The translations under genes were made by a program, and so were the position numbers. A stretch of 64,000 nucleotides of DNA from Acidimicrobiaceae bacterium (GTDB taxonomy: Bacteria > Actinomycetota > Acidimicrobiia > Acidimicrobiales > Aldehydirespiratoraceae), in assembly GCA_009837445.1 (NCBI GenBank), contig VXTM01000034.1:1-64000 (forward strand), given 5' to 3'. This document shows positions 1 through 64,000 of this stretch, piece by piece; the stretch's first letter is position 1; every line of letters begins with the position of its first letter. Below the pieces are notes generated by a model. The model searched no databases and was not told the DNA's origin. It saw nothing but the letters and a program-made list of their open reading frames with translations.

Positions 1-881
1 AGATCGATCCGCCCGCCGACCGGGTCGAGACGGTGGCGTTCACGGCCAGGGCGCTGTCCGACAGCATGCTGGCCCGGCTGGACCGCGACGGCCTGGACTG
101 CATGTGCGTCGACATCGAGGCCCATTCCGACAGCGGCCATGCCAGTCACCGCCGCTGGCGCCACGAATTCCGTTTCAACGCACCAGCCTTGGTCGACCGG
201 GTTCGCTGGCAACTGGAAGGCTGGTACCGGTCTCCCGAGCGCCCGGCAGGCCCGATCACGCTCATCCGGATCAAGCCCTGTGTGGTGGCTCCCGCGGACG
301 GCCGCCAACTGGGGATGTGGGGCGCGAGGACCGAGGCCGATGAGCAGGCGGCCAAGGCGCTGGCCCGGGTGCAGGGACTGCTGGGTGCTGAGGCGGTGAC
401 CGTGCCCCACCTGGCCGGCGGGCGCCACCCGGCCGACACCGGCCGCCGGGTGCAGCTGCACGCCGCCGGGGACGCCAACCGTGGCCAGGACTCGTCAGCG
501 ACCGGCCCGCGCAACGGCGGGAAGAACAGGAAGGCCAAAGCCAAGGCAGCGGACGCTCCCTGGCCGGGGCGGCTGCCGGCACCGTCGCCCGCGGTGGTAC
601 TGGCCCAGCCCGAGCCGATCACGGTCACTGACTGCGGCGGCAGTCCCGTCACCGTCAGCGGGCGGGGCGAAGTGAGTGCGCCGCCCCAGCAGCTAACGGA
701 CTCGACGGGCCGCAGCCAGTCTGTTGTCGCTTGGGCCGGGCCGTGGCCGCTAGACGAGCGCTGGTGGCGCCCCTCAGTGCGCCGCCGCCAGGCCCGCTTC
801 CAGCTGGTCCTCGACGACGGCTCCGCCCACCTCTGCGTGCTGGAAGCCGGCCGCTGGCAACGCGAGGCCACCTACGACTGA
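1..881 (+). CDS. imuB: ImuB-type Y-family polymerase-like protein, C-terminal part (5' end outside window)
   Basis: The frame is open to the left edge, so only the C-terminal part (about 293 residues) is visible; the GTG at 33 is internal, because the codons before it (PPADRVETVAF) fit the little-finger region of ImuB proteins. The tail is low-complexity (Ala, Arg, Lys, Pro) followed by a conserved-looking end rich in Trp and Arg. ImuB is a catalytically inactive Y-family homologue that links the beta clamp to DnaE2 in the damage-induced mutasome of actinobacteria. The stop overlaps the dnaE2 start by one base (TGATG), which supports co-transcription and translational coupling. The family call rests on the retained motif and the neighbour; the catalytic palm lies outside the window. 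Confidence 0.72.
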   Translation, partial: IDPPADRVETVAFTARALSDSMLARLDRDGLDCMCVDIEAHSDSGHASHRRWRHEFRFNAPALVDRVRWQLEGWYRSPERPAGPITLIRIKPCVVAPADGRQLGMWGARTEADEQAAKALARVQGLLGAEAVTVPHLAGGRHPADTGRRVQLHAAGDANRGQDSSATGPRNGGKNRKAKAKAADAPWPGRLPAPSPAVVLAQPEPITVTDCGGSPVTVSGRGEVSAPPQQLTDSTGRSQSVVAWAGPWPLDERWWRPSVRRRQARFQLVLDDGSAHLCVLEAGRWQREATYD

Positions 882-3800
882 TGGGGTTCGACAATCCGAT
901 CATCCCTTGGCGGGAGTTGGAGCGCCGCCTGTCTGACCGGGCCGGCTCGCCGTCATGGTCGAACGGAAGCAGGCAGGGTGCCGGCGCGCCCTCCGGCCGG
1001 ACCAGCGAAGTCCGGAGTCTCCCCCGCGGCCAGGCCGGCAGAGGCTCCAGGCTGCCCCGGGTGCCGTATGCGGAGCTGCACTCGCACTCGCGGTTCAGCT
1101 TCATGGACGGCTCGTCGAACCCCGAAGAGTTGGTGGCCGAGGCGATCCGACTCGAGCTCGACGCCCTGGCGCTGACCGACCGCAACGGCTTCTACGGGGT
1201 GGTGCGCTTCGCCGAGGCCGCCACCGAGGCCGGCCTGCCCACGGTGTTCGGCGCCGAGCTCACCCTGGACGCGCTCGGCTCGTCCCGCCGCTCACGCCCT
1301 GCCAGTCCCTCGGACCGAAGCCGGCAGTGCCGCTCGGTGGTGGTGCTGGCCCGCGACGCGGCCGGGTACGCGGCGCTGGGGACACTGGTGAGCCGGGCTC
1401 ACATGGCCGGACGCAAGGGCGAGCCCCGGCTGTCGACCGGGGACTTCCTGGAGGCGGCCGCGGCCCATCGGGACCGGTGGGCGATCCTCACCGGAGCGCA
1501 CAGCGGCGCGGTGCCCTCGGCGCTGGTCGATCATGGACCGGGGGCTGCGGCCCGCGAGCTGGACCGGCTGATCGGCGCGGCCGGTACTGGCAACGTGTTC
1601 GTGGAGCTGTGGGACCACGGCGACCCGCTGGACAGCCACCGCAACGACGCCTTGGCCGAGCTCGGGGTGCGCCGGGGCGTGCAGCCGGTATGCACCAACG
1701 CGGTGCGCTACGCCACCCCGGCCGACCGTCGACTGGCCGACGCCCTGGCCGCGGTCGGTTACCGGCGCGGCCTCGACGACCATGACGGCTGGCTCGGCGC
1801 CTGGGGAGGGGCCCACCTGCGCTCCGGCGCCGAGCAGGCCCGCCGCTTCATCCGCTACCCCGGCGCATTGGAGGCCGCGGCCCGGCTGGGGCGGGAGTGC
1901 GCGTTCAGCCTGTCGCTGGTGGCCCCGGAGTTGCCACCGTACCCGTGCCCCGACGGCCTCGACGAGGCCGCCTACCTGCGCCGTCTCGCCACCGAGGGCG
2001 CCAGAGCCCGCTACGGCCCGCCGGAGGCCGAGCGGGTGCCGGGCGCCTGGCGCCAAGTCGAGCACGAGTTGGCCATGATCGAGCGGCTCGGATTCCCGGG
2101 CTACTTCCTGGTGGTGTGGGACATCACGTCGTTCTGCCGCAGCCGCGACATCTACTGCCAGGGCCGGGGGTCGGCCGCCAACTCGGCGGTGTGCTACGTG
2201 CTGGGCATAACCAACGTGGACTCCGTCGAGCTGGGGCTGCTGTTCGAGCGGTTCCTGTCGCCCGAGCGGGACGGGCCACCCGACATCGACATCGACATCG
2301 AGAGCGGCCGGCGCGAGGAGGTGATCCAGTACGTGTACGGCCGCTACGGCCGGGACCGCACCGCGCTGGTGGCCAACGTGATCGCCTACCGGGCCCGCTC
2401 GGCAGTGAGGGACATGGCCCGGGCGCTGGGCCACCCTCCCTCCCATCAGGACGCCTGGGCCAAGTCGCTGGACCGCCGGGGCGGCCTGGGCGAGCCGGCC
2501 GCCGCCGAAGACCTAGGCGCTGTGCCGGCCGACGTGCTGGGTCTGGCCGCAAGGGCCGAGGGAGGGCCACGGCATCTGGGCATCCATCCGGGCGGGATGG
2601 TGATCTGCGACCGGCCCATCGCCGAGGTGTGCCCGGTGGAGTGGGCGTCGATGGCCGACCGGTCGGTGCTGCAGTGGGACAAGGACGACTGCGCCGCGGT
2701 GGGCCTGGTGAAGTTCGACCTGCTGGGGCTGGGGATGCTCTCGGCACTGCACTACGCGGTGGACCTGGTGGCCTCGGCCCACGGCGACCGCATCGACCTG
2801 GCCGCGCTGCCCCAGGACCCGGCGGTGTACGACATGCTGTGCGAGGCCGACTCTGTGGGTGTGTTCCAGGTGGAGTCGAGGGCGCAGATGGCCACCCTGC
2901 CCCGGCTGCGGCCCCGCAGCTTCTACGACCTGGTGGTGGAGGTGGCCCTGATCCGGCCCGGGCCGATCCAGGGCGGCTCGGTGCATCCCTACATCCGGCG
3001 TCGCAACGGAGCGGAGCCGGTCACCTACCTGCACCCGCTGCTGGAGCGGTCGCTGGCCAAGACGTTGGGGGTGCCGCTGTTCCAGGAGCAGCTCATGCAG
3101 ATGGCCATCGACGTGGCCGGGTTCACCCCGGCGGAGTCCGACGAGCTGCGCCGGGCGATGGGGGCCAAGCGGTCGGTGGAGCGCATGGAGCGGCTGCGGA
3201 GCCGGTTCTTCGCCGGGATGGCCGAGCGGGGCGTCGGCGAGGAGGCGGGCGAGCAGATCTGGCTGAAGATGGTGGCTTTCGCCACCTACGGGTTCCCCGA
3301 GAGCCACTCGGTGTCGTTCGCCTACCTTGTGTACGCCTCGGCGTGGATCAAGCGGCACTACCCGGCCGCGTTCTGCGCGGCCCTGTTGAACGCCCAGCCG
3401 ATGGGCTTCTACTCGCCGCACTCGCTGTGCCAGGACGCCCGACGCCACGGCGTGGTGGTGCACGGCCCCGACATCAACCTTTCGGCCGACGGGGCGACGC
3501 TGGAGCCGTGCGAGACCTCGACGGGCGGCGCCGCGGTGCGCCTGGGCCTGTCGTCGGTGCGGGGAGTGGGCCCGGAGCTGGCCGCGGCCATAGCCGAAGA
3601 GGCCCCGTACGAGTCCATGGAGCACCTGGTCCGGGCCATGTCCTCGAAGCAGGCGCTGGACCTGCCGGTGCTGGAGTCGCTGGCCGCGGCCGGAGCGTTC
3701 GACTCACTGGGCCTGGACCGGCGCGAGGCTCTCTGGACGGCCGGCGCGGCGGCCCAGTCGAGCGCCGATCGCCTGACGGGCGCGGTCACCGGGACGAAGG

Positions 3801-4228
3801 TGCCGAGGCTGCGTCCCATGTCGCCCCAGGAGCAGGCCGCCGCCGACCTGTGGACCACCGGCGTGGCCGTTGACGGCCATCCCACCCGCTTCCACCGGGC
3901 CGAGCTGGACGCCGCGGGCGTGGTGGCCGCCGCGGACCTTCATACTCACCCGGTCGGGCGGGTGAAGGTGGCCGGCACGGTGTCGCACCGCCAGCGGCCC
4001 ATGACCGCAGGGGGCACCATGTTCATCAACCTCGAGGACGAGACCGGCCTCACCAACGTGATCGTGTCGAAGGGCTGCCAGGCCCGGTTCCGCAAGCTCG
4101 CCATCGGTGCCAGAGCGTTGACGATCCGGGGCCGCCTGGAGCGCCACGAGGGGGTGGTCAACGTCATCGCCGAACACCTGGAGCCGCTGGCGCTGCCGGC
4201 CACCCTCCCCAGCCGCGACTTCCGTTAG
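881..4228 (+). CDS. dnaE2: Error-prone DNA polymerase DnaE2 (ImuC)
   Basis: 1115 residues, C-family polymerase alpha subunit of the DnaE2/ImuC type, used for translesion synthesis with ImuA' and ImuB. The ATG at 881 is chosen over the upstream in-frame start at 731 because it gives the typical N-terminus (MGFDNPIIPWRELE) and overlaps the imuB stop. The N-terminal PHP domain begins with ELHSHS near residue 65. The palm carries PDIDIDIES near residue 467, which holds the catalytic aspartates, after the QGRGSAANS motif. A C-terminal OB-fold (GRVKVAGTVSHRQRP) starts near residue 1027. No ImuA' gene is visible; it probably lies upstream. Expression is normally SOS-controlled, but that promoter would be outside the window. 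Confidence 0.93.
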   Translation: MGFDNPIIPWRELERRLSDRAGSPSWSNGSRQGAGAPSGRTSEVRSLPRGQAGRGSRLPRVPYAELHSHSRFSFMDGSSNPEELVAEAIRLELDALALTDRNGFYGVVRFAEAATEAGLPTVFGAELTLDALGSSRRSRPASPSDRSRQCRSVVVLARDAAGYAALGTLVSRAHMAGRKGEPRLSTGDFLEAAAAHRDRWAILTGAHSGAVPSALVDHGPGAAARELDRLIGAAGTGNVFVELWDHGDPLDSHRNDALAELGVRRGVQPVCTNAVRYATPADRRLADALAAVGYRRGLDDHDGWLGAWGGAHLRSGAEQARRFIRYPGALEAAARLGRECAFSLSLVAPELPPYPCPDGLDEAAYLRRLATEGARARYGPPEAERVPGAWRQVEHELAMIERLGFPGYFLVVWDITSFCRSRDIYCQGRGSAANSAVCYVLGITNVDSVELGLLFERFLSPERDGPPDIDIDIESGRREEVIQYVYGRYGRDRTALVANVIAYRARSAVRDMARALGHPPSHQDAWAKSLDRRGGLGEPAAAEDLGAVPADVLGLAARAEGGPRHLGIHPGGMVICDRPIAEVCPVEWASMADRSVLQWDKDDCAAVGLVKFDLLGLGMLSALHYAVDLVASAHGDRIDLAALPQDPAVYDMLCEADSVGVFQVESRAQMATLPRLRPRSFYDLVVEVALIRPGPIQGGSVHPYIRRRNGAEPVTYLHPLLERSLAKTLGVPLFQEQLMQMAIDVAGFTPAESDELRRAMGAKRSVERMERLRSRFFAGMAERGVGEEAGEQIWLKMVAFATYGFPESHSVSFAYLVYASAWIKRHYPAAFCAALLNAQPMGFYSPHSLCQDARRHGVVVHGPDINLSADGATLEPCETSTGGAAVRLGLSSVRGVGPELAAAIAEEAPYESMEHLVRAMSSKQALDLPVLESLAAAGAFDSLGLDRREALWTAGAAAQSSADRLTGAVTGTKVPRLRPMSPQEQAAADLWTTGVAVDGHPTRFHRAELDAAGVVAAADLHTHPVGRVKVAGTVSHRQRPMTAGGTMFINLEDETGLTNVIVSKGCQARFRKLAIGARALTIRGRLERHEGVVNVIAEHLEPLALPATLPSRDFR

Positions 4229-4294
4229 GCCTTCGACCTGCTCGCCGACCAGACCGCATCCGGCGCCATCAAGATCGCCTTCGACCAGCGTTGA
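4229..4294 (+). other. 22-codon in-frame tail after the dnaE2 stop
   Basis: Directly after the dnaE2 TAG the same frame stays open for 21 codons and reads AFDLLADQTASGAIKIAFDQ plus one Arg before TGA. The peptide resembles the end of an alcohol dehydrogenase/quinone oxidoreductase type protein (AFDLLA.G.A.G pattern) more than anything in DnaE2. It could be a gene remnant, or a C-terminal extension exposed by stop-codon readthrough, or chance. No start codon or ribosome site of its own is visible. Confidence 0.25.
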
Positions 4295-4304
4295 CGGCGA
4301 ATCG

Positions 4305-5735
4305 TCAGCCGGAAGCGGGCCTGGACAGCGGGCGGTATCGGCGCGGCGTCACGGCCGCGGCCACTGACAGCGCGGCCTGCTCGGCCGCAGCGAACAGGCG
4401 CTCGGTGTCGATCGTGGTGTGACGGCCGTTGCTGAGCAGCAGACGGCCAGCAACCATCACGTCGCGGACGTCGGCCCGGGTCCCGTACCGGACCAACTCC
4501 GTGACCGGATCGTGCACGGGCACCAGGTGGGCGGCGTCGCCGTCGACGACCACCAAGTCGGCCTGCTTGCCAACCTCTATCGAGCCGAGACCGTCGTGCC
4601 ACCGCAGAGCGCGTGCCGCATCTCTGGTGGCCATGTCGAGGATGTCGCCCGCGGGCAGGTGTTCGGGGTCGTAGTCGGGGATGGCGCCCATGCTCGAGTG
4701 AATTACCCACGCAGCCCGCATGACCTCCCACATATCGTTGATGGCGTTGTCACAACCGAGGCCGACGGCGATGCCGCGCTCGCGAAGGCGCTGAACCCTC
4801 GGAATGCCGTTGAGGATGTTCTGGCATTCCACCGGCGAATGGGCCACTGACGCGCCGGCCGCCGCCAGCAGCCCCGCCTCCCGGTCGGTCACCAAGATGG
4901 CGTGAATGGCCAGCAGTCGCTCAGAGAGCACGCCCCAGTGAGCCAGTTGCTCCACTGGACGGCGCCCGTACACGGCCAGCGAGAACTCGACCTCCTCGCG
5001 GTCCCGGCCGACGTGCACCTGGAAGGATGCGCTGCGGTCGGCGGCCAATGCCGCCGCCGCCCGGATGTACTCCGGCGAGAACCCAGTGATGTGCGAAGCC
5101 AGCACGGCGCCCCGCAGCAGCTGGTCGCCAGCGGGCGGATGACGATCAAGGAACTGCGAGGTCCGATCCAGGTCCCGCTCGGCCTCACCGGGTCGGGGCT
5201 CGGCCCATGAGCGGTCGGTGATCTGGCTGTAGGACCCAGCGTGATGGGAGTCCTGGTCGGCCGCTCCCCTCGCTATCACCACCCTCATGCCGGTCTCCTC
5301 GACCGCAGCCACGATGGTGTCCTCATGGGCCGGCGTGGCCGTCGTCTCGGCCACGGCCGTCACGCCGGAACGAAGCAATTGGGCCATGCACAGGCGGGCC
5401 GAAACACCTACCTGTTCAAGAGTCATTGCGTCCTCGGCCGGCAGGTAGAGACGGTAGATCATGGGCAACTCGTGGGCGATCAGCGAACGCACCAGTGCCT
5501 GAGCGAGGTGGCTGTGGCAGTCGATGAGCCCCGGAAGTACGAAGGCCCGGCGATCACCGAGTCGCTCGTCGGGAACGAACCTACTCTCCAGGTCCTTCCG
5601 CCGGCCGACCGCCACGATCCGTGGCCCTCGCACGGCCACGGCACCGTCCGACAGGACGGTGCGCGCATCGTCGCAGGTGACTACCGTGCCCGACACCAGG
5701 TAGTCGACGCTCCCGGCCAGGCCGCGCTCCTCCAT
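4305..5735 (-). CDS. Metal-dependent amidohydrolase, TrzA/AtzB/SAH-deaminase type
   Basis: 476 residues of the amidohydrolase superfamily. The N-terminal beta-sandwich is followed by PGLIDCHSHLAQ with the metal-binding HxH at 74/76. Later come VHVG, a histidine in LLAIHAILVTDREAGLLAAAG, the SVAHSPVECQNIL segment, and GLGCDNAINDMWE with the catalytic Asp. This set fits chlorohydrolase/aminohydrolase enzymes that deaminate or dechlorinate N-heterocycles (triazines, guanine, S-adenosylhomocysteine). The exact substrate cannot be read from sequence. The ATG at 5735 is divergent from the metallo-hydrolase gene at 5845, and the 3' end is convergent with dnaE2. A second member of the family lies at 42280. 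Confidence 0.8.
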   Translation of the reverse strand: MEERGLAGSVDYLVSGTVVTCDDARTVLSDGAVAVRGPRIVAVGRRKDLESRFVPDERLGDRRAFVLPGLIDCHSHLAQALVRSLIAHELPMIYRLYLPAEDAMTLEQVGVSARLCMAQLLRSGVTAVAETTATPAHEDTIVAAVEETGMRVVIARGAADQDSHHAGSYSQITDRSWAEPRPGEAERDLDRTSQFLDRHPPAGDQLLRGAVLASHITGFSPEYIRAAAALAADRSASFQVHVGRDREEVEFSLAVYGRRPVEQLAHWGVLSERLLAIHAILVTDREAGLLAAAGASVAHSPVECQNILNGIPRVQRLRERGIAVGLGCDNAINDMWEVMRAAWVIHSSMGAIPDYDPEHLPAGDILDMATRDAARALRWHDGLGSIEVGKQADLVVVDGDAAHLVPVHDPVTELVRYGTRADVRDVMVAGRLLLSNGRHTTIDTERLFAAAEQAALSVAAAVTPRRYRPLSRPASG

Positions 5736-5844
5736 GGGAACAGAATGCCACCCGGCGGCCGGCGTGTCGCCAGCAGAACCAGAGACGCAGTCGCGGCCCG
5801 CGGACTTGTTGGCGGCCGGTGGCGGCTGCTGCCAAGCTCTTGGG

Positions 5845-6765
5845 GTGACAGGCGTACGCCGGGTGGTGCCCTTGATCTTCGGCTGGGAGCACCTTGCTCT
5901 GCGCTACTCGCGGCCGCTCGTCGAGGAGCGCCTCGCCGATGAACTCATGCGAGAACCCGTCCCCGGCCTGCTCCTGGAAGCCGACGGCGGCTGGATCCTG
6001 GTCGACAGCGGGCTCAACGCTCCCCTCGTTCGGGACCCAGCCCACTATGGCCGCTTCTGGGGCAATGAGCACATCGACGTCGAGCTGCCCGGCCCCCCGG
6101 ACGCCGATCCGCTCGAAGGGGCGTTCGAGCTGGCCGGTATCGACCCCCGCGACGTGGTCGCGCTGTGCATCAGCCACTTCCACAACGACCACGTCGGGGG
6201 CCTGCGCCATTTCGCTGGACGGGTTCCGGTCTACGTACAGCAGACCGAGTACGACTGGGCCACCGCAGATGACGTAAGGGCGGAGACAGAGGCAATGTTC
6301 CGGATCGACTGGGACGACCCGCGCGTCGACTGGAGGTTCCTCGACGGCGATGTCGTGATCGCGCCGGGAGTGGAGGCCATCCTGACCGCGGGCCACACGC
6401 CCGGGCACCAGAGCTTCGTCGTCGACCTGGACGAGGCCGTCGTCTGCGACCACCAGTTTCCGGGTTACGTGTTCGCCTGCGACGCGGCCGACCTTCAGGT
6501 CAACATCGACGACGAGGACCCGGTCACCGCGCCCGCCGGGTGGGACCACACCATCACCGTCGAAGCGATCAGGAGGATGAAGTCGATCGCGGCCGGGCGC
6601 GGTTACCGGGTCCTTCCCGGCCATGACCCCGAGGTGTGGCCCGCCTTCGCGGCTGAGCGCGGTGTGGAGGTATTCAAGTCGGGGATCGTCTACGACGGCA
6701 CCGAAACGCCGTGGTGGCGCGAGACGGTGCCCGGTCCAACCACCCGTCAGACCACCGCCTTCTGA
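5845..6765 (+). CDS. MBL-fold metallo-hydrolase, AHL-lactonase-like
   Basis: 306 residues. HFHNDH at 111-116 is the HxHxDH zinc motif; further ligands are expected in the TAGHTPGHQS, VVCDHQF and LPGHDPEVW segments. The order and length match the N-acyl-homoserine-lactonase branch of the metallo-beta-lactamase fold, which opens lactones or related esters. Quorum quenching is possible but unproved. An ATG at 5734 is in frame but would overlap the divergent amidohydrolase start and adds a low-complexity leader, so the GTG at 5845 is preferred. The 3' end overlaps the end of the convergent ABC ATPase gene by 19 bases. Confidence 0.78.
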   Translation: MTGVRRVVPLIFGWEHLALRYSRPLVEERLADELMREPVPGLLLEADGGWILVDSGLNAPLVRDPAHYGRFWGNEHIDVELPGPPDADPLEGAFELAGIDPRDVVALCISHFHNDHVGGLRHFAGRVPVYVQQTEYDWATADDVRAETEAMFRIDWDDPRVDWRFLDGDVVIAPGVEAILTAGHTPGHQSFVVDLDEAVVCDHQFPGYVFACDAADLQVNIDDEDPVTAPAGWDHTITVEAIRRMKSIAAGRGYRVLPGHDPEVWPAFAAERGVEVFKSGIVYDGTETPWWRETVPGPTTRQTTAF

Positions 6766-8750
6766 ACCGCGACCTGGCAGGCCACCTGCCGGCGTGTGTC
6801 GACCCCGATCGGCTCCAGGACCTGTGCCCGCTCGCGACAGCCGGGTTCGATGTCAGGGCACCGGCCGGCGAAGGAGCATCCGACCGCCTCGCCCACCGCG
6901 CTGGGCGGCTCGCCCTGCAGGGTCGGTGCCAGCCGTCCCGGCTCCCGGGTCGGGCTAGCGGCTCGCAAGCCCCGGGTGTACGGGTGTAGGGGATTCCGAA
7001 AGAGCTGCGACGCCGGTGCGGCCTCCACCACCCGGCCCAGGTACATGACGAGCACCTCCTCGGCCACGTGACGGGCCGCGGCCAGATCATGGGTCACCAT
7101 CAGGATGGCCACTTTCAGCTCGTCCCTGATCTCGGCCAGCATCTCCAGGATGCGTAGCGACAGCGAGGCGTCGAGCGCGCTGACCGGCTCGTCGCACACG
7201 AGCAGCCGGGGCGACGAGGCCAGGGCCCTAGCGATGGCAGCCCGCTGGCGCTGGCCTCCTGACAGCTGGCGGGGCAGCGATCTGGCCGCCCTCCGATCAA
7301 GTCCGACCCGTTCGAGCAGTTCCACCGCGGCCTCGCGGCGAGCCCGGCGCGATCCCTCATGACGCAGACGCTCGGCAACCTGTGTTCCGATGGTCAGCCA
7401 CGGGGTGAGCGACGATCCCGCGTCCTGGAAGATCAGCTGGGGCTGCAGCCCGTCGGCCCAGTGCACAGAGCCGCGGTCGGGCTCCAGCAGTCCGCACGCG
7501 ATGCGCAGCAGCGTGGTCTTGCCGCAGCCGCTCTCACCGACGATGGCGAGCGATCCACCCTCGGGCACGCTCAGGCTTACTCCGGCCAAGGCGTGTAGCC
7601 GGTCTCGACGCGCGCCGGGCGCCCGGAACGACTTCGCCACTTCCTGAATGGTCAGGACCGGCTGCGCATCGGCCGCCGGCTTCGCCCCGGCGCGACGCAC
7701 CGCGGCGGCACCGACAGTGATGGAGCCAGCCTCCGGTCCAAGCGGGTTCACGCAGGCGAACAGCCGACCGGTGTCGCCGCTGCGCAACTCCGGCAACGAG
7801 TCCCGGCAGACACTGGTGGCGTGCTCGCAGCGAGGCGCGAAGGCACATCCCTCGGGAAGCCGCAGAGGATCAGGGGGCGCACCCGCGATGGGCAGCGCAA
7901 CTGCGTTCTCGTCGAGTTCCAGGCGGGCATGCAGCAGTCCGGCGGTGTAGGGGTGGCGGGGATCGGCGAGAACATTGCGGGTCGGGCCGATCTCGCATAG
8001 TCGCCCCGCGTACAGGACCGCGATGCGATCGGCTATCGAGGCGGCTACGCCCAGATCGTGGGTGACCAGCAGAAGCGCGCAGCCGTGCTCGCGCCTGAGG
8101 CGGTCGAAGAGCAACAGCACCTGGGCCTGCACACTCACGTCCAACGCAGTGGTGGGCTCGTCGGCCACGATGAGCACCGGCGACCCCTCGTCGTCGAAGA
8201 CGGCGTCGACGCCGGGACCGGGCAGCTTGCCGTCAGCACCGAGGGCCATCGCCAGCATCACCCGCTGGCGGAGGCCGCCCGAGAGCTCGTGTGGCCACTG
8301 GCGCGTGCGTTGTGTCGGTTCGGGGACACCGGCCTGGCTCAGGTTCCGGCGAGCTCTCGCCGCGCTCACTCCCCGCTCGGTCAGCTGGGTGCCGATCCGC
8401 ATGGTGGGGTCGAGCGAGGTGAGAGGATCCTGGAACACCGCACCCAGCAGCCTCCGGCGCACAGTACGGCGCTGGGAGGCCGAGCCGGACAGCATGTCGA
8501 TGCCGCTGACGAGGACCGAGCCGCTGATCGTGGTCCGGCGCGACTCGGGGGGCAGGCCCAGCAGGCACGAGGAGAGCACACTCTTGCCCGATCCCGACTC
8601 CCCCACCAGGGCCAGCACCTCGCCGGGACGCAGATCCAGGGTCACTCCCCTCAGCGCATGGACCCGGCCGTGGGCGGTGTCGAAGGACACGCTCAAGTCG
8701 CTCACCGTCGCGATGGTCTTGACGGCGCGGGACGAGGAGTCGGAGGTCAT
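6747..8750 (-). CDS. Fused dipeptide/oligopeptide ABC transporter ATPase (DppD-DppF fusion)
   Basis: 667 residues with two nucleotide-binding domains in one chain. The first has GESGSGKS, LSGGLRQR and VADEPTTALD; the second has GESGCGKTT, LSGGQRQR and VCDEPVSALD. Each half ends with the Cys-containing oligopeptide-transporter tail (GCAFAPRCEHATSVC and GCSFAGRCPDIEPGC). Most Dpp/Opp systems use two separate ATPases, so this is a natural fusion of the DppD and DppF roles. The ATG at 8750 overlaps the stop of the upstream permease by 4 bases; an upstream extension to 8909 would run through that permease and is rejected. It is the last gene of the uptake operon. Confidence 0.9.
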   Translation of the reverse strand: MTSDSSSRAVKTIATVSDLSVSFDTAHGRVHALRGVTLDLRPGEVLALVGESGSGKSVLSSCLLGLPPESRRTTISGSVLVSGIDMLSGSASQRRTVRRRLLGAVFQDPLTSLDPTMRIGTQLTERGVSAARARRNLSQAGVPEPTQRTRQWPHELSGGLRQRVMLAMALGADGKLPGPGVDAVFDDEGSPVLIVADEPTTALDVSVQAQVLLLFDRLRREHGCALLLVTHDLGVAASIADRIAVLYAGRLCEIGPTRNVLADPRHPYTAGLLHARLELDENAVALPIAGAPPDPLRLPEGCAFAPRCEHATSVCRDSLPELRSGDTGRLFACVNPLGPEAGSITVGAAAVRRAGAKPAADAQPVLTIQEVAKSFRAPGARRDRLHALAGVSLSVPEGGSLAIVGESGCGKTTLLRIACGLLEPDRGSVHWADGLQPQLIFQDAGSSLTPWLTIGTQVAERLRHEGSRRARREAAVELLERVGLDRRAARSLPRQLSGGQRQRAAIARALASSPRLLVCDEPVSALDASLSLRILEMLAEIRDELKVAILMVTHDLAAARHVAEEVLVMYLGRVVEAAPASQLFRNPLHPYTRGLRAASPTREPGRLAPTLQGEPPSAVGEAVGCSFAGRCPDIEPGCRERAQVLEPIGVDTRRQVACQVAVQKAVV

Positions 8751-9745
8751 CGCTGGGACCGGAGCCGGGGATCGGCCGCGAGCTGCAGCAGGTCGACGAT
8801 GGTGTTGATGACCACGTAGGAGGCTCCGAGCACCATCACCACGCCGAGGATGGCAGGAAAGTCGGCCCGGTCTATGGACTGATCGAGGTACTGGCCCAGC
8901 CCGGGCCACGAGAACACGACCTCAACGACGATCACCCCGGCGAGCAACAGCCCTATCTGCAGCCCTGCCATGGACAGCGTCGGACCCAGGGCGTTGCGCA
9001 GGCCGTGGCGCACCAGCACCGCCCGCTCGGTGAGCCCCTTGACCCGAGCGGTCCGCACCTGGTCGTCGCGCAGTATGTCGCGCAGCGAGCCTCGCAGCGT
9101 GCGCCCGATGGCCACCGAAGGGCCGAGTGCCAGCACGGTGGCCGGCATCAGCAAATGCCGGACCGCATCCCAGACTCCGGCCAGCTCGAAGCGCATGAGC
9201 CGGCCGAAGAACAGGAAACCGGTGCTGGTGGCCTCCAGTGTGTTGGAGGTACGCCCTCCCGGCGGCAGCCAGCCAAGCCGGCGATACAGCAGGAGGATGC
9301 CCAGCAGCCCGACGAAGAACGTGGGCGCGGAGGACCACATCACGGACACGAGCCGCACGGCGCCGGTGCCTGCTCCCCGGCGGGTACCGAGCAGTCCGAG
9401 CATGACCCCAAGCACGCCGGCGATCACTACTGAGGCGAAGGCCAGCTCGAAGGTGGCCGGAGTGAAGTCGCCCAGGTCGGTGGTGACCGGACGCCGGGTC
9501 CGCAGCGAGGTTCCCAGGTCGAGCTGGGCCAGACGGCCCAAGAAGTCGACGTACTGCACCGGAAGCGGCTTGTCGTAGCCGAGTTCCTGGCGCTTGGCCT
9601 CGAGCTGCTCCGGCGTCGCGTTGCGGCCGAAGTAGGCCCTCACCGGGTCGGCGGGCAGCACGTTCTGGATCAGGAAGATGGCCAGCGTCAGCAGCATCAG
9701 CACACCGAACATCGACAGGATGCGAGTAATGACGATGCGTCTCAC
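8747..9745 (-). CDS. ABC transporter permease, DppB type
   Basis: 332 residues, integral inner-membrane permease of the DppB/OppB family. A first membrane helix near residues 7-28 is followed by the conserved N-terminal region (NVLPADPVRAYFG...LGYDKPLPVQY). Several further hydrophobic segments and a PTFFVGLLGILLLY segment follow. The GTG start directly abuts the TGA of dppC (TGAGTG), and the 3' end overlaps the ATPase gene by 4 bases, so permeases and ATPase are translationally coupled. It pairs with the DppC-like permease to form the channel; the substrate is probably a peptide or similar small solute. Confidence 0.9.
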   Translation of the reverse strand: MRRIVITRILSMFGVLMLLTLAIFLIQNVLPADPVRAYFGRNATPEQLEAKRQELGYDKPLPVQYVDFLGRLAQLDLGTSLRTRRPVTTDLGDFTPATFELAFASVVIAGVLGVMLGLLGTRRGAGTGAVRLVSVMWSSAPTFFVGLLGILLLYRRLGWLPPGGRTSNTLEATSTGFLFFGRLMRFELAGVWDAVRHLLMPATVLALGPSVAIGRTLRGSLRDILRDDQVRTARVKGLTERAVLVRHGLRNALGPTLSMAGLQIGLLLAGVIVVEVVFSWPGLGQYLDQSIDRADFPAILGVVMVLGASYVVINTIVDLLQLAADPRLRSQR

Positions 9746-10621
9746 TCAGTCCTCCAGCAAGTCCCTGGTGGCGTCGCCTGCGAAGTTGGCGACCACGCCC
9801 AGCGCGAACAGCGCGGTGCCCGGAGCCAGGGCGATCCAGGGCGCGTTGAACAGGTAGGTCAGGCCCCGCGCCGTCATGGCTCCGAGCTCCGCGGCGGGAG
9901 CCGGCGACCCCAGGCCCAGGAAGGACAGTCCCGACAGCACCAGAATCACCGCCCCGACGTCCAGCGACGCGGCCACGATCACCGGGCCGAACGTTCCGGG
10001 CAGGACATGGACGACCGCGGTCCTGACCCGACCTACTCCGCCCATGCGGGCGGCCTCCACATGGGGCCGCCGGGAAAGTGCGAACACCTGCCCGCGCACG
10101 ATGCGCGCGTACCAGGGCCACCAGGTAGCGGCCACCGCCAAGAGCGTGTTGCGCAGCCCGGGCCCCGTAGCCGCGACCACAGCCAGAGCGACCAGCGGTC
10201 CGGGCAGGGCCAGCACGGCGTCGGTCAACCGCATGAGGACGGTGTCGACCCAGCCACCCGCGAAGCCGGCCACCAAGCCGATCGTGCCCCCGATGACGGC
10301 GCCGATGACGATCACCAGCATGGCCGAGAACCAGCTGGCCCTCATGCCGAAGACGGTGCGGGCCCAGACGTCTCGGCCCTGGTCGTCGGTGCCGAGCAAC
10401 TGGTTTCCGAGGACCCCCTCGAACGGGTCGTCCACGATCTCCAGCTCTCCTGCGCCCACCAGCCACGGACACAGCACGAGAACAACCGTCACCACCACGA
10501 AGGCCACCAGCGCGGCGCGCTCGGGCCATCCGATAGTGCTCAAGCGGCCGGCACGAACTGGCGCCGGCCCCCGAGGGGCGGCCTCGGCCGGTGCCGGGCC
10601 GCCCCCTTGGGTGTCGGTCAT
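9746..10621 (-). CDS. ABC transporter permease, DppC type
   Basis: 291 residues, DppC/OppC-family permease. An Ala/Pro/Gly-rich cytoplasmic N-terminus of about 35 residues precedes the first membrane helix (ALVAFVVVTVVLVLCPWLV). The family pattern GTDDQGRDVWARTVFG near residue 75 matches the GTDxxGRDxxSR signature. Further hydrophobic helices and LSFLGLGSPAPAAELGAM near the C-terminus correspond to the permease coupling region. It starts 13 bases after the binding-protein gene and is followed immediately by the DppB-type permease. Confidence 0.9.
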   Translation of the reverse strand: MTDTQGGGPAPAEAAPRGPAPVRAGRLSTIGWPERAALVAFVVVTVVLVLCPWLVGAGELEIVDDPFEGVLGNQLLGTDDQGRDVWARTVFGMRASWFSAMLVIVIGAVIGGTIGLVAGFAGGWVDTVLMRLTDAVLALPGPLVALAVVAATGPGLRNTLLAVAATWWPWYARIVRGQVFALSRRPHVEAARMGGVGRVRTAVVHVLPGTFGPVIVAASLDVGAVILVLSGLSFLGLGSPAPAAELGAMTARGLTYLFNAPWIALAPGTALFALGVVANFAGDATRDLLED

Positions 10622-10634
10622 GCGGCCACGAAGC

Positions 10635-12296
10635 TCATCCCGGCCGGAGAGCGGCCAGATCCAGGGTCGCCGGCGTGGCTAGCCAGTGGGCGAAGCCGGT
10701 GATCCCGTCCCGGGCGATGAAGACGTCCTGGGGATCGGAGATGGTTATGTAGTGCGCAGTGTCGGTGATCTCGGCCGCGGAGAAGTCGTAGGCCTCATCC
10801 TGGGTGGCCTGGTCGACCGCACCCAGCCCGGTGTTCATGGCGTCGTCCGAGGCTGGAGAGCCGGCCACGAAGTAGTTGAGGAATCCTCCGAAGAAGCTCT
10901 CCCAGTCGTAGTACCAGAACAACCGGGCCCAAGTGTCGGGATGAGTCGAGTCCGGGAAGGACACCTCGTAGTACATGTTGGGGGCCTCGGTCACATTGCC
11001 CTGCCAGCTGCCCAGGTCGGCGTCGGGGGTGGGCACCAGCACCACGTCCAGACCGGCCGCGGCCCACTGGGCCTGCAGCGCCTCGGCCACCTGCGAGTCG
11101 GCGGCCCGGTCAGCGGGATAGGCCAGCGTGACCGACTTGCCCTCGGAGACGGCTTCGAGCAGGGACGGGTCGTGCTCCCAGACATCCAGGCCCAGATTCT
11201 CGTCGATGGACGTCACCGGATAGAGCTGAGTCGACTCCTGGGCGTACTCGCCCCAGATCTGCTCGACCAGCCTGGGACGGTCGATGGCGGCCCTGAGGGC
11301 GATGCGGAAGTCCGGATCGTCGGTGGGCGGCACGTTCGGGTTCAGATGGATCCAGGCCTTCTGCAGCATCGGGAAGCCAACCACCTGGAAGCCGTCGCGG
11401 TCCTCGAAGGTACGCACGGTCGCGATGGGCTGCCCGGTGATGATGTCGAGATCGCCGCCCTCCAGTTGCAGGACCTGGGTCACCGCGTCGGGGATGATCC
11501 TGATCTCGACTCGCTCATAGAACGGCTTCTCTCCCCAGTAGTTCTCGTTGCGGGCCAGCACGTAGCGCTGCCCGAGGGTGAACTCCTCGATCACATAGGG
11601 GCCTGTGCCGGCTGAGTTGGTCTTCATCCATTCGACGCCCCAGTCACCGTCGACCTCGTTGGCCGCGACCAGCGCCGGGTTGACGGCCTTGGGGCTGAAC
11701 GGGCTGGCCAGATAGGTCAGGAACGCCGACTCCGGGTAGGCCATGTGGATGATGAAGGTCTGGGGGTCGGGCGTCTCGTACCGGTCGACCGGAAGCAGCA
11801 TGTAGGCCGACGGCGCGAACACCGGCTCGGCGAACCTGCGTTCGAAGCCGAACTTGAGGGTCTCGGAGTCCAGCGGGCTGCCATCTGCGAAGGTGAGACC
11901 CTCCCGCAGCGTGAAGGTGTAGGTCATGCCGTCGTCGGCCACCTCCCAGCTCTCGGCCAGCAGTCCCACGATCTCGTTGGTGTTGTTGCTGGAGTAGCGC
12001 AGCAGCCCCTCATAGAGCGCCTCGGTGACCTGGTTGCCGTGGAGCTGGTAGTTGGTGTCGGGGTCGGGCGGGTCCATGTCCGTCGGGAAGGCGAGACGCA
12101 GGGTCGTGCTGACCTCCTCGGCGGGCTCGGTCGCCTCCGGCTCAACAGCCGCGGTCTCCTCGGGATCGGGAGCCCCGGTCTCCTCGGGCTCCGCAGCAGC
12201 AGGCGCCGGGTCCGGCTCAGCGGCGTCGTCGCCTCCGCAGGCTGCGGCCAGCAGGGCCAACACCAGTATGAACGATGCAATCAGACGCGAGCGCAT
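10635..12296 (-). CDS. Family 5 extracellular solute-binding lipoprotein (peptide/nickel type)
   Basis: 553 residues. The signal peptide ends in LAAAC, so Cys20 is the predicted lipidation site; an Asp/Glu/Pro/Ala-rich linker (about 21-62) tethers the domain to the membrane. The mature part fits family 5 binding proteins: TEALYEGLLRYS, LAESWEVADDGMTYTFTLREGLTFADGSPLD, and TGPYVIEEF. It delivers peptides or similar ligands to the DppB/C permeases encoded directly downstream. The ATG is preceded by a strong GGGGAGGA ribosome site at good spacing, so it is well expressed as the binding component usually is. The ligand cannot be deduced; the neighbouring M20 hydrolase suggests peptides or acylated amino acids. 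Confidence 0.9.
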   Translation of the reverse strand: MRSRLIASFILVLALLAAACGGDDAAEPDPAPAAAEPEETGAPDPEETAAVEPEATEPAEEVSTTLRLAFPTDMDPPDPDTNYQLHGNQVTEALYEGLLRYSSNNTNEIVGLLAESWEVADDGMTYTFTLREGLTFADGSPLDSETLKFGFERRFAEPVFAPSAYMLLPVDRYETPDPQTFIIHMAYPESAFLTYLASPFSPKAVNPALVAANEVDGDWGVEWMKTNSAGTGPYVIEEFTLGQRYVLARNENYWGEKPFYERVEIRIIPDAVTQVLQLEGGDLDIITGQPIATVRTFEDRDGFQVVGFPMLQKAWIHLNPNVPPTDDPDFRIALRAAIDRPRLVEQIWGEYAQESTQLYPVTSIDENLGLDVWEHDPSLLEAVSEGKSVTLAYPADRAADSQVAEALQAQWAAAGLDVVLVPTPDADLGSWQGNVTEAPNMYYEVSFPDSTHPDTWARLFWYYDWESFFGGFLNYFVAGSPASDDAMNTGLGAVDQATQDEAYDFSAAEITDTAHYITISDPQDVFIARDGITGFAHWLATPATLDLAALRPG

Positions 12297-12388
12297 CTCG
12301 ATCCTCCCCCAAGCACCCTGCCGGTGGGGGATCCGGCGGCTTCCGGCCCCCTGCAGGCGCCTGTCGGGGCCAACCTAGTCCTCGGCTG

Positions 12389-13618
12389 TCAACCCGGTCG
12401 AAGCGAGCGACCGTAGAGGAGGGCAGCCAGCGCGTACACCCCGCAGCAGTCGATGACGTCCTGCGCGATGGCGTAGTCGTCGACACCGGCGGACAGGGTG
12501 GGCTGCGGGCCGTAGCACACCGCAGGACGTCCCAGCGACCGCCACCGCATGGCGTCGCTGGCCGGGTGGCGCACCGTCAGCACCGGGGGGTCGCCCCTGA
12601 TCAGACGGGCCGCGGACGACACCGTCTGTGCTAGATCGTCGGCAGGGTCGGTCCAGTTGGCTGTCCAGCTCCGGCCCCGCCGGTACTCGACACCCGAGCC
12701 CTCGAGAGTCTTCAGAGCCCGGGCGTCAAGCGCCTCGAGGGAAAGTCCCGGTGGCAGCCTGACGTCGAGTTCCGCCCGGGCGTCGGGGGCGATCATGCCG
12801 CGGGCGTCCCCAGCTTCGAGGATCCCGGCGTTCACTGCGACCCTGAGACCAGGATGGTTGGGATCGCGCAGGGCGCCGGCGAGGGCCGGGGGCGGCTCCA
12901 CATGCCAGTCGTTCAGCTCGTCCAAGCGGTGCAGAGCCCGGGCCAGGCGGGCTACCGCGGTGTCACCCCGCAACGCGGCCGAAGCATGGCCGGCCGAGCC
13001 GCTGGCTCGCAGGTCCAGCCAAGCCATGCCCTTCTCGGCCACTGCGAGGGTCATCCACCCTGAGCCTTCACCGGATATGACCGCGTCCCCGTGCATTCGC
13101 AGGTCTCGTTCCAGCACGAAGCGGGCGCCGTGGTCGCCGAAGCGCACCTCGTCGGACACCAGCAGGAGCGTCACGGTTCCGGCCAGCTCGCGGGCATGCT
13201 CCGAGAGGATCTCCATGGCGGCGCACATGGCTGCTACCGCTCCCTTCATGTTGCCCATGCCAAGCCCGTAGAGGCGCCCGTCGAGGGGGGTCAACTGGAA
13301 CTGCGGCACGGTCCACCGGCTGGCGTCGCCGGGTCCCATGGTGTCGAGATGACCGTTGAGTATCAGGTGCGGGCCCGGTCGGGCCCCTGACACCTCCACC
13401 ACGATGTTGGGCATGTCCTCGCGTTCGCTGATCACATGGGGTTCGAGTTTGCGGGCAGCCAGCCATTCGATGGCCGCGGCTGCTGCCGCGCGCGTGTCCC
13501 CAGGCGGAGTGATGCTGGGCGCGGCCACCAGCGCGCCGCAGAGTTCGACGATGCCCGATCGGGCCGCTTCGGCCTGCGACCCGACCAGGGTGACCAGCGA
13601 CTCGGGAATCTCCATCAC
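12389..13618 (-). CDS. M20-family metallo-hydrolase with altered metal site
   Basis: 409 residues, ArgE/DapE/carboxypeptidase-G2-like fold. Retained landmarks are ILNGHLDT (His90, Asp92), the general-base position Glu157 in SDEV, Glu184 in SGEG, and His211 in GSAGHAS of the dimerisation domain. Three usual second-metal ligands look changed: the bridging Asp of DMKG is Asn123 (GNMKG), the second Glu of DEE is Val158, and the C-terminal His is missing from SAGVDDYAIAQD. It may be a one-metal enzyme, have another chemistry, or be non-catalytic. The start is GTG at 13618 or ATG at 13615. It sits between the lipoyl gene and the binding-protein gene, so processing of imported peptides or amides is plausible. 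Confidence 0.75.
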   Translation of the reverse strand: MMEIPESLVTLVGSQAEAARSGIVELCGALVAAPSITPPGDTRAAAAAAIEWLAARKLEPHVISEREDMPNIVVEVSGARPGPHLILNGHLDTMGPGDASRWTVPQFQLTPLDGRLYGLGMGNMKGAVAAMCAAMEILSEHARELAGTVTLLLVSDEVRFGDHGARFVLERDLRMHGDAVISGEGSGWMTLAVAEKGMAWLDLRASGSAGHASAALRGDTAVARLARALHRLDELNDWHVEPPPALAGALRDPNHPGLRVAVNAGILEAGDARGMIAPDARAELDVRLPPGLSLEALDARALKTLEGSGVEYRRGRSWTANWTDPADDLAQTVSSAARLIRGDPPVLTVRHPASDAMRWRSLGRPAVCYGPQPTLSAGVDDYAIAQDVIDCCGVYALAALLYGRSLRPG

Positions 13619-13642
13619 CGGGTCTTCACGTCAAGGCGGCTC

Positions 13643-13882
13643 TCATGGAGACTCGAGCCAGGCGAGGACGGCGCCCACCTCTACGGTGTCCCCCTCGTCG
13701 ACGATTATCTCGACGACAGTGCCGGTATCGGGGCAGGGAAGCTCCGTCTCGACCTTCTCGGTCTCGATCACCGCGATGGGATCGCCCTCCTGAACGCGCT
13801 GACCTTCGCTGACCAGCCACTCGACGACGGTGCCGTCCTGCATCGTCATCCCCCATTTCGGGAGGATCACCTCGGACCGCAT
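13643..13882 (-). CDS. Free-standing lipoyl/biotinyl carrier protein
   Basis: 79 residues that make up a single lipoyl domain: LPKWGMTMQDGTVVEWLV, then IETEKVE with Lys43 as the predicted lipoylation site, then GTVVEIIVDEGDTVEVGAVLA. There is no E3-binding or acyltransferase domain, unlike normal E2 proteins of about 400 residues. It is divergent by 48 bases from E1 alpha and E1 beta genes, so it probably serves that complex as a swinging arm, with the catalytic E2 elsewhere. A biotin carrier is less likely because the modified site is ETEKVE rather than EAMKM. It is followed after 24 bases by the M20 gene. Confidence 0.82.
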   Translation of the reverse strand: MRSEVILPKWGMTMQDGTVVEWLVSEGQRVQEGDPIAVIETEKVETELPCPDTGTVVEIIVDEGDTVEVGAVLAWLESP

Positions 13883-13894
13883 CGGGCGAGGCTA

Positions 13895-13909
13895 CCGCGC
13901 CAGGCGCGG
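13895..13909. promoter_or_regulatory. Inverted repeat in the lipoyl carrier/E1 divergent spacer
   Basis: A perfect 7-base inverted repeat CCGCGCC-A-GGCGCGG lies in the 48-base spacer between the divergent starts at 13882 and 13931. Its position fits an operator for a regulator controlling both directions. In GC-rich DNA such palindromes also arise by chance, and no regulator gene is adjacent. Confidence 0.3.
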
Positions 13910-13930
13910 CTGGATAGGGTGAGCCGCGCC

Positions 13931-14926
13931 ATGGCTGATCGAGCTGCCGAAGCGGGCCCTGAACTCGACGACCTCGAAGCGCTGCGGACAATGATCCGCA
14001 TACGGGAGTTCGAGGAGATGTGCCGCCGCTTGTTCGCACGGGGCCGCCTGCCCGGGTTCGTCCACCTGTACATCGGCCAGGAGGCGGTGGCCGCCGGCGC
14101 GTGTCTGGCGCTGAGAGCCGACGACCAGATCACGTCGAACCATCGGGGTCACGGCCACGTCATCGCCAAGGGTGGCGACCCGGCCCGGATGTTCGCCGAG
14201 CTCCTTGGGAAGGCCGACGGCTACTGCGGCGGTAAGGGCGGTTCGATGCACATCGTGGACTTCCCGTCGGGCATGCTGGGCACCAACGGGATCGTCGGCG
14301 GCGGTATCCCCATCGCGACCGGGGCCGCTTTCGCCAACCAGCACCTGGGCAACTCCAGGGTGGCGCTGAGCTTCTTCGGTGACGGTGCCACCAACCAGGG
14401 CGTGTTCTTCGAGTCGCTCAATCTGGCCGCGCTGTGGAGGTTGCCGGTCATCTTCCTGGCCGAGAACAACCAGTACACGGAATGGACCCGCACCGAGGAC
14501 CTGACGGTGGGCGAGATCACGCAGCGGGCCGCCCCGTTCGGGGTTCCGGCCCGGCAGGTGGACGGCAACGACGTAACCGCCGTCCATGAGGCCGTCCGCA
14601 AGGCCGCGGGCCGGGCCCGCTCGGGTGACGGTCCCAGCCTGATCGAGTGCGTGACGTACCGCTGGCACGGGCACAACGAGGGTGAGGAGGCCTTCGCCGG
14701 CAGGTACCGGCCTGAGGCGGAGATCGAGGAATGGAAGGCTCGAGATCCCATCGCAGCCCTCGAGTCCCGGCTGCTCGACGACGGTGTCGTGGACGCTGCC
14801 CGCCTCGAGGCCATCCACACCTCCGAGCGCGACCTCATCGAGGCGGCGCACGAATGGGCGTTGGCCGCGCCTGCCGCTCCGGTCGAGGATGCTCTGACCG
14901 ATGTCTTCTCCCCGGCGGGACCCTGA
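13931..14926 (+). CDS. Thiamine-dependent 2-oxoacid/acetoin dehydrogenase E1, alpha subunit
   Basis: 331 residues. The TPP-binding motif runs from GDGATNQGVFFE to ENNQY, and the NHRGHGHVIAKGGD and KGGSMHI segments are typical of PdhA/AcoA. It catalyses decarboxylation of a 2-oxoacid (or acetoin cleavage) and passes the acyl group to lipoate. The ATG at 13931 is used because the long upstream extension reads antisense through the lipoyl gene. The stop overlaps the E1 beta start by one base (TGATG). Sequence alone does not separate pyruvate, branched-chain and acetoin types; the nearby single-domain lipoyl carrier leans towards an accessory complex, not the housekeeping one. Confidence 0.88.
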   Translation: MADRAAEAGPELDDLEALRTMIRIREFEEMCRRLFARGRLPGFVHLYIGQEAVAAGACLALRADDQITSNHRGHGHVIAKGGDPARMFAELLGKADGYCGGKGGSMHIVDFPSGMLGTNGIVGGGIPIATGAAFANQHLGNSRVALSFFGDGATNQGVFFESLNLAALWRLPVIFLAENNQYTEWTRTEDLTVGEITQRAAPFGVPARQVDGNDVTAVHEAVRKAAGRARSGDGPSLIECVTYRWHGHNEGEEAFAGRYRPEAEIEEWKARDPIAALESRLLDDGVVDAARLEAIHTSERDLIEAAHEWALAAPAAPVEDALTDVFSPAGP

Positions 14927-15894
14927 TGGGTAATTCGTACCTAGTCACGGCAATGCGCGACGGGCTGGCCGAGGCCATGCGCGAGGACCCCGCGGTCGTG
15001 CTGTTCGGTGAGGACGCCGACCGTTCGGTCATGGGCTCCACACGGGGCCTGATCGACGAGTTCGGCCCGGACCGGGTGCGCAACATTCCCCTGTCGGAGG
15101 CGACGATCGTCGGCTGCGGGGTGGGAGCGGCCGCGGCCGGGCTCCGCCCGGTCATTGACCTGATGGTCAGCTCGTTCTTCTACGTAACGATGGACCAGCT
15201 GGCGAACCAGGCCGCAAAGCTGCGGTACATGTCGGGCGGCCAGGTTGAGTTGCCCATCGTCTACTTCGCGGCCACCGGTGGGGCAGGCTCGGCCGCCGCC
15301 CAGCACTCCGAGAGCCCTCATCCGACGTTCATCCAGCAAGCGGGGCTCAAGGTGGTGATGCCGTCCACGCCGTCCGACGCCAAAGGTCTGATGCTGGCGG
15401 CCGTGCGGGACCCGAACCCGGTGGTGTACCTGCAGGAGGCCTCGTTGGGAGGAACCCGCGGGCCTGTACCCGAAGGCCCCTACGAGGTACCGCTCGGTCA
15501 GGCCGAGGTCCGGCGCAACGGTTCCGATGTGACGGTGGTGGCGGTGGGACGCACGGTGACGGTGGCCCTCGCGGTAGCCGAGGAGTTGGACGGAGAGGGC
15601 GTGTCGGTCGAGGTAATCGATCCCCGGACGCTCCATCCGTGGGATGCCGACACCGTCATGGAGTCGGTGGCCCGCACCGGCCGCCTCGTGGTGCTGGACA
15701 CCGCCCGGCAGAGTTGTGGCTTCGCCGCCGAGGTGATCGCTACGGCCTGCACTGAGGCATTCGGCTCGCTGCGAGCCGCCCCGGTGAGGGTCTGCGCTCC
15801 GGACGTCCCCATGCCTTTCGCGCCTCAATTGGAGCGCCATCTCGCCGTTGACGAGCACAAAGTGAAGGCCGCGGTGCTGCGGTCCCTGGCGTGA
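14926..15894 (+). CDS. 2-oxoacid/acetoin dehydrogenase E1, beta subunit
   Basis: 322 residues of the transketolase pyrimidine-binding plus C-terminal domain type. Recognisable segments are FGEDADRSVMGSTRGL, NIPLSEATIVGCGVGAAAAG, the QHSESPHPTF segment, and the C-terminal VEVIDPRTLHPWD. It forms the alpha2beta2 E1 with the preceding gene and completes the TPP site. It is coupled to E1 alpha by a one-base overlap and to the following SDR by a GTGA overlap, so the three form one operon. Confidence 0.88.
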   Translation: MGNSYLVTAMRDGLAEAMREDPAVVLFGEDADRSVMGSTRGLIDEFGPDRVRNIPLSEATIVGCGVGAAAAGLRPVIDLMVSSFFYVTMDQLANQAAKLRYMSGGQVELPIVYFAATGGAGSAAAQHSESPHPTFIQQAGLKVVMPSTPSDAKGLMLAAVRDPNPVVYLQEASLGGTRGPVPEGPYEVPLGQAEVRRNGSDVTVVAVGRTVTVALAVAEELDGEGVSVEVIDPRTLHPWDADTVMESVARTGRLVVLDTARQSCGFAAEVIATACTEAFGSLRAAPVRVCAPDVPMPFAPQLERHLAVDEHKVKAAVLRSLA

Positions 15895-16682
15895 CCCGTC
15901 CGGCCGCAACCGCTCTGTTGGAGGGGCGGGTTGGAGTAGTCACGGGCGGGGGCCAGGGCATCGGGGCTGCCGTGGCCCGCCGCTTCGCGGAGCACGGGGC
16001 AACCGTAGTCGTGGCCGACATCGACGACGAGGCGGCGCGCTCGACCGCGGCCTCCATCGCGGAGGCAACCGGGACACTGGTCGAGCCGATGGAGTTGGAC
16101 GTGACCGGCGAGCACGCGGTGGAGACGGCCTTCGAGTCGATTCGGTCACAGCACGGCCGGCTCGACTGCGCGGTGGCCAATGCGGGAGTCCTGCACCTCG
16201 AGAGAGTCGTCGACCTTGACATCGCCGACTGGCGCCGCGTGATAGACGTCAACCTCACTGGAGCGTTCCTAACCGTTCGGGCCGCGGCTCGCCGGATGAG
16301 CCGCGGGTCCATAGTGGTCACATCCTCGCTGTTCGGGCTGCGCGGCGGCGCCGGCAACGGGGCCTACTCGGCGTCGAAGTTCGGTCTGATCGGTCTCGCC
16401 CAGTCGCTGGCTGCAGAGACGGCGCACACCGGGGTGCGAGTCAACTGCGTCTGTCCGGGCCAGATCGCCACTCCCATGCTCGACGACGTGGTCGAGGCTC
16501 TGTCCCGAATCGGGAACGACGGTCCGGCGTTGAGTGTGGGCGACCTTGCGTCGCGGATCCCGTCGGGCCGGTTGGGCACTCCCAACGACATCGCCGATGC
16601 ATGCCTGTTCCTGGCGTCCGACCTGTCCAGCTATGTCACCGGCCAGTCACTGGCAGTCGACGGCGGCTGGCAGGTCGGCTGA
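15891..16682 (+). CDS. Short-chain dehydrogenase/reductase (SDR)
   Basis: 263 residues of the classical SDR family: cofactor motif TGGGQGIG near residue 18, NAG in VANAGV, catalytic Ser in VVTSSLFG, and YSASK with the Tyr-x3-Lys pair. The C-terminal end YVTGQSLAVDGGW is standard. An acidic residue after the second strand (VVADIDDE) suggests NAD(H) preference. The GTG start overlaps the E1 beta stop by 4 bases, tying it to the 2-oxoacid dehydrogenase unit. A possible role is oxidation of a hydroxy compound (for example an acetoin-like alcohol) that feeds the E1 reaction; this is inference from context only. Confidence 0.87.
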   Translation: MTRPAATALLEGRVGVVTGGGQGIGAAVARRFAEHGATVVVADIDDEAARSTAASIAEATGTLVEPMELDVTGEHAVETAFESIRSQHGRLDCAVANAGVLHLERVVDLDIADWRRVIDVNLTGAFLTVRAAARRMSRGSIVVTSSLFGLRGGAGNGAYSASKFGLIGLAQSLAAETAHTGVRVNCVCPGQIATPMLDDVVEALSRIGNDGPALSVGDLASRIPSGRLGTPNDIADACLFLASDLSSYVTGQSLAVDGGWQVG

Positions 16683-16696
16683 GGGACTCCGTCGCA

Positions 16697-18826
16697 ATGA
16701 GCGCACCCAGGACGACCACATTCGAAGACGCGGCTGAGCGGGTGGCGCAGGGCGCCGACCCCAGGGTCGAGGCCGACGCCCTCGTCGCCATGATGACGCT
16801 GGAGGAGCGGCTGGGCTGCCTGTCGGGCGAGCCGGCGTTCTGGCCCGGAATCATCGACCTGACCACCGGCGGCTATCACGCCCACGGATGGCCCGCAGCC
16901 CGGGTGGAGCGGCTGGGCGTCCCCGGGCTCAACTTCGCCGACGGGCCCCGGGGGTGCGTGCTCGGACCGTCCACGACGTTCCCGGTGTCGATGGCCCGGG
17001 GAGCGTCGTTCGATCCGGCTCTTGAGGAGCGCATCGGCGACGCCATCGGCGCCGAGTTGCGGGCCTCCGATGCCACCTTCACCGGCGCGGTGTGTATGAA
17101 CCTGCTTCGTCATCCCGCCTGGGGCCGGGCCCAGGAGACCTACGGCGAGGACCCCCATCATGTGGGCGAGATGGCCACCGCCCTCACCCGGGGGCTGCAG
17201 CGCCACGTGATGGCGTGCATGAAGCACTTCGCCTGCAATTCCATGGAGAATGCCCGCTTCAAGGTGGACGTCGTCGCCGACGAGCGGGCATTGCACGAGG
17301 TGTACCTGCCCCACTTCAAGCGAGTCGCCACAAGCGGCGTCGCCGCGGTGATGAGCGCCTACAACTCCCTCAACGGCCACTGGTGCGGCGATAGCCACCC
17401 GCTGCTCACCGGGATCCTGCGCGACGACTGGGGCTGGGACGGCCTGGTCGTCACCGACTTCATCATGGGGCTGCGGGACCCGGTGGCGTCGGTGCAGGCC
17501 GGATGCAACATCGAGATGCCCTTCCGCCAGCAGCGGACCCAGGTGCTGCCCGGCGCGGTGGCGTCGGGCGAGCTCGATGTGGCCGACGTCGACGCCCGGG
17601 TGGCCGAGACCCTGGCCACGTTCCTGCGCTTCGTCGAAGTGTTCACCAACGCCCCGGACCGCTCCGTGGTGGGATGCGCCGAGCACCGGGCGCTAGCCCG
17701 CAGGGCCGCCGTCGAGTCGATGGTGATGCTGCGCAACGAGGACCTGCTGCCCTTGGAGCTGTCGGCTATCGGGAGGATCGCGGTGCTGGGCCCGCTGGCT
17801 GCGGTGCCCAACCTCGGCGACGGCGGCTCCAGCAACGTCCTGCACACCCCGGATCCGGTGACGCTGCTTGCCGGAATCGAGGCCGCGGCGGTACCGAGAG
17901 GCGTGAGTGTGGCTCACAGCGACCGGGATGCCTCGGTTGCAGCCGGAGCCGACCTCGCAGTGGTGGTCGTCGGCTACACCCGCCACGACGAGGGCGAGTA
18001 CATGGACGACGGTGGAACCGTGTTCTTGAAGCTGGCCCCTGCCCTGGACCATCCCGAACTCGGCTTGGCCGACCCGACCCAGGCCGAGTCGCTCCTCGCC
18101 GGATTCGGTGACGCCGGCGCGGTAGCCGGATCCTCCAAGGGTGGCGACCGGGCGTCGCTGCGCCTGCATCCGGCAGATGAGCAGCTGATCGCGGCCGCAG
18201 CCGCCGTGTGTGACCGGGTGGTGGTGGCGGTTATGGCCGGCAGCGCGGTGGTCATGCCGTGGCTCGACACCGTCGACGCCGCGCTCATGGTGTGGTACCC
18301 GGGTTCGGAGGGTGGTCACGCCCTGGCCGATGTGCTGTTCGGTCAGTCCGAGCCCGGCGGCCGGCTTCCGTTCGCCGTCCCCCGCCACGAGTCCGACCTC
18401 GTCGACTTCGACCGGGATGCCGACACGGCCGTCTACGGCCTGCTCCACGGGCAATGGCACCTCGACGCGCGGGGCACGGAAGCCCGCCTGCCCTTCGGTC
18501 ACGGCCTCGGCTACACGACTTTCGAGTTCGGCGACGCGGAGGTGACAGAGGATCAGGTGATCGTCGGGGTCACCAACACCGGCCGGCGTTCCGGCTCGAC
18601 CGTCGTGCAGGTGTACGGCCGCGTCCCCGCCTCGGCCTACGAGCGCCCGCCCAAGCGGCTGGTCGGCTTCGCCAAGATCCGTCTCGCACCGGGCGAGAGC
18701 ACCGACGCCGCGGTGCCGATCGACCCTTCGGTCCTAGACCTGCGGATCGGCGGCACCTGGATCCGCGAGGACTCGCCGATCGAGTACTCAGTCGGGTCCG
18801 ACGCCGCCAGCGCGCGGCGGATCTAG
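16697..18826 (+). CDS. Glycoside hydrolase family 3 (beta-glucosidase-like)
   Basis: 709 residues. The N-terminal TIM-barrel shows MNLLRHPAWGRAQETYGEDPHH, the conserved KHFACNSMEN, and VVTDFIMG with Asp254 as the predicted nucleophile. The alpha/beta sandwich domain follows with VMLRNEDLLPLE, and a C-terminal fibronectin-III-like part (VGVTNTGRRSGSTVVQVY) completes the common three-domain layout. No signal peptide is seen, so it is probably cytoplasmic and acts on imported glycosides; the specific sugar is not readable. It starts 14 bases after the SDR and may share its transcript. It is convergent with the M20 gene, with 7 bases between the stops. Confidence 0.88.
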   Translation: MSAPRTTTFEDAAERVAQGADPRVEADALVAMMTLEERLGCLSGEPAFWPGIIDLTTGGYHAHGWPAARVERLGVPGLNFADGPRGCVLGPSTTFPVSMARGASFDPALEERIGDAIGAELRASDATFTGAVCMNLLRHPAWGRAQETYGEDPHHVGEMATALTRGLQRHVMACMKHFACNSMENARFKVDVVADERALHEVYLPHFKRVATSGVAAVMSAYNSLNGHWCGDSHPLLTGILRDDWGWDGLVVTDFIMGLRDPVASVQAGCNIEMPFRQQRTQVLPGAVASGELDVADVDARVAETLATFLRFVEVFTNAPDRSVVGCAEHRALARRAAVESMVMLRNEDLLPLELSAIGRIAVLGPLAAVPNLGDGGSSNVLHTPDPVTLLAGIEAAAVPRGVSVAHSDRDASVAAGADLAVVVVGYTRHDEGEYMDDGGTVFLKLAPALDHPELGLADPTQAESLLAGFGDAGAVAGSSKGGDRASLRLHPADEQLIAAAAAVCDRVVVAVMAGSAVVMPWLDTVDAALMVWYPGSEGGHALADVLFGQSEPGGRLPFAVPRHESDLVDFDRDADTAVYGLLHGQWHLDARGTEARLPFGHGLGYTTFEFGDAEVTEDQVIVGVTNTGRRSGSTVVQVYGRVPASAYERPPKRLVGFAKIRLAPGESTDAAVPIDPSVLDLRIGGTWIREDSPIEYSVGSDAASARRI

Positions 18827-18833
18827 GCAGGAT

Positions 18834-20114
18834 TCAGGCGCAGATGTCCATGGCCACCGCGGCGTAGACCTTGGCCGCGGCCACCAGGTCGTCCAGCTCG
18901 AAGTGGCCGGTGCCCTGCACTGCGGCCGAGCCCCGGGGCGGGCCGAAGGTCAGCGACGGGATCCCGACCGCGTTGAAGATGTTGGTGTCGCGCCACATAG
19001 ACGTGTGGGCCACCTGGGGAGGCGGCGTGGCTCCCCCGACGATCTCGCCGTAGGCCTGCTCGACCGCCTCGCTCAGGGGTTCGACACCGGTCCCGACCCG
19101 GCCCGCCTTGGCCATGTAGCAATCCACCTCGACGGCCGGGTCCACCGACCGGGCCACCGCCCGCACCTCGTCGACCACCGCGTCCTGGTCGGCCCCAGGC
19201 AGGGTGCGGACGTCCATGTAGAGCTTGCAGACCGGCGACGACCGGTTCGGCCGGTACGGCACGCCTCCCCGGATCGCCCCCACCTGGGCCTTGGGCCGGA
19301 CCTCGCCCAGCTCGGACATGTAGGAGTTGCGTTCCTCGTAGTCGATGCCCCACGCCTCCAAGACGGTGGCCACCACCGCGCCCTTGACGATGGCGTTGGG
19401 ATGGTCGGGAAGGTCAGGCTCGCGGATCAGCCGGGGCGTGTACATGTTGCGGCCCCGCAGCGTGATCCGCAGGTAGACCGCGCCGCACTCGATCCACGAC
19501 TTCGACCACGCGGTGGTCTCGGCCACCAGCGCATAGTCGGCCCGTACACCGTGGTCAACGAGATGGCGGGTGCCGAAGCCCTTGCCCTCGTAGCTGAGGC
19601 CCTGGTACTCGTCGACCGGCGCCATCCCGGTCTCCCCCACCACCGACGTGAGGATCACGTCGCCGCCCAGCTGGGCCCCGGCGCCCTTCAGCGCCTTGGC
19701 CATCACCATGAACACCGACATGCAGCCCCGGTCATTGAGCACGGTGTGACCGAAGATCCGGTCGCCCTCGCGCCAGGCCCCCACCAGGTTGGGGTCGCTC
19801 GACTCCATGAGGTTGGCGTGGTCGGGGCCGCTTATCTCGGTGTCGAGATGGGCGTTGAAGATCAGGCTCCTGGCTCCCGGCCTCGACCCGGCCAGGGTGG
19901 CCACGACGTTGGAGCGATCGGCCAGGATCTGCTGCTGGCGGGCCGCGATGCCGTGGCGCTCGTACCAGGCGCTGACCGCGTCGGCCACCGGCTGCTCGTG
20001 GCCGCAGGGCGCGTAGGTGTTGCCCAGCTCCAGGCAGGTGTCGGCCAGCAGCTCCCGGTCTGCGTCGATCAGCTCGAAGACGGCGTCTCGCATTGCGGTG
20101 TCGGCACCTGTCAT
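18834..20114 (-). CDS. M20-family metallo-peptidase/amidohydrolase
   Basis: 426 residues. Metal-site landmarks are mostly present: NAHLDTE (His89, Asp91), LNDRG with Asp128 as bridging ligand, VVGETG around Glu161, VAETTAW, and a C-terminal HFELDD histidine. It also keeps GRNMYTPRL in the lid region where family members often have SGHAS, so dimer contacts may differ. Members of this group hydrolyse peptide or acyl-amino-acid bonds; the substrate is unknown. It is only distantly similar to the M20 protein at 12389 and retains the ligands that one has lost. The ATG at 20114 has a GGGAG ribosome site. Confidence 0.83.
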   Translation of the reverse strand: MTGADTAMRDAVFELIDADRELLADTCLELGNTYAPCGHEQPVADAVSAWYERHGIAARQQQILADRSNVVATLAGSRPGARSLIFNAHLDTEISGPDHANLMESSDPNLVGAWREGDRIFGHTVLNDRGCMSVFMVMAKALKGAGAQLGGDVILTSVVGETGMAPVDEYQGLSYEGKGFGTRHLVDHGVRADYALVAETTAWSKSWIECGAVYLRITLRGRNMYTPRLIREPDLPDHPNAIVKGAVVATVLEAWGIDYEERNSYMSELGEVRPKAQVGAIRGGVPYRPNRSSPVCKLYMDVRTLPGADQDAVVDEVRAVARSVDPAVEVDCYMAKAGRVGTGVEPLSEAVEQAYGEIVGGATPPPQVAHTSMWRDTNIFNAVGIPSLTFGPPRGSAAVQGTGHFELDDLVAAAKVYAAVAMDICA

Positions 20115-20165
20115 GGCTGCTCCCTATCGGCTGGCCCGCTCGCTCGATGTTGACTGTGCAGCCCC

Positions 20166-20182
20166 TTGGCGCAGCGCGCCAA
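20166..20182. promoter_or_regulatory. Inverted repeat in the M20/CoA-transferase divergent spacer
   Basis: A perfect palindrome with 7-base arms, TTGGCGC-AGC-GCGCCAA, sits in the 121-base region between the divergent starts at 20114 and 20236. This is a typical layout for an operator serving both genes. The arms are GC-rich apart from the TT/AA ends, so a binding site is plausible but unproved. Confidence 0.35.
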
Positions 20183-20235
20183 CACAGACGCATGCGAACC
20201 ACGCCACGGACCGAGCCCGCTACGGTGCAGCCCCA

Positions 20236-21453
20236 ATGGCGGGGCCGCTGGAAGGGATCCGAGTCGTCGAGCTAGGCGTCTGGGTGGCCGGGCCGGCCGC
20301 GGGCGGGATTCTGGCCGACTGGGGCGCCGACGTGGTAAAGGTGGAGCCCACCGGCGGTGATCCCGGCCGGATGTTCCAGTTCATCCTCGGCGGGGACATG
20401 TTCAGCAACCCGGTGTTCCAGATGGACAACCGGGGCAAGCGCAGCATCGCCCTGGACCTCACCACCGACGACGGGTACACGGTCATGGACGAGCTTCTGG
20501 CCACCGCCGACGTGTTCGTCACCAACGTCCGCCTCGGCGGGCTGGACCGTCTCCGCCTCGACCATGCGTCGGTGAAGGCCCGCCACCGGAGACTCGTCTA
20601 CGCCTCCGTCACCGGCTACGGGTTGGAGGGAGACGAGGCCGGCAGCGGGGCCTTCGACGTGGCCGGCTTCTGGTCCCGCTCGGGAATTGCCCACCTACTG
20701 ACCCCCGATGGCGGCGATCCGCCGTTCCAGCGGGGCGGTATGGGGGACCACAGCACCGGGCTGGCCGCCGCAGCCGGTGTGTGCGCGGCGCTGCTGGCCA
20801 GGGAGCGCACCGGAGAGGGCCAGGTGGTCAGCACCTCACTGCTGCGTCAGGGCGCCTACACGATCAGCTTCGACCTGTCGATAACGCTGGGCTGGGGTCT
20901 GACGCTGCAGATCGGCCAGCGCGACAACATGGGCAACCCCGCCATGAACAACTACACCGCGGGCGACGGCCGCCGGTTCTGGCTGGTCGGCCTCGAGCCG
21001 GAGCGCCACTGGGCGCCGCTCGCCCGGGCCGTCGGGCGGCCCGACTGGCTGGAGCACGAGCACTACGGGACAGCCCGAGGGCGCCGCCACAACGCAGCCG
21101 GCCTGGTTGCCGACCTCGACGAGATCTTCGCCACCAAGTCACTTGACGAGTGGGCCGAGATCTTCGCCGCCGAACCGGAGCTGTTCTGGGCGCCCATCCA
21201 GTCGCCCGACGACCTGCTGGCCGATCCGCAGTTCGCGGCGGCCGGAGGGTTGGTGGACGTGCCGGACGGGACGACCTCCTCCACGATGGTCGCCACCCCG
21301 GTCGACTTCTCGGGAACGGCTTGGGCGCCGAGGAGCATGGCGCCCCGCCTGGGAGAGCACAGCACCGAGATCCTGCGATCGCTGGGTCGCAGCGACGCCG
21401 AGATCGAGGCCCTCGTCGCGGCGGGCGTCGTCGGCCGCGACCGCGCCAGCTGA
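20236..21453 (+). CDS. Class III CoA-transferase (CaiB/BaiF family)
   Basis: 405 residues. The family start (GPLEGIRVVELGVWVAGPAAGGILADWGADVVKVE, read in sections), MDNRGKRSIALDL and Asp171 in GMGDHSTG (the acyl-aspartate residue in this family) are all present. It moves CoA between acyl groups, activating a carboxylic acid for beta-oxidation-like breakdown. The ATG at 20236 is supported by the family N-terminus; the longer frame from 20017 overlaps the divergent M20 gene. It is convergent with the enamidase-like gene (12 bases between stops). The acid it activates is not known; ring-opened products of the neighbouring cassette are one possibility. Confidence 0.88.
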   Translation: MAGPLEGIRVVELGVWVAGPAAGGILADWGADVVKVEPTGGDPGRMFQFILGGDMFSNPVFQMDNRGKRSIALDLTTDDGYTVMDELLATADVFVTNVRLGGLDRLRLDHASVKARHRRLVYASVTGYGLEGDEAGSGAFDVAGFWSRSGIAHLLTPDGGDPPFQRGGMGDHSTGLAAAAGVCAALLARERTGEGQVVSTSLLRQGAYTISFDLSITLGWGLTLQIGQRDNMGNPAMNNYTAGDGRRFWLVGLEPERHWAPLARAVGRPDWLEHEHYGTARGRRHNAAGLVADLDEIFATKSLDEWAEIFAAEPELFWAPIQSPDDLLADPQFAAAGGLVDVPDGTTSSTMVATPVDFSGTAWAPRSMAPRLGEHSTEILRSLGRSDAEIEALVAAGVVGRDRAS

Positions 21454-21465
21454 GCGCTCAGCCTC

Positions 21466-22629
21466 TCAGCCTTCGATGCCGGCCACCCGACGGGCCCGCA
21501 GGGTGCACAGCGATCCCCGCACTCGCACCACACCGTCGGTGATCACCACCGCCACTCCGGGGAACTCCCCCGCCGCCATGGCGTCGAGGGCGGTGTCGTA
21601 CACCGATCCCAGCGAGGCGTCCATCACCACGAGGTCGGCGACAGCCCCCTGCTTGATCACGTTGCCGTCGGAGCCGAACGCGGCCGCGCCGTGGCCGGAG
21701 GCGATGGCCCAAGCCGTCTCGGGCGCCACGCCGCCGAGTGAGCAGATGTCGCCGATGGTCTTGAGCACACCCAACGACGTCACTCCGTAGCCGGTGGGCG
21801 TGTCAGTGCCGATCAGGAGCCGGTCGAGCCGGCCGCGCTCGGCCAGGCCCTCCACCACCCGCAGCATCGAGCGGGTGCCGCCGGCCTGCACCACCTCCAC
21901 GTACGGCGGGCCGCCGTCCTCGCAGAGCATGTCGATGTCGGCATCCGACAGCGAGGCGAACGTGTTGGCGTGCGACGCTATGGACGGTCGGGCCTCCATC
22001 ACGTCCTCCGCCGAGAAGTACGGGTGCTCGTCACCGCCGGGCCCCCGGTCAGACGTGCAGCCGCAGTGCATGTGCACGGTCATGCCCAGCTCCCGGGCGT
22101 GCAGCGACAGCTCGCCGGCCCGCGCCGGGTCCTTGAGCGAGCCCACGCCTATCTCGCCGATGATCCGCATGCCGGAGGCGAAGGCCCGGTCGATGTGGGA
22201 CGGTTCGGTGTCCTTCTCCAGCAGCATCGCCCCGCCGTGGACCTTCATTCCCGAGGGCCGGTGCCGTTCGAAGGAGTGGAACGCCCCGAGGGCGATGCCC
22301 AGGGCCGACTCGGCGCCGGAGCGGCCCGGCGCGTGGACCTCGCCGGCGGAGACGGCCCGGGTGACCGCTCCGTGCATCATGCGCTCGAGGTACCCCGCCG
22401 ACTGTTGCTTGGGCGCATAGTCGCCGAGGGTGGGGTGCACATGGGTGTCGACGAGCCCAGGGGCCACCGTCATGCCCTTGCAGTCGACAACGGTGTCGGC
22501 GGTGGTGGCCGCGCCGGCGTCCAGCGAGGCGATGCGACCGCCGTCGACGACGATGGTGTCGGTGTCAAACGTCGGCGTGTCGAGCACCCCGGTCAGCACC
22601 TGGCCGATGTTGTGCAGTACTAGTTGCAT
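21466..22629 (-). CDS. Enamidase-like cyclic amidohydrolase
   Basis: 387 residues of the amidohydrolase superfamily. From memory it resembles the 6-oxotetrahydronicotinate enamidase of nicotinate fermentation along most of its length: PGLVDTHVHPTLGDYAP (His63, His65), GMKVHGGAMLLEK, IIGEIGVGSLKDP (Glu159 at a metal-site position), VHMHCGCTS (His186, His188), IGTDTPTGYG and the end ADLVVMDASLGSVYDTALDAM (shown in part). Such enzymes open a cyclic enamide or lactam. The ATG at 22629 has a strong GGAGGTGA site; the longer frame to 22689 is rejected. It is the last gene of the transporter/LLM cassette, so it may act on a ring compound imported and oxidised by those proteins. Confidence 0.78.
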   Translation of the reverse strand: MQLVLHNIGQVLTGVLDTPTFDTDTIVVDGGRIASLDAGAATTADTVVDCKGMTVAPGLVDTHVHPTLGDYAPKQQSAGYLERMMHGAVTRAVSAGEVHAPGRSGAESALGIALGAFHSFERHRPSGMKVHGGAMLLEKDTEPSHIDRAFASGMRIIGEIGVGSLKDPARAGELSLHARELGMTVHMHCGCTSDRGPGGDEHPYFSAEDVMEARPSIASHANTFASLSDADIDMLCEDGGPPYVEVVQAGGTRSMLRVVEGLAERGRLDRLLIGTDTPTGYGVTSLGVLKTIGDICSLGGVAPETAWAIASGHGAAAFGSDGNVIKQGAVADLVVMDASLGSVYDTALDAMAAGEFPGVAVVITDGVVRVRGSLCTLRARRVAGIEG

Positions 22630-22704
22630 CGGGTCACCTCCGGGGGCGTGGTGCGGCCGTTGCCGATCCGAGCCGGCTCGACACCGCACCGCGGGCCGGC
22701 GTCT

Positions 22705-23691
22705 TCAGACGTTGGCCATGATCTTGTCGGCGAACAGGTCGATCTGACGGGGATCGTTAGTCAGCGGGTTGATGATGAGATGGTCGATCCCGGCCTCGGC
22801 CAGAGCCCTTATGCGGGCCGTCATCTCATCGATGGTGCCGAACAGGTAGGCGTTCTGGAGGTCGGCGTCGGAGCGCTTGACGTCCATCACCGTCCGGTAG
22901 GCGGCGAGTTGCTCGGCGATCACCTTGTCGCGGTCGGCCGAGTCGACGATGTGCAGCCACTGAGCGTGCGACATCGTGAAGCTGCTCATGTCCCGACGGG
23001 CCTCCAAGTAGCCGCGCACCGACGCGATATCGCCGGCCACGATCTCGGGGCTGGTGCCGCTGGACCGGCAGATCCAGCCGTCGTGACGGCCGATCCGGGC
23101 CAGCACGGCCGGGGCCATGTTGGGTGTGTCCACGTTGTCGACCACATGCACCTGGGAGCCGCCGCCGATCCAGACCGGGATCGGCTGTTCGGGCCGCGGG
23201 TAGAGGGTCGTGCCGTCGTCGACGCGGTAGTAGGTGCCCTCGAAGCTCACCTCGTCGGTGCTCAGCAGAAGCCCGATCAGTTCCAGGGCCTCGTCGGTGC
23301 GGCGGCCGCGCTCGCGCCGCGGCACCCCCACCGAAGCGAACTCCATGTCGTCATGGCCCGTGCCGACGCCCAGAACCACCCGGCCGCCGCCCGAGAGGCT
23401 GTCGAGGCTGGCGACCTCCTTGGCGATGATGGTCGGATGGCGGAACGGCGCGCAGAGGATGGCCGTTCCCAGACGGATCCGCTCGGTGGCACCCGCGGCC
23501 ACCGCCAGCGTGATCATGGGATCCTGCCAGGCCACCGAGTACACGTTGGGCGCCACCAGCAGGTGGTCGATCACCCACAGCCCGGAGAAGCCGGCCTCCT
23601 CCACCCGGGTGAAGTACGGGACCAGGGCACGCGCCGAGGCGGGGGTGGTGAGCGGCCCGGCGTAGGAGGGCACCCGCCAGCCGAAGTCCAT
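22705..23691 (-). CDS. LLM-class flavin/F420-dependent oxidoreductase
   Basis: 328 residues of the bacterial-luciferase-like superfamily: LWVIDHLLVAPN near the N-terminus, ERIRLGTAILCAPFRHPTI, the GGGRVVLGVGTGHD segment and IPVWIGGG. These define a TIM-barrel that binds FMN or F420 and oxidises or oxygenates small organics. It lies 75 bases before the enamidase-like gene and 34 bases after a permease gene in the same direction, so it is probably co-expressed with both. Ring-modifying oxygenases of this fold (RutA type) act in pyrimidine breakdown, but no specific RutA marker was recognised here. Confidence 0.85.
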   Translation of the reverse strand: MDFGWRVPSYAGPLTTPASARALVPYFTRVEEAGFSGLWVIDHLLVAPNVYSVAWQDPMITLAVAAGATERIRLGTAILCAPFRHPTIIAKEVASLDSLSGGGRVVLGVGTGHDDMEFASVGVPRRERGRRTDEALELIGLLLSTDEVSFEGTYYRVDDGTTLYPRPEQPIPVWIGGGSQVHVVDNVDTPNMAPAVLARIGRHDGWICRSSGTSPEIVAGDIASVRGYLEARRDMSSFTMSHAQWLHIVDSADRDKVIAEQLAAYRTVMDVKRSDADLQNAYLFGTIDEMTARIRALAEAGIDHLIINPLTNDPRQIDLFADKIMANV

Positions 23692-23725
23692 TAGGTTCCT
23701 GCTCCCGCAGGTCTGCCCACCGGCA

Positions 23726-24541
23726 TCACACCGACACGCCCGCGGCCCGCATCTCGGCGCCGATCGAGCCGTACAGCCGGCGCATCACCAGCCGGTACAC
23801 GAGACCGTGGAGCTTGTCGAGCAGCAGCCCGAGCACGGTCAGCTGCACGAAGGCCACGAACATCAGCTCGGTGTCGAGCGTGCCCTGCGAGACGATGATC
23901 AACGCCCCTAGGCCCTTGTTGGCGCCGACGTACTCGGCCACCACTGCGCCCACCAGCGCCAGCATGAGCGCCACCCGCAGCCCGCTGAACACCGCGGGGA
24001 CCGCGTGCAGGGCCTTGCACTTGGTCAGGGTCGTCCACCGGGAGGCTCGCAGCGCCCGGAAGAGCTCCAGCATCTCCGCCGGTGCCGTTGTAAGCCCGAG
24101 GTAGGTGTTCTCCAAGAGCGGGAAGAAGGCGATGAGGGCCGCGATGATCACCTTGGGTGTCATGCCGAAGCCGAACCAGATCACCAGGATCGGCGCCAGC
24201 GCGAACTTGGGCAGCGCCTGGGTGATGATGACGTAGGGCATGATCACCCGCCGGGCGATCCCGAACTCGGAGGCCAGGGTGCCCAGACCGATGCCGGCCA
24301 CACCGCCCAGCGCGAATCCCAGCACGATCTCCTGCACGGTGATCCAGATGTGTGGGTTGGCGCGGCCGGACCCCACGTAGTCGATCAGACGGCTCAGCAC
24401 CGGGCCGGGCTCGGGCAGGATCAGCGGGGAGTTGGTCCTGGCCCAGAGGTGCCAGACCGCGATCAGCACGACGGCCGACAGCAGCACCAGCACCCGGCCG
24501 ATCCACGCCTCGGAGCGTGCCGCCTTCAGCAGCCGCTTCAT
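23726..24541 (-). CDS. ABC transporter permease, SsuC/TauC/ThiX type
   Basis: 271 residues with about six hydrophobic segments. The EIVLGFALGGVAGIGLG segment and the coupling-loop region EMLELFRALRASRWTTL place it in the permease family for sulfonates, taurine, nitrate and thiamine precursors. It pairs with the ATPase gene 40 bases upstream and the binding protein beyond it. The ATG at 24541 has a GAGAGGG ribosome site. The solute is unknown; the downstream LLM and enamidase-like enzymes suggest an N-heterocycle or lactam. Confidence 0.87.
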   Translation of the reverse strand: MKRLLKAARSEAWIGRVLVLLSAVVLIAVWHLWARTNSPLILPEPGPVLSRLIDYVGSGRANPHIWITVQEIVLGFALGGVAGIGLGTLASEFGIARRVIMPYVIITQALPKFALAPILVIWFGFGMTPKVIIAALIAFFPLLENTYLGLTTAPAEMLELFRALRASRWTTLTKCKALHAVPAVFSGLRVALMLALVGAVVAEYVGANKGLGALIIVSQGTLDTELMFVAFVQLTVLGLLLDKLHGLVYRLVMRRLYGSIGAEMRAAGVSV

Positions 24542-24581
24542 GTCGCCCTCTCAAGAGGCGTGTTCAAGCCCGGGAGCCGCC

Positions 24582-25391
24582 TCATTCGAGCTGCTCCCTG
24601 ATCCGCTGGCGCAGTGACCAGAACCTCTCGTCCCCCTCGACCTGCTCGAAGGTGCGGGGCCGCTCCAGATCCACATCGATCACGTCCTGGACCCTGCCGG
24701 GACGAGCCGACATCACCATCACCCGATCCGACAGGAACAGCGCCTCGCCGATGTCGTGGGTCACGAACACCACTGTGGTCTGGGACTCCTGCCAGATGCG
24801 CAGCAGTTCCAGGTTCATCTGGTCGCGGGTCTGGGCGTCGAGCGCCCCGAAGGGCTCGTCCATCAGCAGGATCGAGGGCTCTACTGCCAGCGCCCGGGCC
24901 ACCGACACCCTTTGCTGCATGCCTCCCGACAGCTCGCCCGGCCGGTGCTGCAGGTACTCAGAGAGGCCCACCATCTCCAGCACTTCGTGCGCTTTGCGCC
25001 GGTCGTCTTCGGTGGGGCGGCGCATCACCTCGAACGGCAGCATCACGTTGTCGAGGACCCGGCGCCAGGGCAGCAGGACGGCCTTCTGGAACACGTACCC
25101 GATGCGACGGTCGGGCGTGGTGACCACCTTCCCGCCGATGCGCACCTCGCCGGCGGAGGGGGCGATCAGACCCCCCACGCAGCGCAGCAGCGTGCTCTTG
25201 CCGCACCCGCTGGGCCCGACGATGCCGACGAACTCGCGGGGCGCAATGTCGAAGTCGATCCCCTCCAAGGCCGTGATGTCGCCCGCGTCGGACGCGTAGG
25301 TCTTGGTGAGGCCGTCGATCTCGATGTGGCCGCGCCCCGAGAGCTCTCCGGTCTGGTCGTTCACGCTCTGCCCCTGAACCCCGGCGGGCAC
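24582..25391 (-). CDS. ABC transporter ATPase, SsuB/TauB type
   Basis: 269 residues. Walker A GPSGCGKST, Q-loop in VFQKAVLLPW, signature LSGGMQQR and Walker B LLMDEPFGALD are all canonical, with the H-loop in VTHDIGEA. The LPWRRVLDNV pattern is typical of the sulfonate/nitrate/taurine importer branch. The GTG at 25391 or the internal GTG at 25364 could be the start; neither has a strong ribosome site. It lies 31 bases after the binding-protein gene and powers the permease encoded next. Confidence 0.88.
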   Translation of the reverse strand: MPAGVQGQSVNDQTGELSGRGHIEIDGLTKTYASDAGDITALEGIDFDIAPREFVGIVGPSGCGKSTLLRCVGGLIAPSAGEVRIGGKVVTTPDRRIGYVFQKAVLLPWRRVLDNVMLPFEVMRRPTEDDRRKAHEVLEMVGLSEYLQHRPGELSGGMQQRVSVARALAVEPSILLMDEPFGALDAQTRDQMNLELLRIWQESQTTVVFVTHDIGEALFLSDRVMVMSARPGRVQDVIDVDLERPRTFEQVEGDERFWSLRQRIREQLE

Positions 25392-25422
25392 CGGATGCCC
25401 GCCGGGTCAGGCTAGTTGTCGG

Positions 25423-26697
25423 TTAGTTGATGAACCGGTTGGAGATCACCGCCGAGGCATCGGCCGAGTCCGGCAGGATGCCGAGTGCGGTGGCCTGGTC
25501 GGCCACGTCCTGGATGGTGGCCACGTCGCACCAGCCCATGCCGTTCTCGGAGACGCCGGGGCCGTTGGTCTGCATCTGGATCCGGTAGTCGATCACCGCG
25601 AGGTTGCGGTCCATATTGTCGGCACCGACCGCATAGCGGGAGCCGATCTCGGCCGCGGCCTCGGGGTTGTCCGCGATCCATAGCTTGGCCTTCTCCAGGG
25701 CGTCGATGAACCGGCCGATCCCGTCCGCGTTCTCATCGACCCAACTCCCGTTGGCGAAGTAGATGTCGTTGGGACCGGGCACCTGGTCGTACTGCCAGAT
25801 CTCGTAGTCGCCGACCTGGTCCTCGGGGATGCCGCCGGCCTCGAGCAGGGCCCAGTTGATCGAGCCCCACGTCGACGCGGCCTGGGCCTGCCCACCGAGC
25901 AGGGCCTCGCCGAAGGCGATGCCGGTGGCCGCGAAGGTCACGTCCTCCTCGGTTATGCCGTTGTCGGCCAGCAGCAGAGCGGCGTACCACTTGCTGGTAG
26001 AGGCTTGCGACGTGACCGCGACCGTCTTGCCCCGAAGGTCATCGGGGGACTCGATGCCGGCTCCGGTGTTCACCAGCATGGTCATCCAGTTCTGCGTGTA
26101 CGGGCAGTAGATGCCTTCAAGGTCCGCTCCCGCGATGGTGGCGAAGAAGCCGGACAGTGCATCGGCCATGGCGATGTCGGCGTTGCCGGCCACCACCTGG
26201 CGGACCGCGTCGCCGGCACCCGCACCCGGGAGTTGCTCAAGAGTCACTCCGGCCTCGGCGAAGTAGCCGTTCTCCTCGGCCACGTACAGGTCGATGAAGT
26301 CGATGAACTTGGCTGCGCCCCATGTCACGAGGCGGATGTCGATCGGCTCGGGCGGGACCGTGGGCTCAGGCTCAGGCTCGTCCTCGTCGTGGCCCTCATC
26401 CTCGTCGTGGCCGTCGTCATCGTCGTGGTCGTGGCCGTCGTCCTCGTCGTGGTCGTGGCCGTCGTCATCGTCGTGGTCGTGGCCGTCGTCCTCGTCGTGG
26501 TCGTGGCCGTCGTCCTCGTCGACCGCCTCGGGGGCGGGCTCTGGATCGGGTGCCGGAGCGGCCTCCTCGGCCGGTGCCGGCGCCGGAGCAGCCGGCTCCG
26601 CTTCCTCGTCGTCGCCGCACGCGGCGAACAGCAAGGCTGCCGCGAACGGCACTGCGAGCCAGCGCAGTAGTCGGGTCCGGTTCCTCGTCTCGGTCAT
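25423..26697 (-). CDS. SsuA/THI5-like solute-binding lipoprotein with His/Asp-rich repeat linker
   Basis: 424 residues. The signal peptide ends in LFAAC (Cys27). A Pro/Ala/Glu linker is followed by an acidic His-rich block at about residues 60-107, built of 8-residue units such as EDDGHDHD and DDDGHDHD. The binding domain then starts (IDIRLVTWGAAKFIDFIDLY) and shows the NMT1/SsuA pattern (AEENGYFAEAGV, AGNADIAMADA, LRGKTVAVTSQ). The repeat could bind Zn, Ni or Cu at the cell surface and might couple ligand capture to a metal, or act as a spacer. The ATG at 26697 has GGAGGGAG upstream and follows a near-consensus promoter, so it is the first gene of the cassette. Confidence 0.88.
   Translation of the reverse strand: MTETRNRTRLLRWLAVPFAAALLFAACGDDEEAEPAAPAPAPAEEAAPAPDPEPAPEAVDEDDGHDHDEDDGHDHDDDDGHDHDEDDGHDHDDDDGHDEDEGHDEDEPEPEPTVPPEPIDIRLVTWGAAKFIDFIDLYVAEENGYFAEAGVTLEQLPGAGAGDAVRQVVAGNADIAMADALSGFFATIAGADLEGIYCPYTQNWMTMLVNTGAGIESPDDLRGKTVAVTSQASTSKWYAALLLADNGITEEDVTFAATGIAFGEALLGGQAQAASTWGSINWALLEAGGIPEDQVGDYEIWQYDQVPGPNDIYFANGSWVDENADGIGRFIDALEKAKLWIADNPEAAAEIGSRYAVGADNMDRNLAVIDYRIQMQTNGPGVSENGMGWCDVATIQDVADQATALGILPDSADASAVISNRFIN
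26377..26530 (-). repeat. 24-base tandem repeat coding for an acidic His-rich linker
   Basis: Inside the binding-protein gene, about five to six degenerate copies of a 24-base unit code for (E/D)DDGHDHD followed by shorter GHDEDE units. Codon choice is nearly the same between copies, so the array looks like recent expansion by slippage or unequal exchange and may vary in copy number between strains. Confidence 0.85.
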
Positions 26698-26730
26698 GAT
26701 GGTCTCCCTCCGCCGTTGAGACGGTAGAAC

Positions 26731-26759
26731 TCTATAGGAAATCATCAATCGGATGTCAA
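26731..26759 (-). promoter_or_regulatory. Near-consensus housekeeping promoter of the transport/enamidase cassette
   Basis: On the minus strand TTGACA (complement of 26754-26759) is separated by exactly 17 bases from TATAGA (complement of 26731-26736). Transcription would start near 26724, leaving a short leader of about 27 bases before the ATG at 26697. This is by far the best sigma-70-type match noticed in the window and sits in a locally AT-richer gap. The regulator gene next to it reads the other way. Confidence 0.7.
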
Positions 26760-26765
26760 CTCCGC

Positions 26766-26775
26766 CCACATGTGG
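26766..26775. promoter_or_regulatory. Palindrome CCACATGTGG, candidate GntR operator
   Basis: A perfect 10-base palindrome lies just upstream of the -35 box of the cassette promoter and 15 bases before the GTG of the divergent GntR gene. The location is right for autoregulation and control of the transport cassette. The sequence does not match a specific FCD-type operator known to me, so this is positional inference. Confidence 0.4.
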
Positions 26776-26789
26776 CATGATGGAGCGTT

Positions 26790-27467
26790 GTGAGCTCATT
26801 TGAAAGGCCCAAGACCGCCCAGGAGGCCGTGCTCGCGGAGATACGCCAGCAGCTCCTGGACGGCCGGCTGGCGCCGGGAGAGTCCATCCGCCCGGACGCG
26901 CTGGGCGAGGAGCTCGGCGTGTCGGCCGTGCCGGTGCGGGAAGCGCTGAGGATCCTCGAAGGCGAGGGGCATGTCCACTACCGGCCCCACCGGGGCTATG
27001 TGGTGGCGACCCTCGACATGGACGATCTCATCGACATCTACCGGATCCGCGAACTCCTCGAGACGGAGGCGGTCAGCCGGGCAATCCCGCGCCTGGGCGC
27101 CGACACCGTGGTCCGGCTGCGGGAGATCGTCCACGAGATGGACGAGGTGCAGGAGGACGTCATCTCCCTGACCGCGGTGAACCGGCGGTTCCACTTCACG
27201 ATCTTCGAGGCGGCGGAGATGCCTCAGCTGGAGCAGGTCCTGCGAATCCTGTGGGACTCGTCGGACCGCTATCGCGTGCGCTACCTGATGTCGCCCGAGA
27301 ACCGTCGGCTAGTGCACGACCAGCATCACCGGATGATGCAAGCGATCGCCGCCAGGGATGTCGACACCTTCCTGGACGAGAGTCACATGCACCGGGCCCA
27401 TGCCATAGCGGCGCTGGCCGAGGCGATCGCAGTGGCAGGCAACGAGGCGGCCCAGCAGTCAGCCTGA
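26790..27467 (+). CDS. GntR-family transcriptional regulator, FadR/FCD type
   Basis: 225 residues. The N-terminal winged helix-turn-helix contains LLDGRLAPGESIRPDALGEELGVSAVPVREALRILEGEG (read in sections), and the C-terminal all-helical FCD domain has IYRIRELLETEAV, VNRRFHFTIFEAA and the metal-ligand-type histidines in HDQHHRMMQAI. FCD regulators usually sense small organic acids and repress catabolic operons. The GTG at 26790 follows TGGAG. It is divergent from the binding-protein gene with 92 bases between starts, so the cassette at 21.4-26.7 kb is its likely target. Its 3' end overlaps the convergent gene at 27459 by 9 bases. Confidence 0.9.
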   Translation: MSSFERPKTAQEAVLAEIRQQLLDGRLAPGESIRPDALGEELGVSAVPVREALRILEGEGHVHYRPHRGYVVATLDMDDLIDIYRIRELLETEAVSRAIPRLGADTVVRLREIVHEMDEVQEDVISLTAVNRRFHFTIFEAAEMPQLEQVLRILWDSSDRYRVRYLMSPENRRLVHDQHHRMMQAIAARDVDTFLDESHMHRAHAIAALAEAIAVAGNEAAQQSA

Positions 27468-28046
27468 GCCGTCGTTCTGACGGTGGGGCCGGTCGAGGTC
27501 TCGGTCCCCTATCCGGGGGAAGGGCCGGCTGCGACTGGCTCCTGCAAGCGCCACGATCACCTCGTCGGCCCGGGGAGCGTCGGCGATTGCCGTCTGGGCG
27601 GTGTGGTAGTGGGTCCGCCTCAGCATCTCCTCCTTGTGGACCATGGGCACGATGATCGGCGCGCCAGGGCCTCCCCGGGTGTTGGTGAACACGAGGGTGC
27701 TGGACGCGTCAGCCCGATCACGGATCGGATCACCGAACATGAGCGTGTGGACCATGGCGTTGGCGTGCTCGATCTCGCCGTCGACTCCCACCACCGAGGA
27801 CTTCCCGTACGCCTCCATCGCCTCCGGCGATCCGAATGCGTTCACGAGTCGGTCAGCCAGGTGCGCGCCGAGATCGCGGGCGAAGCCCAAGATGTCGGGA
27901 TGCAGATCCTCCACGAAGGGGCGGCCGGCCCACGGATTGGGCATGACCGCGGCCACGATCACCGTCGTCAGCGGCGGCGCGACGGCCCGGCCGCCCTCCA
28001 GGCGGATCTCCTCGATCGAGGTGTGAACCTTGCGGATCCCCTTCAT
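27459..28046 (-). CDS. Amino acid synthesis (AA_synth) family protein
   Basis: 195 residues. It matches my memory of the small AA_synth family (MKGIRKVHTSIEEIRLEGG, then AAVMPNPWAGRPFVEDLHPDI in part, GKSSVVGVDGEIEHANAM, and MVHKEEMLRRTHYHTAQ in part). The biochemical role of this family is not established; members often sit in catabolic operons beside amidohydrolases, regulators or transporters. The ATG at 28046 has a strong GAGGAGG site. It follows the TPP-enzyme gene by 30 bases and is probably co-transcribed with it. The last about 25 residues are Arg/Asp-rich and look disordered. Confidence 0.75.
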   Translation of the reverse strand: MKGIRKVHTSIEEIRLEGGRAVAPPLTTVIVAAVMPNPWAGRPFVEDLHPDILGFARDLGAHLADRLVNAFGSPEAMEAYGKSSVVGVDGEIEHANAMVHTLMFGDPIRDRADASSTLVFTNTRGGPGAPIIVPMVHKEEMLRRTHYHTAQTAIADAPRADEVIVALAGASRSRPFPRIGDRDLDRPHRQNDGSG

Positions 28047-28076
28047 GTGGCCTCCTCGTCCTGCCCGCGGTGCCGG

Positions 28077-29741
28077 CTACCAGCCCATTAGGTCGATCTT
28101 GCGCTGCTCGATCTTGGTGCGCAGAGGCGGGAAGACCTCCTCCGGGTCAATCTCGACGGCGAGCAGCGTCGGCCCGCCCGACGACAGGGCCCACTCGAGG
28201 GCCGCGTCGATCTCGCTCGGCTCGGCGACGTTGCGAGCCTCCACTCCGAAGGCGCGCGCCACCGCGGCGAAGTCGATGGACCCGAGGCGCACGAAGTGGT
28301 CTTCGCCGTACATGGCCTCGGCCTGGTGGCGCAGGATCCCGAGGGCTCCGTCGACGAAGACCACCGCTACTACCGGCAGATCCAGGTCTCGGGCGACGGC
28401 CAGCTCGCCCATCGTGTGGACGAATCCCCCGTCTCCCGCGATGGCGGTGACCGGGACTCCGTCCAGGGCGACGGCCGCCCCGATGGCGGCCGGCAGGCTG
28501 AAACCCATGGCATCGAACTCGCAGGACTGCAGCAGCCCCTCCGGCCGGGTCACGTCGAGCTGCTCGCAGACCCAGAGCCGGTGGTTGCCGATGTCGGCCG
28601 ACACCAACATGCCGTCAGGCCCGCACCGGTTGAGCGCATCGATCACCGTGGCCGCGCTCAGGCCACGGGCGGGGTCGTTCTGCGGCGCGGTGCGCGACGG
28701 GCGGCGGGTGTACCACTGCTCACGCCGGCCGACCCGTCCGGAAACGGCCTCCAACACGGCGGCCGCGCTGCCGACGATGCCGAGGTCCGCCTCGTAGACC
28801 CGGTTGATCTGCGAGGGGTCCGCGTCGATGTGCACCAGCACCGTGCCTTCAGCGAAAAGGTCGCGGCGCCAGCCGAAGGTCGTCTGCTCTCCGAGCGCGC
28901 ATCCCGCGACGAGCACCAGGTCGGCGGCGCCGATGGCGTCGCGGGCTGTCTCCGTTCCGTAGAAGCCGAGCATCCCGACGCTGCACCCATGGTCGGTGGA
29001 GATGCTGCCGATTCCGGATCGACTGGTGGCGACGGGAGCGCCGAGCCGTTCGCAGAGGTCTCGCAGGGCGGCGGTGCCGGCGCTGCGGATCACGCCGTGA
29101 CCGGCGAGAACGGCAGGCCGCTTCGAACGCTCAAGACGCGCCACGAGCTCATCGACGACGGGTCCGGCCGGGGCGGCGCCTGCCTCGGCGGCCGCTGAGA
29201 GGGGCTCGACATTCCGGTCCGAGGTGTCGGCCTGGAGATTCTGGGGCAGCGCGACGTGCACCGGGCCGGGACGGCCCGATGCGGCCAACTGCAGGCCGGT
29301 GGCAATGAGGTTGGGCACCTCGTCGAGAGAGGCCGCCTGCACGGAACTCTTGCAGAATGGAGCGAACAGCCCGACGTTGTCGCAGTACTGGAGGATGTTG
29401 CGGTGCACGTACCGCCGGTCGACCTGGGCGGTCAGCACCAGCAGCGGGATGGAGTCCGCCTGGGCGTTGGCGACCGCGGTGACGAGGTTGGTGGCGCCCG
29501 GTCCGGGCGCTCCCGACAGCACAACCCCTGGCCGGCCACTGGCAAGGGCATAGCCGGACGCCATGTAGCCGGCGCCCTGCTCGTGACGGGCCGCGACGAC
29601 CCGGGGCGAGCCCATCCGGCCGAGCTCGTGGTAGGTGGGGAGGAAGTGACCTCCGGTAACCGTGAAGACAGCATCGGCCCCGGTGTCCCGCAAGGCACCC
29701 GCGATCACGCGGCGACCCGGTTCGCCGGTGGCATCAGACAT
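28077..29741 (-). CDS. Thiamine pyrophosphate-dependent enzyme, acetolactate-synthase-like
   Basis: 554 residues in the three-domain order of acetolactate synthase/oxalyl-CoA decarboxylase-like enzymes: N-terminal pyrimidine-binding domain with the catalytic Glu in ARHEQGAGYMASGYA, a central domain (PAVLAGHGVIRSAG), and a C-terminal domain with GDGGFVHTMGELAVA. In the TPP motif the usual Asn that closes the metal site appears as Val in VFVDGALGIL, where relatives read NDGALG. That may weaken Mg-TPP binding or reflect a subfamily variant. The ATG at 29741 has GGAGAT; the longer frame is rejected. The paired AA_synth gene suggests a catabolic, not biosynthetic, role. The reaction is unknown. 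Confidence 0.78.
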   Translation of the reverse strand: MSDATGEPGRRVIAGALRDTGADAVFTVTGGHFLPTYHELGRMGSPRVVAARHEQGAGYMASGYALASGRPGVVLSGAPGPGATNLVTAVANAQADSIPLLVLTAQVDRRYVHRNILQYCDNVGLFAPFCKSSVQAASLDEVPNLIATGLQLAASGRPGPVHVALPQNLQADTSDRNVEPLSAAAEAGAAPAGPVVDELVARLERSKRPAVLAGHGVIRSAGTAALRDLCERLGAPVATSRSGIGSISTDHGCSVGMLGFYGTETARDAIGAADLVLVAGCALGEQTTFGWRRDLFAEGTVLVHIDADPSQINRVYEADLGIVGSAAAVLEAVSGRVGRREQWYTRRPSRTAPQNDPARGLSAATVIDALNRCGPDGMLVSADIGNHRLWVCEQLDVTRPEGLLQSCEFDAMGFSLPAAIGAAVALDGVPVTAIAGDGGFVHTMGELAVARDLDLPVVAVVFVDGALGILRHQAEAMYGEDHFVRLGSIDFAAVARAFGVEARNVAEPSEIDAALEWALSSGGPTLLAVEIDPEEVFPPLRTKIEQRKIDLMGW

Positions 29742-29878
29742 CGGATCTCCATTCCACGGTTGGGCAGCATCATATAGTCGATCAAATACAAGAAGTGCAG
29801 CTGAGTCTGGGCCTTTCCGGCTGGCACGTCGAGCGTCCGCCAATAGGTGGAAGCCTGTCGCGTCGCAGGGTGGTCATA

Positions 29879-29966
29879 CCCGCTCTTGTTCGCTGCGCTC
29901 ACGGGCCGCTCGGGCCACGGCCTCGTCCGTATGGGCCGGATTCGCTCGCCTATTCGCTCGGCCTCT
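29879..29966. repeat. 88-base dispersed intergenic repeat, copy 1
   Basis: This segment aligns without gaps over 88 bases to 59708-59795 with 72 identical positions (82%), including a 30-base identical core at about 29896-29925. It lies in the 279-base gap between divergent genes, ending 54 bases before the plus-strand start at 30021. The core contains GGCC-GCTCG-GGCC, which can form a small hairpin. The rest of this gap shows an AT-richer patch near 29770-29790 that may hold the promoter of the TPP-enzyme operon, but no clear boxes. Confidence 0.8.
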
Positions 29967-30020
29967 TTGGGGCCAAGAGCGGTACGGCGCTGGGGAATCA
30001 GGTCGTTACACTTTCGGGCC

Positions 30021-30644
30021 ATGACGCCTCCACCCCCTGCATCGTCCAACTCGAGTTCCCCGACTGTGGCAGTGACCATGGACGGAGTCATCGCGAACTG
30101 GGTCAAGGGCTTGCGAGCCCATGTCGCCGCCCGCCACGCAGTCGCCGACCGGCAGTTGGCCCTCAATGTGTCCTGGGACCTGTCGGAGTGGGATGTCGCC
30201 GATCCAGCCGCAGCCATCCGCGAGTTCCTGCTGTCGCCGATGTCGGGACGGCTCAAGCTCGTCGAGGGAGCCGAGACCGGGATCGCCAGGCTGCAGTCGG
30301 CGGGCTTCAGGGTCCTCGCAGTCACCAGGCGGGACCGCATGGTGGGCGACAACCCCGACGACCAGCAGCTGACCCGTGACATCGCCCGCCAGTGGTTCGC
30401 GGGGCAGCCCGAGCTGGGCATCGGCGGCGACGATGTCGTGTTCACCGACGATCCGGTGTCGATCGACGCCGATGTCTGGGTGGACGACGCTCCCCGCCGG
30501 ATACGGCGGCTGGCCGAGGCCGACAAGCCGGTTTGGCTGCTGCCACAGCCCTGGAACCGCTCAGTGATGCAGCAGGCGGGCGTGAGCCTGCTGTTCGACG
30601 GCTGGGACTCGGTCGACGACCTGATCGCGGCACACTCAGCCTGA
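30021..30644 (+). CDS. HAD-like protein of the 5'-nucleotidase (NT5C) type, nucleophile lost
   Basis: 207 residues. The overall pattern fits NT5C-type HAD phosphatases: AVTMDGVIANW near residue 20, a small cap, AVTRRDRM as motif II, and DADVWVDDAPRRI as motif IV. The first Asp of the DxDGV motif, the phospho-nucleophile, is Thr19 here, while the second (Asp21) remains; the usual VIAD is VIAN. It is therefore probably not a normal phosphatase and may bind nucleotides or be degenerate. The ATG at 30021 is used; the first 15 residues are Pro/Ser-rich. It is followed by a tandem repeat across its stop and then by the D-aminoacylase-like gene. Confidence 0.65.
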   Translation: MTPPPPASSNSSSPTVAVTMDGVIANWVKGLRAHVAARHAVADRQLALNVSWDLSEWDVADPAAAIREFLLSPMSGRLKLVEGAETGIARLQSAGFRVLAVTRRDRMVGDNPDDQQLTRDIARQWFAGQPELGIGGDDVVFTDDPVSIDADVWVDDAPRRIRRLAEADKPVWLLPQPWNRSVMQQAGVSLLFDGWDSVDDLIAAHSA

Positions 30645-30680
30645 TCGCGGAACACTCGGCCTGATCGGGGGGCCGAGCGA
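30621..30680. repeat. 20-base tandem repeat across a stop codon
   Basis: Two copies of a 20-base unit beginning CTGATCGCGG (30621 and 30641; 18 of 20 bases identical) are followed by a third partial copy at 30661 sharing the first 7 bases and most of the next 3. The stop codon of the HAD-like gene (TGA at 30642) lies in the second unit, so the duplication probably created the current C-terminus. The third unit runs up to the next start codon. Confidence 0.8.
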
Positions 30681-32338
30681 TGAACGGGCCACCGACCGTC
30701 GGATCCATAGCCCGACGCCGCCTGTTGCTCGCGCTCGGTTTCGGGGTCACCAACGTGGCTGTGCTCCGCCGTTTCGGCTCGGGCACGGATCCAGACACCG
30801 GCCCGGGCAGCGGTTCGCCCTCCGATTCGACCGAGCCCGGTGACCCTGCGACCGCGCCGGAGTCACCGGACGCGGGTTCTGCTCGGGCGACAGCCGTGGC
30901 GGAGCCGGCGCCGCCCGACGAACCGCCGGAGATACCGGTACTGGACGAGTCGGCGGCCCGAGGCCCCGATCACGTCTTCGACCTCGCCATCGTCGGCGGT
31001 CGGGTGATCGATCCGGCGTCCGGCTTCGACTTCGTGGCCAGCATCGGCGTCACCGGCTCGACGGTCTCCGCCATCACGGCCGGACCCGACGCTGTGCCGT
31101 TGCAGGCGTCCGAGACGATCGACGCCACCGGTCTGGTGGTGTCGCCGGGGTTCATCGACATCCTGTCGTACAGCCCCAACGGTTACGGCGAGTGGTTCAA
31201 GCTGGCCGACGGCGTGACCGCCAACCTTGGGATGCACGGCCTCGACGGCCGCGCCGACGGCTGGTTTGCAGCCCATCCCGACGGGAGCTCGCCCATCCAC
31301 TTCGGGGGGGCCTACGACAACGCCTTCGTCCGCCAGACCTACGGGCTGGATGCCTACGACACCGCCGCCCCCGGCACCATGAACGCAATCATCGAGGACG
31401 CCCGAACCGACCTCCGAAACGGCTTCGTCGGGCTGCACATGCAGCCCGAGTACACCCCGGGCACCACCGCCGAGGACCTGCTGGCCCACGCCGTGCTGGC
31501 CGCTGAACTCGACGTCCCGTTGTGCGTCCATGCCCGCTATTCCGACAACATCGCTCCGGGTACCAACCTGCAGGCCATCGGCGAGCTTGTGCAGGCGGCC
31601 CGCGAGACCGGCGCCCACGTCCACGTCGAGCACATCAACTCCACCGGCGGCACCGGGGTAATGGCCGAGGCGCTCGGACGCATCAGCGACGCCATCGACG
31701 AGGGCCTGTCCATGACCGCGTGCGTCTACCCCTACGAGTTCTGGGCCACGTACCTCAAGTCGGCGCGCTACCAGGACTGGCAGGAGAAGTACGGCATCAG
31801 CTACGGCGACCTCCAGGTGGCGGGAACCTCGCAGCGGCTGACCGAGCAGACCTTCGACGCGGCCTACGCCAGTAACAGCCTCACTGCGGCCTTCGCCATG
31901 TCCCCCACCGATGTGGAGCTCCCCCTGAGGGCCGACTTCGTCATGGTCGGAAGCGACGCCATCCTCGACCGGTCCCACAACAACCATCCCCGTTCCACCG
32001 GGTGCTTCAGCCGGGTGCTGGGCCGCTACGTGCGAGAGCGCGAGGTGATCGACCTGCCCACCGCGCTGTCGAAGATGACGATCCAGCCCGCCCGCCTGCT
32101 GGAGCGCCGATGCCCCGACCTCCGGCGCAAGGGCCGCCTGGGCATCGGAGCCGACGCCGACATAACCGTGTTCGACCCGGCCACCGTCGCCGACCGCTCT
32201 ACCATCGAGAACCCGGCCCAGGAGTCCGCAGGCATCCAATGGGTGGTGGTCGAGGGCCGCGTCGCCCTGTCGCCTGACGGCGCTCGTAGCGAAGCCCTCA
32301 ACGGCCGGGGCCTCCAGTCCGACATCGGCACGGCCTAG
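30680..32338 (+). CDS. D-aminoacylase-like amidohydrolase without the HxH metal motif, probable Tat export
   Basis: 552 residues. The N-terminus has a twin-arginine run before a hydrophobic stretch (ARRRLLLALGFG) and then a long Pro/Asp/Ser linker to about residue 95, suggesting export. The amidohydrolase part follows (DLAIVGGRVIDPASGFD, VVSPGFID). At the place of the HTH motif it reads ILSYSPNG (161-168), so the first two metal ligands are absent. Other landmarks remain: CVHARYSD, HVEHINSTGG, VGSDAILDRS and a C-terminal GADADITVFDP. It could be a one-metal or non-hydrolytic subgroup. It starts 35 bases after the HAD-like gene. Confidence 0.75.
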   Translation: MNGPPTVGSIARRRLLLALGFGVTNVAVLRRFGSGTDPDTGPGSGSPSDSTEPGDPATAPESPDAGSARATAVAEPAPPDEPPEIPVLDESAARGPDHVFDLAIVGGRVIDPASGFDFVASIGVTGSTVSAITAGPDAVPLQASETIDATGLVVSPGFIDILSYSPNGYGEWFKLADGVTANLGMHGLDGRADGWFAAHPDGSSPIHFGGAYDNAFVRQTYGLDAYDTAAPGTMNAIIEDARTDLRNGFVGLHMQPEYTPGTTAEDLLAHAVLAAELDVPLCVHARYSDNIAPGTNLQAIGELVQAARETGAHVHVEHINSTGGTGVMAEALGRISDAIDEGLSMTACVYPYEFWATYLKSARYQDWQEKYGISYGDLQVAGTSQRLTEQTFDAAYASNSLTAAFAMSPTDVELPLRADFVMVGSDAILDRSHNNHPRSTGCFSRVLGRYVREREVIDLPTALSKMTIQPARLLERRCPDLRRKGRLGIGADADITVFDPATVADRSTIENPAQESAGIQWVVVEGRVALSPDGARSEALNGRGLQSDIGTA

Positions 32339-32355
32339 AGGCCGAGCGGGTAGTC

Positions 32356-33561
32356 ATGAGAATCCAGTCCCCGCTTGAGCGAGGAGTGGCCTGGTTGCTG
32401 TTCCTGCTGCTCGTGGGGGGCGCGGCGGCGTCGATCGCCTTCGACCGCGACGCCCCGGACCCGGTCCCCGTTACGGCCGAAGACGAGCCTGACGACACCG
32501 TCGAGGACACACCCGCCGTCGAACCGGAGGAGGCGGCCGCCGCCCCCGCCGCGGAGCCCGGCCCCAGGATCTTCACCATTGCCGCCACCGGCGACCTGCT
32601 CATCCATGAGTCGGTGGCCGACGCGGCCCGGACGGCGGACGGGTGGGACTTCTCTCCGATGTTCACGCATGTGGCGCCCATCCTCAGCGCCGCCGACCTG
32701 GCCGTCTGCCACGTGGAGACGCCCATGTCGCCCAACAACGCCCAGCTGTCGTACTTCCCGGCGTTCGTCGTGCCCCGAGAGCTGGCCTCGGCCATCGCGT
32801 ACGCCGGCTACGACACCTGCTCGCTGGCCTCCAACCACGCCACCGACGGGGGGCAGGAGGGCATCGTGGGCACCATCTCCGCCCTCGACCGGGCCGGGGT
32901 GGCCCACGCCGGCATGGCCCTCTCGGCGGAGGACCGCCACCGGATAACGCTGGTCGAGGCAGGCGACGCGACCGTGGCCCACCTCTCCTACAGCTACGGC
33001 TTCACCAACCGGCAACTGCCCGCCGACGAGCCCTACCTCTCCAACTTGATCGACGAGGAGACCATCCTCGACGAGGCGAGGCGGGCCCGCACCGAGGGAG
33101 CCGACTTCGTGGTGCTGTCGATGCACTGGGGAGCCAACTACGAAGCGGCGCCCGACGAGTTGCAGACCACGCTGGGGCCCCGCATCCTGGCTTCCCCCGA
33201 CGTCGACCTGATCCTCGGCCACCACTCCCACGTCGTGCAACCCGTGGCCCGGATCGGCGACGAGTTCCTGGTGTACGGGATGGGGAACTTCCTGTCGAAC
33301 CAGTCCCCCGAGAGCTGCGACGTGTGCCCGGTCTCCACCCAGGACGGCGTGATCGTGCACCTGACCGTGACCGAGGACACCGCCAGCGGCCGGTGGCGGG
33401 TGACCGACATCTCCCATACGCCGACCTGGGTGGACCGCGCCAACTATGAGATCATCGATGTGCTGCGGGGCTCCGGGCGAGACCCGGCGCTGATGGCGGA
33501 GTCGGCCCAGCGCACCGCCTCGGCAATCGAGGCTCTCGGGATCACGGTGGCACCCCGGTAG
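32356..33561 (+). CDS. CapA-family protein (poly-gamma-glutamate synthesis CapA type)
   Basis: 401 residues. A single N-terminal hydrophobic helix (about 11-29) is a signal anchor or signal peptide, followed by an acidic/Ala/Pro linker. The catalytic-type metallophosphatase fold shows GDLLIHE, SLASNHATDGG, MHWGANYE, LGHHSHVVQP and GMGNFLSNQ. CapA proteins act at the cell surface in capsule or cell-wall glutamate metabolism in some bacteria, but most actinobacterial members are uncharacterised. It lies 17 bases after the D-aminoacylase-like gene and shares an outward-facing N-terminus with it, so the two may work together outside the membrane. Confidence 0.87.
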   Translation: MRIQSPLERGVAWLLFLLLVGGAAASIAFDRDAPDPVPVTAEDEPDDTVEDTPAVEPEEAAAAPAAEPGPRIFTIAATGDLLIHESVADAARTADGWDFSPMFTHVAPILSAADLAVCHVETPMSPNNAQLSYFPAFVVPRELASAIAYAGYDTCSLASNHATDGGQEGIVGTISALDRAGVAHAGMALSAEDRHRITLVEAGDATVAHLSYSYGFTNRQLPADEPYLSNLIDEETILDEARRARTEGADFVVLSMHWGANYEAAPDELQTTLGPRILASPDVDLILGHHSHVVQPVARIGDEFLVYGMGNFLSNQSPESCDVCPVSTQDGVIVHLTVTEDTASGRWRVTDISHTPTWVDRANYEIIDVLRGSGRDPALMAESAQRTASAIEALGITVAPR

Positions 33562-33640
33562 AGAGCAGGGGTCGCCGCGGACCGGCCGCGTGATCGCCGG
33601 CCGCGCCGGAACGATCGCCCTCGGCTGTAGAGTCGAAAAT

Positions 33641-34120
33641 GTGAGCTTCAAGGTGGGTGATCGGGTCGTGTATCCCCATCACGGAGCCGCCGAGATCGTC
33701 AGGCTGGAGAAGCGCACCGCCTTCGGTGAGGAGCAGGACTACCTGGTTCTGCGCATGACCCATGGCGAGATGACCGTGGCCGTGCCCGCCGACAAGGCCG
33801 AGGACGTCGGCATGAGGTGGCCCATCAGTACCGAGGACGTGGACGACCTGTTCGAGGTCCTGGCCCGCCGGGACGTGCGCGAGCCGGCCAACTGGTCCCG
33901 CCGCTACAAGAACCACCAGGAGAAGCTCAAGTCGGGCGACGTCTACCAGGTGGCCGAGGTAGTGCGAAACCTGGCGCTGCGCGATCGGGCCAAGGGGCTC
34001 TCAGCCGGCGAGAAGACGCTCTACAACACGGCCCGGAGCGTGCTGGTGTCGGAACTGTCGTTCGCGCTCGACGTGAGCGAGGACGAGGCCTCCCGCCGGG
34101 TCGACATCGCTCTGACCTAA
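33641..34120 (+). CDS. carD: CarD-family RNA polymerase-binding regulator
   Basis: 159 residues, the normal CarD length. The N-terminal Tudor-like RNA-polymerase-interacting domain starts SFKVGDRVVYPHHGAAEI, and the C-terminal helical DNA-binding part includes NWSRRYKNHQEKLKSGD and GLSAGEKTLYNTARSVL (in sections). CarD stabilises open promoter complexes, especially at rRNA genes, and is essential in mycobacteria. The GTG at 33641 gives the exact family N-terminus; the earlier GTG-frame start at 33590 does not. It is a core gene bracketed by accessory ones. Confidence 0.93.
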   Translation: MSFKVGDRVVYPHHGAAEIVRLEKRTAFGEEQDYLVLRMTHGEMTVAVPADKAEDVGMRWPISTEDVDDLFEVLARRDVREPANWSRRYKNHQEKLKSGDVYQVAEVVRNLALRDRAKGLSAGEKTLYNTARSVLVSELSFALDVSEDEASRRVDIALT

Positions 34121-34121
34121 A

Positions 34122-34148
34122 CCGAGCGCGAACTGCCGGTCGGCTCGG
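34122..34148. terminator. Possible bidirectional hairpin between carD and the SDR gene
   Basis: CCGAGC (34122-34127) and GCTCGG (34143-34148) can pair across a 15-base loop in the 32-base gap between convergent stops. There is no T-run on either side, so a classical intrinsic terminator is not certain. Confidence 0.3.
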
Positions 34149-34152
34149 CCTC

Positions 34153-34938
34153 TCAGCGGACGAGTCCGCCCCCGTCAACGATCAGCGACTGCCCGTTGAC
34201 CATGCTGGACGCGTCGGAGGCCAGCCAGACGGCCACCTCGGCGACCTCGTCGGCGGTGAGCATCCGGCCGCCGATGTTGGTTGAGGCGATGAGCTTGGCG
34301 ATCTCGGTGTTGTCTCCGATGAAGCGCCGGATCATGGGCGTGTCGGTGGAGCCCGGCAGCACCGCGTTGACCCTGATTCCGCGCCGTGCGTACTCCTGGG
34401 CGGCCGCCTTGGTGAGACCCACCACGCCGTGTTTGGCCGCGGTGTAGTGCGGCTGGCCCGGCGCGGCCACGACACCCGCCCCCGAGGACGTGTTGACGAT
34501 GGTCCCGGCGCCGGCGGCGGCCATGTGGAACAGCTCGTGCTTCATGCACAGGAACACGCTGGTCAGGTTGACGGCGATCATGCGGTCCCAGCGGGCCAGG
34601 TCTAGATCGTGGAACTCCGACATCTGGTCGGAGATTCCGGCGTTGTTGAACGCGGTGTCGAGGCGGCCGTGCGTCGCGACGATCCCGTCGACCAGCGCAG
34701 CCACCGCGGCCTCCTGAGTCACGTCCACCTGGACCGCGGAGGCCCGCAGCTCGGACACGGCGGCGTTGATACCGTCCGCGGTGGCGGCCGCGGCCTCGCC
34801 GTCAATGTCGACAACGATCACATGAGACGCGCCCTGGGCCGCGAACTGCTGGGCTGCGGCCCGGCCGATGCCGCCCCCGGCGCCGGTGACCAGCACCACC
34901 TTGCCCAGCGCCAGGCCGCTCACGACGCCAGTGCTCAC
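34153..34938 (-). CDS. Short-chain dehydrogenase/reductase (SDR)
   Basis: 261 residues of the classical type: TGAGGGIG near residue 18, VVDIDGE (acidic residue favouring NAD), NNAG, NTSSGAG with catalytic Ser, and YTAAK. It ends NGQSLIVDGGG. Upstream coding in the same frame lacks family features; the GTG at 34938 overlaps the thiolase stop by 4 bases, so SDR and thiolase are coupled. A hydroxyacyl-CoA dehydrogenase role beside a thiolase is the simplest reading, though steroid or other alcohol oxidation is equally compatible. Confidence 0.88.
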   Translation of the reverse strand: MSTGVVSGLALGKVVLVTGAGGGIGRAAAQQFAAQGASHVIVVDIDGEAAAATADGINAAVSELRASAVQVDVTQEAAVAALVDGIVATHGRLDTAFNNAGISDQMSEFHDLDLARWDRMIAVNLTSVFLCMKHELFHMAAAGAGTIVNTSSGAGVVAAPGQPHYTAAKHGVVGLTKAAAQEYARRGIRVNAVLPGSTDTPMIRRFIGDNTEIAKLIASTNIGGRMLTADEVAEVAVWLASDASSMVNGQSLIVDGGGLVR

Positions 34939-36086
34939 AGACGCTCGATGATGGTCACGTTGGCCTGGCCGCCGCCCTCGCACATGGTCTGCAGGCCCCA
35001 GCGGCCGCCGGTGCGCTCCAGTTCGTGCATCAGCGTGGTCATCAGCTTGGCGCCGGTGCAGCCCAGCGGGTGGCCCAGCGCGATGGCCCCGCCGTTGACG
35101 TTGACCTTGGCGTGGGGGATGTGGTGCTCGTGCATCCAGGCCATCGGCACCGGCGCGAAGGCCTCGTTGCACTCGAACAGGTCGAAGTCGTCGATGGCCA
35201 TGCCGGTGCGCTCCAGCGCGTAGGCGGTGGCCGGGATCGGCCCGGTGAGCATGTAGATGGGGTCGTCGCCCCGCACCGACATGTGATGGATACGGGCCCG
35301 GGGCGTCAGCCCGTGCTCGTCGACGGCCCGCTCCGATGCCACCAGCACCGCCGCCGCCCCGTCGCTGATCTGGCTGGATACCGCCGCGGTGAGCCGGCCG
35401 CCCTCGGTGAGCGAGGGCAGGGACTGCATCTTCTCCAGGGAGGTGTCCCGGCGAGGGCCCTCGTCGGTTGCGACCCCGTTGACGGGCTCGATCTCGGCCT
35501 CGAAGCGGCCCTCGTCGATGGCCTGGAGCGCCCTCCGGTGGCTCTCCAGCGCGTAGGCCTCCATGTCGGCCCGGGTGATGTCCCACTTCTCGGCGATCAT
35601 CTCCGCGCCCCGGAACTGGCTGACCTCCTGGGTGCCGTAGCGCTGCACCCAGCCCTCCGAGCCGGTGAAGGGGTCGCTGTGCCCCAGCGGCTCGGCCGCG
35701 GCCGTGGCGGTGCCTATGGGGATCATCGACATGTTCTGCACACCGCCGGCCACCATCACGTCGTTCACCCCGGCCTTGACGGCCATGGCCGCGAAGCTGA
35801 CCGCCTGCTGGCCCGAACCGCACTGCCGGTCGACGGTCACACCCGGAACGGCCTCAGGCAGCCCGGCCGCCAGCCAGCTGGTGCGGGCGATGTCGCCCGC
35901 GTTGGGGCCGACGTTGTCGAGGTTGCCGAAAATCACGTCCTCCACAGCCATGGGATCGACGCCGGTCCGGCGCAGCAGCGCCTTGATGGCCGCTGCTCCG
36001 AGGTCGGCGGGATGCACGTCCGAGAGCCCGCCGCCCCGCCGGCCTGTCGGGGTGCGCACCGCGTCGATGATGTATGCCTCACTCAT
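34935..36086 (-). CDS. Thiolase (acetyl-CoA acetyltransferase family)
   Basis: 383 residues. Catalytic landmarks of degradative or biosynthetic thiolases are present: VDRQCGSGQQAV with the nucleophilic Cys near residue 86, NEAFAPV, GGAIALGHPLGCTGAK with the His, and CEGGGQA with the second Cys. It cleaves or forms beta-ketoacyl-CoA. The ATG at 36086 gives the normal SEAYIIDAVRTPTG N-terminus, preceded by AGGGGAC. It is followed by the overlapping SDR and preceded after 50 bases by an LLM gene, forming a four-gene minus-strand unit with the methyltransferase. Confidence 0.92.
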   Translation of the reverse strand: MSEAYIIDAVRTPTGRRGGGLSDVHPADLGAAAIKALLRRTGVDPMAVEDVIFGNLDNVGPNAGDIARTSWLAAGLPEAVPGVTVDRQCGSGQQAVSFAAMAVKAGVNDVMVAGGVQNMSMIPIGTATAAAEPLGHSDPFTGSEGWVQRYGTQEVSQFRGAEMIAEKWDITRADMEAYALESHRRALQAIDEGRFEAEIEPVNGVATDEGPRRDTSLEKMQSLPSLTEGGRLTAAVSSQISDGAAAVLVASERAVDEHGLTPRARIHHMSVRGDDPIYMLTGPIPATAYALERTGMAIDDFDLFECNEAFAPVPMAWMHEHHIPHAKVNVNGGAIALGHPLGCTGAKLMTTLMHELERTGGRWGLQTMCEGGGQANVTIIERL

Positions 36087-36136
36087 CGCAGGTCCCCTTT
36101 CGGATATCTCTGTATCGATTATGCCGTTCGCAACGG

Positions 36137-37240
36137 TCACGCGAACCGCGGGATCACTTCGGTTCCCATGAGCTCGATGGTCTGCATCACCTTGTCATGG
36201 GGCACGTTGTACGGGTTGAACAGGCAGAAGACCATGTCGCAGCCGGTCGCCTCGTAGGCCCTGAACATCTCGACGGCCCGCTCCGGGTCGCCGCACACGC
36301 AGGCGTTGGTGTCCATCAGATAGTCCATGGTGAGGTGCTCGATCGAGCCGTCCTCCACGTGGTCGGCGGTCCTGCCCAGGTAGTCGTAGGTTCCCAGCTC
36401 GGCCTCCATCTCGCGCAGCCACTGGGCCACCGACCCGATCAGGCGGGCGCCCTTCTTGGGGTACCACTCGAAGGACTCGGCCGACACGTCGATCGACTCG
36501 GCCATCGTCGGCGCCACGTTGACCATCGTAAACGTGGCCGCCTGGTCGTTCACGAACCGGCCGATGGGGTCGGTGCACGCCGCGATACCGTCGCGGTAGA
36601 TGCTGATGCGGCGGGCCAGTTCCTCGGGAGGCGTGCCCACCGAGAAGGAGAGCAGTCCCAGGCCGGCCTCACCGATCATGCGGTGCCCGCCGTCGGAGCT
36701 GGTGGCGGCCCAAAGCGGCGGGTGCGGGCGCTGGATGGGCTTGGGCAGCACCCGCCGGCGCGGCATCTGCCAGTAGTGGCCGTCCCACTCGATCTCGTCG
36801 TTGGTCATGGCCGCGACCGCCATCTCCAGCGCCTCGCGCCACATGGCTCGGGTCTCGCTGGGATGGATGCCGAACCCCTCCAGCTCGGCCCGGGTGGCCG
36901 ACCGGCCGGTGCCCAGCTCGACCCGACCGTTGGAGAGCAGGTCGAGCACGGCCACCGACTCGGCGGTGCGCACCGGATGGTTGTAGGGCTTGGGCATCAG
37001 GCGCACGCCGTACCCGAGGCGGAGGTTCTCGGTGACCGCGGCCAGGTGGCCGTAGAGGACCTCGGGGTTGGAGCAGTGGGAGAACTCCTCCAGGAAGTGG
37101 TGCTCCACCGTCCACACCGAGTGGAATCCGACCCGGTCACCCAGCCGGACCTGCTCGACCACCTCCTGGTAGGCCTGCTGCTCGCTGCGGTCCGACCACG
37201 GCCGGGCCACAGGGATCTCGTAGAACATGGCGAACTTCAC
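36137..37240 (-). CDS. LLM-class flavin-dependent oxidoreductase
   Basis: 367 residues, luciferase-like TIM-barrel: KFAMFYEIP, SVWTVEHHFLEE, NLRLGYGVRLMPKPYNHPVR (in part), LSNGRVELGTGRSA and PLWAATSS. The length and EHHF motif fit the FMN/F420 monooxygenase branch better than F420 sugar dehydrogenases. The GTG at 37240 overlaps the stop of the methyltransferase gene by 4 bases. It differs clearly from the LLM protein at 22705. The substrate is unknown; the thiolase and SDR downstream suggest that the oxidised product enters CoA-linked degradation. Confidence 0.85.
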   Translation of the reverse strand: MKFAMFYEIPVARPWSDRSEQQAYQEVVEQVRLGDRVGFHSVWTVEHHFLEEFSHCSNPEVLYGHLAAVTENLRLGYGVRLMPKPYNHPVRTAESVAVLDLLSNGRVELGTGRSATRAELEGFGIHPSETRAMWREALEMAVAAMTNDEIEWDGHYWQMPRRRVLPKPIQRPHPPLWAATSSDGGHRMIGEAGLGLLSFSVGTPPEELARRISIYRDGIAACTDPIGRFVNDQAATFTMVNVAPTMAESIDVSAESFEWYPKKGARLIGSVAQWLREMEAELGTYDYLGRTADHVEDGSIEHLTMDYLMDTNACVCGDPERAVEMFRAYEATGCDMVFCLFNPYNVPHDKVMQTIELMGTEVIPRFA

Positions 37241-38049
37241 GGCTGCCCCTCGCTGACGGTGAATGCGGGCTTGCGCCCGATGGTGGCTATGGACGTGGGC
37301 CCGAGCATGGCGAAGCCCGGAGCGCGCATCTGCTCCAAAGCGGTGGCGGCGTCCGACTCTGGCACGGCACCGGCCTCGACGAGCCGGGGAACGGCTCGCT
37401 CCAGGGCCAGGAACCACCACTCCCCGCTCGCTTCGTGGGGCCGCATGATCCGCACGCTGCCCCGCGCGTCGAGATCTTCGAGGCCGAGTTCTCGCATCCA
37501 GCCCAGGATCCGTACCCCGGCCTGGTGGTCCCGCCACTGCTGCCCCGAGCCGGTGGCCACTATGCGATGGATCGAGCCAAGCGGCTCCGGCAACGTCTGT
37601 GAGGCAAACTCGGCCATGGCGCCGTCCTCTATCACGACCGCGCCGCCCGGGCACAGGGCGTCGACGAGGCGGGCCATCACCGCCTCCCGTTCGGGTATGT
37701 GCTGGATGACGGCGCGGGCGTGGATCAGGTGGAAGTGCTCGGGAGGCAGCCGGTCCCGGGCGGCGTCGTGCTGGCGCACGATCACGTTCGGCGGCATCTC
37801 GGCGTGGAACCGCAGATCGATGTCGGTCGACATCACCCGGCCGTCGCCGCCGACCCGCTCGGCCAGCCACGCGGAGACGCTGCCGGTCCCCGCGCCCACC
37901 TCCAGCACATGCATGCCGGGCTCGACGCCCACCCGGTCAAGCAGGCGGAAGGTGCCCGGATCGAGCGTCTTGGCCAGATTCGACAGCCGGACGCGCTCAA
38001 TCTCGACCTCGTCGTCGGTCACGCCGTAGCGTTCAGAAGGCCAGGACAC
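37237..38049 (-). CDS. Class I SAM-dependent methyltransferase
   Basis: 270 residues. SAM motif I is VLEVGAGTGSVSAWL near residue 46, followed by the acidic STDID, a HARAVIQHIPERE segment and GGAVVIEDG as motif III. The methyl acceptor cannot be predicted. The GTG at 38049 gives a natural N-terminus (SWPSERYGVTDDE) and leaves 48 bases to the divergent acyl-CoA dehydrogenase. It is the first gene of the methyltransferase-LLM-thiolase-SDR unit. Confidence 0.82.
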   Translation of the reverse strand: MSWPSERYGVTDDEVEIERVRLSNLAKTLDPGTFRLLDRVGVEPGMHVLEVGAGTGSVSAWLAERVGGDGRVMSTDIDLRFHAEMPPNVIVRQHDAARDRLPPEHFHLIHARAVIQHIPEREAVMARLVDALCPGGAVVIEDGAMAEFASQTLPEPLGSIHRIVATGSGQQWRDHQAGVRILGWMRELGLEDLDARGSVRIMRPHEASGEWWFLALERAVPRLVEAGAVPESDAATALEQMRAPGFAMLGPTSIATIGRKPAFTVSEGQP

Positions 38050-38097
38050 GCCCGCAGAGGGTAACGGCCTCGCCCGTGCGCCCCTGAGAGGACCGCC

Positions 38098-39345
38098 TTG
38101 ATCAACAGAGCACTCGATCAGGACCCTCACCGCGACTCGGACGACAGCGCCGAGCAGGCCGAGTTCCGGTCCCGGGTCCGGGCCTGGCACGACCGCCATG
38201 CCACTCCCCGGTCGGGGGGAGACCTGTGGAGCGTGCCGCTGTATGTGGACACTGCACGGGCCGAGGAGTACTTCAACCGCGGGAGGGCCTGGCAGCGCAC
38301 CCTCTTCGAGCACAGCTGGGCCGGTTTGACGTGGCCCGAGGCCTACGGCGGGGGCGGGGGCGAGCCGTGGCAGGCCCGGATCTTCGCGGAGGTCGCCGCG
38401 GGCTACGAGGAGGCTCCGGGCTTCGTCGGGGCCACCATCGCCATGCTCGGCCCGACGCTGCTGCGCCACGGCAACGAAGAGCAGAAGCGCCGGTACGTGC
38501 CCGGCCTGCTGTCGGGCGGGCTCGCCTTCTGCCAGCTGTTCAGCGAGCCCGGCGCAGGGAGCGATCTGGCCAGCCTGGCCACCAAGGCCGACCGCGACGG
38601 CGACGAGTTCGTCGTGAACGGCCAGAAGGTGTGGAACTCCCAGGCGCAGTTCTGCGACTGGGGCTTCCTGCTGGCCCGAACCGACCCCGGCGCGCCCAAG
38701 CATCGGGGCATCACCTTCCTTCTTGTGGACATGGCCACGCCCGGCATCGAGGCCCGCCCGCTCGTGCAGATGAACGGGGCCGCTCATTTCAACGAGGTAT
38801 TCCTGACCGACGTGCGCATCCCGGTCGCGAACGTCGTGGGCGAGATCAACGGCGGATGGGGACCGGCCCGCACGGTGCTCCTCAACGAGTCGGCGTTCAT
38901 CGGGGACCGCAAGGGCACCAGCGTGATGTCGCCGCTGTCGGAGCTGGCTCGCCGTCACGGCCGCCTCGACGACCCGATAGTCCGCCAGCGGCTGGCCGAC
39001 ACATGGGCCCGGGAGCGGATGCAGCGGTGGATGGGCGAGACCATCCAGAACGCGGTGCGCCGGGGCGAGCCGCCGCCGATCGACCCCGCGCTCATGAAGC
39101 TGTTCGCGGCAGAATCGAAGCGGCGCACCGGGGAGCTGGCCATCTCGGTGGGCGGGCTGGCCGTGGTGGCCGACACCGGCGAGCCGGCCCGCTGGACCCG
39201 CCACGAGTTGATGGGGCGCTACGCGGTGTCGATCGGCGGCGGGACCAATGAGGTGATGCGCAACAACCTGGCCGAGCGCTCGCTGGGACTGCCCCGCGAG
39301 CCCAGAGTCGACCGGGACATCCCCTGGCGGGACATCCCGAAGTGA
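38098..39345 (+). CDS. Acyl-CoA dehydrogenase, FadE type
   Basis: 415 residues. FAD/substrate-contact segments are QLFSEPGAGSDLASLATKA (in part), NGQKVWNSQAQ, GGWGPARTVLLNE and the C-terminal SIGGGTNEVMRNNLAERSLGLP (in part). The residue before GT in the last motif is Gly, not the Glu base of MCAD, as in many actinobacterial FadE proteins that place the base elsewhere. TTG at 38098 is the start, supported by GAGAGGA at good spacing. It is divergent from the methyltransferase unit and probably supplies the first oxidation step for the thiolase/SDR pathway. Confidence 0.87.
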   Translation: MINRALDQDPHRDSDDSAEQAEFRSRVRAWHDRHATPRSGGDLWSVPLYVDTARAEEYFNRGRAWQRTLFEHSWAGLTWPEAYGGGGGEPWQARIFAEVAAGYEEAPGFVGATIAMLGPTLLRHGNEEQKRRYVPGLLSGGLAFCQLFSEPGAGSDLASLATKADRDGDEFVVNGQKVWNSQAQFCDWGFLLARTDPGAPKHRGITFLLVDMATPGIEARPLVQMNGAAHFNEVFLTDVRIPVANVVGEINGGWGPARTVLLNESAFIGDRKGTSVMSPLSELARRHGRLDDPIVRQRLADTWARERMQRWMGETIQNAVRRGEPPPIDPALMKLFAAESKRRTGELAISVGGLAVVADTGEPARWTRHELMGRYAVSIGGGTNEVMRNNLAERSLGLPREPRVDRDIPWRDIPK

Positions 39346-39361
39346 TCGGCGTATTCGTTCG

Positions 39362-40219
39362 TCAACTCGCCGCGCCGGCTGCTGGGATCACGCCGTAGGT
39401 CACCCCGAGGCGGCTCAGCCAACGCCGGTAGACGATGGCCGAGCGGTCGGCCCGGATCGGCGTCTCCGCTCGGGGATCCAGTGGCAGGAGCTTGGGGTGC
39501 TGGTTCTCGAGGATCGGCTTGTCCTGGCCGATCACGCCCTGCTGGAACCGCCGGATCTCGGCGTCGGTGCTCACGTCGTCGAGCACGCTGACGAACAGGT
39601 GAGCCCGGATCCGGGTCTCGGTGAGGGGATGGATGAAGATGCCGATGGCGTCCATCCTGTCGACGTCGCTCGGTGACGACTTGTAGAGCATGGCGCAGTA
39701 GGGGTGCGGCACCCGGTAGACGTAGGAGGCCAGCACTGCCTGCGAGGAGGCCGCGGCGGCACGGGGCTGGTAGAAGAGGCAGTCGAAGGCCCAGAGTTCG
39801 CCGTCGCGCTCCTCAACCCGGTACTCGGCCACCTCGGTGCGGGGCTCCTCGCCGAGCACGCCCCCATGCACGTACGGGAAGTGAGCCATGTCCAGGAAGT
39901 TCTCCACCGCCCGCGGGGCCGACACCTCGATTCCCACAGTGACGGCGTTGAGGGTTCTCCGGTCGTCCTCGTGGGCTTCACCAACGTCGAACACGCCTCC
40001 GGTGGGCTCTCCCAGGGTGGTCCACAGGTACCCGTAGTCGGTGCGGACCTCCAGCTCCCGATCCGATCCGGTCACGGCTCGTGCCCTGCCGCCGGTATCG
40101 ATCCAGCAGCGCAGCCGCTCGCCGAGCAGCAGGGTCCGGAGCTCGCCGCGGCGGATCTCGTCCAGATCCGCCACCGCGTGCCACTCGTTGAGGATCACCG
40201 GGTCTGCACAGACCTGCAT
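39362..40219 (-). CDS. Ring-hydroxylating oxygenase alpha-subunit homologue lacking the Rieske cluster site
   Basis: 285 residues. The catalytic non-haem iron domain is intact: ENFLDMAHFPYVHGG gives Asp110, His113 and His118. The N-terminus (NEWHAVADLDEIRRGELRTL, residues 11-30) still resembles the start of a Rieske domain, and the C-terminal end (YRRWLSRLGVTYG) parallels the full-length paralogue at 41273, but the CxH...CxxH block is missing. The protein is about 45 residues shorter, so the loss is internal. Electrons would have to come from another Rieske protein; NdmC of caffeine demethylation is a known precedent. The ATG follows GGAGAGGA and begins 1 base after the adenine deaminase stop. 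Confidence 0.8.
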   Translation of the reverse strand: MQVCADPVILNEWHAVADLDEIRRGELRTLLLGERLRCWIDTGGRARAVTGSDRELEVRTDYGYLWTTLGEPTGGVFDVGEAHEDDRRTLNAVTVGIEVSAPRAVENFLDMAHFPYVHGGVLGEEPRTEVAEYRVEERDGELWAFDCLFYQPRAAAASSQAVLASYVYRVPHPYCAMLYKSSPSDVDRMDAIGIFIHPLTETRIRAHLFVSVLDDVSTDAEIRRFQQGVIGQDKPILENQHPKLLPLDPRAETPIRADRSAIVYRRWLSRLGVTYGVIPAAGAAS

Positions 40220-40220
40220 C

Positions 40221-41276
40221 TCAGTCCTCTCCATCGCCATCGCCGAAAGCATCCAGGTCGGCCAGCCAGGCCCGTTTCTGGTCGGCGGGAGCGAAGCTGG
40301 CCTCGAGGCTGTTGCGGGCGCACTGGGCCAGTTCGCCGCGGGTCAAGCCGAGGGCCGCGGCCGAAGCCAGGTAGTTGTCGGCGACGTAACCCCCGAAGTA
40401 GGCGGGGTCGTCGGAGTTGATGGTGACCTTCAGTCCGGCGTCGAGCAGGCGCTTGAGGTTGTGGTCGGCCAGGTCGTCCACCACGCACAACGCCAGGTTC
40501 GACAGCGGGCACACGGTCAGTGGCGTCTGAGCCTCCACCAGCCGCGCCACCAGCGCCGGGTCCTCCTCGCAGCGCACGCCGTGGTCGATGCGCTCAGCGC
40601 CGAGAGCGTCGAGAGCGCCGGTGATGTAGGAGGGAGGTCCCTCCTCGCCGGCATGGGCCACCGGGCGCAGCCCGGCGGCGCGGGCCATGGCGTAGGCCTC
40701 CACGAACTCCTCGGGCGGGTGGTCCACCTCCGAGCTGTCCAAGCCGACGCCGACGATGCGGTCGAGCCAGCCCTCGGCGGCCCGGAACGTGTCGCAGGCT
40801 GCCTCGCCGGGAAGGTGCCGCAGGAAGCACATGATCAGGTCGGACGAGATCCCGGTGGCGGCTTCGGCGTCGGCCATGGCCGAGGTGAAGCCCTCCATGA
40901 ACACGTCGAAGCCGACACCGCGCTCGGTGTGGGTCTGCGGATCGAAGAACATCTCCGCCCGCCTGACCCCGTCGGCGTGGGCTCGCTGCAGGTAGGCGGC
41001 CATCAGGTCATAGAAGTCCTGGGTGGTCTGCAGCACCGCCGCGCCCTGGTAGTAGATGTCCAGGAACGACTGGAGGTCGGTGAAGGAGTAGGCGGCTCGC
41101 ACCGCGGCCTCGTTCTCGAAGGGGAGATCGACTCGGTTGCGGCCGGCCAGCTCGAACAGCAACTCCGGCTCGAGGGTCCCCTCGATGTGAAGGTGCAGCT
41201 CTGCCTTGGGCAGCCCCCTCACAAAAGCAGCCAGAGCCGCGTCCACCGACGTCACGGGTATGGACGGAGCGGTCAC
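40221..41276 (-). CDS. Adenine deaminase (adenosine deaminase superfamily)
   Basis: 351 residues. Metal ligands lie in AELHLHIEG (His28, His30), a central HAGEEG, and NSDDPAYFGGY near the C-terminus. The last motif, with PLSNLALCVVDDLADHNLKRLLDAG (in sections) and FFDPQTHTERGV, is the pattern of adenine (AAH1-type) rather than adenosine deaminases. It would convert adenine to hypoxanthine and ammonia. The GTG at 41276 overlaps the stop of the Rieske oxygenase gene by 4 bases, and the next gene starts 1 base after its stop, so it is translated together with two oxygenases. This makes purine catabolism the leading idea for the operon. Confidence 0.85.
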   Translation of the reverse strand: MTAPSIPVTSVDAALAAFVRGLPKAELHLHIEGTLEPELLFELAGRNRVDLPFENEAAVRAAYSFTDLQSFLDIYYQGAAVLQTTQDFYDLMAAYLQRAHADGVRRAEMFFDPQTHTERGVGFDVFMEGFTSAMADAEAATGISSDLIMCFLRHLPGEAACDTFRAAEGWLDRIVGVGLDSSEVDHPPEEFVEAYAMARAAGLRPVAHAGEEGPPSYITGALDALGAERIDHGVRCEEDPALVARLVEAQTPLTVCPLSNLALCVVDDLADHNLKRLLDAGLKVTINSDDPAYFGGYVADNYLASAAALGLTRGELAQCARNSLEASFAPADQKRAWLADLDAFGDGDGED

Positions 41277-42265
41277 TCGCTCATGGTGCCATACCGGATG
41301 CCTCGGGCGCGCAGCCATCTGCGATAGGCGAGGCTGCCCGCGTCGGCCGCCTGGTGCGACTCCATCCTCGGGTCGGTCGGCAGCTGCCGGGGCCGCTGGG
41401 ACTCCACGACATCGATGTCCTGGGAGAAGATCAGCTCGTTGAAGGCCTGCTGGGCGTCAAAGTCGACGCCGGCGTCGTCCACGACAGTCGAGCGCCACAC
41501 GACACAGGCGGTCTCGGTGACAGGGCTGGCCACGATCAGGATGGTGAAGCCCCCGACCCCGTCGCCGTCGCCGCCGGTAGGCACCTTGGTGAGGGTGGCC
41601 GCATACGGATGCGACACCGAGTACTGGTAGCGGACCGGCCCACCGCCGGACGCGGCCGGTCCTGGATCGGGCTGCCAGAACACGCAGTCGGTCAACCGCA
41701 GCTCCTCGTCATCGGCCTCGACCCCGTAGCCGACCACCTCGGTGTAGGGCTCCTGGCCCAGGTACCCCTCGTGCACGAACGGGAAGTGGGCCAGATCCAA
41801 GAAGTTCTCGATGACGCGGGGCCCCGACGACTCGACCCTCACCGGGTCGAGCCACACGGTCCGCTCCGGGTGGGCGGCATGGTCCGGCGCCAAGGGCAGG
41901 TTCCGGGGCCGATCCCCCGCGCAGACCCACCAAAACCCGTACTGGGCCCGGACCGCAGCCGTGCGCAGACGGATGCCGGCGGGTCGGCGGTCCGGGTGGG
42001 CCGGCTGGTGGATGCAGTGGCCGTCGATGTCGAACTGCCAGCCGTGATAGCCGCATCGCAGCCGCTCCCCGTCGAAGTCGCCGAGCGTGATCCGGGCGCC
42101 CCGGTGGGGGCAGGTGTCCACGAACACCTCGACCCGGCCGGAGTTGTCGCAGGCCAGCACCCACCGCTCGTCGAGCAGTTCGAACCGGAGCCACTGTCCC
42201 GCCGCGACATCGCTGGCGCGGGCCACCGGGAACCACTCGTCGTGTATGGGATCGGTCCCGGACAT
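41273..42265 (-). CDS. Rieske non-haem iron oxygenase, alpha subunit
   Basis: 330 residues. The Rieske cluster site is complete: CPHRGA and CGYHGW give Cys52, His54, Cys71 and His74. The catalytic domain shows ENFLDLAHFPFVHEG with Asp157, His160 and His165. It is a monooxygenase or N/O-demethylase type (no beta subunit nearby). The ATG at 42265 has AAGGAG at close spacing; the tandem GTGs at 42286 and 42283 overlap the previous gene and are less likely. No reductase gene is seen in the window. Upstream is a TrzA-type deaminase (14 bases), downstream the adenine deaminase. Confidence 0.88.
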   Translation of the reverse strand: MSGTDPIHDEWFPVARASDVAAGQWLRFELLDERWVLACDNSGRVEVFVDTCPHRGARITLGDFDGERLRCGYHGWQFDIDGHCIHQPAHPDRRPAGIRLRTAAVRAQYGFWWVCAGDRPRNLPLAPDHAAHPERTVWLDPVRVESSGPRVIENFLDLAHFPFVHEGYLGQEPYTEVVGYGVEADDEELRLTDCVFWQPDPGPAASGGGPVRYQYSVSHPYAATLTKVPTGGDGDGVGGFTILIVASPVTETACVVWRSTVVDDAGVDFDAQQAFNELIFSQDIDVVESQRPRQLPTDPRMESHQAADAGSLAYRRWLRARGIRYGTMSE

Positions 42266-42279
42266 CGCTCCTTGTGAAC

Positions 42280-43638
42280 TCACCACAGGGGGACGGCGGG
42301 GTTGCCCTTTAGAGCCTCCCGGCGCTCGAACAGCTCCTCGGCCGCGGCCTGGGCGTCGGCGGCCACCGCAGCCACGTCGACGGAGGTCACCTGCCCGTCC
42401 TGCACCAGCCGACGCCCTTGAACCCAGACGTCGCTCACGTCCCGGGCGCTGGCGGTGAACACCAGGTGGGCGGGGGCGTTGAAGTGCCTACCGTGCATCA
42501 CCGGCACGAAGTGCAGCCCGCCGATGTCCACCATGGCGATGTCGGCGTCCTTACCGACCTCGAGGGTTCCCGTCGTGTCGTCGAGACCAAGCGCGGCCGC
42601 GCCGGCGCGGGTGGCCATTTCGAGAATGTCCCAAGGGTCGGCCGCGGTCGGGTCGAGGGTGCTGACCTTGGCCAGGAGCGAGGCGAACTTCATCTCGCCC
42701 AGCATGTCGAGATTGTTGTTCTCCTTCTCGCCGTCGGTGCCCAATCCGACGGTCATGCCCGAGGACCGGTAGTGGCCGATGCGGGCGGGTCCCGAGGCGA
42801 GCTTCATGTTCGAGCAGGGGCAGTGGGTGGCAGCCGTCCCGGTGCGGACCATCAGCTCGACTTCCCGGTCGTCGAGCCACACACAGTGGGCGACCACGGT
42901 GGTCTCTCCCAGGATGCCCCGGTTGTAGAACTCCTCGATGGGGCGCCGGCCGAACAGGCGCAGGCTCTCGGAGACCTCCCAGACCGACTCGGAGCTGTGG
43001 GTGTGGATGCCGGTGTCGAACTCGGCGGCGAGGGCGGCGGCGTCCCGGAACATCTCCGGCGAGCAGTACAGCATGTGCTCAAGGCCGACCCAGACCCTTA
43101 CCCGCCCGTCCGCCGCGGAGTGGTGGGTCTCGAGCAGGCGCCGGTTGGACTCCAGCGACTCGAAGTAGTCGTAGCGGTCGGCGGTGTAGGGGGCCAGGGT
43201 GGCCCGGATGCCGATGTCGGTGGCCGCTTCGGCCGATCCCTCCATGAACCGCCACATGTCGAGCACCGAGGTGGTGCCGCCCTGCAGGCACTCGGTGTAA
43301 GCCATGTAGGAGGCGGCCCTAGCGATCTCGGGGGTGAGGGCCCGGTGGGCGGGGTCGACGTAGTTCTCGAGCCAGTCGAACAGTGCCAGCGACTCGGCCG
43401 TTCCTCGCAGCAGCCCCGAGTGCAGGTGGGCGTTATGCATGCCCGGCATGACCACGTGGTTGGTGGCGTCCACCGCCGGCGCGGCTGCGGCCGCCGGGTG
43501 GGCCGCGACTTCGTCGATGGAGCCGACGGCGGCAATCGTGCCGTCCACCACCAGGACCGAGCCGGGGTCGTGGCTGATCCTGCGGCCCTCGAGCGGCAGC
43601 ACGATGCCGCCCCGGATCAGGAAGGTGGTGTCATTCAC
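42280..43638 (-). CDS. Amidohydrolase, MTA/SAH deaminase (TrzA) type
   Basis: 452 residues. Metal and catalytic landmarks are MHNAHLHSG, GIHTHSSES, VVAHCVWLDDRE, ATHCPCSNMKLASG and VGLGTDGEKENNNLDM, the set expected for 5-methylthioadenosine/S-adenosylhomocysteine deaminase and related aminohydrolases. It is therefore likely to deaminate an adenine-type or triazine-type ring. The start is GTG at 43638. It sits 40 bases after the CadI-like gene and 14 bases before the Rieske oxygenase, so it joins the purine-oriented operon. It is not closely similar to the amidohydrolase at 4305. Confidence 0.86.
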   Translation of the reverse strand: MNDTTFLIRGGIVLPLEGRRISHDPGSVLVVDGTIAAVGSIDEVAAHPAAAAAPAVDATNHVVMPGMHNAHLHSGLLRGTAESLALFDWLENYVDPAHRALTPEIARAASYMAYTECLQGGTTSVLDMWRFMEGSAEAATDIGIRATLAPYTADRYDYFESLESNRRLLETHHSAADGRVRVWVGLEHMLYCSPEMFRDAAALAAEFDTGIHTHSSESVWEVSESLRLFGRRPIEEFYNRGILGETTVVAHCVWLDDREVELMVRTGTAATHCPCSNMKLASGPARIGHYRSSGMTVGLGTDGEKENNNLDMLGEMKFASLLAKVSTLDPTAADPWDILEMATRAGAAALGLDDTTGTLEVGKDADIAMVDIGGLHFVPVMHGRHFNAPAHLVFTASARDVSDVWVQGRRLVQDGQVTSVDVAAVAADAQAAAEELFERREALKGNPAVPLW

Positions 43639-43678
43639 GCGCCCGGCAGCTTATGACGGGCATCGCTGGCCGGCCCGG

Positions 43679-44104
43679 TCAGTGTGAGGCGACCACTACG
43701 TTCTCGAGGACCTCGCTGTCGCCGGTGCGCACGTACCACTCCCAGCGGCTGCCGTCGGGATCGGTCACCCAGGTCTCGGACTTCTCCGAGTAGCAGCACA
43801 TGACGTTGTCCACACCGCTGGTATCGAGGCCCTCCCCGCTGAGGCGCCGCTCGGCTTCGACCACCTGCTCGACGGTCTCGGTCTCGACTCCCAGGTGGTT
43901 GATGGTCCCGCCGGCGCCGCAACAGCCGGCAGCGTCGGCAGCACCTGCAGCAGTCTCGAAGAGGACCAGCTTCAGGGGCGGCTCCTCGATGGCGAAGTTG
44001 GCGTAGCCCGGCCTGCGCCGGGCCGGCTCTGCATCGAACATGCGCGAGTAGAAGTCCACCGCCGCGTCCAGGTCCGACACGTTCAAAGCTAGTTGCAGTC
44101 GCAT
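43679..44104 (-). CDS. CadI/ArsI-family VOC metalloprotein
   Basis: 141 residues, VOC (glyoxalase) fold. From memory it tracks mycobacterial CadI closely: LQLALNVSDLDAAVDFYSRMF (in part), RRPGYANFAIEEPPLKLVL (in part), NHLGVE, then MCCYSEKSETWVTDPDG with the vicinal Cys103-Cys104. ArsI members use this Cys pair to bind trivalent organoarsenicals and cleave the C-As bond; CadI is cadmium-induced. An insertion at 52-66 carries a second pair (Cys61-Cys62). The ATG at 44104 has a weak GAGAGA site; the longer frame is rejected. It is the first gene before the deaminase/oxygenase set. Confidence 0.8.
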   Translation of the reverse strand: MRLQLALNVSDLDAAVDFYSRMFDAEPARRRPGYANFAIEEPPLKLVLFETAAGAADAAGCCGAGGTINHLGVETETVEQVVEAERRLSGEGLDTSGVDNVMCCYSEKSETWVTDPDGSRWEWYVRTGDSEVLENVVVASH

Positions 44105-44138
44105 TCTCGATTCTCTCTCACTCAATCGGTCGAACACC

Positions 44139-44167
44139 TTGAACCGGACCGGGCTGCGGCGTATTCC
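44139..44167 (+). promoter_or_regulatory. Possible promoter of the epimerase/acyl-CoA dehydrogenase genes
   Basis: TTGAAC (44139-44144) and TATTCC (44162-44167) are separated by 17 bases in the 150-base divergent gap before the epimerase start at 44255. The -35 box is good, the -10 box is weak. No equally good match was seen for the minus-strand operon starting with the CadI-like gene. Confidence 0.35.
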
Positions 44168-44254
44168 CTCCGCCCGCCAGAAGGATGCAGGGTAGGTGGT
44201 GCCGAGGGGGGTTAGCTTCTTGTGGGGCGTAGCCGACGGGAAGGAGTCCACAGG

Positions 44255-45220
44255 GTGAAGAGGGTGCTGGTTGCCGGTGCCGGAGGGTTCATCGGGGGCC
44301 ACCTCGTCGTGCGCCTTAGCGCGGAGGGCTGCTGGGTGCGGGCCGTCGACGTAACGGAGCCCGAGTACCGGGACCTGCCCGCCGATGAGTTCCTGACCCT
44401 GGACCTGCGCGACGCCGACGCCTGTCGCCAGGCGCTCGACGGCGGCTTCGACGAGGTGTACCAGCTCGCAGCCGACATGGGTGGGATGGAGTTCATCTCC
44501 TCTGCCGAGTGCGAGATCATGCGCAACTCGGCGTCGATCAACGCCAACATGATCGAGGCCGCGTCCTCAGCCGGGGTCGGCCGCTACTTCCTGTCCTCGT
44601 CGGTGTGCGTCTACCGCGACATGTCGCCCGACGAGCCGCCGCTGACCGAGGACGACGCCTACCCGGCCAACCCTCACAACGAGTACGGCTGGGAGAAGCT
44701 CTACGCCGAACGCGTGGTGTCGGCCTTCGCCCGCCGCCACGGTTTCGAGGCCCGGATCGGACGCTTCGAGAACTGCTACGGACCCTTCGGTACATGGCGG
44801 GGCGGCCGTGAGAAGGCCCCGGCGGCCATCGCCCGCAAGGTTGCCGAGGCGCCCGACGGCGGCTCCATCGACGTGTTCGGCGGCGGCAGCACGATCCGGA
44901 CCTTCGTCTACGTCGAAGACCTGGTGGACGCGGTCGTGCTCCTCACCCGCTCGGGAGAGGACCGTCCCACCAACATCGGCCCCGACGAACGGGTCACCAT
45001 CGCCGACCTCGTGAGAATCACCGCTGAGGTGGCCGGCAAGCGCATCGGGATCCGTCCTGTGGACGGGCCGCTGGGAGTGGCGGCCCGCAACTTCAGCAAG
45101 GCGAGGATCAATGCGCTCGGATGGGCGCCGCGACACGACCTGCGCCGGGGGATGGCCGAGACCTACCGGTGGATAGCCGAGCAGGTTGCCGGGGACCCCC
45201 TCGCCACCCGCAAGTTCTGA
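44255..45220 (+). CDS. NAD-dependent sugar epimerase, GDP-mannose 3,5-epimerase-like
   Basis: 321 residues, extended SDR. GAGGFIGGHL binds NAD, the catalytic set includes Ser in FLSSSVCVY and YGWEK (Tyr-x3-Lys), and VYQLAADMGGMEFI is the pattern of GDP-mannose 3,5-epimerase. The product would be GDP-L-galactose or GDP-L-gulose, or a related nucleotide sugar for surface glycans. The GTG at 44255 is supported by GGAAGGAG 8 bases upstream; an earlier GTG at 44222 lacks one. Two acyl-CoA dehydrogenase genes follow after 12 bases, an odd combination unless the sugar is degraded. Confidence 0.8.
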   Translation: MKRVLVAGAGGFIGGHLVVRLSAEGCWVRAVDVTEPEYRDLPADEFLTLDLRDADACRQALDGGFDEVYQLAADMGGMEFISSAECEIMRNSASINANMIEAASSAGVGRYFLSSSVCVYRDMSPDEPPLTEDDAYPANPHNEYGWEKLYAERVVSAFARRHGFEARIGRFENCYGPFGTWRGGREKAPAAIARKVAEAPDGGSIDVFGGGSTIRTFVYVEDLVDAVVLLTRSGEDRPTNIGPDERVTIADLVRITAEVAGKRIGIRPVDGPLGVAARNFSKARINALGWAPRHDLRRGMAETYRWIAEQVAGDPLATRKF

Positions 45221-45232
45221 GCACGACGTTCC

Positions 45233-46267
45233 GTGCGGACCCGCTATTCGGAGGACCAGCAGGCCGTAGGTGAGGCCTTCGGCGAACTGTTCGCCCGCGA
45301 GTCCACCGCCGAAGCGATTCGAGCCGCCGAGGCGGGCTGCGGGTTCGACCGGGGTCTGTGGGACAAGCTGGCTCTGGCGGGTGCGCCGGGCATGGCCGCA
45401 CCGGCAACCGACGGGGGCGGCGGCGCCTCGCTGGTCGATCTGGCCGTGGTGGTGTACGAGTGGGGCCGGCGGATCGCCCCCGTTCCCCTTGTCGAGCACG
45501 CCGTGGTGGCCCGGCTGCTGTGCGCCGGGGCCAGCCGGAGAGCGCCGGACGGCCTCCGTGAGGCGGTGGTCTCCGGCGAACTGGTCGCCACGCTGGCGTT
45601 GCGACCCGCCGAGGCCGGCGGTACGGCCAGGCTGGTTCCGGCCGGCGCGGTGGCCGGTGTCGTGGCCGGCCTACGCGGCGGGGACCTGGTCCTGGGCCGC
45701 GGCGAGCCGCCCGGCCGGGCCCGGCCCAACACTGCGGATCTGCCCCTGGCCGACAGAGACCTGTCCGCTGCCGTGGTCCTCGCATCCGGCGAGAGCGCCC
45801 GTGAAGCGTTCGACGCTGCGTTGACCGAATGGAAGGCGCTCATGTCCGTGGCCTACACGGGCCTGGCCAGCGAGGTGCTGGCCATGGGCGTCGCCTACGT
45901 GAAGCAGCGCCACCAGTTCGGTGTGCCGGTCGGATCCTTCCAGGCGGTCCAGCACGGCCTGGCCGACGCAGCCACCCGGGCCGAGGGCGCCCGCCTGCTG
46001 GCCTTCCGGGCTGCCTGCGCCGTCGACGCCGCCGACGCCGGGGCACCCCGGCTCGCCTCGATGGCGTTGCTGTTAAGCGCGGAGTCCGCCCGCTTCGCGT
46101 CCGACCGGGTGTTGCAGTACCACGGCGGCTACGGCTACAGCGCCGAGTACGACGTTCAGCTCTACTACCGCCGGGCCGCGGCCTGGCTGCTGCAGCTCGG
46201 CGACCCCGCAGCCGAGGTGGCCCGTCTCGCCGACGCCGAACTCGGCCACAAGATCGGGGCCGCGTGA
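45233..46267 (+). CDS. Acyl-CoA dehydrogenase-like protein, small partner subunit
   Basis: 344 residues. The C-terminal acyl-CoA dehydrogenase domain is recognisable (YVKQRHQFGVPVGSFQAVQH in part, RVLQYHGGYGYSAEYDVQLYY in part), whereas the N-terminal and middle domains are short and Ala/Gly-rich, and the middle-domain FAD motif (SEPGxGSD) is absent. This is the pattern of the non-canonical half of heterotetrameric FadE enzymes in mycobacterial steroid side-chain breakdown. Its stop overlaps the start of the second subunit by one base (TGATG). The GTG start is 12 bases after the epimerase stop. Confidence 0.83.
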   Translation: MRTRYSEDQQAVGEAFGELFARESTAEAIRAAEAGCGFDRGLWDKLALAGAPGMAAPATDGGGGASLVDLAVVVYEWGRRIAPVPLVEHAVVARLLCAGASRRAPDGLREAVVSGELVATLALRPAEAGGTARLVPAGAVAGVVAGLRGGDLVLGRGEPPGRARPNTADLPLADRDLSAAVVLASGESAREAFDAALTEWKALMSVAYTGLASEVLAMGVAYVKQRHQFGVPVGSFQAVQHGLADAATRAEGARLLAFRAACAVDAADAGAPRLASMALLLSAESARFASDRVLQYHGGYGYSAEYDVQLYYRRAAAWLLQLGDPAAEVARLADAELGHKIGAA

Positions 46268-47433
46268 TGGACTTCAGGCTGCCGACGCAGGTCGAGGCGT
46301 TCCGGGCCGAGGTCCAGGAGTTCCTGGCCGAGCACCTCACCGCCGAGATGATCGCGGCCACCAGGGACGGCACCATCCACTCTCCTGAGTTGCACCGGGC
46401 CATCGCGGAGCGCGGCTGGCTGTCTGGAGCGGTGCCGTCTGAGCTCGGCGGTGGCGGGATGGACCCGGTGGAGCTGTGCGTGTTGCTGGAGGAGCTCCAG
46501 CTGCATCAGGCACCCGCCGACGCTCTCGGCGTGGCCGTGGTCACCGTGTCGATGATCCTCGAGCACGGCAACGACTTCCTACGGTCCGAGGCAGTCCCCC
46601 GCCTGCTGTCGGGCGAGGCGCTCGGCTGCTTCGGCTACAGCGAGCCTGAGTCCGGCTCCGACGTCGCTGCGGCCCGCACCCGGGCAGTGCGCGACGGTGA
46701 CGGCTGGATCATCAACGGATCGAAGATGTGGACCACTCTGGCCCATGTCGCCGGCTACGTGCTGCTGCTGACCCGCACCGACCCCGATGTGCCCAAGCAC
46801 CGGGGCCTCACCTTCTTCGTGGTGCCCCTGGATACTCCCGGCATCGAGATCCAGCCGGTCGAGACAATGGGAACCGAGCGCTCCAACGCCACCTTCTACG
46901 ACGACGTGCGCCTCGGCGACAAGTGGCGCCTCGGGGAGGTCAACGGCGGCTGGGACGTCATGAAGACCGCCCTCAAGTACGAGCGGGGCATCGCCGGAGG
47001 GCAGTTCCCGTCGCCGCCCGTCATCGAGGCCGCGATCGACTGGGCCCGCACCGCCCGGCGGGCCGACGGCACCCGCCCAATCGACGACGACGCTGTCCGC
47101 CACCAGCTGGTGCAGGCCATGATCGACGTGGAGGTGTGCCGCAGCTTCGCCTACCACACCGCGGCACTCGCCTCGGAGGGCGAGATGTTCGGGGTAGAGG
47201 GTTCGATGACCAAGCTGTTCGCCTCGGAGTCCTACAAGAAGCACTGCTCCTGGTTCCTCGACATGATGGGAGCCGACGGTCTGCTGACCCACGACGATCC
47301 CGGCGCCCACATGGACGGCCGTGTCGAGGAGCACTTCCGCCACGCCCCGGTAACCGCCATCTACGGCGGCACCAGCGAGATCAATCGCAACCTGGTGGCC
47401 GAGGGCTGGCTGGGACTCCCCCGATCCCGCTGA
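46267..47433 (+). CDS. Acyl-CoA dehydrogenase, large partner subunit
   Basis: 388 residues. FAD-contact segments YSEPESGSDVAAA and INGSKMWTTLAH, a LKYERGIAGG helix whose Glu may be the base, and the C-terminal AIYGGTSEINRNLVAEGWLGLP (in part) are intact. It probably pairs with the preceding 344-residue protein as an alpha2beta2 FadE enzyme. The ATG is coupled to the previous stop. The tRNA-Pro gene begins 53 bases after the stop. Confidence 0.88.
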   Translation: MDFRLPTQVEAFRAEVQEFLAEHLTAEMIAATRDGTIHSPELHRAIAERGWLSGAVPSELGGGGMDPVELCVLLEELQLHQAPADALGVAVVTVSMILEHGNDFLRSEAVPRLLSGEALGCFGYSEPESGSDVAAARTRAVRDGDGWIINGSKMWTTLAHVAGYVLLLTRTDPDVPKHRGLTFFVVPLDTPGIEIQPVETMGTERSNATFYDDVRLGDKWRLGEVNGGWDVMKTALKYERGIAGGQFPSPPVIEAAIDWARTARRADGTRPIDDDAVRHQLVQAMIDVEVCRSFAYHTAALASEGEMFGVEGSMTKLFASESYKKHCSWFLDMMGADGLLTHDDPGAHMDGRVEEHFRHAPVTAIYGGTSEINRNLVAEGWLGLPRSR

Positions 47434-47445
47434 TCAATCTCGGAA

Positions 47446-47475
47446 TTGGGGGGCATTGCTCCGGATCGGTAGCCT
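47446..47475 (+). promoter_or_regulatory. Possible tRNA-Pro promoter
   Basis: TTGGGG (47446-47451) and TAGCCT (47470-47475) are 18 bases apart and would start transcription a few bases before the tRNA at 47487. Both boxes deviate from consensus, so this is tentative. Confidence 0.3.
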
Positions 47476-47486
47476 GATTCGTCGCA

Positions 47487-47560
47487 CGGGACGTGGCGCA
47501 GCCAGGTAGCGCACCTGCTTTGGGAGCAGGGGGTCGCCGGTTCAAATCCGGCCGTCCCGA
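47487..47560 (+). tRNA. tRNA-Pro (anticodon TGG)
   Basis: A complete 74-base cloverleaf. The acceptor arms CGGGACG and CGTCCCG pair fully, with A as discriminator. The anticodon stem CCTGC/GCAGG encloses the loop TTTGGGA, giving anticodon TGG. The T arm contains GGTTCAAATCC. CCA is not encoded; the gene is followed by CCCCC. The Mo-hydroxylase gene starts 13 bases downstream, so the two may be co-transcribed with tRNA processing in between. Confidence 0.95.
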
Positions 47561-47573
47561 CCCCCACAATCTC

Positions 47574-49052
47574 ATGAGCCAACTTCACGAAGCCCAGCGA
47601 CGGGCCGATCCGATCAGACGATATGTAGCGCCCGAGTCGTTGGAAGACGCTCTGGAGGTGCTGGCCGCGCACGGACCGTCGGCCCGGGTGGTCGCGGGCG
47701 GCACCGATCTGCTGCTGGAGCTCAGCCGCGGGGCCCGTACCGGCATCGACACGCTCGTGGACTTGAGCGTCCTCGACGGTCTGGACACCATCGTCGAGCG
47801 CGACGGGCGGATCGAGCTGGGACCGCTGGTCACCCACGCCGACGTGGTCTCCTCCAAGAGGATGCTCACGGCGGGATTGCCTCTCGCGCAGGCCTGCCTG
47901 GAGGTCGGGGGGCCGCAGCTCCGCAACCGGGCCACCGTCGTCGGCAACATCGTGACCGCCAGCCCCGCCAACGACACCATCTCGGCGCTGTACGCGCTGG
48001 GAGCCGACGTGACCCTGGCGTCGGCCTCCGGCGGCGAGCGGACTCTCCAGATCGAGGACTTCTTCACCGGCTTCCGCACCACTGCGCTGGAGCACGACGA
48101 GCTGGTGACCAAGGTCTCCTTCGATGCTCTGGGCGGCACCCGCCGCGGCATCTTCGTCAAGCTCGGACTGCGCAAGGCGCAAGCGATCTCAGTGGTCCAC
48201 GCGGCTGCGGTGGTCACCGACGCCGACGACGGCACGGTGGCCGACCTAGTGGTGGCGCTGGGCAGCGTCGGCCCCACCATCGAGTTGGTTCCCGACGCCG
48301 GCTCCGTCGCCGCTGGACGGCCGCTGGCGCAGGCCGCCTCCGACGTCGCGGCCGCGGCCCGGGCCGCGGCCGCACCCATAGACGACCTGCGCTCCACCGC
48401 GGAGTACCGCAGCCACACCACCGAGGTGGTGGTCAAGCGGGCCCTGCTGTCACTGGCCGCCCGGACCGAGGCCGACACGTGGCCCGAGCGCCCGCCACGG
48501 CTCATGGCCGCCAACGGCGCCGCGGACGCCTCCGGGGCGGGCCGGATGCCTCAGCGTGAGATAACCGACGGCAGCACTATCAACGCCACCGTCAACGGGA
48601 AGGAGCGTCGCGCTTCCAATTCGGCCCGTCGCACCCTGCTCGACTGGCTGCGCTTCGACCTGGGCCTGACCGGAACGAAGGAAGGCTGCGCCGAGGGCGA
48701 ATGCGGCGCCTGCACCGTGCACCTTGATGGTCAGGCCGTGCTCGCCTGCCTGGTGCCCGCGGCCCGCGCCGACGGAGCGGCCATCACCACCGTGGAGGGC
48801 GTCGCCCCGCCTGACGGGGGCCTGCACCCGGTTCAGCAGGCCCTGGCCGACTGCGAGGGCGTCCAGTGCGGGTTCTGCACGCCGGGATTCGTGATGAGCT
48901 CGGTCATGCTTGCCTCGGAGGAGCCCAACCCGAGCCGAGCCCAGGTCGAGCACGGTCTGGCCGGCAACCTGTGCCGCTGCACCGGCTACTACTCGATCAT
49001 CGAAGCCCTAATGGGTTCAGGGGTTCCGGGCGCGGCGGAGCCGGTGTCATGA
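47574..49052 (+). CDS. Fused FAD-binding and [2Fe-2S] subunit of a molybdenum hydroxylase
   Basis: 492 residues. The N-terminal half is a CoxM/XdhB-type FAD domain (RVVAGGTDLLLEL, GPQLRNRATVVGNIVTASPAND in part), and the C-terminal half a CoxS-type domain with two [2Fe-2S] sites: CAEGECGACTVHLDG...C and CGFCTPGF...CRCTGYY. In bacterial XdhA the iron-sulfur domain comes first, so this FAD-then-FeS order is a separate fusion of medium and small subunits. The ATG at 47574 is preferred; the frame extends back into the tRNA gene but that part cannot be coding. Its stop overlaps the large-subunit start by 4 bases. Confidence 0.9.
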   Translation: MSQLHEAQRRADPIRRYVAPESLEDALEVLAAHGPSARVVAGGTDLLLELSRGARTGIDTLVDLSVLDGLDTIVERDGRIELGPLVTHADVVSSKRMLTAGLPLAQACLEVGGPQLRNRATVVGNIVTASPANDTISALYALGADVTLASASGGERTLQIEDFFTGFRTTALEHDELVTKVSFDALGGTRRGIFVKLGLRKAQAISVVHAAAVVTDADDGTVADLVVALGSVGPTIELVPDAGSVAAGRPLAQAASDVAAAARAAAAPIDDLRSTAEYRSHTTEVVVKRALLSLAARTEADTWPERPPRLMAANGAADASGAGRMPQREITDGSTINATVNGKERRASNSARRTLLDWLRFDLGLTGTKEGCAEGECGACTVHLDGQAVLACLVPAARADGAAITTVEGVAPPDGGLHPVQQALADCEGVQCGFCTPGFVMSSVMLASEEPNPSRAQVEHGLAGNLCRCTGYYSIIEALMGSGVPGAAEPVS

Positions 49053-51289
49053 GCGTCGGCCGGTCGGCGGCCCGGATCGACGCGCCCGCGAAGCTCACCG
49101 GGCAAGCCTCCTACGGAAGCGACCGCATCGGTGCGGACTCCTTGTGGGCCATGGTCGTGTTCACCGACCAGCCCCACGCCCGGCTAGTCGAGCTCGACTT
49201 CTCCGCGGCCGAGGCCGTTGAAGGAGTGGTGGCCGTCTTCGGCTCAAGCGACGTGCCCGTGAACGAGTACGGCCTCACGATGACCGACCATCCCGTCTTC
49301 GTGGGTCTCGAGCACACCGGTCGAAGTGCCGTCGCCAGCGACGTGTCTCGCTGGGAGGCCGACCGGCTGGCGCTGGTGGTGGCCGAGTCGCCCGAAGCGG
49401 CCCGGGCCGGCGCGGCCGCGATCAAGTCGCGGTGGGAGCCGCTGCCGGTGCTGGCCGACATTGACGAGTCGCTGGGCTCGAACACGCTGCTTCATCCCGA
49501 GAACGGGAAGCCCTCCAACGTCTACCACTCGCTGCGTATCCGCAAGGGCGACATGGCTCAGGGCTGGGCCGACGCCGATGTGGTGGTGGAGTCCACTTAC
49601 GAGTTCCCCTACCAGGAGCACGCCTATCTCCAGCCCGAGGCCGGGCTGGCCTACATCGACGACGAGGGCCGGGTGACGGTCGAGGTTGCCGGCCAGTGGA
49701 CTCACGAGGACCGGGAGCAGATCGCCCACGCCCTGGACCTTCCCGTCGAGCAGGTGCGAGTGATCTACCCGGCCATCGGCGGGGCCTTCGGCGGCCGGGA
49801 GGACATCTCCATACAGATCGTGCTGGCCGTCGCCGCCATGAGACTCCACGAGCGGGGAATCGAACGGCCGGTGGGCACGGTGTGGTCCCGTGAGGAGTCG
49901 ATCGTCGGGCACTGCAAGCGCCACCGGGGCCGCATCGTCACCCGTTGGGGGGCCATGCGCGACGGCCGCATCACCGCGGTCAAGAGCACCGCCTGGCTCG
50001 ACGCGGGCGCCTACAACTTCACATCCAACAAGGTGCTGGGCAACTGCCACATGCACCAGTCGGGTCCCTACGTGGTGCCCAACGCCGAGATCGACAGCTA
50101 CGCGGTCTACACCAACGCGACACCGGCCGGGGCCTTCCGGGGCTTCGGCGGGCCCCAGGGTGCGTTCGCGGCCGAGTGCCAGATGAACAAGCTGGCTGAG
50201 GCGCTGGGAATGGACCCGGTGGAGTTGCGCCGAATCAACACGCTGCAAGAGGGCAGCATCGGCGTCACCCAGACACCGATGCCCGAGGGTGTGACGATGC
50301 CCGAGGTGATCGACCGCTGCGCCGACGCGGCGGAGTCGACCGCGGATGAGGTGGCACCGGATTTCAGCCCGTTCCCGTCGCTGCCGGCCGAGCCGTCGGC
50401 GCTGCGCCGGGGCCAGGGCTTCGCGTGCTCGTTCAAGAACGTCGGCTTCTCGTTCGGCTTCCCCGAGCGCTGCGAGGCCGAGATCGTGCTGCACGGCGGC
50501 GAGGACTCCGACGAGCCGGAACGGGCAGAGCTGTTCCACGCCGGTGCCGATGTGGGCCAGGGCTCTCATACTGCGCTGGTGCAGATGGCCTCAGAGGCGA
50601 CCGGCCTGCCCGCGGACCGCATCGAGCGCCGATTCTCCGACACGGCCACCTCCGGCGACTCGGGTTCGGCCTCCGCGTCCCGGCTCACCTGGATGTCGGG
50701 CAACGCGATCCTCGGCGCGGCCGAGGAGGCCGAGAAGGCCTGGCGTGACGGCCAGCGCCCCGCGGTGGGCCGGTTCCGCTACGTGCCGCCGCCCACCGAG
50801 ATGCTCGACGCCGCCGACGGCAGCGGCTCGCCGAACTTCACGTACGGCTACGTGGCCCAGCACGTAGACCTCACCGTCGATACCGACACCGGCCACATCC
50901 GGGTGAACCGGGTGGTCAGCGCCCACGATGTCGGCAAGGCGATCAACCCCAAGCTGGTGGTGGGCCAGATCGAGGGCGCGGTGATCCAGGCCCACGGCTA
51001 CGCGGTCAGCGAGAACCTCCGCTCCGACGGGGGCCGCTTGCAGAACATGCGGCTGAGCACGTACCTGATGCCCGGCATCGGCGACATACCGACCCAGGTC
51101 GACAGCGTGGTGCTGGAGTTGGCCGACCCCCACGGCCCCTGGGGCGCCCGCGGCATGGCCGAGATGGGCATGATCCCCTACGCCCCCGCGATGGTGGCCG
51201 CCCTCCACGACGCCACCGGCGTCTGGTTCGACAGCTTCCCGCTGACCCCCGACCGGGTCCTGGCCGGCCTCAACAGCACCGTCAGTTAG
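49049..51289 (+). CDS. Molybdopterin-binding subunit of a xanthine-dehydrogenase-family hydroxylase
   Basis: 746 residues. Mo-cofactor contacts are GGAFGGREDI, GAFRGFGGPQGAF, DVGQGSHT and the C-terminal GARGMAEMGM, whose Glu fits the catalytic base. The AYRCSFR loop of CO dehydrogenase is absent, so it is a hydroxylase of the xanthine/nicotinate/aldehyde type. It inserts water-derived oxygen next to a ring nitrogen or oxidises an aldehyde. A purine substrate would connect with the adenine deaminase operon at 40 kb, and a pyridine substrate with the enamidase-like gene at 22 kb; sequence does not decide. No XdhC-type maturation gene is visible. Confidence 0.9.
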   Translation: MSVGRSAARIDAPAKLTGQASYGSDRIGADSLWAMVVFTDQPHARLVELDFSAAEAVEGVVAVFGSSDVPVNEYGLTMTDHPVFVGLEHTGRSAVASDVSRWEADRLALVVAESPEAARAGAAAIKSRWEPLPVLADIDESLGSNTLLHPENGKPSNVYHSLRIRKGDMAQGWADADVVVESTYEFPYQEHAYLQPEAGLAYIDDEGRVTVEVAGQWTHEDREQIAHALDLPVEQVRVIYPAIGGAFGGREDISIQIVLAVAAMRLHERGIERPVGTVWSREESIVGHCKRHRGRIVTRWGAMRDGRITAVKSTAWLDAGAYNFTSNKVLGNCHMHQSGPYVVPNAEIDSYAVYTNATPAGAFRGFGGPQGAFAAECQMNKLAEALGMDPVELRRINTLQEGSIGVTQTPMPEGVTMPEVIDRCADAAESTADEVAPDFSPFPSLPAEPSALRRGQGFACSFKNVGFSFGFPERCEAEIVLHGGEDSDEPERAELFHAGADVGQGSHTALVQMASEATGLPADRIERRFSDTATSGDSGSASASRLTWMSGNAILGAAEEAEKAWRDGQRPAVGRFRYVPPPTEMLDAADGSGSPNFTYGYVAQHVDLTVDTDTGHIRVNRVVSAHDVGKAINPKLVVGQIEGAVIQAHGYAVSENLRSDGGRLQNMRLSTYLMPGIGDIPTQVDSVVLELADPHGPWGARGMAEMGMIPYAPAMVAALHDATGVWFDSFPLTPDRVLAGLNSTVS

Positions 51290-51337
51290 CCGCCAAGAGT
51301 CTGGCGGCTCCGGGGAAGCCCCGGGCGCCGCGCGCCC
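51290..51337 (+). terminator. Run of GC-rich hairpins after the Mo-hydroxylase genes
   Basis: Three stems follow the stop codon in series: CCGCCA/TGGCGG (51290-51307), CCGGGG/CCCCGG (51310-51324), and GGGCGC/GCGCCC (51323-51337), the last two overlapping. There is no U-run, so this is a structured 3' end or a non-classical actinobacterial terminator. Confidence 0.5.
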
Positions 51338-51362
51338 GACGGACGATTGCAGATTGATTACC

Positions 51363-51400
51363 TAAACGAGTAAGTTAGCTAGTAGCTTAAACGATTAAGT
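51363..51400. repeat. Paired 13-base direct repeats flanking a palindrome, upstream of the CHAP gene
   Basis: TAAACGAGTAAGT (51363-51375) and TAAACGATTAAGT (51388-51400) differ at one base and are spaced 25 bases apart. Between them lies the palindrome AGCTA-G-TAGCT (51377-51387). The stretch is strikingly AT-rich against its GC-rich surroundings and ends 21 bases before the CHAP gene start. It looks like a tandem binding site for a regulator, or a remnant of the element that brought the gene. Confidence 0.6.
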
Positions 51401-51421
51401 ACGCACCGAAACCAAGACATC

Positions 51422-52660
51422 ATGGACCACAATAGATTATACTCTAAAATCACACCTGTTAAGCTGATCGCCGCCTTGATACTTGCGGCCGTGTTGGCCG
51501 GGACCGCCATCGCCAACGCCTCCCATGCGAGCAGCGCGCTGCAAGTGACGACGAGGGGTTCGGATGAGTTGCAAAGGTACGGCGGTGAATGGATCAAGGG
51601 CGAGAGAGGCAACACCGGCTCGGACGGCTTCTGGTATACCTACGAGAGCTCCTCCTACGGCTATTGGTACTTCGGATCCCTGCATGGCATCTTTCGAGCC
51701 AGCTACTATCTCCCCGGTCGCGATGCGATTAGATCAGGATCTTGTTTCCTCTGGTGGTGTGATGCCGCTCCACCGACGGCATCTCCCCAGTTTCATATCC
51801 AGCAACAAAATGACGATGACAGCTGGGAAACGATTCGTCATCTTCGAGCTAACGTTCGTGACGCCAATAACAAGTACAAGACCGGCTGGTGGTACTGGAA
51901 CGACATACAGCTTGACGGAAATATCAGAGTCAGACTGAGCAAGAGATTCGCTGACGACAAATACCGGCTCGCAGTTGATTCGTTTAGTTTCCGATGGACA
52001 GGTGAACTCCCGAAAGACACGGAAATCCTGCAGGAGGGTAACAGTGCGGCAGGGACGCTCTCGCAGACGTACCAGGATATGTTCGTCGAGTACAAGCACT
52101 ACGAATACAACGATGGGCGTTCTTCTAGCCACATCAAGACCAACCATGAGACTGAGTGTGGCCGTATAGCACCAAGATCGGCAGTGGATTGGATAAAGAC
52201 CTATAGGGGGCAGGGGGCCAATATGAATGCCTACACCTTCCCCGTGGGTGAATGCACATCTTGGGTTCAGTTCAGGCTACGCGGTACCGTGATTGCGGAC
52301 TTTGACAATGGATACGGCCATAAGGCCTATGGCGGTGCGGGAGGGCCATGGAGTGACGGCAACAACTGGGACGAAAATGCGCGCAATCCAGGCATGGAGG
52401 ATAATGTCGGCGTGAAGATATGTAACACAAAGAAAGACTCATGTTCACCCGTAGTACACGGAGTAGCCCAATGGAATGCTGGGGAATATGGACATGTGGC
52501 CTTCGTGGAAGCGGTCTTGGATGGCGGACGGTCGATCGTGGTCTCGGAAATGAACAACGGTGGTGCGGAGATCTGCCATCTGACGGTGCGTACGATCAGG
52601 GAGGGCGATTCGGGGCCCGGCGTTAGGTCCTGGCCCGACAACTTCATCCAGTTCGACTAG
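51422..52660 (+). CDS. Secreted CHAP-domain protein of foreign composition
   Basis: 412 residues. A signal peptide is clear (hydrophobic core about 14-30, cleavage near ANASHA). Residues about 45-235 form a Trp/Tyr-rich beta-type region I do not recognise. The C-terminal part is a CHAP amidase/peptidase: VGECTSWVQFRLRG with Cys278, and GEYGHVAFVEAV with His358, followed by SEMNNGG. CHAP enzymes cut peptidoglycan stem peptides or cross-bridges. Codon use and GC content are visibly lower than in every other gene here (many AAA, AAT, ATA, AGA codons), indicating recent acquisition. No obvious ribosome site precedes the ATG. It is convergent with the HIT gene. Confidence 0.8.
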   Translation: MDHNRLYSKITPVKLIAALILAAVLAGTAIANASHASSALQVTTRGSDELQRYGGEWIKGERGNTGSDGFWYTYESSSYGYWYFGSLHGIFRASYYLPGRDAIRSGSCFLWWCDAAPPTASPQFHIQQQNDDDSWETIRHLRANVRDANNKYKTGWWYWNDIQLDGNIRVRLSKRFADDKYRLAVDSFSFRWTGELPKDTEILQEGNSAAGTLSQTYQDMFVEYKHYEYNDGRSSSHIKTNHETECGRIAPRSAVDWIKTYRGQGANMNAYTFPVGECTSWVQFRLRGTVIADFDNGYGHKAYGGAGGPWSDGNNWDENARNPGMEDNVGVKICNTKKDSCSPVVHGVAQWNAGEYGHVAFVEAVLDGGRSIVVSEMNNGGAEICHLTVRTIREGDSGPGVRSWPDNFIQFD

Positions 52661-52697
52661 CCGCCCGCTCGCGAAGGATCGAGGCTCGGCTTCTTCG

Positions 52698-53267
52698 CTA
52701 TTGCGGCCAGGCGGCTGTTAGGCGTTCCCAGCAGTCCTGGAGGCTCTGGGGGAGGACCCTCACGTCGGCCAGCGCGGTCATGAAGTTGGTGTCGGAGCGC
52801 CAGCGGGGCAGCACGTGGATGTGGACGTGGTCGTACACGCTGGGGCCGGCGCCCTCCCCGAGGTTGGCGCCGACGTTCACCCCGTCGGGCGAGAACGCGG
52901 CCTTCACCGCGGTCACTGCGTCGTGGACGGTGTCCCACAGCTCGCGGCGCTCGCCGGCGTCGAGGCCCTCGAGGTCGCTAACGGCCCGGTAGGGCAGGAT
53001 CAGCAGGTGACCGGTCGAGTACGGGTAGCGGTTCAGGATCGCGAACACCCGCTCGCCGCGGTGCACGATGTGGGTCTTGTCGTCGGGCAGGCCCGAGTCG
53101 AGGATGGCCTCGAACAGGCTCTGGCCGGTTTCGTCGTCCGGGCCCATCCCAGAACCGGGGACCGTGCCCGGGATGGTGCCCGACGAGTCGGCTACCCCGG
53201 CTGCGGCGGCCTCGCGGTCGGTCATCATGGCGGGGATCCGCCAGCCGGCCCAGAGGCGCTCCACCAT
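52698..53267 (-). CDS. HIT-family nucleotide-binding protein
   Basis: 189 residues. The histidine triad DHVHIHVLPRW is near residue 155, and the N-terminus VERLWAGWR is typical of actinobacterial Ap4A-phosphorylase-like HIT proteins, which supports the ATG at 53267 over the later ATGs near 53226. It has a Gly/Pro/Asp-rich insertion at about 20-45. The likely role is hydrolysis or phosphorolysis of dinucleoside polyphosphates. It follows thrS by 1 base, an arrangement common in actinobacteria. Confidence 0.88.
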   Translation of the reverse strand: MVERLWAGWRIPAMMTDREAAAAGVADSSGTIPGTVPGSGMGPDDETGQSLFEAILDSGLPDDKTHIVHRGERVFAILNRYPYSTGHLLILPYRAVSDLEGLDAGERRELWDTVHDAVTAVKAAFSPDGVNVGANLGEGAGPSVYDHVHIHVLPRWRSDTNFMTALADVRVLPQSLQDCWERLTAAWPQ

Positions 53268-53268
53268 G

Positions 53269-55254
53269 TCAGCTCCGGGCCTCTACCTCTTGGGCCAGAC
53301 GATCCGCGAAGGCCTCCAGCGGGACGTCGCGCTCAGGTCCCTTGGCGCCCCGGGCGTTGACCCCGACGGTGCCGTTGGCGGTGTCGTCGTCGCCCACGAC
53401 AAGGACGTAGGGGACCTTGGCCACCTTGGCGTTGCGCACCCGCTTGCCCAGAGGCTCATCCGCCGGGCTCACCTCGGTACGGAAACCCCTCGACCGCAGC
53501 GTGTCGGCGACCTCAGCCGCATAGCCGGCGTGGGCCGCGGCCACCGGCAGCACCTCGGCCTGCACCGGTGCCAGCCAGGCCGGGAACGCTCCGGCGTAGT
53601 GCTCCAGGAGCACTCCGAAGAAGCGCTCGACCGAGCCGAACAGGGCGCGGTGGATCATCACCGGCCGGGGCCGTGAGCCGTCGGAGGCCACGTACTCCAG
53701 GCCGAACCGCTCGGGCAGGTTGAAGTCCAACTGGATGGTGGAGAGCTGCCACGAACGGCCGATGGCGTCGCGCACGTCCACGTCGATCTTGGGGCCGTAG
53801 AAGGCGCCGCCGCCCTCGTCGGTCTCATAGTCGAGCCCGGCCGATTCCAGCGCGGCCCGCAGGCCCTCGGTGGCTTCGTTCCAGAGGGCCTCCTCACCGA
53901 CGTACTTGCCAGCGGGCCGGGTGGAGAGCCTGGCCTGGAAGTCGTTGAAGCCGAAGGCCTCTAGCACGCTCAACACGAACTCCAGCAGTGACGCCAGCTC
54001 GGACGCCAGGTGCTCGCGGGCACAGAAGATGTGGGAGTCGTCCTGGGTGAAGCCCCGGCTTCGCAGCAGGCCGTGCACGGCGCCCGACAGCTCGTAGCGG
54101 TACACCGCGCCGAGCTCGAACAACCGCATGGGCAGGTCCCGGTAGCTGCGCTGCGACGACCGGTAGATCATCACGTGGAACGGGCAGTTCATCGGCTTCG
54201 GGTAGTAGTCGGTGCCGTCCATCTCCATGGGCGGGTACATGCTCTCGGCGTAGAAGTCGAGATGCCCGGAGGTCTCCCACAGCACCGATTTGGCGATGTG
54301 GGGCGAGAACACGAACTCGTACCCGCCGTCGGCGTGGCGCTGGCGGGAGTAGTCCTCCATCAGCTTGCGGATAAGGGCGCCCTTGGGGTGCCACACCGCG
54401 AGCCCCGGACCCAGCTCGGCCGGCCACGACACCAGGTCGAGCTCGGCAGCCAGGCGGCGGTGGTCGCGCCGCTCGGCCTCGGCCAAGCGGTGCAAGTGGC
54501 CCGCAAGTTCTTTGCGGGTGGCCCACGCCGTGCCGTAGATGCGCTGCAGCATGGGGTTGCGTTCGCTGCCCCGCCAGTAGGCGCCGCTCACCCGCTGCAG
54601 GGCGAAATGGCCGAGCCGCCCGGTGGAGGGCACATGGGGGCCCAGGCACAGGTCGACGAAGCCGTCGGCGTCGCCGCCGGCGTCGTTGCGGTAGCAGCTG
54701 ACGGTGCCGCCCTCGGACGCCTCGGATGCCAGGTCGCCGTCGGCGCCCACCCCGAGGGCTACCGCCTCGATGATGGCCCGCTTGTAGGGGTGCGCCTCAA
54801 AAAGCTCCAGAGCGTCTTCGGCGGCCATCTCGACCCGCCGGAAGGGCTGGTCGGCGTCGATGATCTCGCGCATCCGGTCCTCGATGCGCTCGAGGTCGGC
54901 GTCGGAGAAGGTGCCGCCGCCGGGCAGTTCGAAGTCGTAGTAGAAGCCGTGCTCGATGGGGGGCCCGATGGCGAAGGTGGCGCCGGGGAACAGGTCGAGA
55001 ACCGCCTGGGCCAGCACGTGGGCGGTGGAGTGGCGCAGAGTGTGCAGGCCTCGGTCCGACGAGGCGGTCACGATCTCGACCGACGAGCCGTCGGCCAGCG
55101 GTGCGGCCAGGTCTCTCTCGGCACCGTCGACGACCGCAACCACCGCGTCGGCGGCCAGCCGCGGGCCGATGGAGGCAGCCAGATCGGCTGCACTGGCGCC
55201 CTCGGCCAGCTCGCGCTCGGAGCCGTCCGGCAACGACACGGTGATCTGGGACAT
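53269..55254 (-). CDS. thrS: Threonyl-tRNA synthetase
   Basis: 661 residues. An N-terminal TGS domain (SQITVSLPDGSERELAEG in part), the editing domain with HSTAHVLAQAV and the class II catalytic core follow in normal order. The zinc and active-site segment MNCPFHVMIYRSSQRSYRDLP (in part), motif 2 around RSRGFTQDDSHIFC, and the anticodon-binding domain (FPAWLAPVQAEVLPV) are all present. The ATG at 55254 is taken as the start; the long upstream extension has no family features. It lies 71 bases after mshC and leads directly into the HIT gene. No T-box leader was seen. Confidence 0.95.
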   Translation of the reverse strand: MSQITVSLPDGSERELAEGASAADLAASIGPRLAADAVVAVVDGAERDLAAPLADGSSVEIVTASSDRGLHTLRHSTAHVLAQAVLDLFPGATFAIGPPIEHGFYYDFELPGGGTFSDADLERIEDRMREIIDADQPFRRVEMAAEDALELFEAHPYKRAIIEAVALGVGADGDLASEASEGGTVSCYRNDAGGDADGFVDLCLGPHVPSTGRLGHFALQRVSGAYWRGSERNPMLQRIYGTAWATRKELAGHLHRLAEAERRDHRRLAAELDLVSWPAELGPGLAVWHPKGALIRKLMEDYSRQRHADGGYEFVFSPHIAKSVLWETSGHLDFYAESMYPPMEMDGTDYYPKPMNCPFHVMIYRSSQRSYRDLPMRLFELGAVYRYELSGAVHGLLRSRGFTQDDSHIFCAREHLASELASLLEFVLSVLEAFGFNDFQARLSTRPAGKYVGEEALWNEATEGLRAALESAGLDYETDEGGGAFYGPKIDVDVRDAIGRSWQLSTIQLDFNLPERFGLEYVASDGSRPRPVMIHRALFGSVERFFGVLLEHYAGAFPAWLAPVQAEVLPVAAAHAGYAAEVADTLRSRGFRTEVSPADEPLGKRVRNAKVAKVPYVLVVGDDDTANGTVGVNARGAKGPERDVPLEAFADRLAQEVEARS

Positions 55255-55325
55255 CGTCTCCGAGGCTACCGCTGCCCCTCGGGCGCGACTGCCGCGAACC
55301 CTGCGCACCGAGGCGGGTGGCGCGG

Positions 55326-56450
55326 CTAGAGGGAGACGCCGAGGAGGGTGGCGGCGGAGGTCACCGGTTGCCCCGACTGGGCGGCTTCGTCCATCGAGGT
55401 GAGAGCGCCGGGAACGTCCAGATCGTCGTCGAGGTGTTGGCGCACCTTGTTCAGGAGGCCGGCGTTGCCGCGGCCAGATGAGTCGGCTGTGCGCCATAGG
55501 GCGAGGCGGCGCTCGGCCTCGTCCAGCAGGCCGTCGTGCCAGGGCCACGGGGTGCGGTAGTGCTGCGACATCAGCGCGAGGCGGATGGCCATCGGCTCAT
55601 GGCGCTCGCGCAGCTCGTGGACGAACACGAGGTTGCCCAACGACTTCGACATCTTGGAGCCTTGGTAGTGAACCAGCGCCTGGTGCAGCCAGTGCCGGGC
55701 GAACGGCTTGCCGGTCACCGCCTCGGACTGGGCCCGCTCGCACTCGTGGTGCGGGTACAGCAGGTCCACTCCCCCGCCGTGGAGGTCGATGGTCTCGCCC
55801 AGCTCCCGCAGCGCCAGTGTCGAGCACTCGACATGCCAGCCGGGGCGTCCCGGCCCCCAGCGGGACTCCCAGGAGGGCTCGCCACCGCGGGCCCGCTGCC
55901 AGAGCACGAAGTCGAGCGGGTCCCGTTTGGCCGGGTCGTCGGGGTTGTCGCGCCACTGCCGGGCCAGCTCGACCATATGGTTGCGGCCGAATCCCGACAG
56001 CGCGCCGAACCCGTCGAAGGCCTGCGTGTCGAAGTAGACGCTGCCGTCGGCGCAGTACGCGAATCCCCGGTCGAGGGCCTCGTGGATGAAGCCGCGGATG
56101 TCGGGAATGGCCCCGGTCGCCCGTGGCTCCGAAGCGGGCGGCAGGGTGTTGAGCGCAGCCATGTCGTCGTCGAAGCGGGCCGTCTCCGCGAAGGCCAGAT
56201 CGAGGTAGTGAACCCCCCTGCGCTCCGCCGCAGCCAGGATGTCGTCGTCGACGTCGGTGATGTTGCGCACGCAGCGGGTCTCGCAGCCCATATCCCGCAG
56301 GCGCCGCTGCAGCACGTCGTAGGTGATGTAGGTGGCTGCGTGGCCCAAATGGGTGGCGTCATACGGTGTCAACCCGCACACGTACATGCGCACCACCGGC
56401 GGCGCATCGAAGTCCACAACGGCGCCGCGGGCTGTGTCATAGAGCCGCAC
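55326..56450 (-). CDS. mshC: Cysteine:GlcN-Ins ligase MshC-like (mycothiol synthesis)
   Basis: 374 residues, class I synthetase fold related to CysRS. MYVCGLTPYDATHLGHAATYI (in part) is the MshC form of the HIGH region; the zinc Cys in that motif, WHVECSTLAL, the PHHECERAQSEA segment and KMSKS in GSKMSKSLGN are present. The length and the absence of a CysRS anticodon-binding tail favour MshC, which joins cysteine to glucosaminyl-inositol using ATP. A short CysRS is the alternative. The start is GTG at 56450, divergent from fabI by 24 bases. Confidence 0.8.
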   Translation of the reverse strand: MRLYDTARGAVVDFDAPPVVRMYVCGLTPYDATHLGHAATYITYDVLQRRLRDMGCETRCVRNITDVDDDILAAAERRGVHYLDLAFAETARFDDDMAALNTLPPASEPRATGAIPDIRGFIHEALDRGFAYCADGSVYFDTQAFDGFGALSGFGRNHMVELARQWRDNPDDPAKRDPLDFVLWQRARGGEPSWESRWGPGRPGWHVECSTLALRELGETIDLHGGGVDLLYPHHECERAQSEAVTGKPFARHWLHQALVHYQGSKMSKSLGNLVFVHELRERHEPMAIRLALMSQHYRTPWPWHDGLLDEAERRLALWRTADSSGRGNAGLLNKVRQHLDDDLDVPGALTSMDEAAQSGQPVTSAATLLGVSL

Positions 56451-56474
56451 GATCCCAAGGTAGCGTTGCGGGCC

Positions 56475-57242
56475 GTGGGCCTACTTGACGGCAAGCGGAT
56501 CGTGATCACGGGCGTGCTTACCGACGCCTCCCTGGCCTTCGGCGCGGCCGAGCTGGCCCTTGCCGAGGGGGCCGAGATCCTCCTCACCGGGGCGGGGCGG
56601 GGTATGAGGCTCACCCAGCGCACCGCCCGCAAGCTCGGCGAGGACATCGAGGTGGTGGAATTCGACGTCACCGAGCCCTCCCATGCCGATGCGCTGCGCG
56701 ACCACCTGTCGCAGAGCTGGGGGCATGTGGACGGCGCGCTGCACGCCATCGGTTTCGCTCCGCAGGTCTGCCTGGGCGGCTCGTTCATGGAAGCGACTTG
56801 GACCGATGTCCAGGTGGCGCTGGAGATCTCCACCTACTCACTCAAGATGCTCGCCGACGCGGTCGCCCCGCTCATGGGTGAAGGCGGCTCGATCGTGGGA
56901 CTCGACTTCGACGCCTCACGGGCCTGGCCCGGGTATGACTGGATGGGGGTGGCCAAGGCGGGCCTGGAGTCCACCTGCCGCTACCTGGCCCGCTACCTGG
57001 GGCCTCAGGGCATCCGGGTGAACCTCGTGTCGGCCGGGCCGATGAAGACCATGGCGGCCCGCTCCATCCCCGGTTTCTCCGAGTTCGAGGACGCCTGGGA
57101 CGGCCGCTCACCCCTCAGCTGGAATGTCACCGACGCGACCGGGGTGTCGCGCACGATCGTGGCGATGCTCAGCGACTGGCTGCCGGCCACCACCGGATCG
57201 ATCGTCCACGCCGACGGTGGCTACCACGCCGTCGGCGCCTAA
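56475..57242 (+). CDS. fabI: Enoyl-[ACP] reductase, FabI/InhA type
   Basis: 255 residues. The atypical SDR pattern of FabI is clear: GLLDGKRIVITGVLTDASLAFG (in part), SIVGLDFDASRAWPGYDWMGVAKAGLES (in sections) with Tyr-x6-Lys, and the end GSIVHADGGYHAVGA. It performs the NADH-dependent last step of fatty acid elongation. The GTG at 56475 gives the family N-terminus; the very long upstream frame is antisense to mshC. It is convergent with a CorC-like gene, with 19 bases between the stops. Confidence 0.92.
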   Translation: MGLLDGKRIVITGVLTDASLAFGAAELALAEGAEILLTGAGRGMRLTQRTARKLGEDIEVVEFDVTEPSHADALRDHLSQSWGHVDGALHAIGFAPQVCLGGSFMEATWTDVQVALEISTYSLKMLADAVAPLMGEGGSIVGLDFDASRAWPGYDWMGVAKAGLESTCRYLARYLGPQGIRVNLVSAGPMKTMAARSIPGFSEFEDAWDGRSPLSWNVTDATGVSRTIVAMLSDWLPATTGSIVHADGGYHAVGA

Positions 57243-57261
57243 AGGGGTCACCAGCGGGGGC

Positions 57262-58320
57262 TTATACGCCGTTGTCGTCGGTCTCGTCGAAGATGTCCCC
57301 GACGAGCGCCTCGAGCACGTCCTCGAGGGTGACGACCCCCAGCATCCGACCAGCCTCGTTGCGGACCAGGGCCATGTGCACCCTCGACCGGCGCATGTCG
57401 AACAGAAGGTCGCGACCCGCCATCTCGGGGCTGACCACCCGCATCCGGCGCAGCAGCTCCAGCGGCACCGGGTCGTCACGGGCGTCGGGCGGCATGCGGG
57501 GCAGATCCTTGGCATGCACGAAGCCCAGCACGTCGCCGGGATCGGACCCCCACATCGGCACCCGGGTGTGGCCGGTGGAGGCCACCACATCCTCGAGCTG
57601 GGCCACCGACGCGCCCCGCGACACCGACACCAGCCGGTCCGCCGGCACCATCATCGAGCCGACCGACCGGACCCGGAACTCGAGGGCACCCGCGAGCAGC
57701 TCATGCTCGGTGGACTCGATGACGCCCTCCTCACGGGCATCGGCCAGCAGCGTACGGAACTCGTTGATGGTCAGCGCAGTGTTGATCTCGTCGACCGGCT
57801 TCATGCCCATCAGCCGCACGAGCCCCGTCGCCACGATGTTGAGCGACCAGATGAGCGGCTTGAAGAGGGTCATGTAGATCTTCATGGCCGGCGCGAGCAG
57901 CCTGGCCGAGGACTCGGGCCCGGAGATGGCGATGTTCTTGGGAACCATCTCGCCCACCACCACGTGCAGGGTCGTCACCACCGATAGCGCCACCGCGAAC
58001 GAGATGGTGTGCAGCACTCCGGAGGGAACTTCGACCACCAGTTCGATGACTGGCTCGATGAGGTGGGCGATGGCCGGCTCGGCCACGTAGCCCAGCACCA
58101 GAGAGGCCATGGTGATGCCGAGTTGGGCTCCCGCCAGCTGGGTCTGGAGATCCCTAACCGCGTCGAGGGCGAGCCGGCTGCGCCGGTCGCCGTCGGCTGC
58201 GGCCGACTCCAGCCGCACGGCCCGGGCCGCGACCAGCGCGAACTCGGCCGCCACGAAGAAGGCGTTGGCGCCCAGCATCACCACCGCGGTCACCAGGGCC
58301 ACGATCGTTCCCGTACTCAC
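57262..58320 (-). CDS. CNNM/CorC-like membrane protein with CBS pair, short form
   Basis: 352 residues. The N-terminal DUF21/CNNM transmembrane domain has about four hydrophobic segments (ANAFFVAAEFALVA, LAGAQLGITMASLVLG, VVVGEMVPKNIAI), followed by two CBS motifs (GSMMVPADRLVSV, GVVTLEDVLEALVGDIFDE). The C-terminal CorC_HlyC domain of the upstream paralogue is missing. Proteins of this type are linked to Mg/Co efflux or membrane sensing. The GTG overlaps the stop of the paralogue by 4 bases, so the two are coupled and may form a heteromer. Confidence 0.87.
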   Translation of the reverse strand: MSTGTIVALVTAVVMLGANAFFVAAEFALVAARAVRLESAAADGDRRSRLALDAVRDLQTQLAGAQLGITMASLVLGYVAEPAIAHLIEPVIELVVEVPSGVLHTISFAVALSVVTTLHVVVGEMVPKNIAISGPESSARLLAPAMKIYMTLFKPLIWSLNIVATGLVRLMGMKPVDEINTALTINEFRTLLADAREEGVIESTEHELLAGALEFRVRSVGSMMVPADRLVSVSRGASVAQLEDVVASTGHTRVPMWGSDPGDVLGFVHAKDLPRMPPDARDDPVPLELLRRMRVVSPEMAGRDLLFDMRRSRVHMALVRNEAGRMLGVVTLEDVLEALVGDIFDETDDNGV

Positions 58321-59660
58321 GACGACCCCTCCGAGGAGGCCGTACCAGGCGGCGGGGCGGATCCCGCCACCACCCGCACGGTGGCGATCCTCAGCCCGTC
58401 CACCGCCACCACCTCGAGCCTCCATCCGTCGACCGTGACGGTCTCGCCGGGCACCGGGATGTGACCCAGCCGGTCCAGCACCAATCCGGCCAGCGTCTCG
58501 TAGGCGCCCTCGGGCATGGCGAACCCGGTGGCCTCCAGGACCTCGTCGGTGTGGAGCGACGCCGGCAGCACTGTCGAGCCCCTGGACTCGGACCGGGTCC
58601 GCTCGGGGGTTGACGAGTCGTGCTCGTCATCGATCTCGCCGACTATCTCCTCCAGGACGTCCTCCAGGGTGATGATCCCCGCCGTCCCCCCGTGCTCGTC
58701 GACCACCACCGCCAGCAGTCCGGCCCCAGCGCGCAGGTCGTCCAGCATGTCGTCGAGGTCCCGGGACTCCGGCACGGCCAAAACCTGCTTCGTCAGCCGG
58801 GACACCGGTGTGGACGGCCTGTCCTCCACCGGAACGGCGAACAGCGACTTCACATGGACCACGCCGACGACGTCGTCGATGTGGCTCCCGATGACCGGGA
58901 ACCGGGAGTGGCCGGTGCGGGCGGACAGCTCCGCCAGGTCGGCCACGGAGGCGTCGGCCGCGATGGCCTCCACCTCGACCCTGGGCACCATGGCATCGTC
59001 GGCCTGCTTGTCAGCCAGTCGAATCGATCGGGTCAGCAGGCGGACCTCGCCCTCGTCGAGCATCCCCTCCTCGCCTGAGGACACGAAGAGATGTTCAAGC
59101 TCCTCACGGTCCGGCACCGTCTCGAGCTCCTCCCGGGGCTCGATGCCGAGGCGGCGCACCATCGAGTTGGCGACGTTGTTGAGGAACATCACCACCGGCC
59201 GGGCCAGCACGCCGTACACCGTGGTGGGCACCGCCACCGTCACCGCGGCGCCGTAGGGCTTGGTGATGGCCACCGCCTTGGGCACCAACTCCCCGAACAC
59301 CATCTGCACGAACGTGGCCAGGAACAGCGCGACGGCGACGGACACGCCCGTAGGGGTCTGCGACCCGAAGAGATCCTCGATCAGGGGCGAGAGCATCGGT
59401 GTCAGCGCCGGCTCGACCATGAAGCCGAGCAGCAGCGACGACACCGTGATGCCGATCTGCGCGCCGGAGAGGTGGAACGACAGGCGGGCCACCAGACGCT
59501 GGACTATCCGGGCCCGCCGGTCTCCGGCCCCGGCCCGCTCGTCCACCCGGGTTCTGTCCACCGCCACCAGTGCGAACTCCATGGCGACGAAGAAGGCGTT
59601 GGCGGCAATCAGCGCGAGAGCGGCCAGAAGCCACAGCGCGATGTCTATGGGTCCTCCCAA
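58317..59660 (-). CDS. CNNM/CorC-like membrane protein with CBS pair and CorC_HlyC domain
   Basis: 447 residues from the chosen TTG. Order: DUF21/CNNM membrane domain (ANAFFVAMEFALVAVDRTRV, GAQIGITVSSLLLGFMVEP in part, VFGELVPKAVAI), CBS pair (VPRVEVEAIAAD, GIITLEDVLEEIVGEIDDE), and a C-terminal FAD-like CorC_HlyC domain (TLAGLVLDRLGHIPVPGETV in part). The start is unclear: TTG at 59660 has no ribosome site, the best site GGGAGGA (complement of 59652-59658) lies just before ATA at 59648 and ATC at 59642, and GTG at 59747 falls in the 88-base repeat. A likely role is divalent-metal transport. Confidence 0.85.
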   Translation of the reverse strand: MGGPIDIALWLLAALALIAANAFFVAMEFALVAVDRTRVDERAGAGDRRARIVQRLVARLSFHLSGAQIGITVSSLLLGFMVEPALTPMLSPLIEDLFGSQTPTGVSVAVALFLATFVQMVFGELVPKAVAITKPYGAAVTVAVPTTVYGVLARPVVMFLNNVANSMVRRLGIEPREELETVPDREELEHLFVSSGEEGMLDEGEVRLLTRSIRLADKQADDAMVPRVEVEAIAADASVADLAELSARTGHSRFPVIGSHIDDVVGVVHVKSLFAVPVEDRPSTPVSRLTKQVLAVPESRDLDDMLDDLRAGAGLLAVVVDEHGGTAGIITLEDVLEEIVGEIDDEHDSSTPERTRSESRGSTVLPASLHTDEVLEATGFAMPEGAYETLAGLVLDRLGHIPVPGETVTVDGWRLEVVAVDGLRIATVRVVAGSAPPPGTASSEGSS

Positions 59661-59707
59661 GTAGACGGGATCTTCGCCTGCGAATCTAGCGCTTGCACCC
59701 GTAGCTT

Positions 59708-59795
59708 CCCGCTCTTGCTCGCTCCGCTCACGGGCCGCTCGGGCCACGGCCTCGCTCTTGCAGGTCGGTCGCGCACGCCTGCCCGCTCGGCCTCT
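59708..59795. repeat. 88-base dispersed intergenic repeat, copy 2
   Basis: Partner of 29879-29966: the same length, 72 of 88 positions identical, with the 30-base core at about 59725-59754. It ends 11 bases before the ABC exporter start at 59807 and lies in the divergent gap with the CorC-like gene, so it overlaps the region where both promoters should be. In this copy the core is flanked by two CTCTTGC words. Confidence 0.8.
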
Positions 59796-59806
59796 AGCTT
59801 GACTTG

Positions 59807-61627
59807 ATGCCCTCGCCGGGACTGAACCCAGATCGCAGCCTCGGGTGGATCCGCCGGATCCTGCCCGTCTTCGCCCGGCAGCGACCGGTGTTCGCGGCCG
59901 CGGTGGCGGCCGGGCTGGCCGTGGTGGCCGTGACGGTGGCGGTGCCGATCGTGATCGGCCGCGGCGTGGACGCCGCGGCCGCTGGCGATGACCTGAGCCA
60001 GTGGGTGCTGGCCCTGGCCGTGCTGGGCGCGGCCCGCTTCGGGTTGGGATACGCCTACCGCTACGGGCTGTTCCGCTCCGCTCACCGCCTCGACGCCGAC
60101 CTGCGCAACCTGGTGTACGAGCGGCTGACCGAGCTCTCGTTCTCCTACTGGGACCGGACCCAGACGGGTCAGGTCATCTCGCGGGCCAACAGCGACATCC
60201 GCTCCATCCAGCTGCTGTTCGCGTTCGCCCCGCTGGTGGCCACCCAGATGGTGATGCTGGTCATGGGTAGCGCCGCGATGGTGTGGCTGTCGCTGCCCCT
60301 GACCCTGGTCGCCATGGCTCCCCTCCCGCTGGTGCTGTACGTCGGCATCCGGCTCAGGAACCGGGTGTTCCCTCTCAGCTGGGTGACCCAGGCCCGGATG
60401 GCGGACCTGGCCACGATCGTGGACGAGAACATCCAGGGCGCCCAGATCGTGAGGACCTTCGCCCAGGAGCACAACCAGGTGAGGACGCTGGCCCGGTCCG
60501 CCCGGCGGCTGCGCTGGGCCGGCACAGCCACCGCGGATGCTCGGGCCCGCCACGCACCCATCATGGAGGCCCTGCCTCGCCTCGGGCTGGCACTGGTGCT
60601 GCTCGTCGGGGGCCTGCTGGCCATCGACGGCGGCGTCGCGGTGGGCGACATCGTGGCCTTCAACGCATACGTGCTGATCATGGCCGCACCGTTCCGGATG
60701 ATCGGGTTCGTGATGATCCAGTGGCAGCGAGCCTCGGCCGCGGCCCAGCGCGTCTTCGAGATCCTCGACGAGTCCCCCGAGATCACTGAGCCCCCCGACG
60801 CCGTGACGCTCACCGATCCGGTCGGGCGGGTGGAGCTCGACGATGTGACCTTCGCGTACACGACCAGCTCCAGCGCCGCCGGCGGCAGCACCCGGGTGAT
60901 CGAGGACTTCAGCCTGACGGTCGAGCCCGGCGAGACCGTGGCGGTGGTGGGCCGTACCGGCAGCGGCAAGAGCACCATCGCCCGGCTGCTGCCCCGTTTC
61001 TACGACGTGGACCGGGGCGCGGTCCGCATCGACGGCATCGACGTCCGGGACTTGCGCCTGTCGGATCTGCGCAGGGCCGTGACCGTGGTGACCGACGATC
61101 CGTTCCTGTTCGCCACCAGCGTCCGCGACAACGTGGCCTTCGCCCGGCCCGACGCCGACGAGGCGTCGGTGGCCGTGGCCCTCGTCGACGCGGCCGCCGG
61201 GCGCTTCGTGGCCTCGATGCCGTCGGGGACCGACACCGAGCTCGGCGAGCGGGGCTCGACCATCTCCGGCGGGCAGCGCCAGCGCCTGGCCATCGCCAGG
61301 GCGCTGCTGGCCGACCCGGCGGTGCTGGTGCTCGACGACGCCACCAGCGCGATCGACAGCGAGGTCGAGGAGCGGATCCATGCCGCGCTGCGGGAGCGGC
61401 GCACGCAGCGCACCACCATCCTGATCGCTCACCGGCTGTCGACGATCGCTCTGGCCGACAGGGTCGTCTTCATCTCGGGCGGCCGGGTGGCGGCGACCGG
61501 CAGCCACCGGGAGCTGCTGGCGACCGTCCCCGAATACGCCCGGGTCCTCACCGACATCGGCGCCACCGACGACACGGGCCGCACCCCGGCGGATCCGCCA
61601 CAGCTCGGGATCGGCCGTGTGGGCTGA
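59807..61627 (+). CDS. ABC exporter half-transporter, subunit with non-canonical Walker B
   Basis: 606 residues: about six membrane helices in the first 310 residues, then an ATPase domain. Walker A is GRTGSGKST, the signature ISGGQRQR is canonical, and Walker B reads VLVLDDATSAID with Asp511 where the catalytic Glu normally stands. This is the degenerate-site half of heterodimeric type IV exporters (TM287/288 or TmrAB style). The ATG at 59807 is preferred to TTG at 59804. It is 3 bases ahead of its partner gene. The substrate is unknown; lipids, peptides or drugs are typical. Confidence 0.9.
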   Translation: MPSPGLNPDRSLGWIRRILPVFARQRPVFAAAVAAGLAVVAVTVAVPIVIGRGVDAAAAGDDLSQWVLALAVLGAARFGLGYAYRYGLFRSAHRLDADLRNLVYERLTELSFSYWDRTQTGQVISRANSDIRSIQLLFAFAPLVATQMVMLVMGSAAMVWLSLPLTLVAMAPLPLVLYVGIRLRNRVFPLSWVTQARMADLATIVDENIQGAQIVRTFAQEHNQVRTLARSARRLRWAGTATADARARHAPIMEALPRLGLALVLLVGGLLAIDGGVAVGDIVAFNAYVLIMAAPFRMIGFVMIQWQRASAAAQRVFEILDESPEITEPPDAVTLTDPVGRVELDDVTFAYTTSSSAAGGSTRVIEDFSLTVEPGETVAVVGRTGSGKSTIARLLPRFYDVDRGAVRIDGIDVRDLRLSDLRRAVTVVTDDPFLFATSVRDNVAFARPDADEASVAVALVDAAAGRFVASMPSGTDTELGERGSTISGGQRQRLAIARALLADPAVLVLDDATSAIDSEVEERIHAALRERRTQRTTILIAHRLSTIALADRVVFISGGRVAATGSHRELLATVPEYARVLTDIGATDDTGRTPADPPQLGIGRVG

Positions 61628-61630
61628 CTG

Positions 61631-63580
61631 ATGTTCAACTCGCCCGTCGGTATGCGCAGCGGTCCCAGCGCGGTGCAGGCCGCGGCCGCGGCCGGCCTGC
61701 CCCACGCCGAGGTGCCTGGCGATCTACGGAACAGGGTCGAGCAAGTCCTGCTGGACGAGCCCGAGCACCCCGAGCCGACGGTGGCCTGGTCGCGGGAGGC
61801 CGACGAGTCGGACCGGCAATTCGGGCTCCGGAGGTTCCTGCGGCCACACCGCTACCGGCTGGCCGCGGCCTTCGCCTTGGTGGCTGTTGAGACAGTGGCG
61901 ATACAACTCGGACCGGTCCTCACCCAGATCGGCGTGGACGATGGCATCCTGGCCGGCAACCGCGGCATCCTTGCGGCCGCGGCCCTGGCCTATGCGGGAC
62001 TGCTGGTGATCGCCGCCGCGCTCGGCGCGGTGCGCACCGCGTTCACCGGCCGTCTCGGCGAGCGGCTGATGGAGCGCCTCCGCATCCGAACCTTCGCCCA
62101 CATGCAGCGCCAGGGCATGGACTTCCACACCGACGAGAAGGCGGGCGTGCTGCTGACCCGGATGACCTCGGACATCGAGGCCCTGTCGGTGCTGTTCCAG
62201 GAGGGGATCGTCAACTTCGCGGTGCAGGCCCTGACCCTGGTGGTGATCACCGGCCTGCTCTTCAGCTACGACCCGCTGCTGGCCATCGTCACCCTGGTGG
62301 CCGCGGTGCCGCCCACGGTGGCGGCCTCGATGTGGTTCCGGCGCCGGGCCGCGGCCGACTACCGCACCGTGCGCGACCGCATCGGCGAACTCCTCGGCAA
62401 CCTCTCGGAGTCGCTGGCCGGGATCCGGGTCATCGCGGCCCACGACCGCCGGGACGCCAGCGTCGCCGAGCACCGCGATGTCGTCGTCCGCCACCGCGAC
62501 GCCAACCTCCGGGCCTCCCGGGCCAACTCGCTCTACGGGCCGGGCAGCGAGGCCATCGGCATCGGCACCCAGGCCGTGCTCCTCGGGGTGGGCGGGGCGA
62601 TGACCGCCAGCGGGCGCATCACCGTGGGCGAGTTGGCCGCCTACCTGCTGTTCCTGACCGCCTTCTTCGCCCCCGTGCAGGCCCTGGTCCAGCTCTACAA
62701 CGCCTACCAGCAGGGCGGCGCGGCCATCGCCAAGCTCCGCGAGCTGTTCGCCACCGAGCCGACGGTGGTCGAGCGACCTGGCGCGGCCGACCTTGCCCCG
62801 ATCCAGGGGGAGATCGTCTTCGATCGAGTGTCGTTCGGCTACCGCGCCGACCGTGAGGTCCTCCACGAGGTGAGCCTGCAGGTCGCCGCGGGCGAGACGC
62901 TGGCGGTGGTGGGCGAGACCGGTTCGGGCAAGACCACGCTGGCCCGGTTGATCGCCCGCCTGTACGACCCCACCAGCGGAGCGGTACTGATCGACGGCCA
63001 CGACCTGCGGGACGTGACGATCACCAGCCTGCGCTCCCAGATCGGGGTGGTCCCCCAGGAGCCCTTCCTGTTCGCGGGAACGGTGCGCGACAACGTGGGA
63101 TTCGCCCGGCCCGAGGCCAACGACGACCAGTTGCACGAGGCGTTGCGGGCCGTCGGCGTCGACGATGTGGTGGACCGCCTCGGTGGCCTCGACGGCATCA
63201 TCCACGAGCGGGGTTCGACCATCTCTGCGGGCGAGCGCCAGCTGCTGGCCCTGGCCCGCACGTTCGTCTCCCAGCCGCGGGTGCTGGTCCTCGATGAGGC
63301 CACCAGCAACCTGGACCTGCGTTCGGAGTTTCAGATAGAGCTGGCACTCGATGTCCTGTTGAGCGGCCGGACGGCGGTGGTGATCGCCCACCGGCTGGCC
63401 ACCGCCCGCCGGGCGGACCGCATCGTGGTGGTGGACGGCGGGCGGATAGCCGAGTTGGGCACCCATAGCGAACTGGTAGCCGCGGGGGGACGTTATGCGA
63501 CCATGTTCGCCATGTGGCAGAGTCATTCCGAAGGTGCCCGGCCGGACACAGGGCCCGAACGCGACGGCGGCGTCCTGTGA
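61631..63580 (+). CDS. ABC exporter half-transporter, subunit with degenerate signature motif
   Basis: 649 residues. A cytoplasmic N-terminal extension of about 75 residues precedes the membrane domain; the ATPase domain has Walker [10 protein letters not shown] and Walker [13 protein letters not shown] with a normal Glu, but the signature is ISAGERQ (531-537) in place of LSGGQ. Combined with the partner's DD Walker B, one composite ATP site is predicted to be impaired and the other active, as in asymmetric exporters. Its stop overlaps the following ATPase gene by 4 bases (GTGA). Confidence 0.9.
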
Positions 63581-64000
63581 GCACCACCGACGGCACGGGC
63601 GCGTCGAACCGAGCAGTGCTGTCGCTCAGGGGTGTGAGACGCACCATCGACGGCACCGAGGTGCTGCGCGGCATCGACTGGGAGGTGCATCCGGGGCAGC
63701 GGTGGGTGGTGCTCGGCCCCAACGGCTCGGGCAAGACCACCCTCGTGCGCATCGCGACGATGTGGGAGCACCCGTCGGCGGGAACCGTCGAGTTGCTCGG
63801 CCAGCAGCTGGGGCGCACCGACGTGAGGCGGCTGCGGGCACGGGTGGGCTTCACCAGCGCGGCGATGGCCGACATGCTCCGGCCATCGCTCACCGCGCTG
63901 GAGGCGGTGATGACGGCCAAGCACGCCGCCTTGGAGACCTGGTGGCACGCCTACGACGACGAGGACTCCCGCCGGGCTCTGGCCGACCTGCAGCGGGTGG
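63577..64000 (+). CDS. ABC transporter ATPase, 5' part (runs off the window)
   Basis: 141 residues are visible from the GTG at 63577, which overlaps the exporter stop by 4 bases. It reads LSLRGVRRTIDGTEVLRGID in part, with Walker A GPNGSGKTT at about 47-55 and the start of the helical domain (VGFTSAAMADMLRPSLTALE in part). The TIDGTEVLRGIDWEV and GQRWVVLGPNG pattern fits stand-alone ATPases of the YlmA/ModF-like group, usually soluble. Domain end, signature and Walker B are beyond the edge. Overlap suggests co-expression with the exporter, but a shared function is not implied. Confidence 0.85.
   Translation, partial: MSTTDGTGASNRAVLSLRGVRRTIDGTEVLRGIDWEVHPGQRWVVLGPNGSGKTTLVRIATMWEHPSAGTVELLGQQLGRTDVRRLRARVGFTSAAMADMLRPSLTALEAVMTAKHAALETWWHAYDDEDSRRALADLQRV

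What the first reader, a model, noticed from the sequence alone, without database searches (positions are those of the whole stretch)
39362..44104. Operon pairing a full Rieske oxygenase with a Rieske-less paralogue, adenine deaminase, a TrzA-type deaminase and a CadI-like protein
Seen: five minus-strand genes with gaps of 40, 14, -4 and 1 bases. The oxygenase at 41273 has Cys52/His54/Cys71/His74 plus the iron triad. Its paralogue at 39362 aligns at both ends (NEWHAVADL versus DEWFPVARA; YRRWLSRLGVTYG versus YRRWLRARGIRYG), keeps Asp110/His113/His118, and lacks the cluster block. Known: NdmC in caffeine N-demethylation lacks a Rieske centre and borrows electrons from a partner. Inferred: a purine-directed pathway in which the complete protein or an external reductase feeds the Rieske-less one, with deaminases acting on the demethylated or ring-modified purine. 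I know of no described system with this gene set.
Basis: partly seen in the sequence, partly recalled or inferred. Interest (0 to 1): 0.75.

Follow-up and report, generated by a model that had tools for sequence, protein, structure and literature searches.

The report
Split oxygenase for methylated purines
An uncultured bacterium carries an oxygenase that kept its iron site but lost its electron-carrying half, which in its relatives sits on a second protein, and the pair probably strips methyl groups from purine-type molecules as the caffeine-degrading NdmC/NdmD enzymes do.

The parts
39362..40219 (-). P0001, Rieske-less oxygenase (NdmC-like family); an in-frame ATG at 40252 is also possible
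40221..41276 (-). P0002, adenosine-deaminase-fold protein, probably adenine-deaminase type
   Evidence: A_deaminase, NF006850 507 over cut-off 419; best PDB 3ou8 373 and 3rys 346 bits, all other chains 130 or less
41273..42265 (-). P0003, complete Rieske oxygenase; of those sampled, the closest complete relative of the Rieske-less family
   Evidence: Rieske and VanA_C; tree support 100/98
42280..43638 (-). P0004, ATZ/TRZ-type amidohydrolase (probable deaminase)
   Evidence: Amidohydro_1; best NCBIfam and PDB matches are 5'-deoxyadenosine and MTA/SAH deaminases, below the NCBIfam cut-off
43679..44104 (-). P0006, ArsI/CadI-type VOC protein; not core to the module
   Evidence: NF041414 148.7 over cut-off 116; near P0001 in 3 of 13 congeners
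39346..39361 (.). 16-base junction to the convergent acyl-CoA dehydrogenase; in congeners G001 and G013 the NdmD-like and GST genes lie here

Best explanation
P0001 is the iron-bearing catalytic subunit of a split Rieske oxygenase of the NdmCDE kind. Electrons go from NADH through flavin, a plant-type [2Fe-2S] and a Rieske cluster, all on an NdmD-like fusion, then across a subunit interface, via the conserved D121, to the iron of P0001. A GST-like NdmE homologue probably holds the complex together. In this species fusion and GST are supplied in trans from contigs C21 and C51/C44. The fusion's first 250 residues or so are a whole oxygenase subunit with a dead iron site, so it could take a neighbour's place in the trimer ring. 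P0003 is a separate, complete oxygenase that probably uses the same reductase, as NdmA/B use NdmD. The likely job is N-demethylation of a methylated purine, adenine type, followed by deamination. Shown: anatomy, family, linkage, co-occurrence, phylogeny, predicted folds. Inferred: complex formation, electron path, substrate.
Against: G008 (95% complete) has P0001 but neither fusion nor P0003 was found. Complete oxygenases are same-strand neighbours of Rieske-less genes at five other loci: C44 of this genome, G003, G001, Microthrix L124 and Komagataeibacter L153. P0001 lies in the subclade opposite to NdmC, so the substrate may differ. P0003 and P0002 overlap by 4 bases in the window, so P0003 may share P0001's pathway. 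The window itself has no PnrA-type transporter gene beside the operon. No heterocomplex could be modelled here.
Confidence: 0.65

Rival explanations
1. P0003 and P0001 form a mixed ring (like the alpha3alpha'3 form listed for NdmA/NdmB) in which P0003's Rieske cluster feeds P0001's iron.
For: P0003 is present in 9 of the 13 congeners with P0001, in 8 at the same locus; P0003 is the closest complete relative of the Rieske-less family among those sampled; a second pair, RLess_C44 with RO_C44, is adjacent at 4 loci including Microthrix. NdmA/NdmB is listed as alpha3alpha'3 (PMC12445004 section 6).
Against: In 4 of 13 congeners that keep P0001 no P0003 was found; the fusion follows the presence of Rieske-less genes far better (17 of 18); Microthrix also has two fusions elsewhere.
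Confidence: 0.17
2. The module acts on an N-methylated or N-alkylated heterocycle or guanidinium compound that is not a purine.
For: Nearest solved folds are SxtT/GxtA, ahead of NdmA; P0001 is not in the NdmC subclade.
Against: Adenine-type deaminase, PnrA-like transporter, guanine deaminase and adenine deaminase genes occur beside family members, though in the 70 loci that are not window-type ADA is labelled in only 6, ATZ in 2, adenine deaminase in 2 and guanine deaminase in 1.
Confidence: 0.22
3. P0003 hydroxylates the purine ring, like HpxD, rather than demethylating.
For: HpxD is among annotated plasmid relatives of P0003, 32.7% identity.
Against: HpxD falls in a different part of the tree, with RO_C51 types, not with P0003.
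Confidence: 0.12
4. P0001 is a decaying relic left after losing its partner genes.
For: Partner genes are absent from the locus; in G008 it seems to stand alone.
Against: Median dN/dS 0.22 over 78 pairs; the four key residues are intact in 13 of 13 congener copies.
Confidence: 0.03

Closest known systems
NdmCDE, N7-demethylase of Pseudomonas putida CBB5 (PMC4408171, passages)
   Same: Rieske-less oxygenase with intact iron site; Rieske-bearing NADH reductase; GST-like third protein; all three kinds exist in this genome
   Different: In the window the reductase and GST are not beside P0001; P0001 is in another subclade; neighbours are an adenine-type deaminase, an ATZ-type amidohydrolase and a complete oxygenase; substrate unknown
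NdmA/NdmB with NdmD
   Same: P0003 is a complete VanA_C-type oxygenase that could share the fusion as reductase
   Different: P0003 branches with the Rieske-less family; the NdmA/B-like rows do not
SxtT/GxtA (saxitoxin-pathway oxygenases)
   Same: Nearest solved fold of P0001 and best PDB sequence match of P0001 and P0003
   Different: 25-26% identity to P0001; complete enzymes; a different pathway
HpxD, Rieske-type xanthine hydroxylase
   Same: Purine pathway, PDR/VanB reductase next door
   Different: Different branch, complete Rieske enzyme

Membership tests
Rieske-less (NdmC-like) oxygenase family, for P0001 | Catalytic domain with intact His/His/Asp iron site | tested here: met
   H124, H129, D244
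Rieske-less (NdmC-like) oxygenase family, for P0001 | No Rieske cluster motif | tested here: met
Rieske-less (NdmC-like) oxygenase family, for P0001 | Falls in one clade with NdmC-type proteins of caffeine-type clusters | tested here: met
   100/99 over 33 rows; CBB5 NdmC itself was not held, Klebsiella and Komagataeibacter homologues stand in
NdmCDE operon, for the window locus | ndmD and ndmE homologues encoded beside ndmC | tested here: not met
   absent at the window locus; present beside the homologue in G001, G013 and G018 and elsewhere in G000; so the locus is not filed as an NdmCDE operon
NdmC proper | N7-demethylation of 7-methylxanthine | not testable with these tools
   needs an assay; P0001 is in the sister subclade
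NdmD-like reductase, for the C21 and C51 fusions | Rieske plus flavin/NAD plus plant-type [2Fe-2S] in one chain | tested here: met
   Rieske and Fer2 over cut-off in C21, C51 and L106; the flavin/NAD part by PDB match on the relative L106
HpxD, for P0003 | Groups with HpxD | tested here: not met
Adenine deaminase of the ADA fold, for P0002 | Closer to the adenine-acting P. aeruginosa enzyme than to adenosine deaminases | tested here: inconclusive
   373 bits to 3ou8 against about 92 to 2ada/1a4l, but that 3ou8 acts on adenine and that 2ada is the mouse adenosine enzyme are recalled; all these entries are titled adenosine deaminase, as is NF006850

The most novel reading that the evidence does not exclude
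An ancestral purine oxygenase like P0003 was duplicated and its two metal sites were divided between the copies. One copy cut out the Rieske cluster loops and became the NdmC-like subunit. The other deleted its iron helix, kept the dead catalytic domain as a docking body, and fused to a reductase as NdmD. The working enzyme is a ring of complementary half-dead subunits; P0003 survives as the closest known complete relative of the ancestor.
Probability: 0.5. Interest if true: 0.68.

Novelty: new variant of a known kind. Interest (0 to 1): 0.58.

Why it matters
It would explain how NdmCDE, described in a 2015 review as the first reported case of a Rieske domain split off the oxygenase and fused to the reductase (PMC4408171, passages), is built and where it came from. 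It would also turn the orphan rhizobial and marine homologues into a testable family of demethylases. Marine sponges contain 1-methyladenine, 7-methyladenine and herbipoline (PMC5793054, passages), so a role in recycling such compounds can be tested directly. Separating iron and Rieske sites on two proteins also gives a natural handle for studying electron transfer between subunits.

Tried and rejected
The complete neighbour as sole electron donor: rejected as main reading because no P0003 was found in 4 of 13 congeners. HpxD-type function for P0003: not supported by the tree. Pseudogene: disfavoured by dN/dS and ligands. VOC protein as part of the pathway: near P0001 in 3 of 13 congeners only. 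A first gene caller of mine misplaced genes on the wrong strand in GC-rich loci; all neighbourhood counts use tblastn with my seed proteins instead, so labels mean best seed, not curated function. Place of the fusion's dead domain in the oxygenase tree: only 90/93, long branches, not settled; a first quick tree had put it inside the Rieske-less clade. Rieske-domain tree: P0003, C44-type and NdmD-type Rieske domains on one side at 96/78, below the star, few columns. The Klebsiella NdmD-like dead domain as a single sequence, compared directly with Rieske-less proteins, gave nothing (5%); it matches the fusion profile (99%). The tails of four short Rieske proteins also failed against Rieske-less proteins directly (4%) but matched the fusion profile (96%). 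Direction of loss of the cis partner genes: parsimony gives 3 changes and cannot separate loss from regain. Rows dropped: 6 short rows and duplicates; trees used 33-34 chosen of 130 Rieske-less rows; one search left out 21 named rows (two fusions, near-duplicates, long or partial rows) and 3 short-Rieske rows; one search left out 18 more and used 9 of 15 fusions. The 80 loci are the best of 380 confirmed, so counts describe the closer relatives. Papers: PMC4408171 passages; PMC12445004 passages and section 6; PMC5793054, PMC9531527, PMC8163846 and PMC10579966 passages; the others only in listings (one search listed none). The primary NdmCDE papers (Kim et al. 2019, Summers et al. 2013, both recalled or cited in the review) were not read. 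In those searches and passages I met no account of a dead oxygenase domain in NdmD or of this family in Acidimicrobiia; they cover open-licence papers only.

Full report

P0001 is one of a family. The window genome has four Rieske-less genes: C46 (window) and C44, C21 and C51, which are 56, 53 and 51% identical to P0001. At C21 and C51 the next gene is a 600- or 580-residue fusion of a Rieske domain and a reductase with plant-type [2Fe-2S]. GST genes lie at C21 and at the end of C44, a 4-kb contig that by comparison with G003 probably abuts C51 (inference). This is the NdmC-NdmD-NdmE set described for caffeine N7-demethylation, for which homologues of unknown function, mostly in Sinorhizobium and Mesorhizobium, are in print (PMC4408171, passages).

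How general it is. A scan of one genome per species found 380 relatives, of which the best 80 loci were kept. In these, 117 Rieske-less genes were labelled; the next labelled non-Rieske-less gene on the same strand within 4 kb is the fusion for 101 of 117. Of the 16 misses 8 are window-type loci; in two the fusion is upstream (L112, L123), two are on short contigs (L118, L132), and four genes (L105 and three in L124) have none in the stretch. Fusion and GST are both present in 66 of 80 loci, and in 64 of the 70 that are not window-type; some ABC transporter gene resembling the PnrA-linked set is present in 55 of 70. In Rhizobium etli and Qingshengfaniella the Rieske part is a separate small protein beside the Rieske-less gene, GST, an amidohydrolase and a PnrA-type transporter; in R. 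tumorigenes the Rieske-less gene is followed by a guanine deaminase.

Which protein feeds P0001. Among 61 related genomes, 18 have a Rieske-less gene and 17 the fusion; 17 have both, none the fusion alone, and G008 the Rieske-less gene alone. Within the genus 13 of 16 genomes have a P0001 orthologue (79-93% identical to the window copy). P0003 is found in 9 of these 13 (in 8 at the same locus, in G013 on another contig) and not found in G003, G004, G008 and G015. Behind the P0001 orthologue lies the fusion, and further on a GST, in G001 and G013; the same order follows the 63% identical homologue in the other genus G018. The window copy nests with G013 and G001 in the gene tree. In the window the place is closed: the convergent acyl-CoA dehydrogenase ends 16 bases away. 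Of eight genomes reached through chosen loci, seven match the fusion (some only in pieces or in part), including Microthrix (G351), whose three Rieske-less genes at L124 have no fusion nearby. So the fusion in trans is the best-supported donor. Against this, complete oxygenases are same-strand neighbours of Rieske-less genes at five other loci (C44, G003, G001, Microthrix, Komagataeibacter), and in G008 neither partner was found.

Origin. In the catalytic-domain tree of 75 rows the Rieske-less family is one clade (33 rows, 100/99) and its sister is P0003 with its orthologues (joint support 100/98); NdmA/B-like and HpxD proteins lie elsewhere. The Rieske-domain tree puts P0003, C44-type and NdmD-type Rieske domains on one side at 96/78, and a tree with the dead domain keeps it with Rieske-less proteins and P0003 at 90/93; both are suggestive only.

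Likely job. P0002 is nearest to the P. aeruginosa 3ou8 enzyme (373 bits), which I recall as an adenine deaminase. It is next to P0001 in 11 of 13 congeners, and PnrA-linked ABC transporter genes lie nearby in 9 of 13, the window not being one of them. A methylated adenine, demethylated and then deaminated, fits. Marine sponges yield 1-methyladenine, 7-methyladenine and herbipoline (PMC5793054, passages). One congener genome (L079, L112) and one alphaproteobacterium (L093) carry bin names of the jk18x style used for Ircinia sponge genomes (PMC9531527, passages); sponge origin of other bins is recalled, and the window's own source is not told. No activity was tested.

Noticed in passing
G000 whole genome: 46 Rieske-domain matches over cut-off in a 3.9 Mb genome, which looks like a large oxygenase set (no comparison of counts with other genomes was made).
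   Followed up: partly
window 47493-51289: Genes that read like the FAD/[2Fe-2S] and molybdenum parts of a xanthine-dehydrogenase-type enzyme, behind two acyl-CoA-dehydrogenase-like genes; read from the translation, not run against a library.
   Followed up: no
P0001 residue 15: A cysteine near the N-terminus is kept in 112 of 130 Rieske-less proteins although the cluster is gone; unexplained.
   Followed up: no
L040 (C51:1-16000): Dense purine-type cluster: fusion, Rieske-less gene, ADA, adenine deaminase, Rieske oxygenase, ATZ-type amidohydrolase, two GcvT-like proteins and a PnrA-type ABC transporter.
   Followed up: partly
L088-L151, many Rhizobiales loci: 34 of 70 non-window-type loci carry two or more Rieske-less genes; at the three tandem loci placed in the tree (L089, L093, L146) first and second copies fall in different subclades.
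   Followed up: partly
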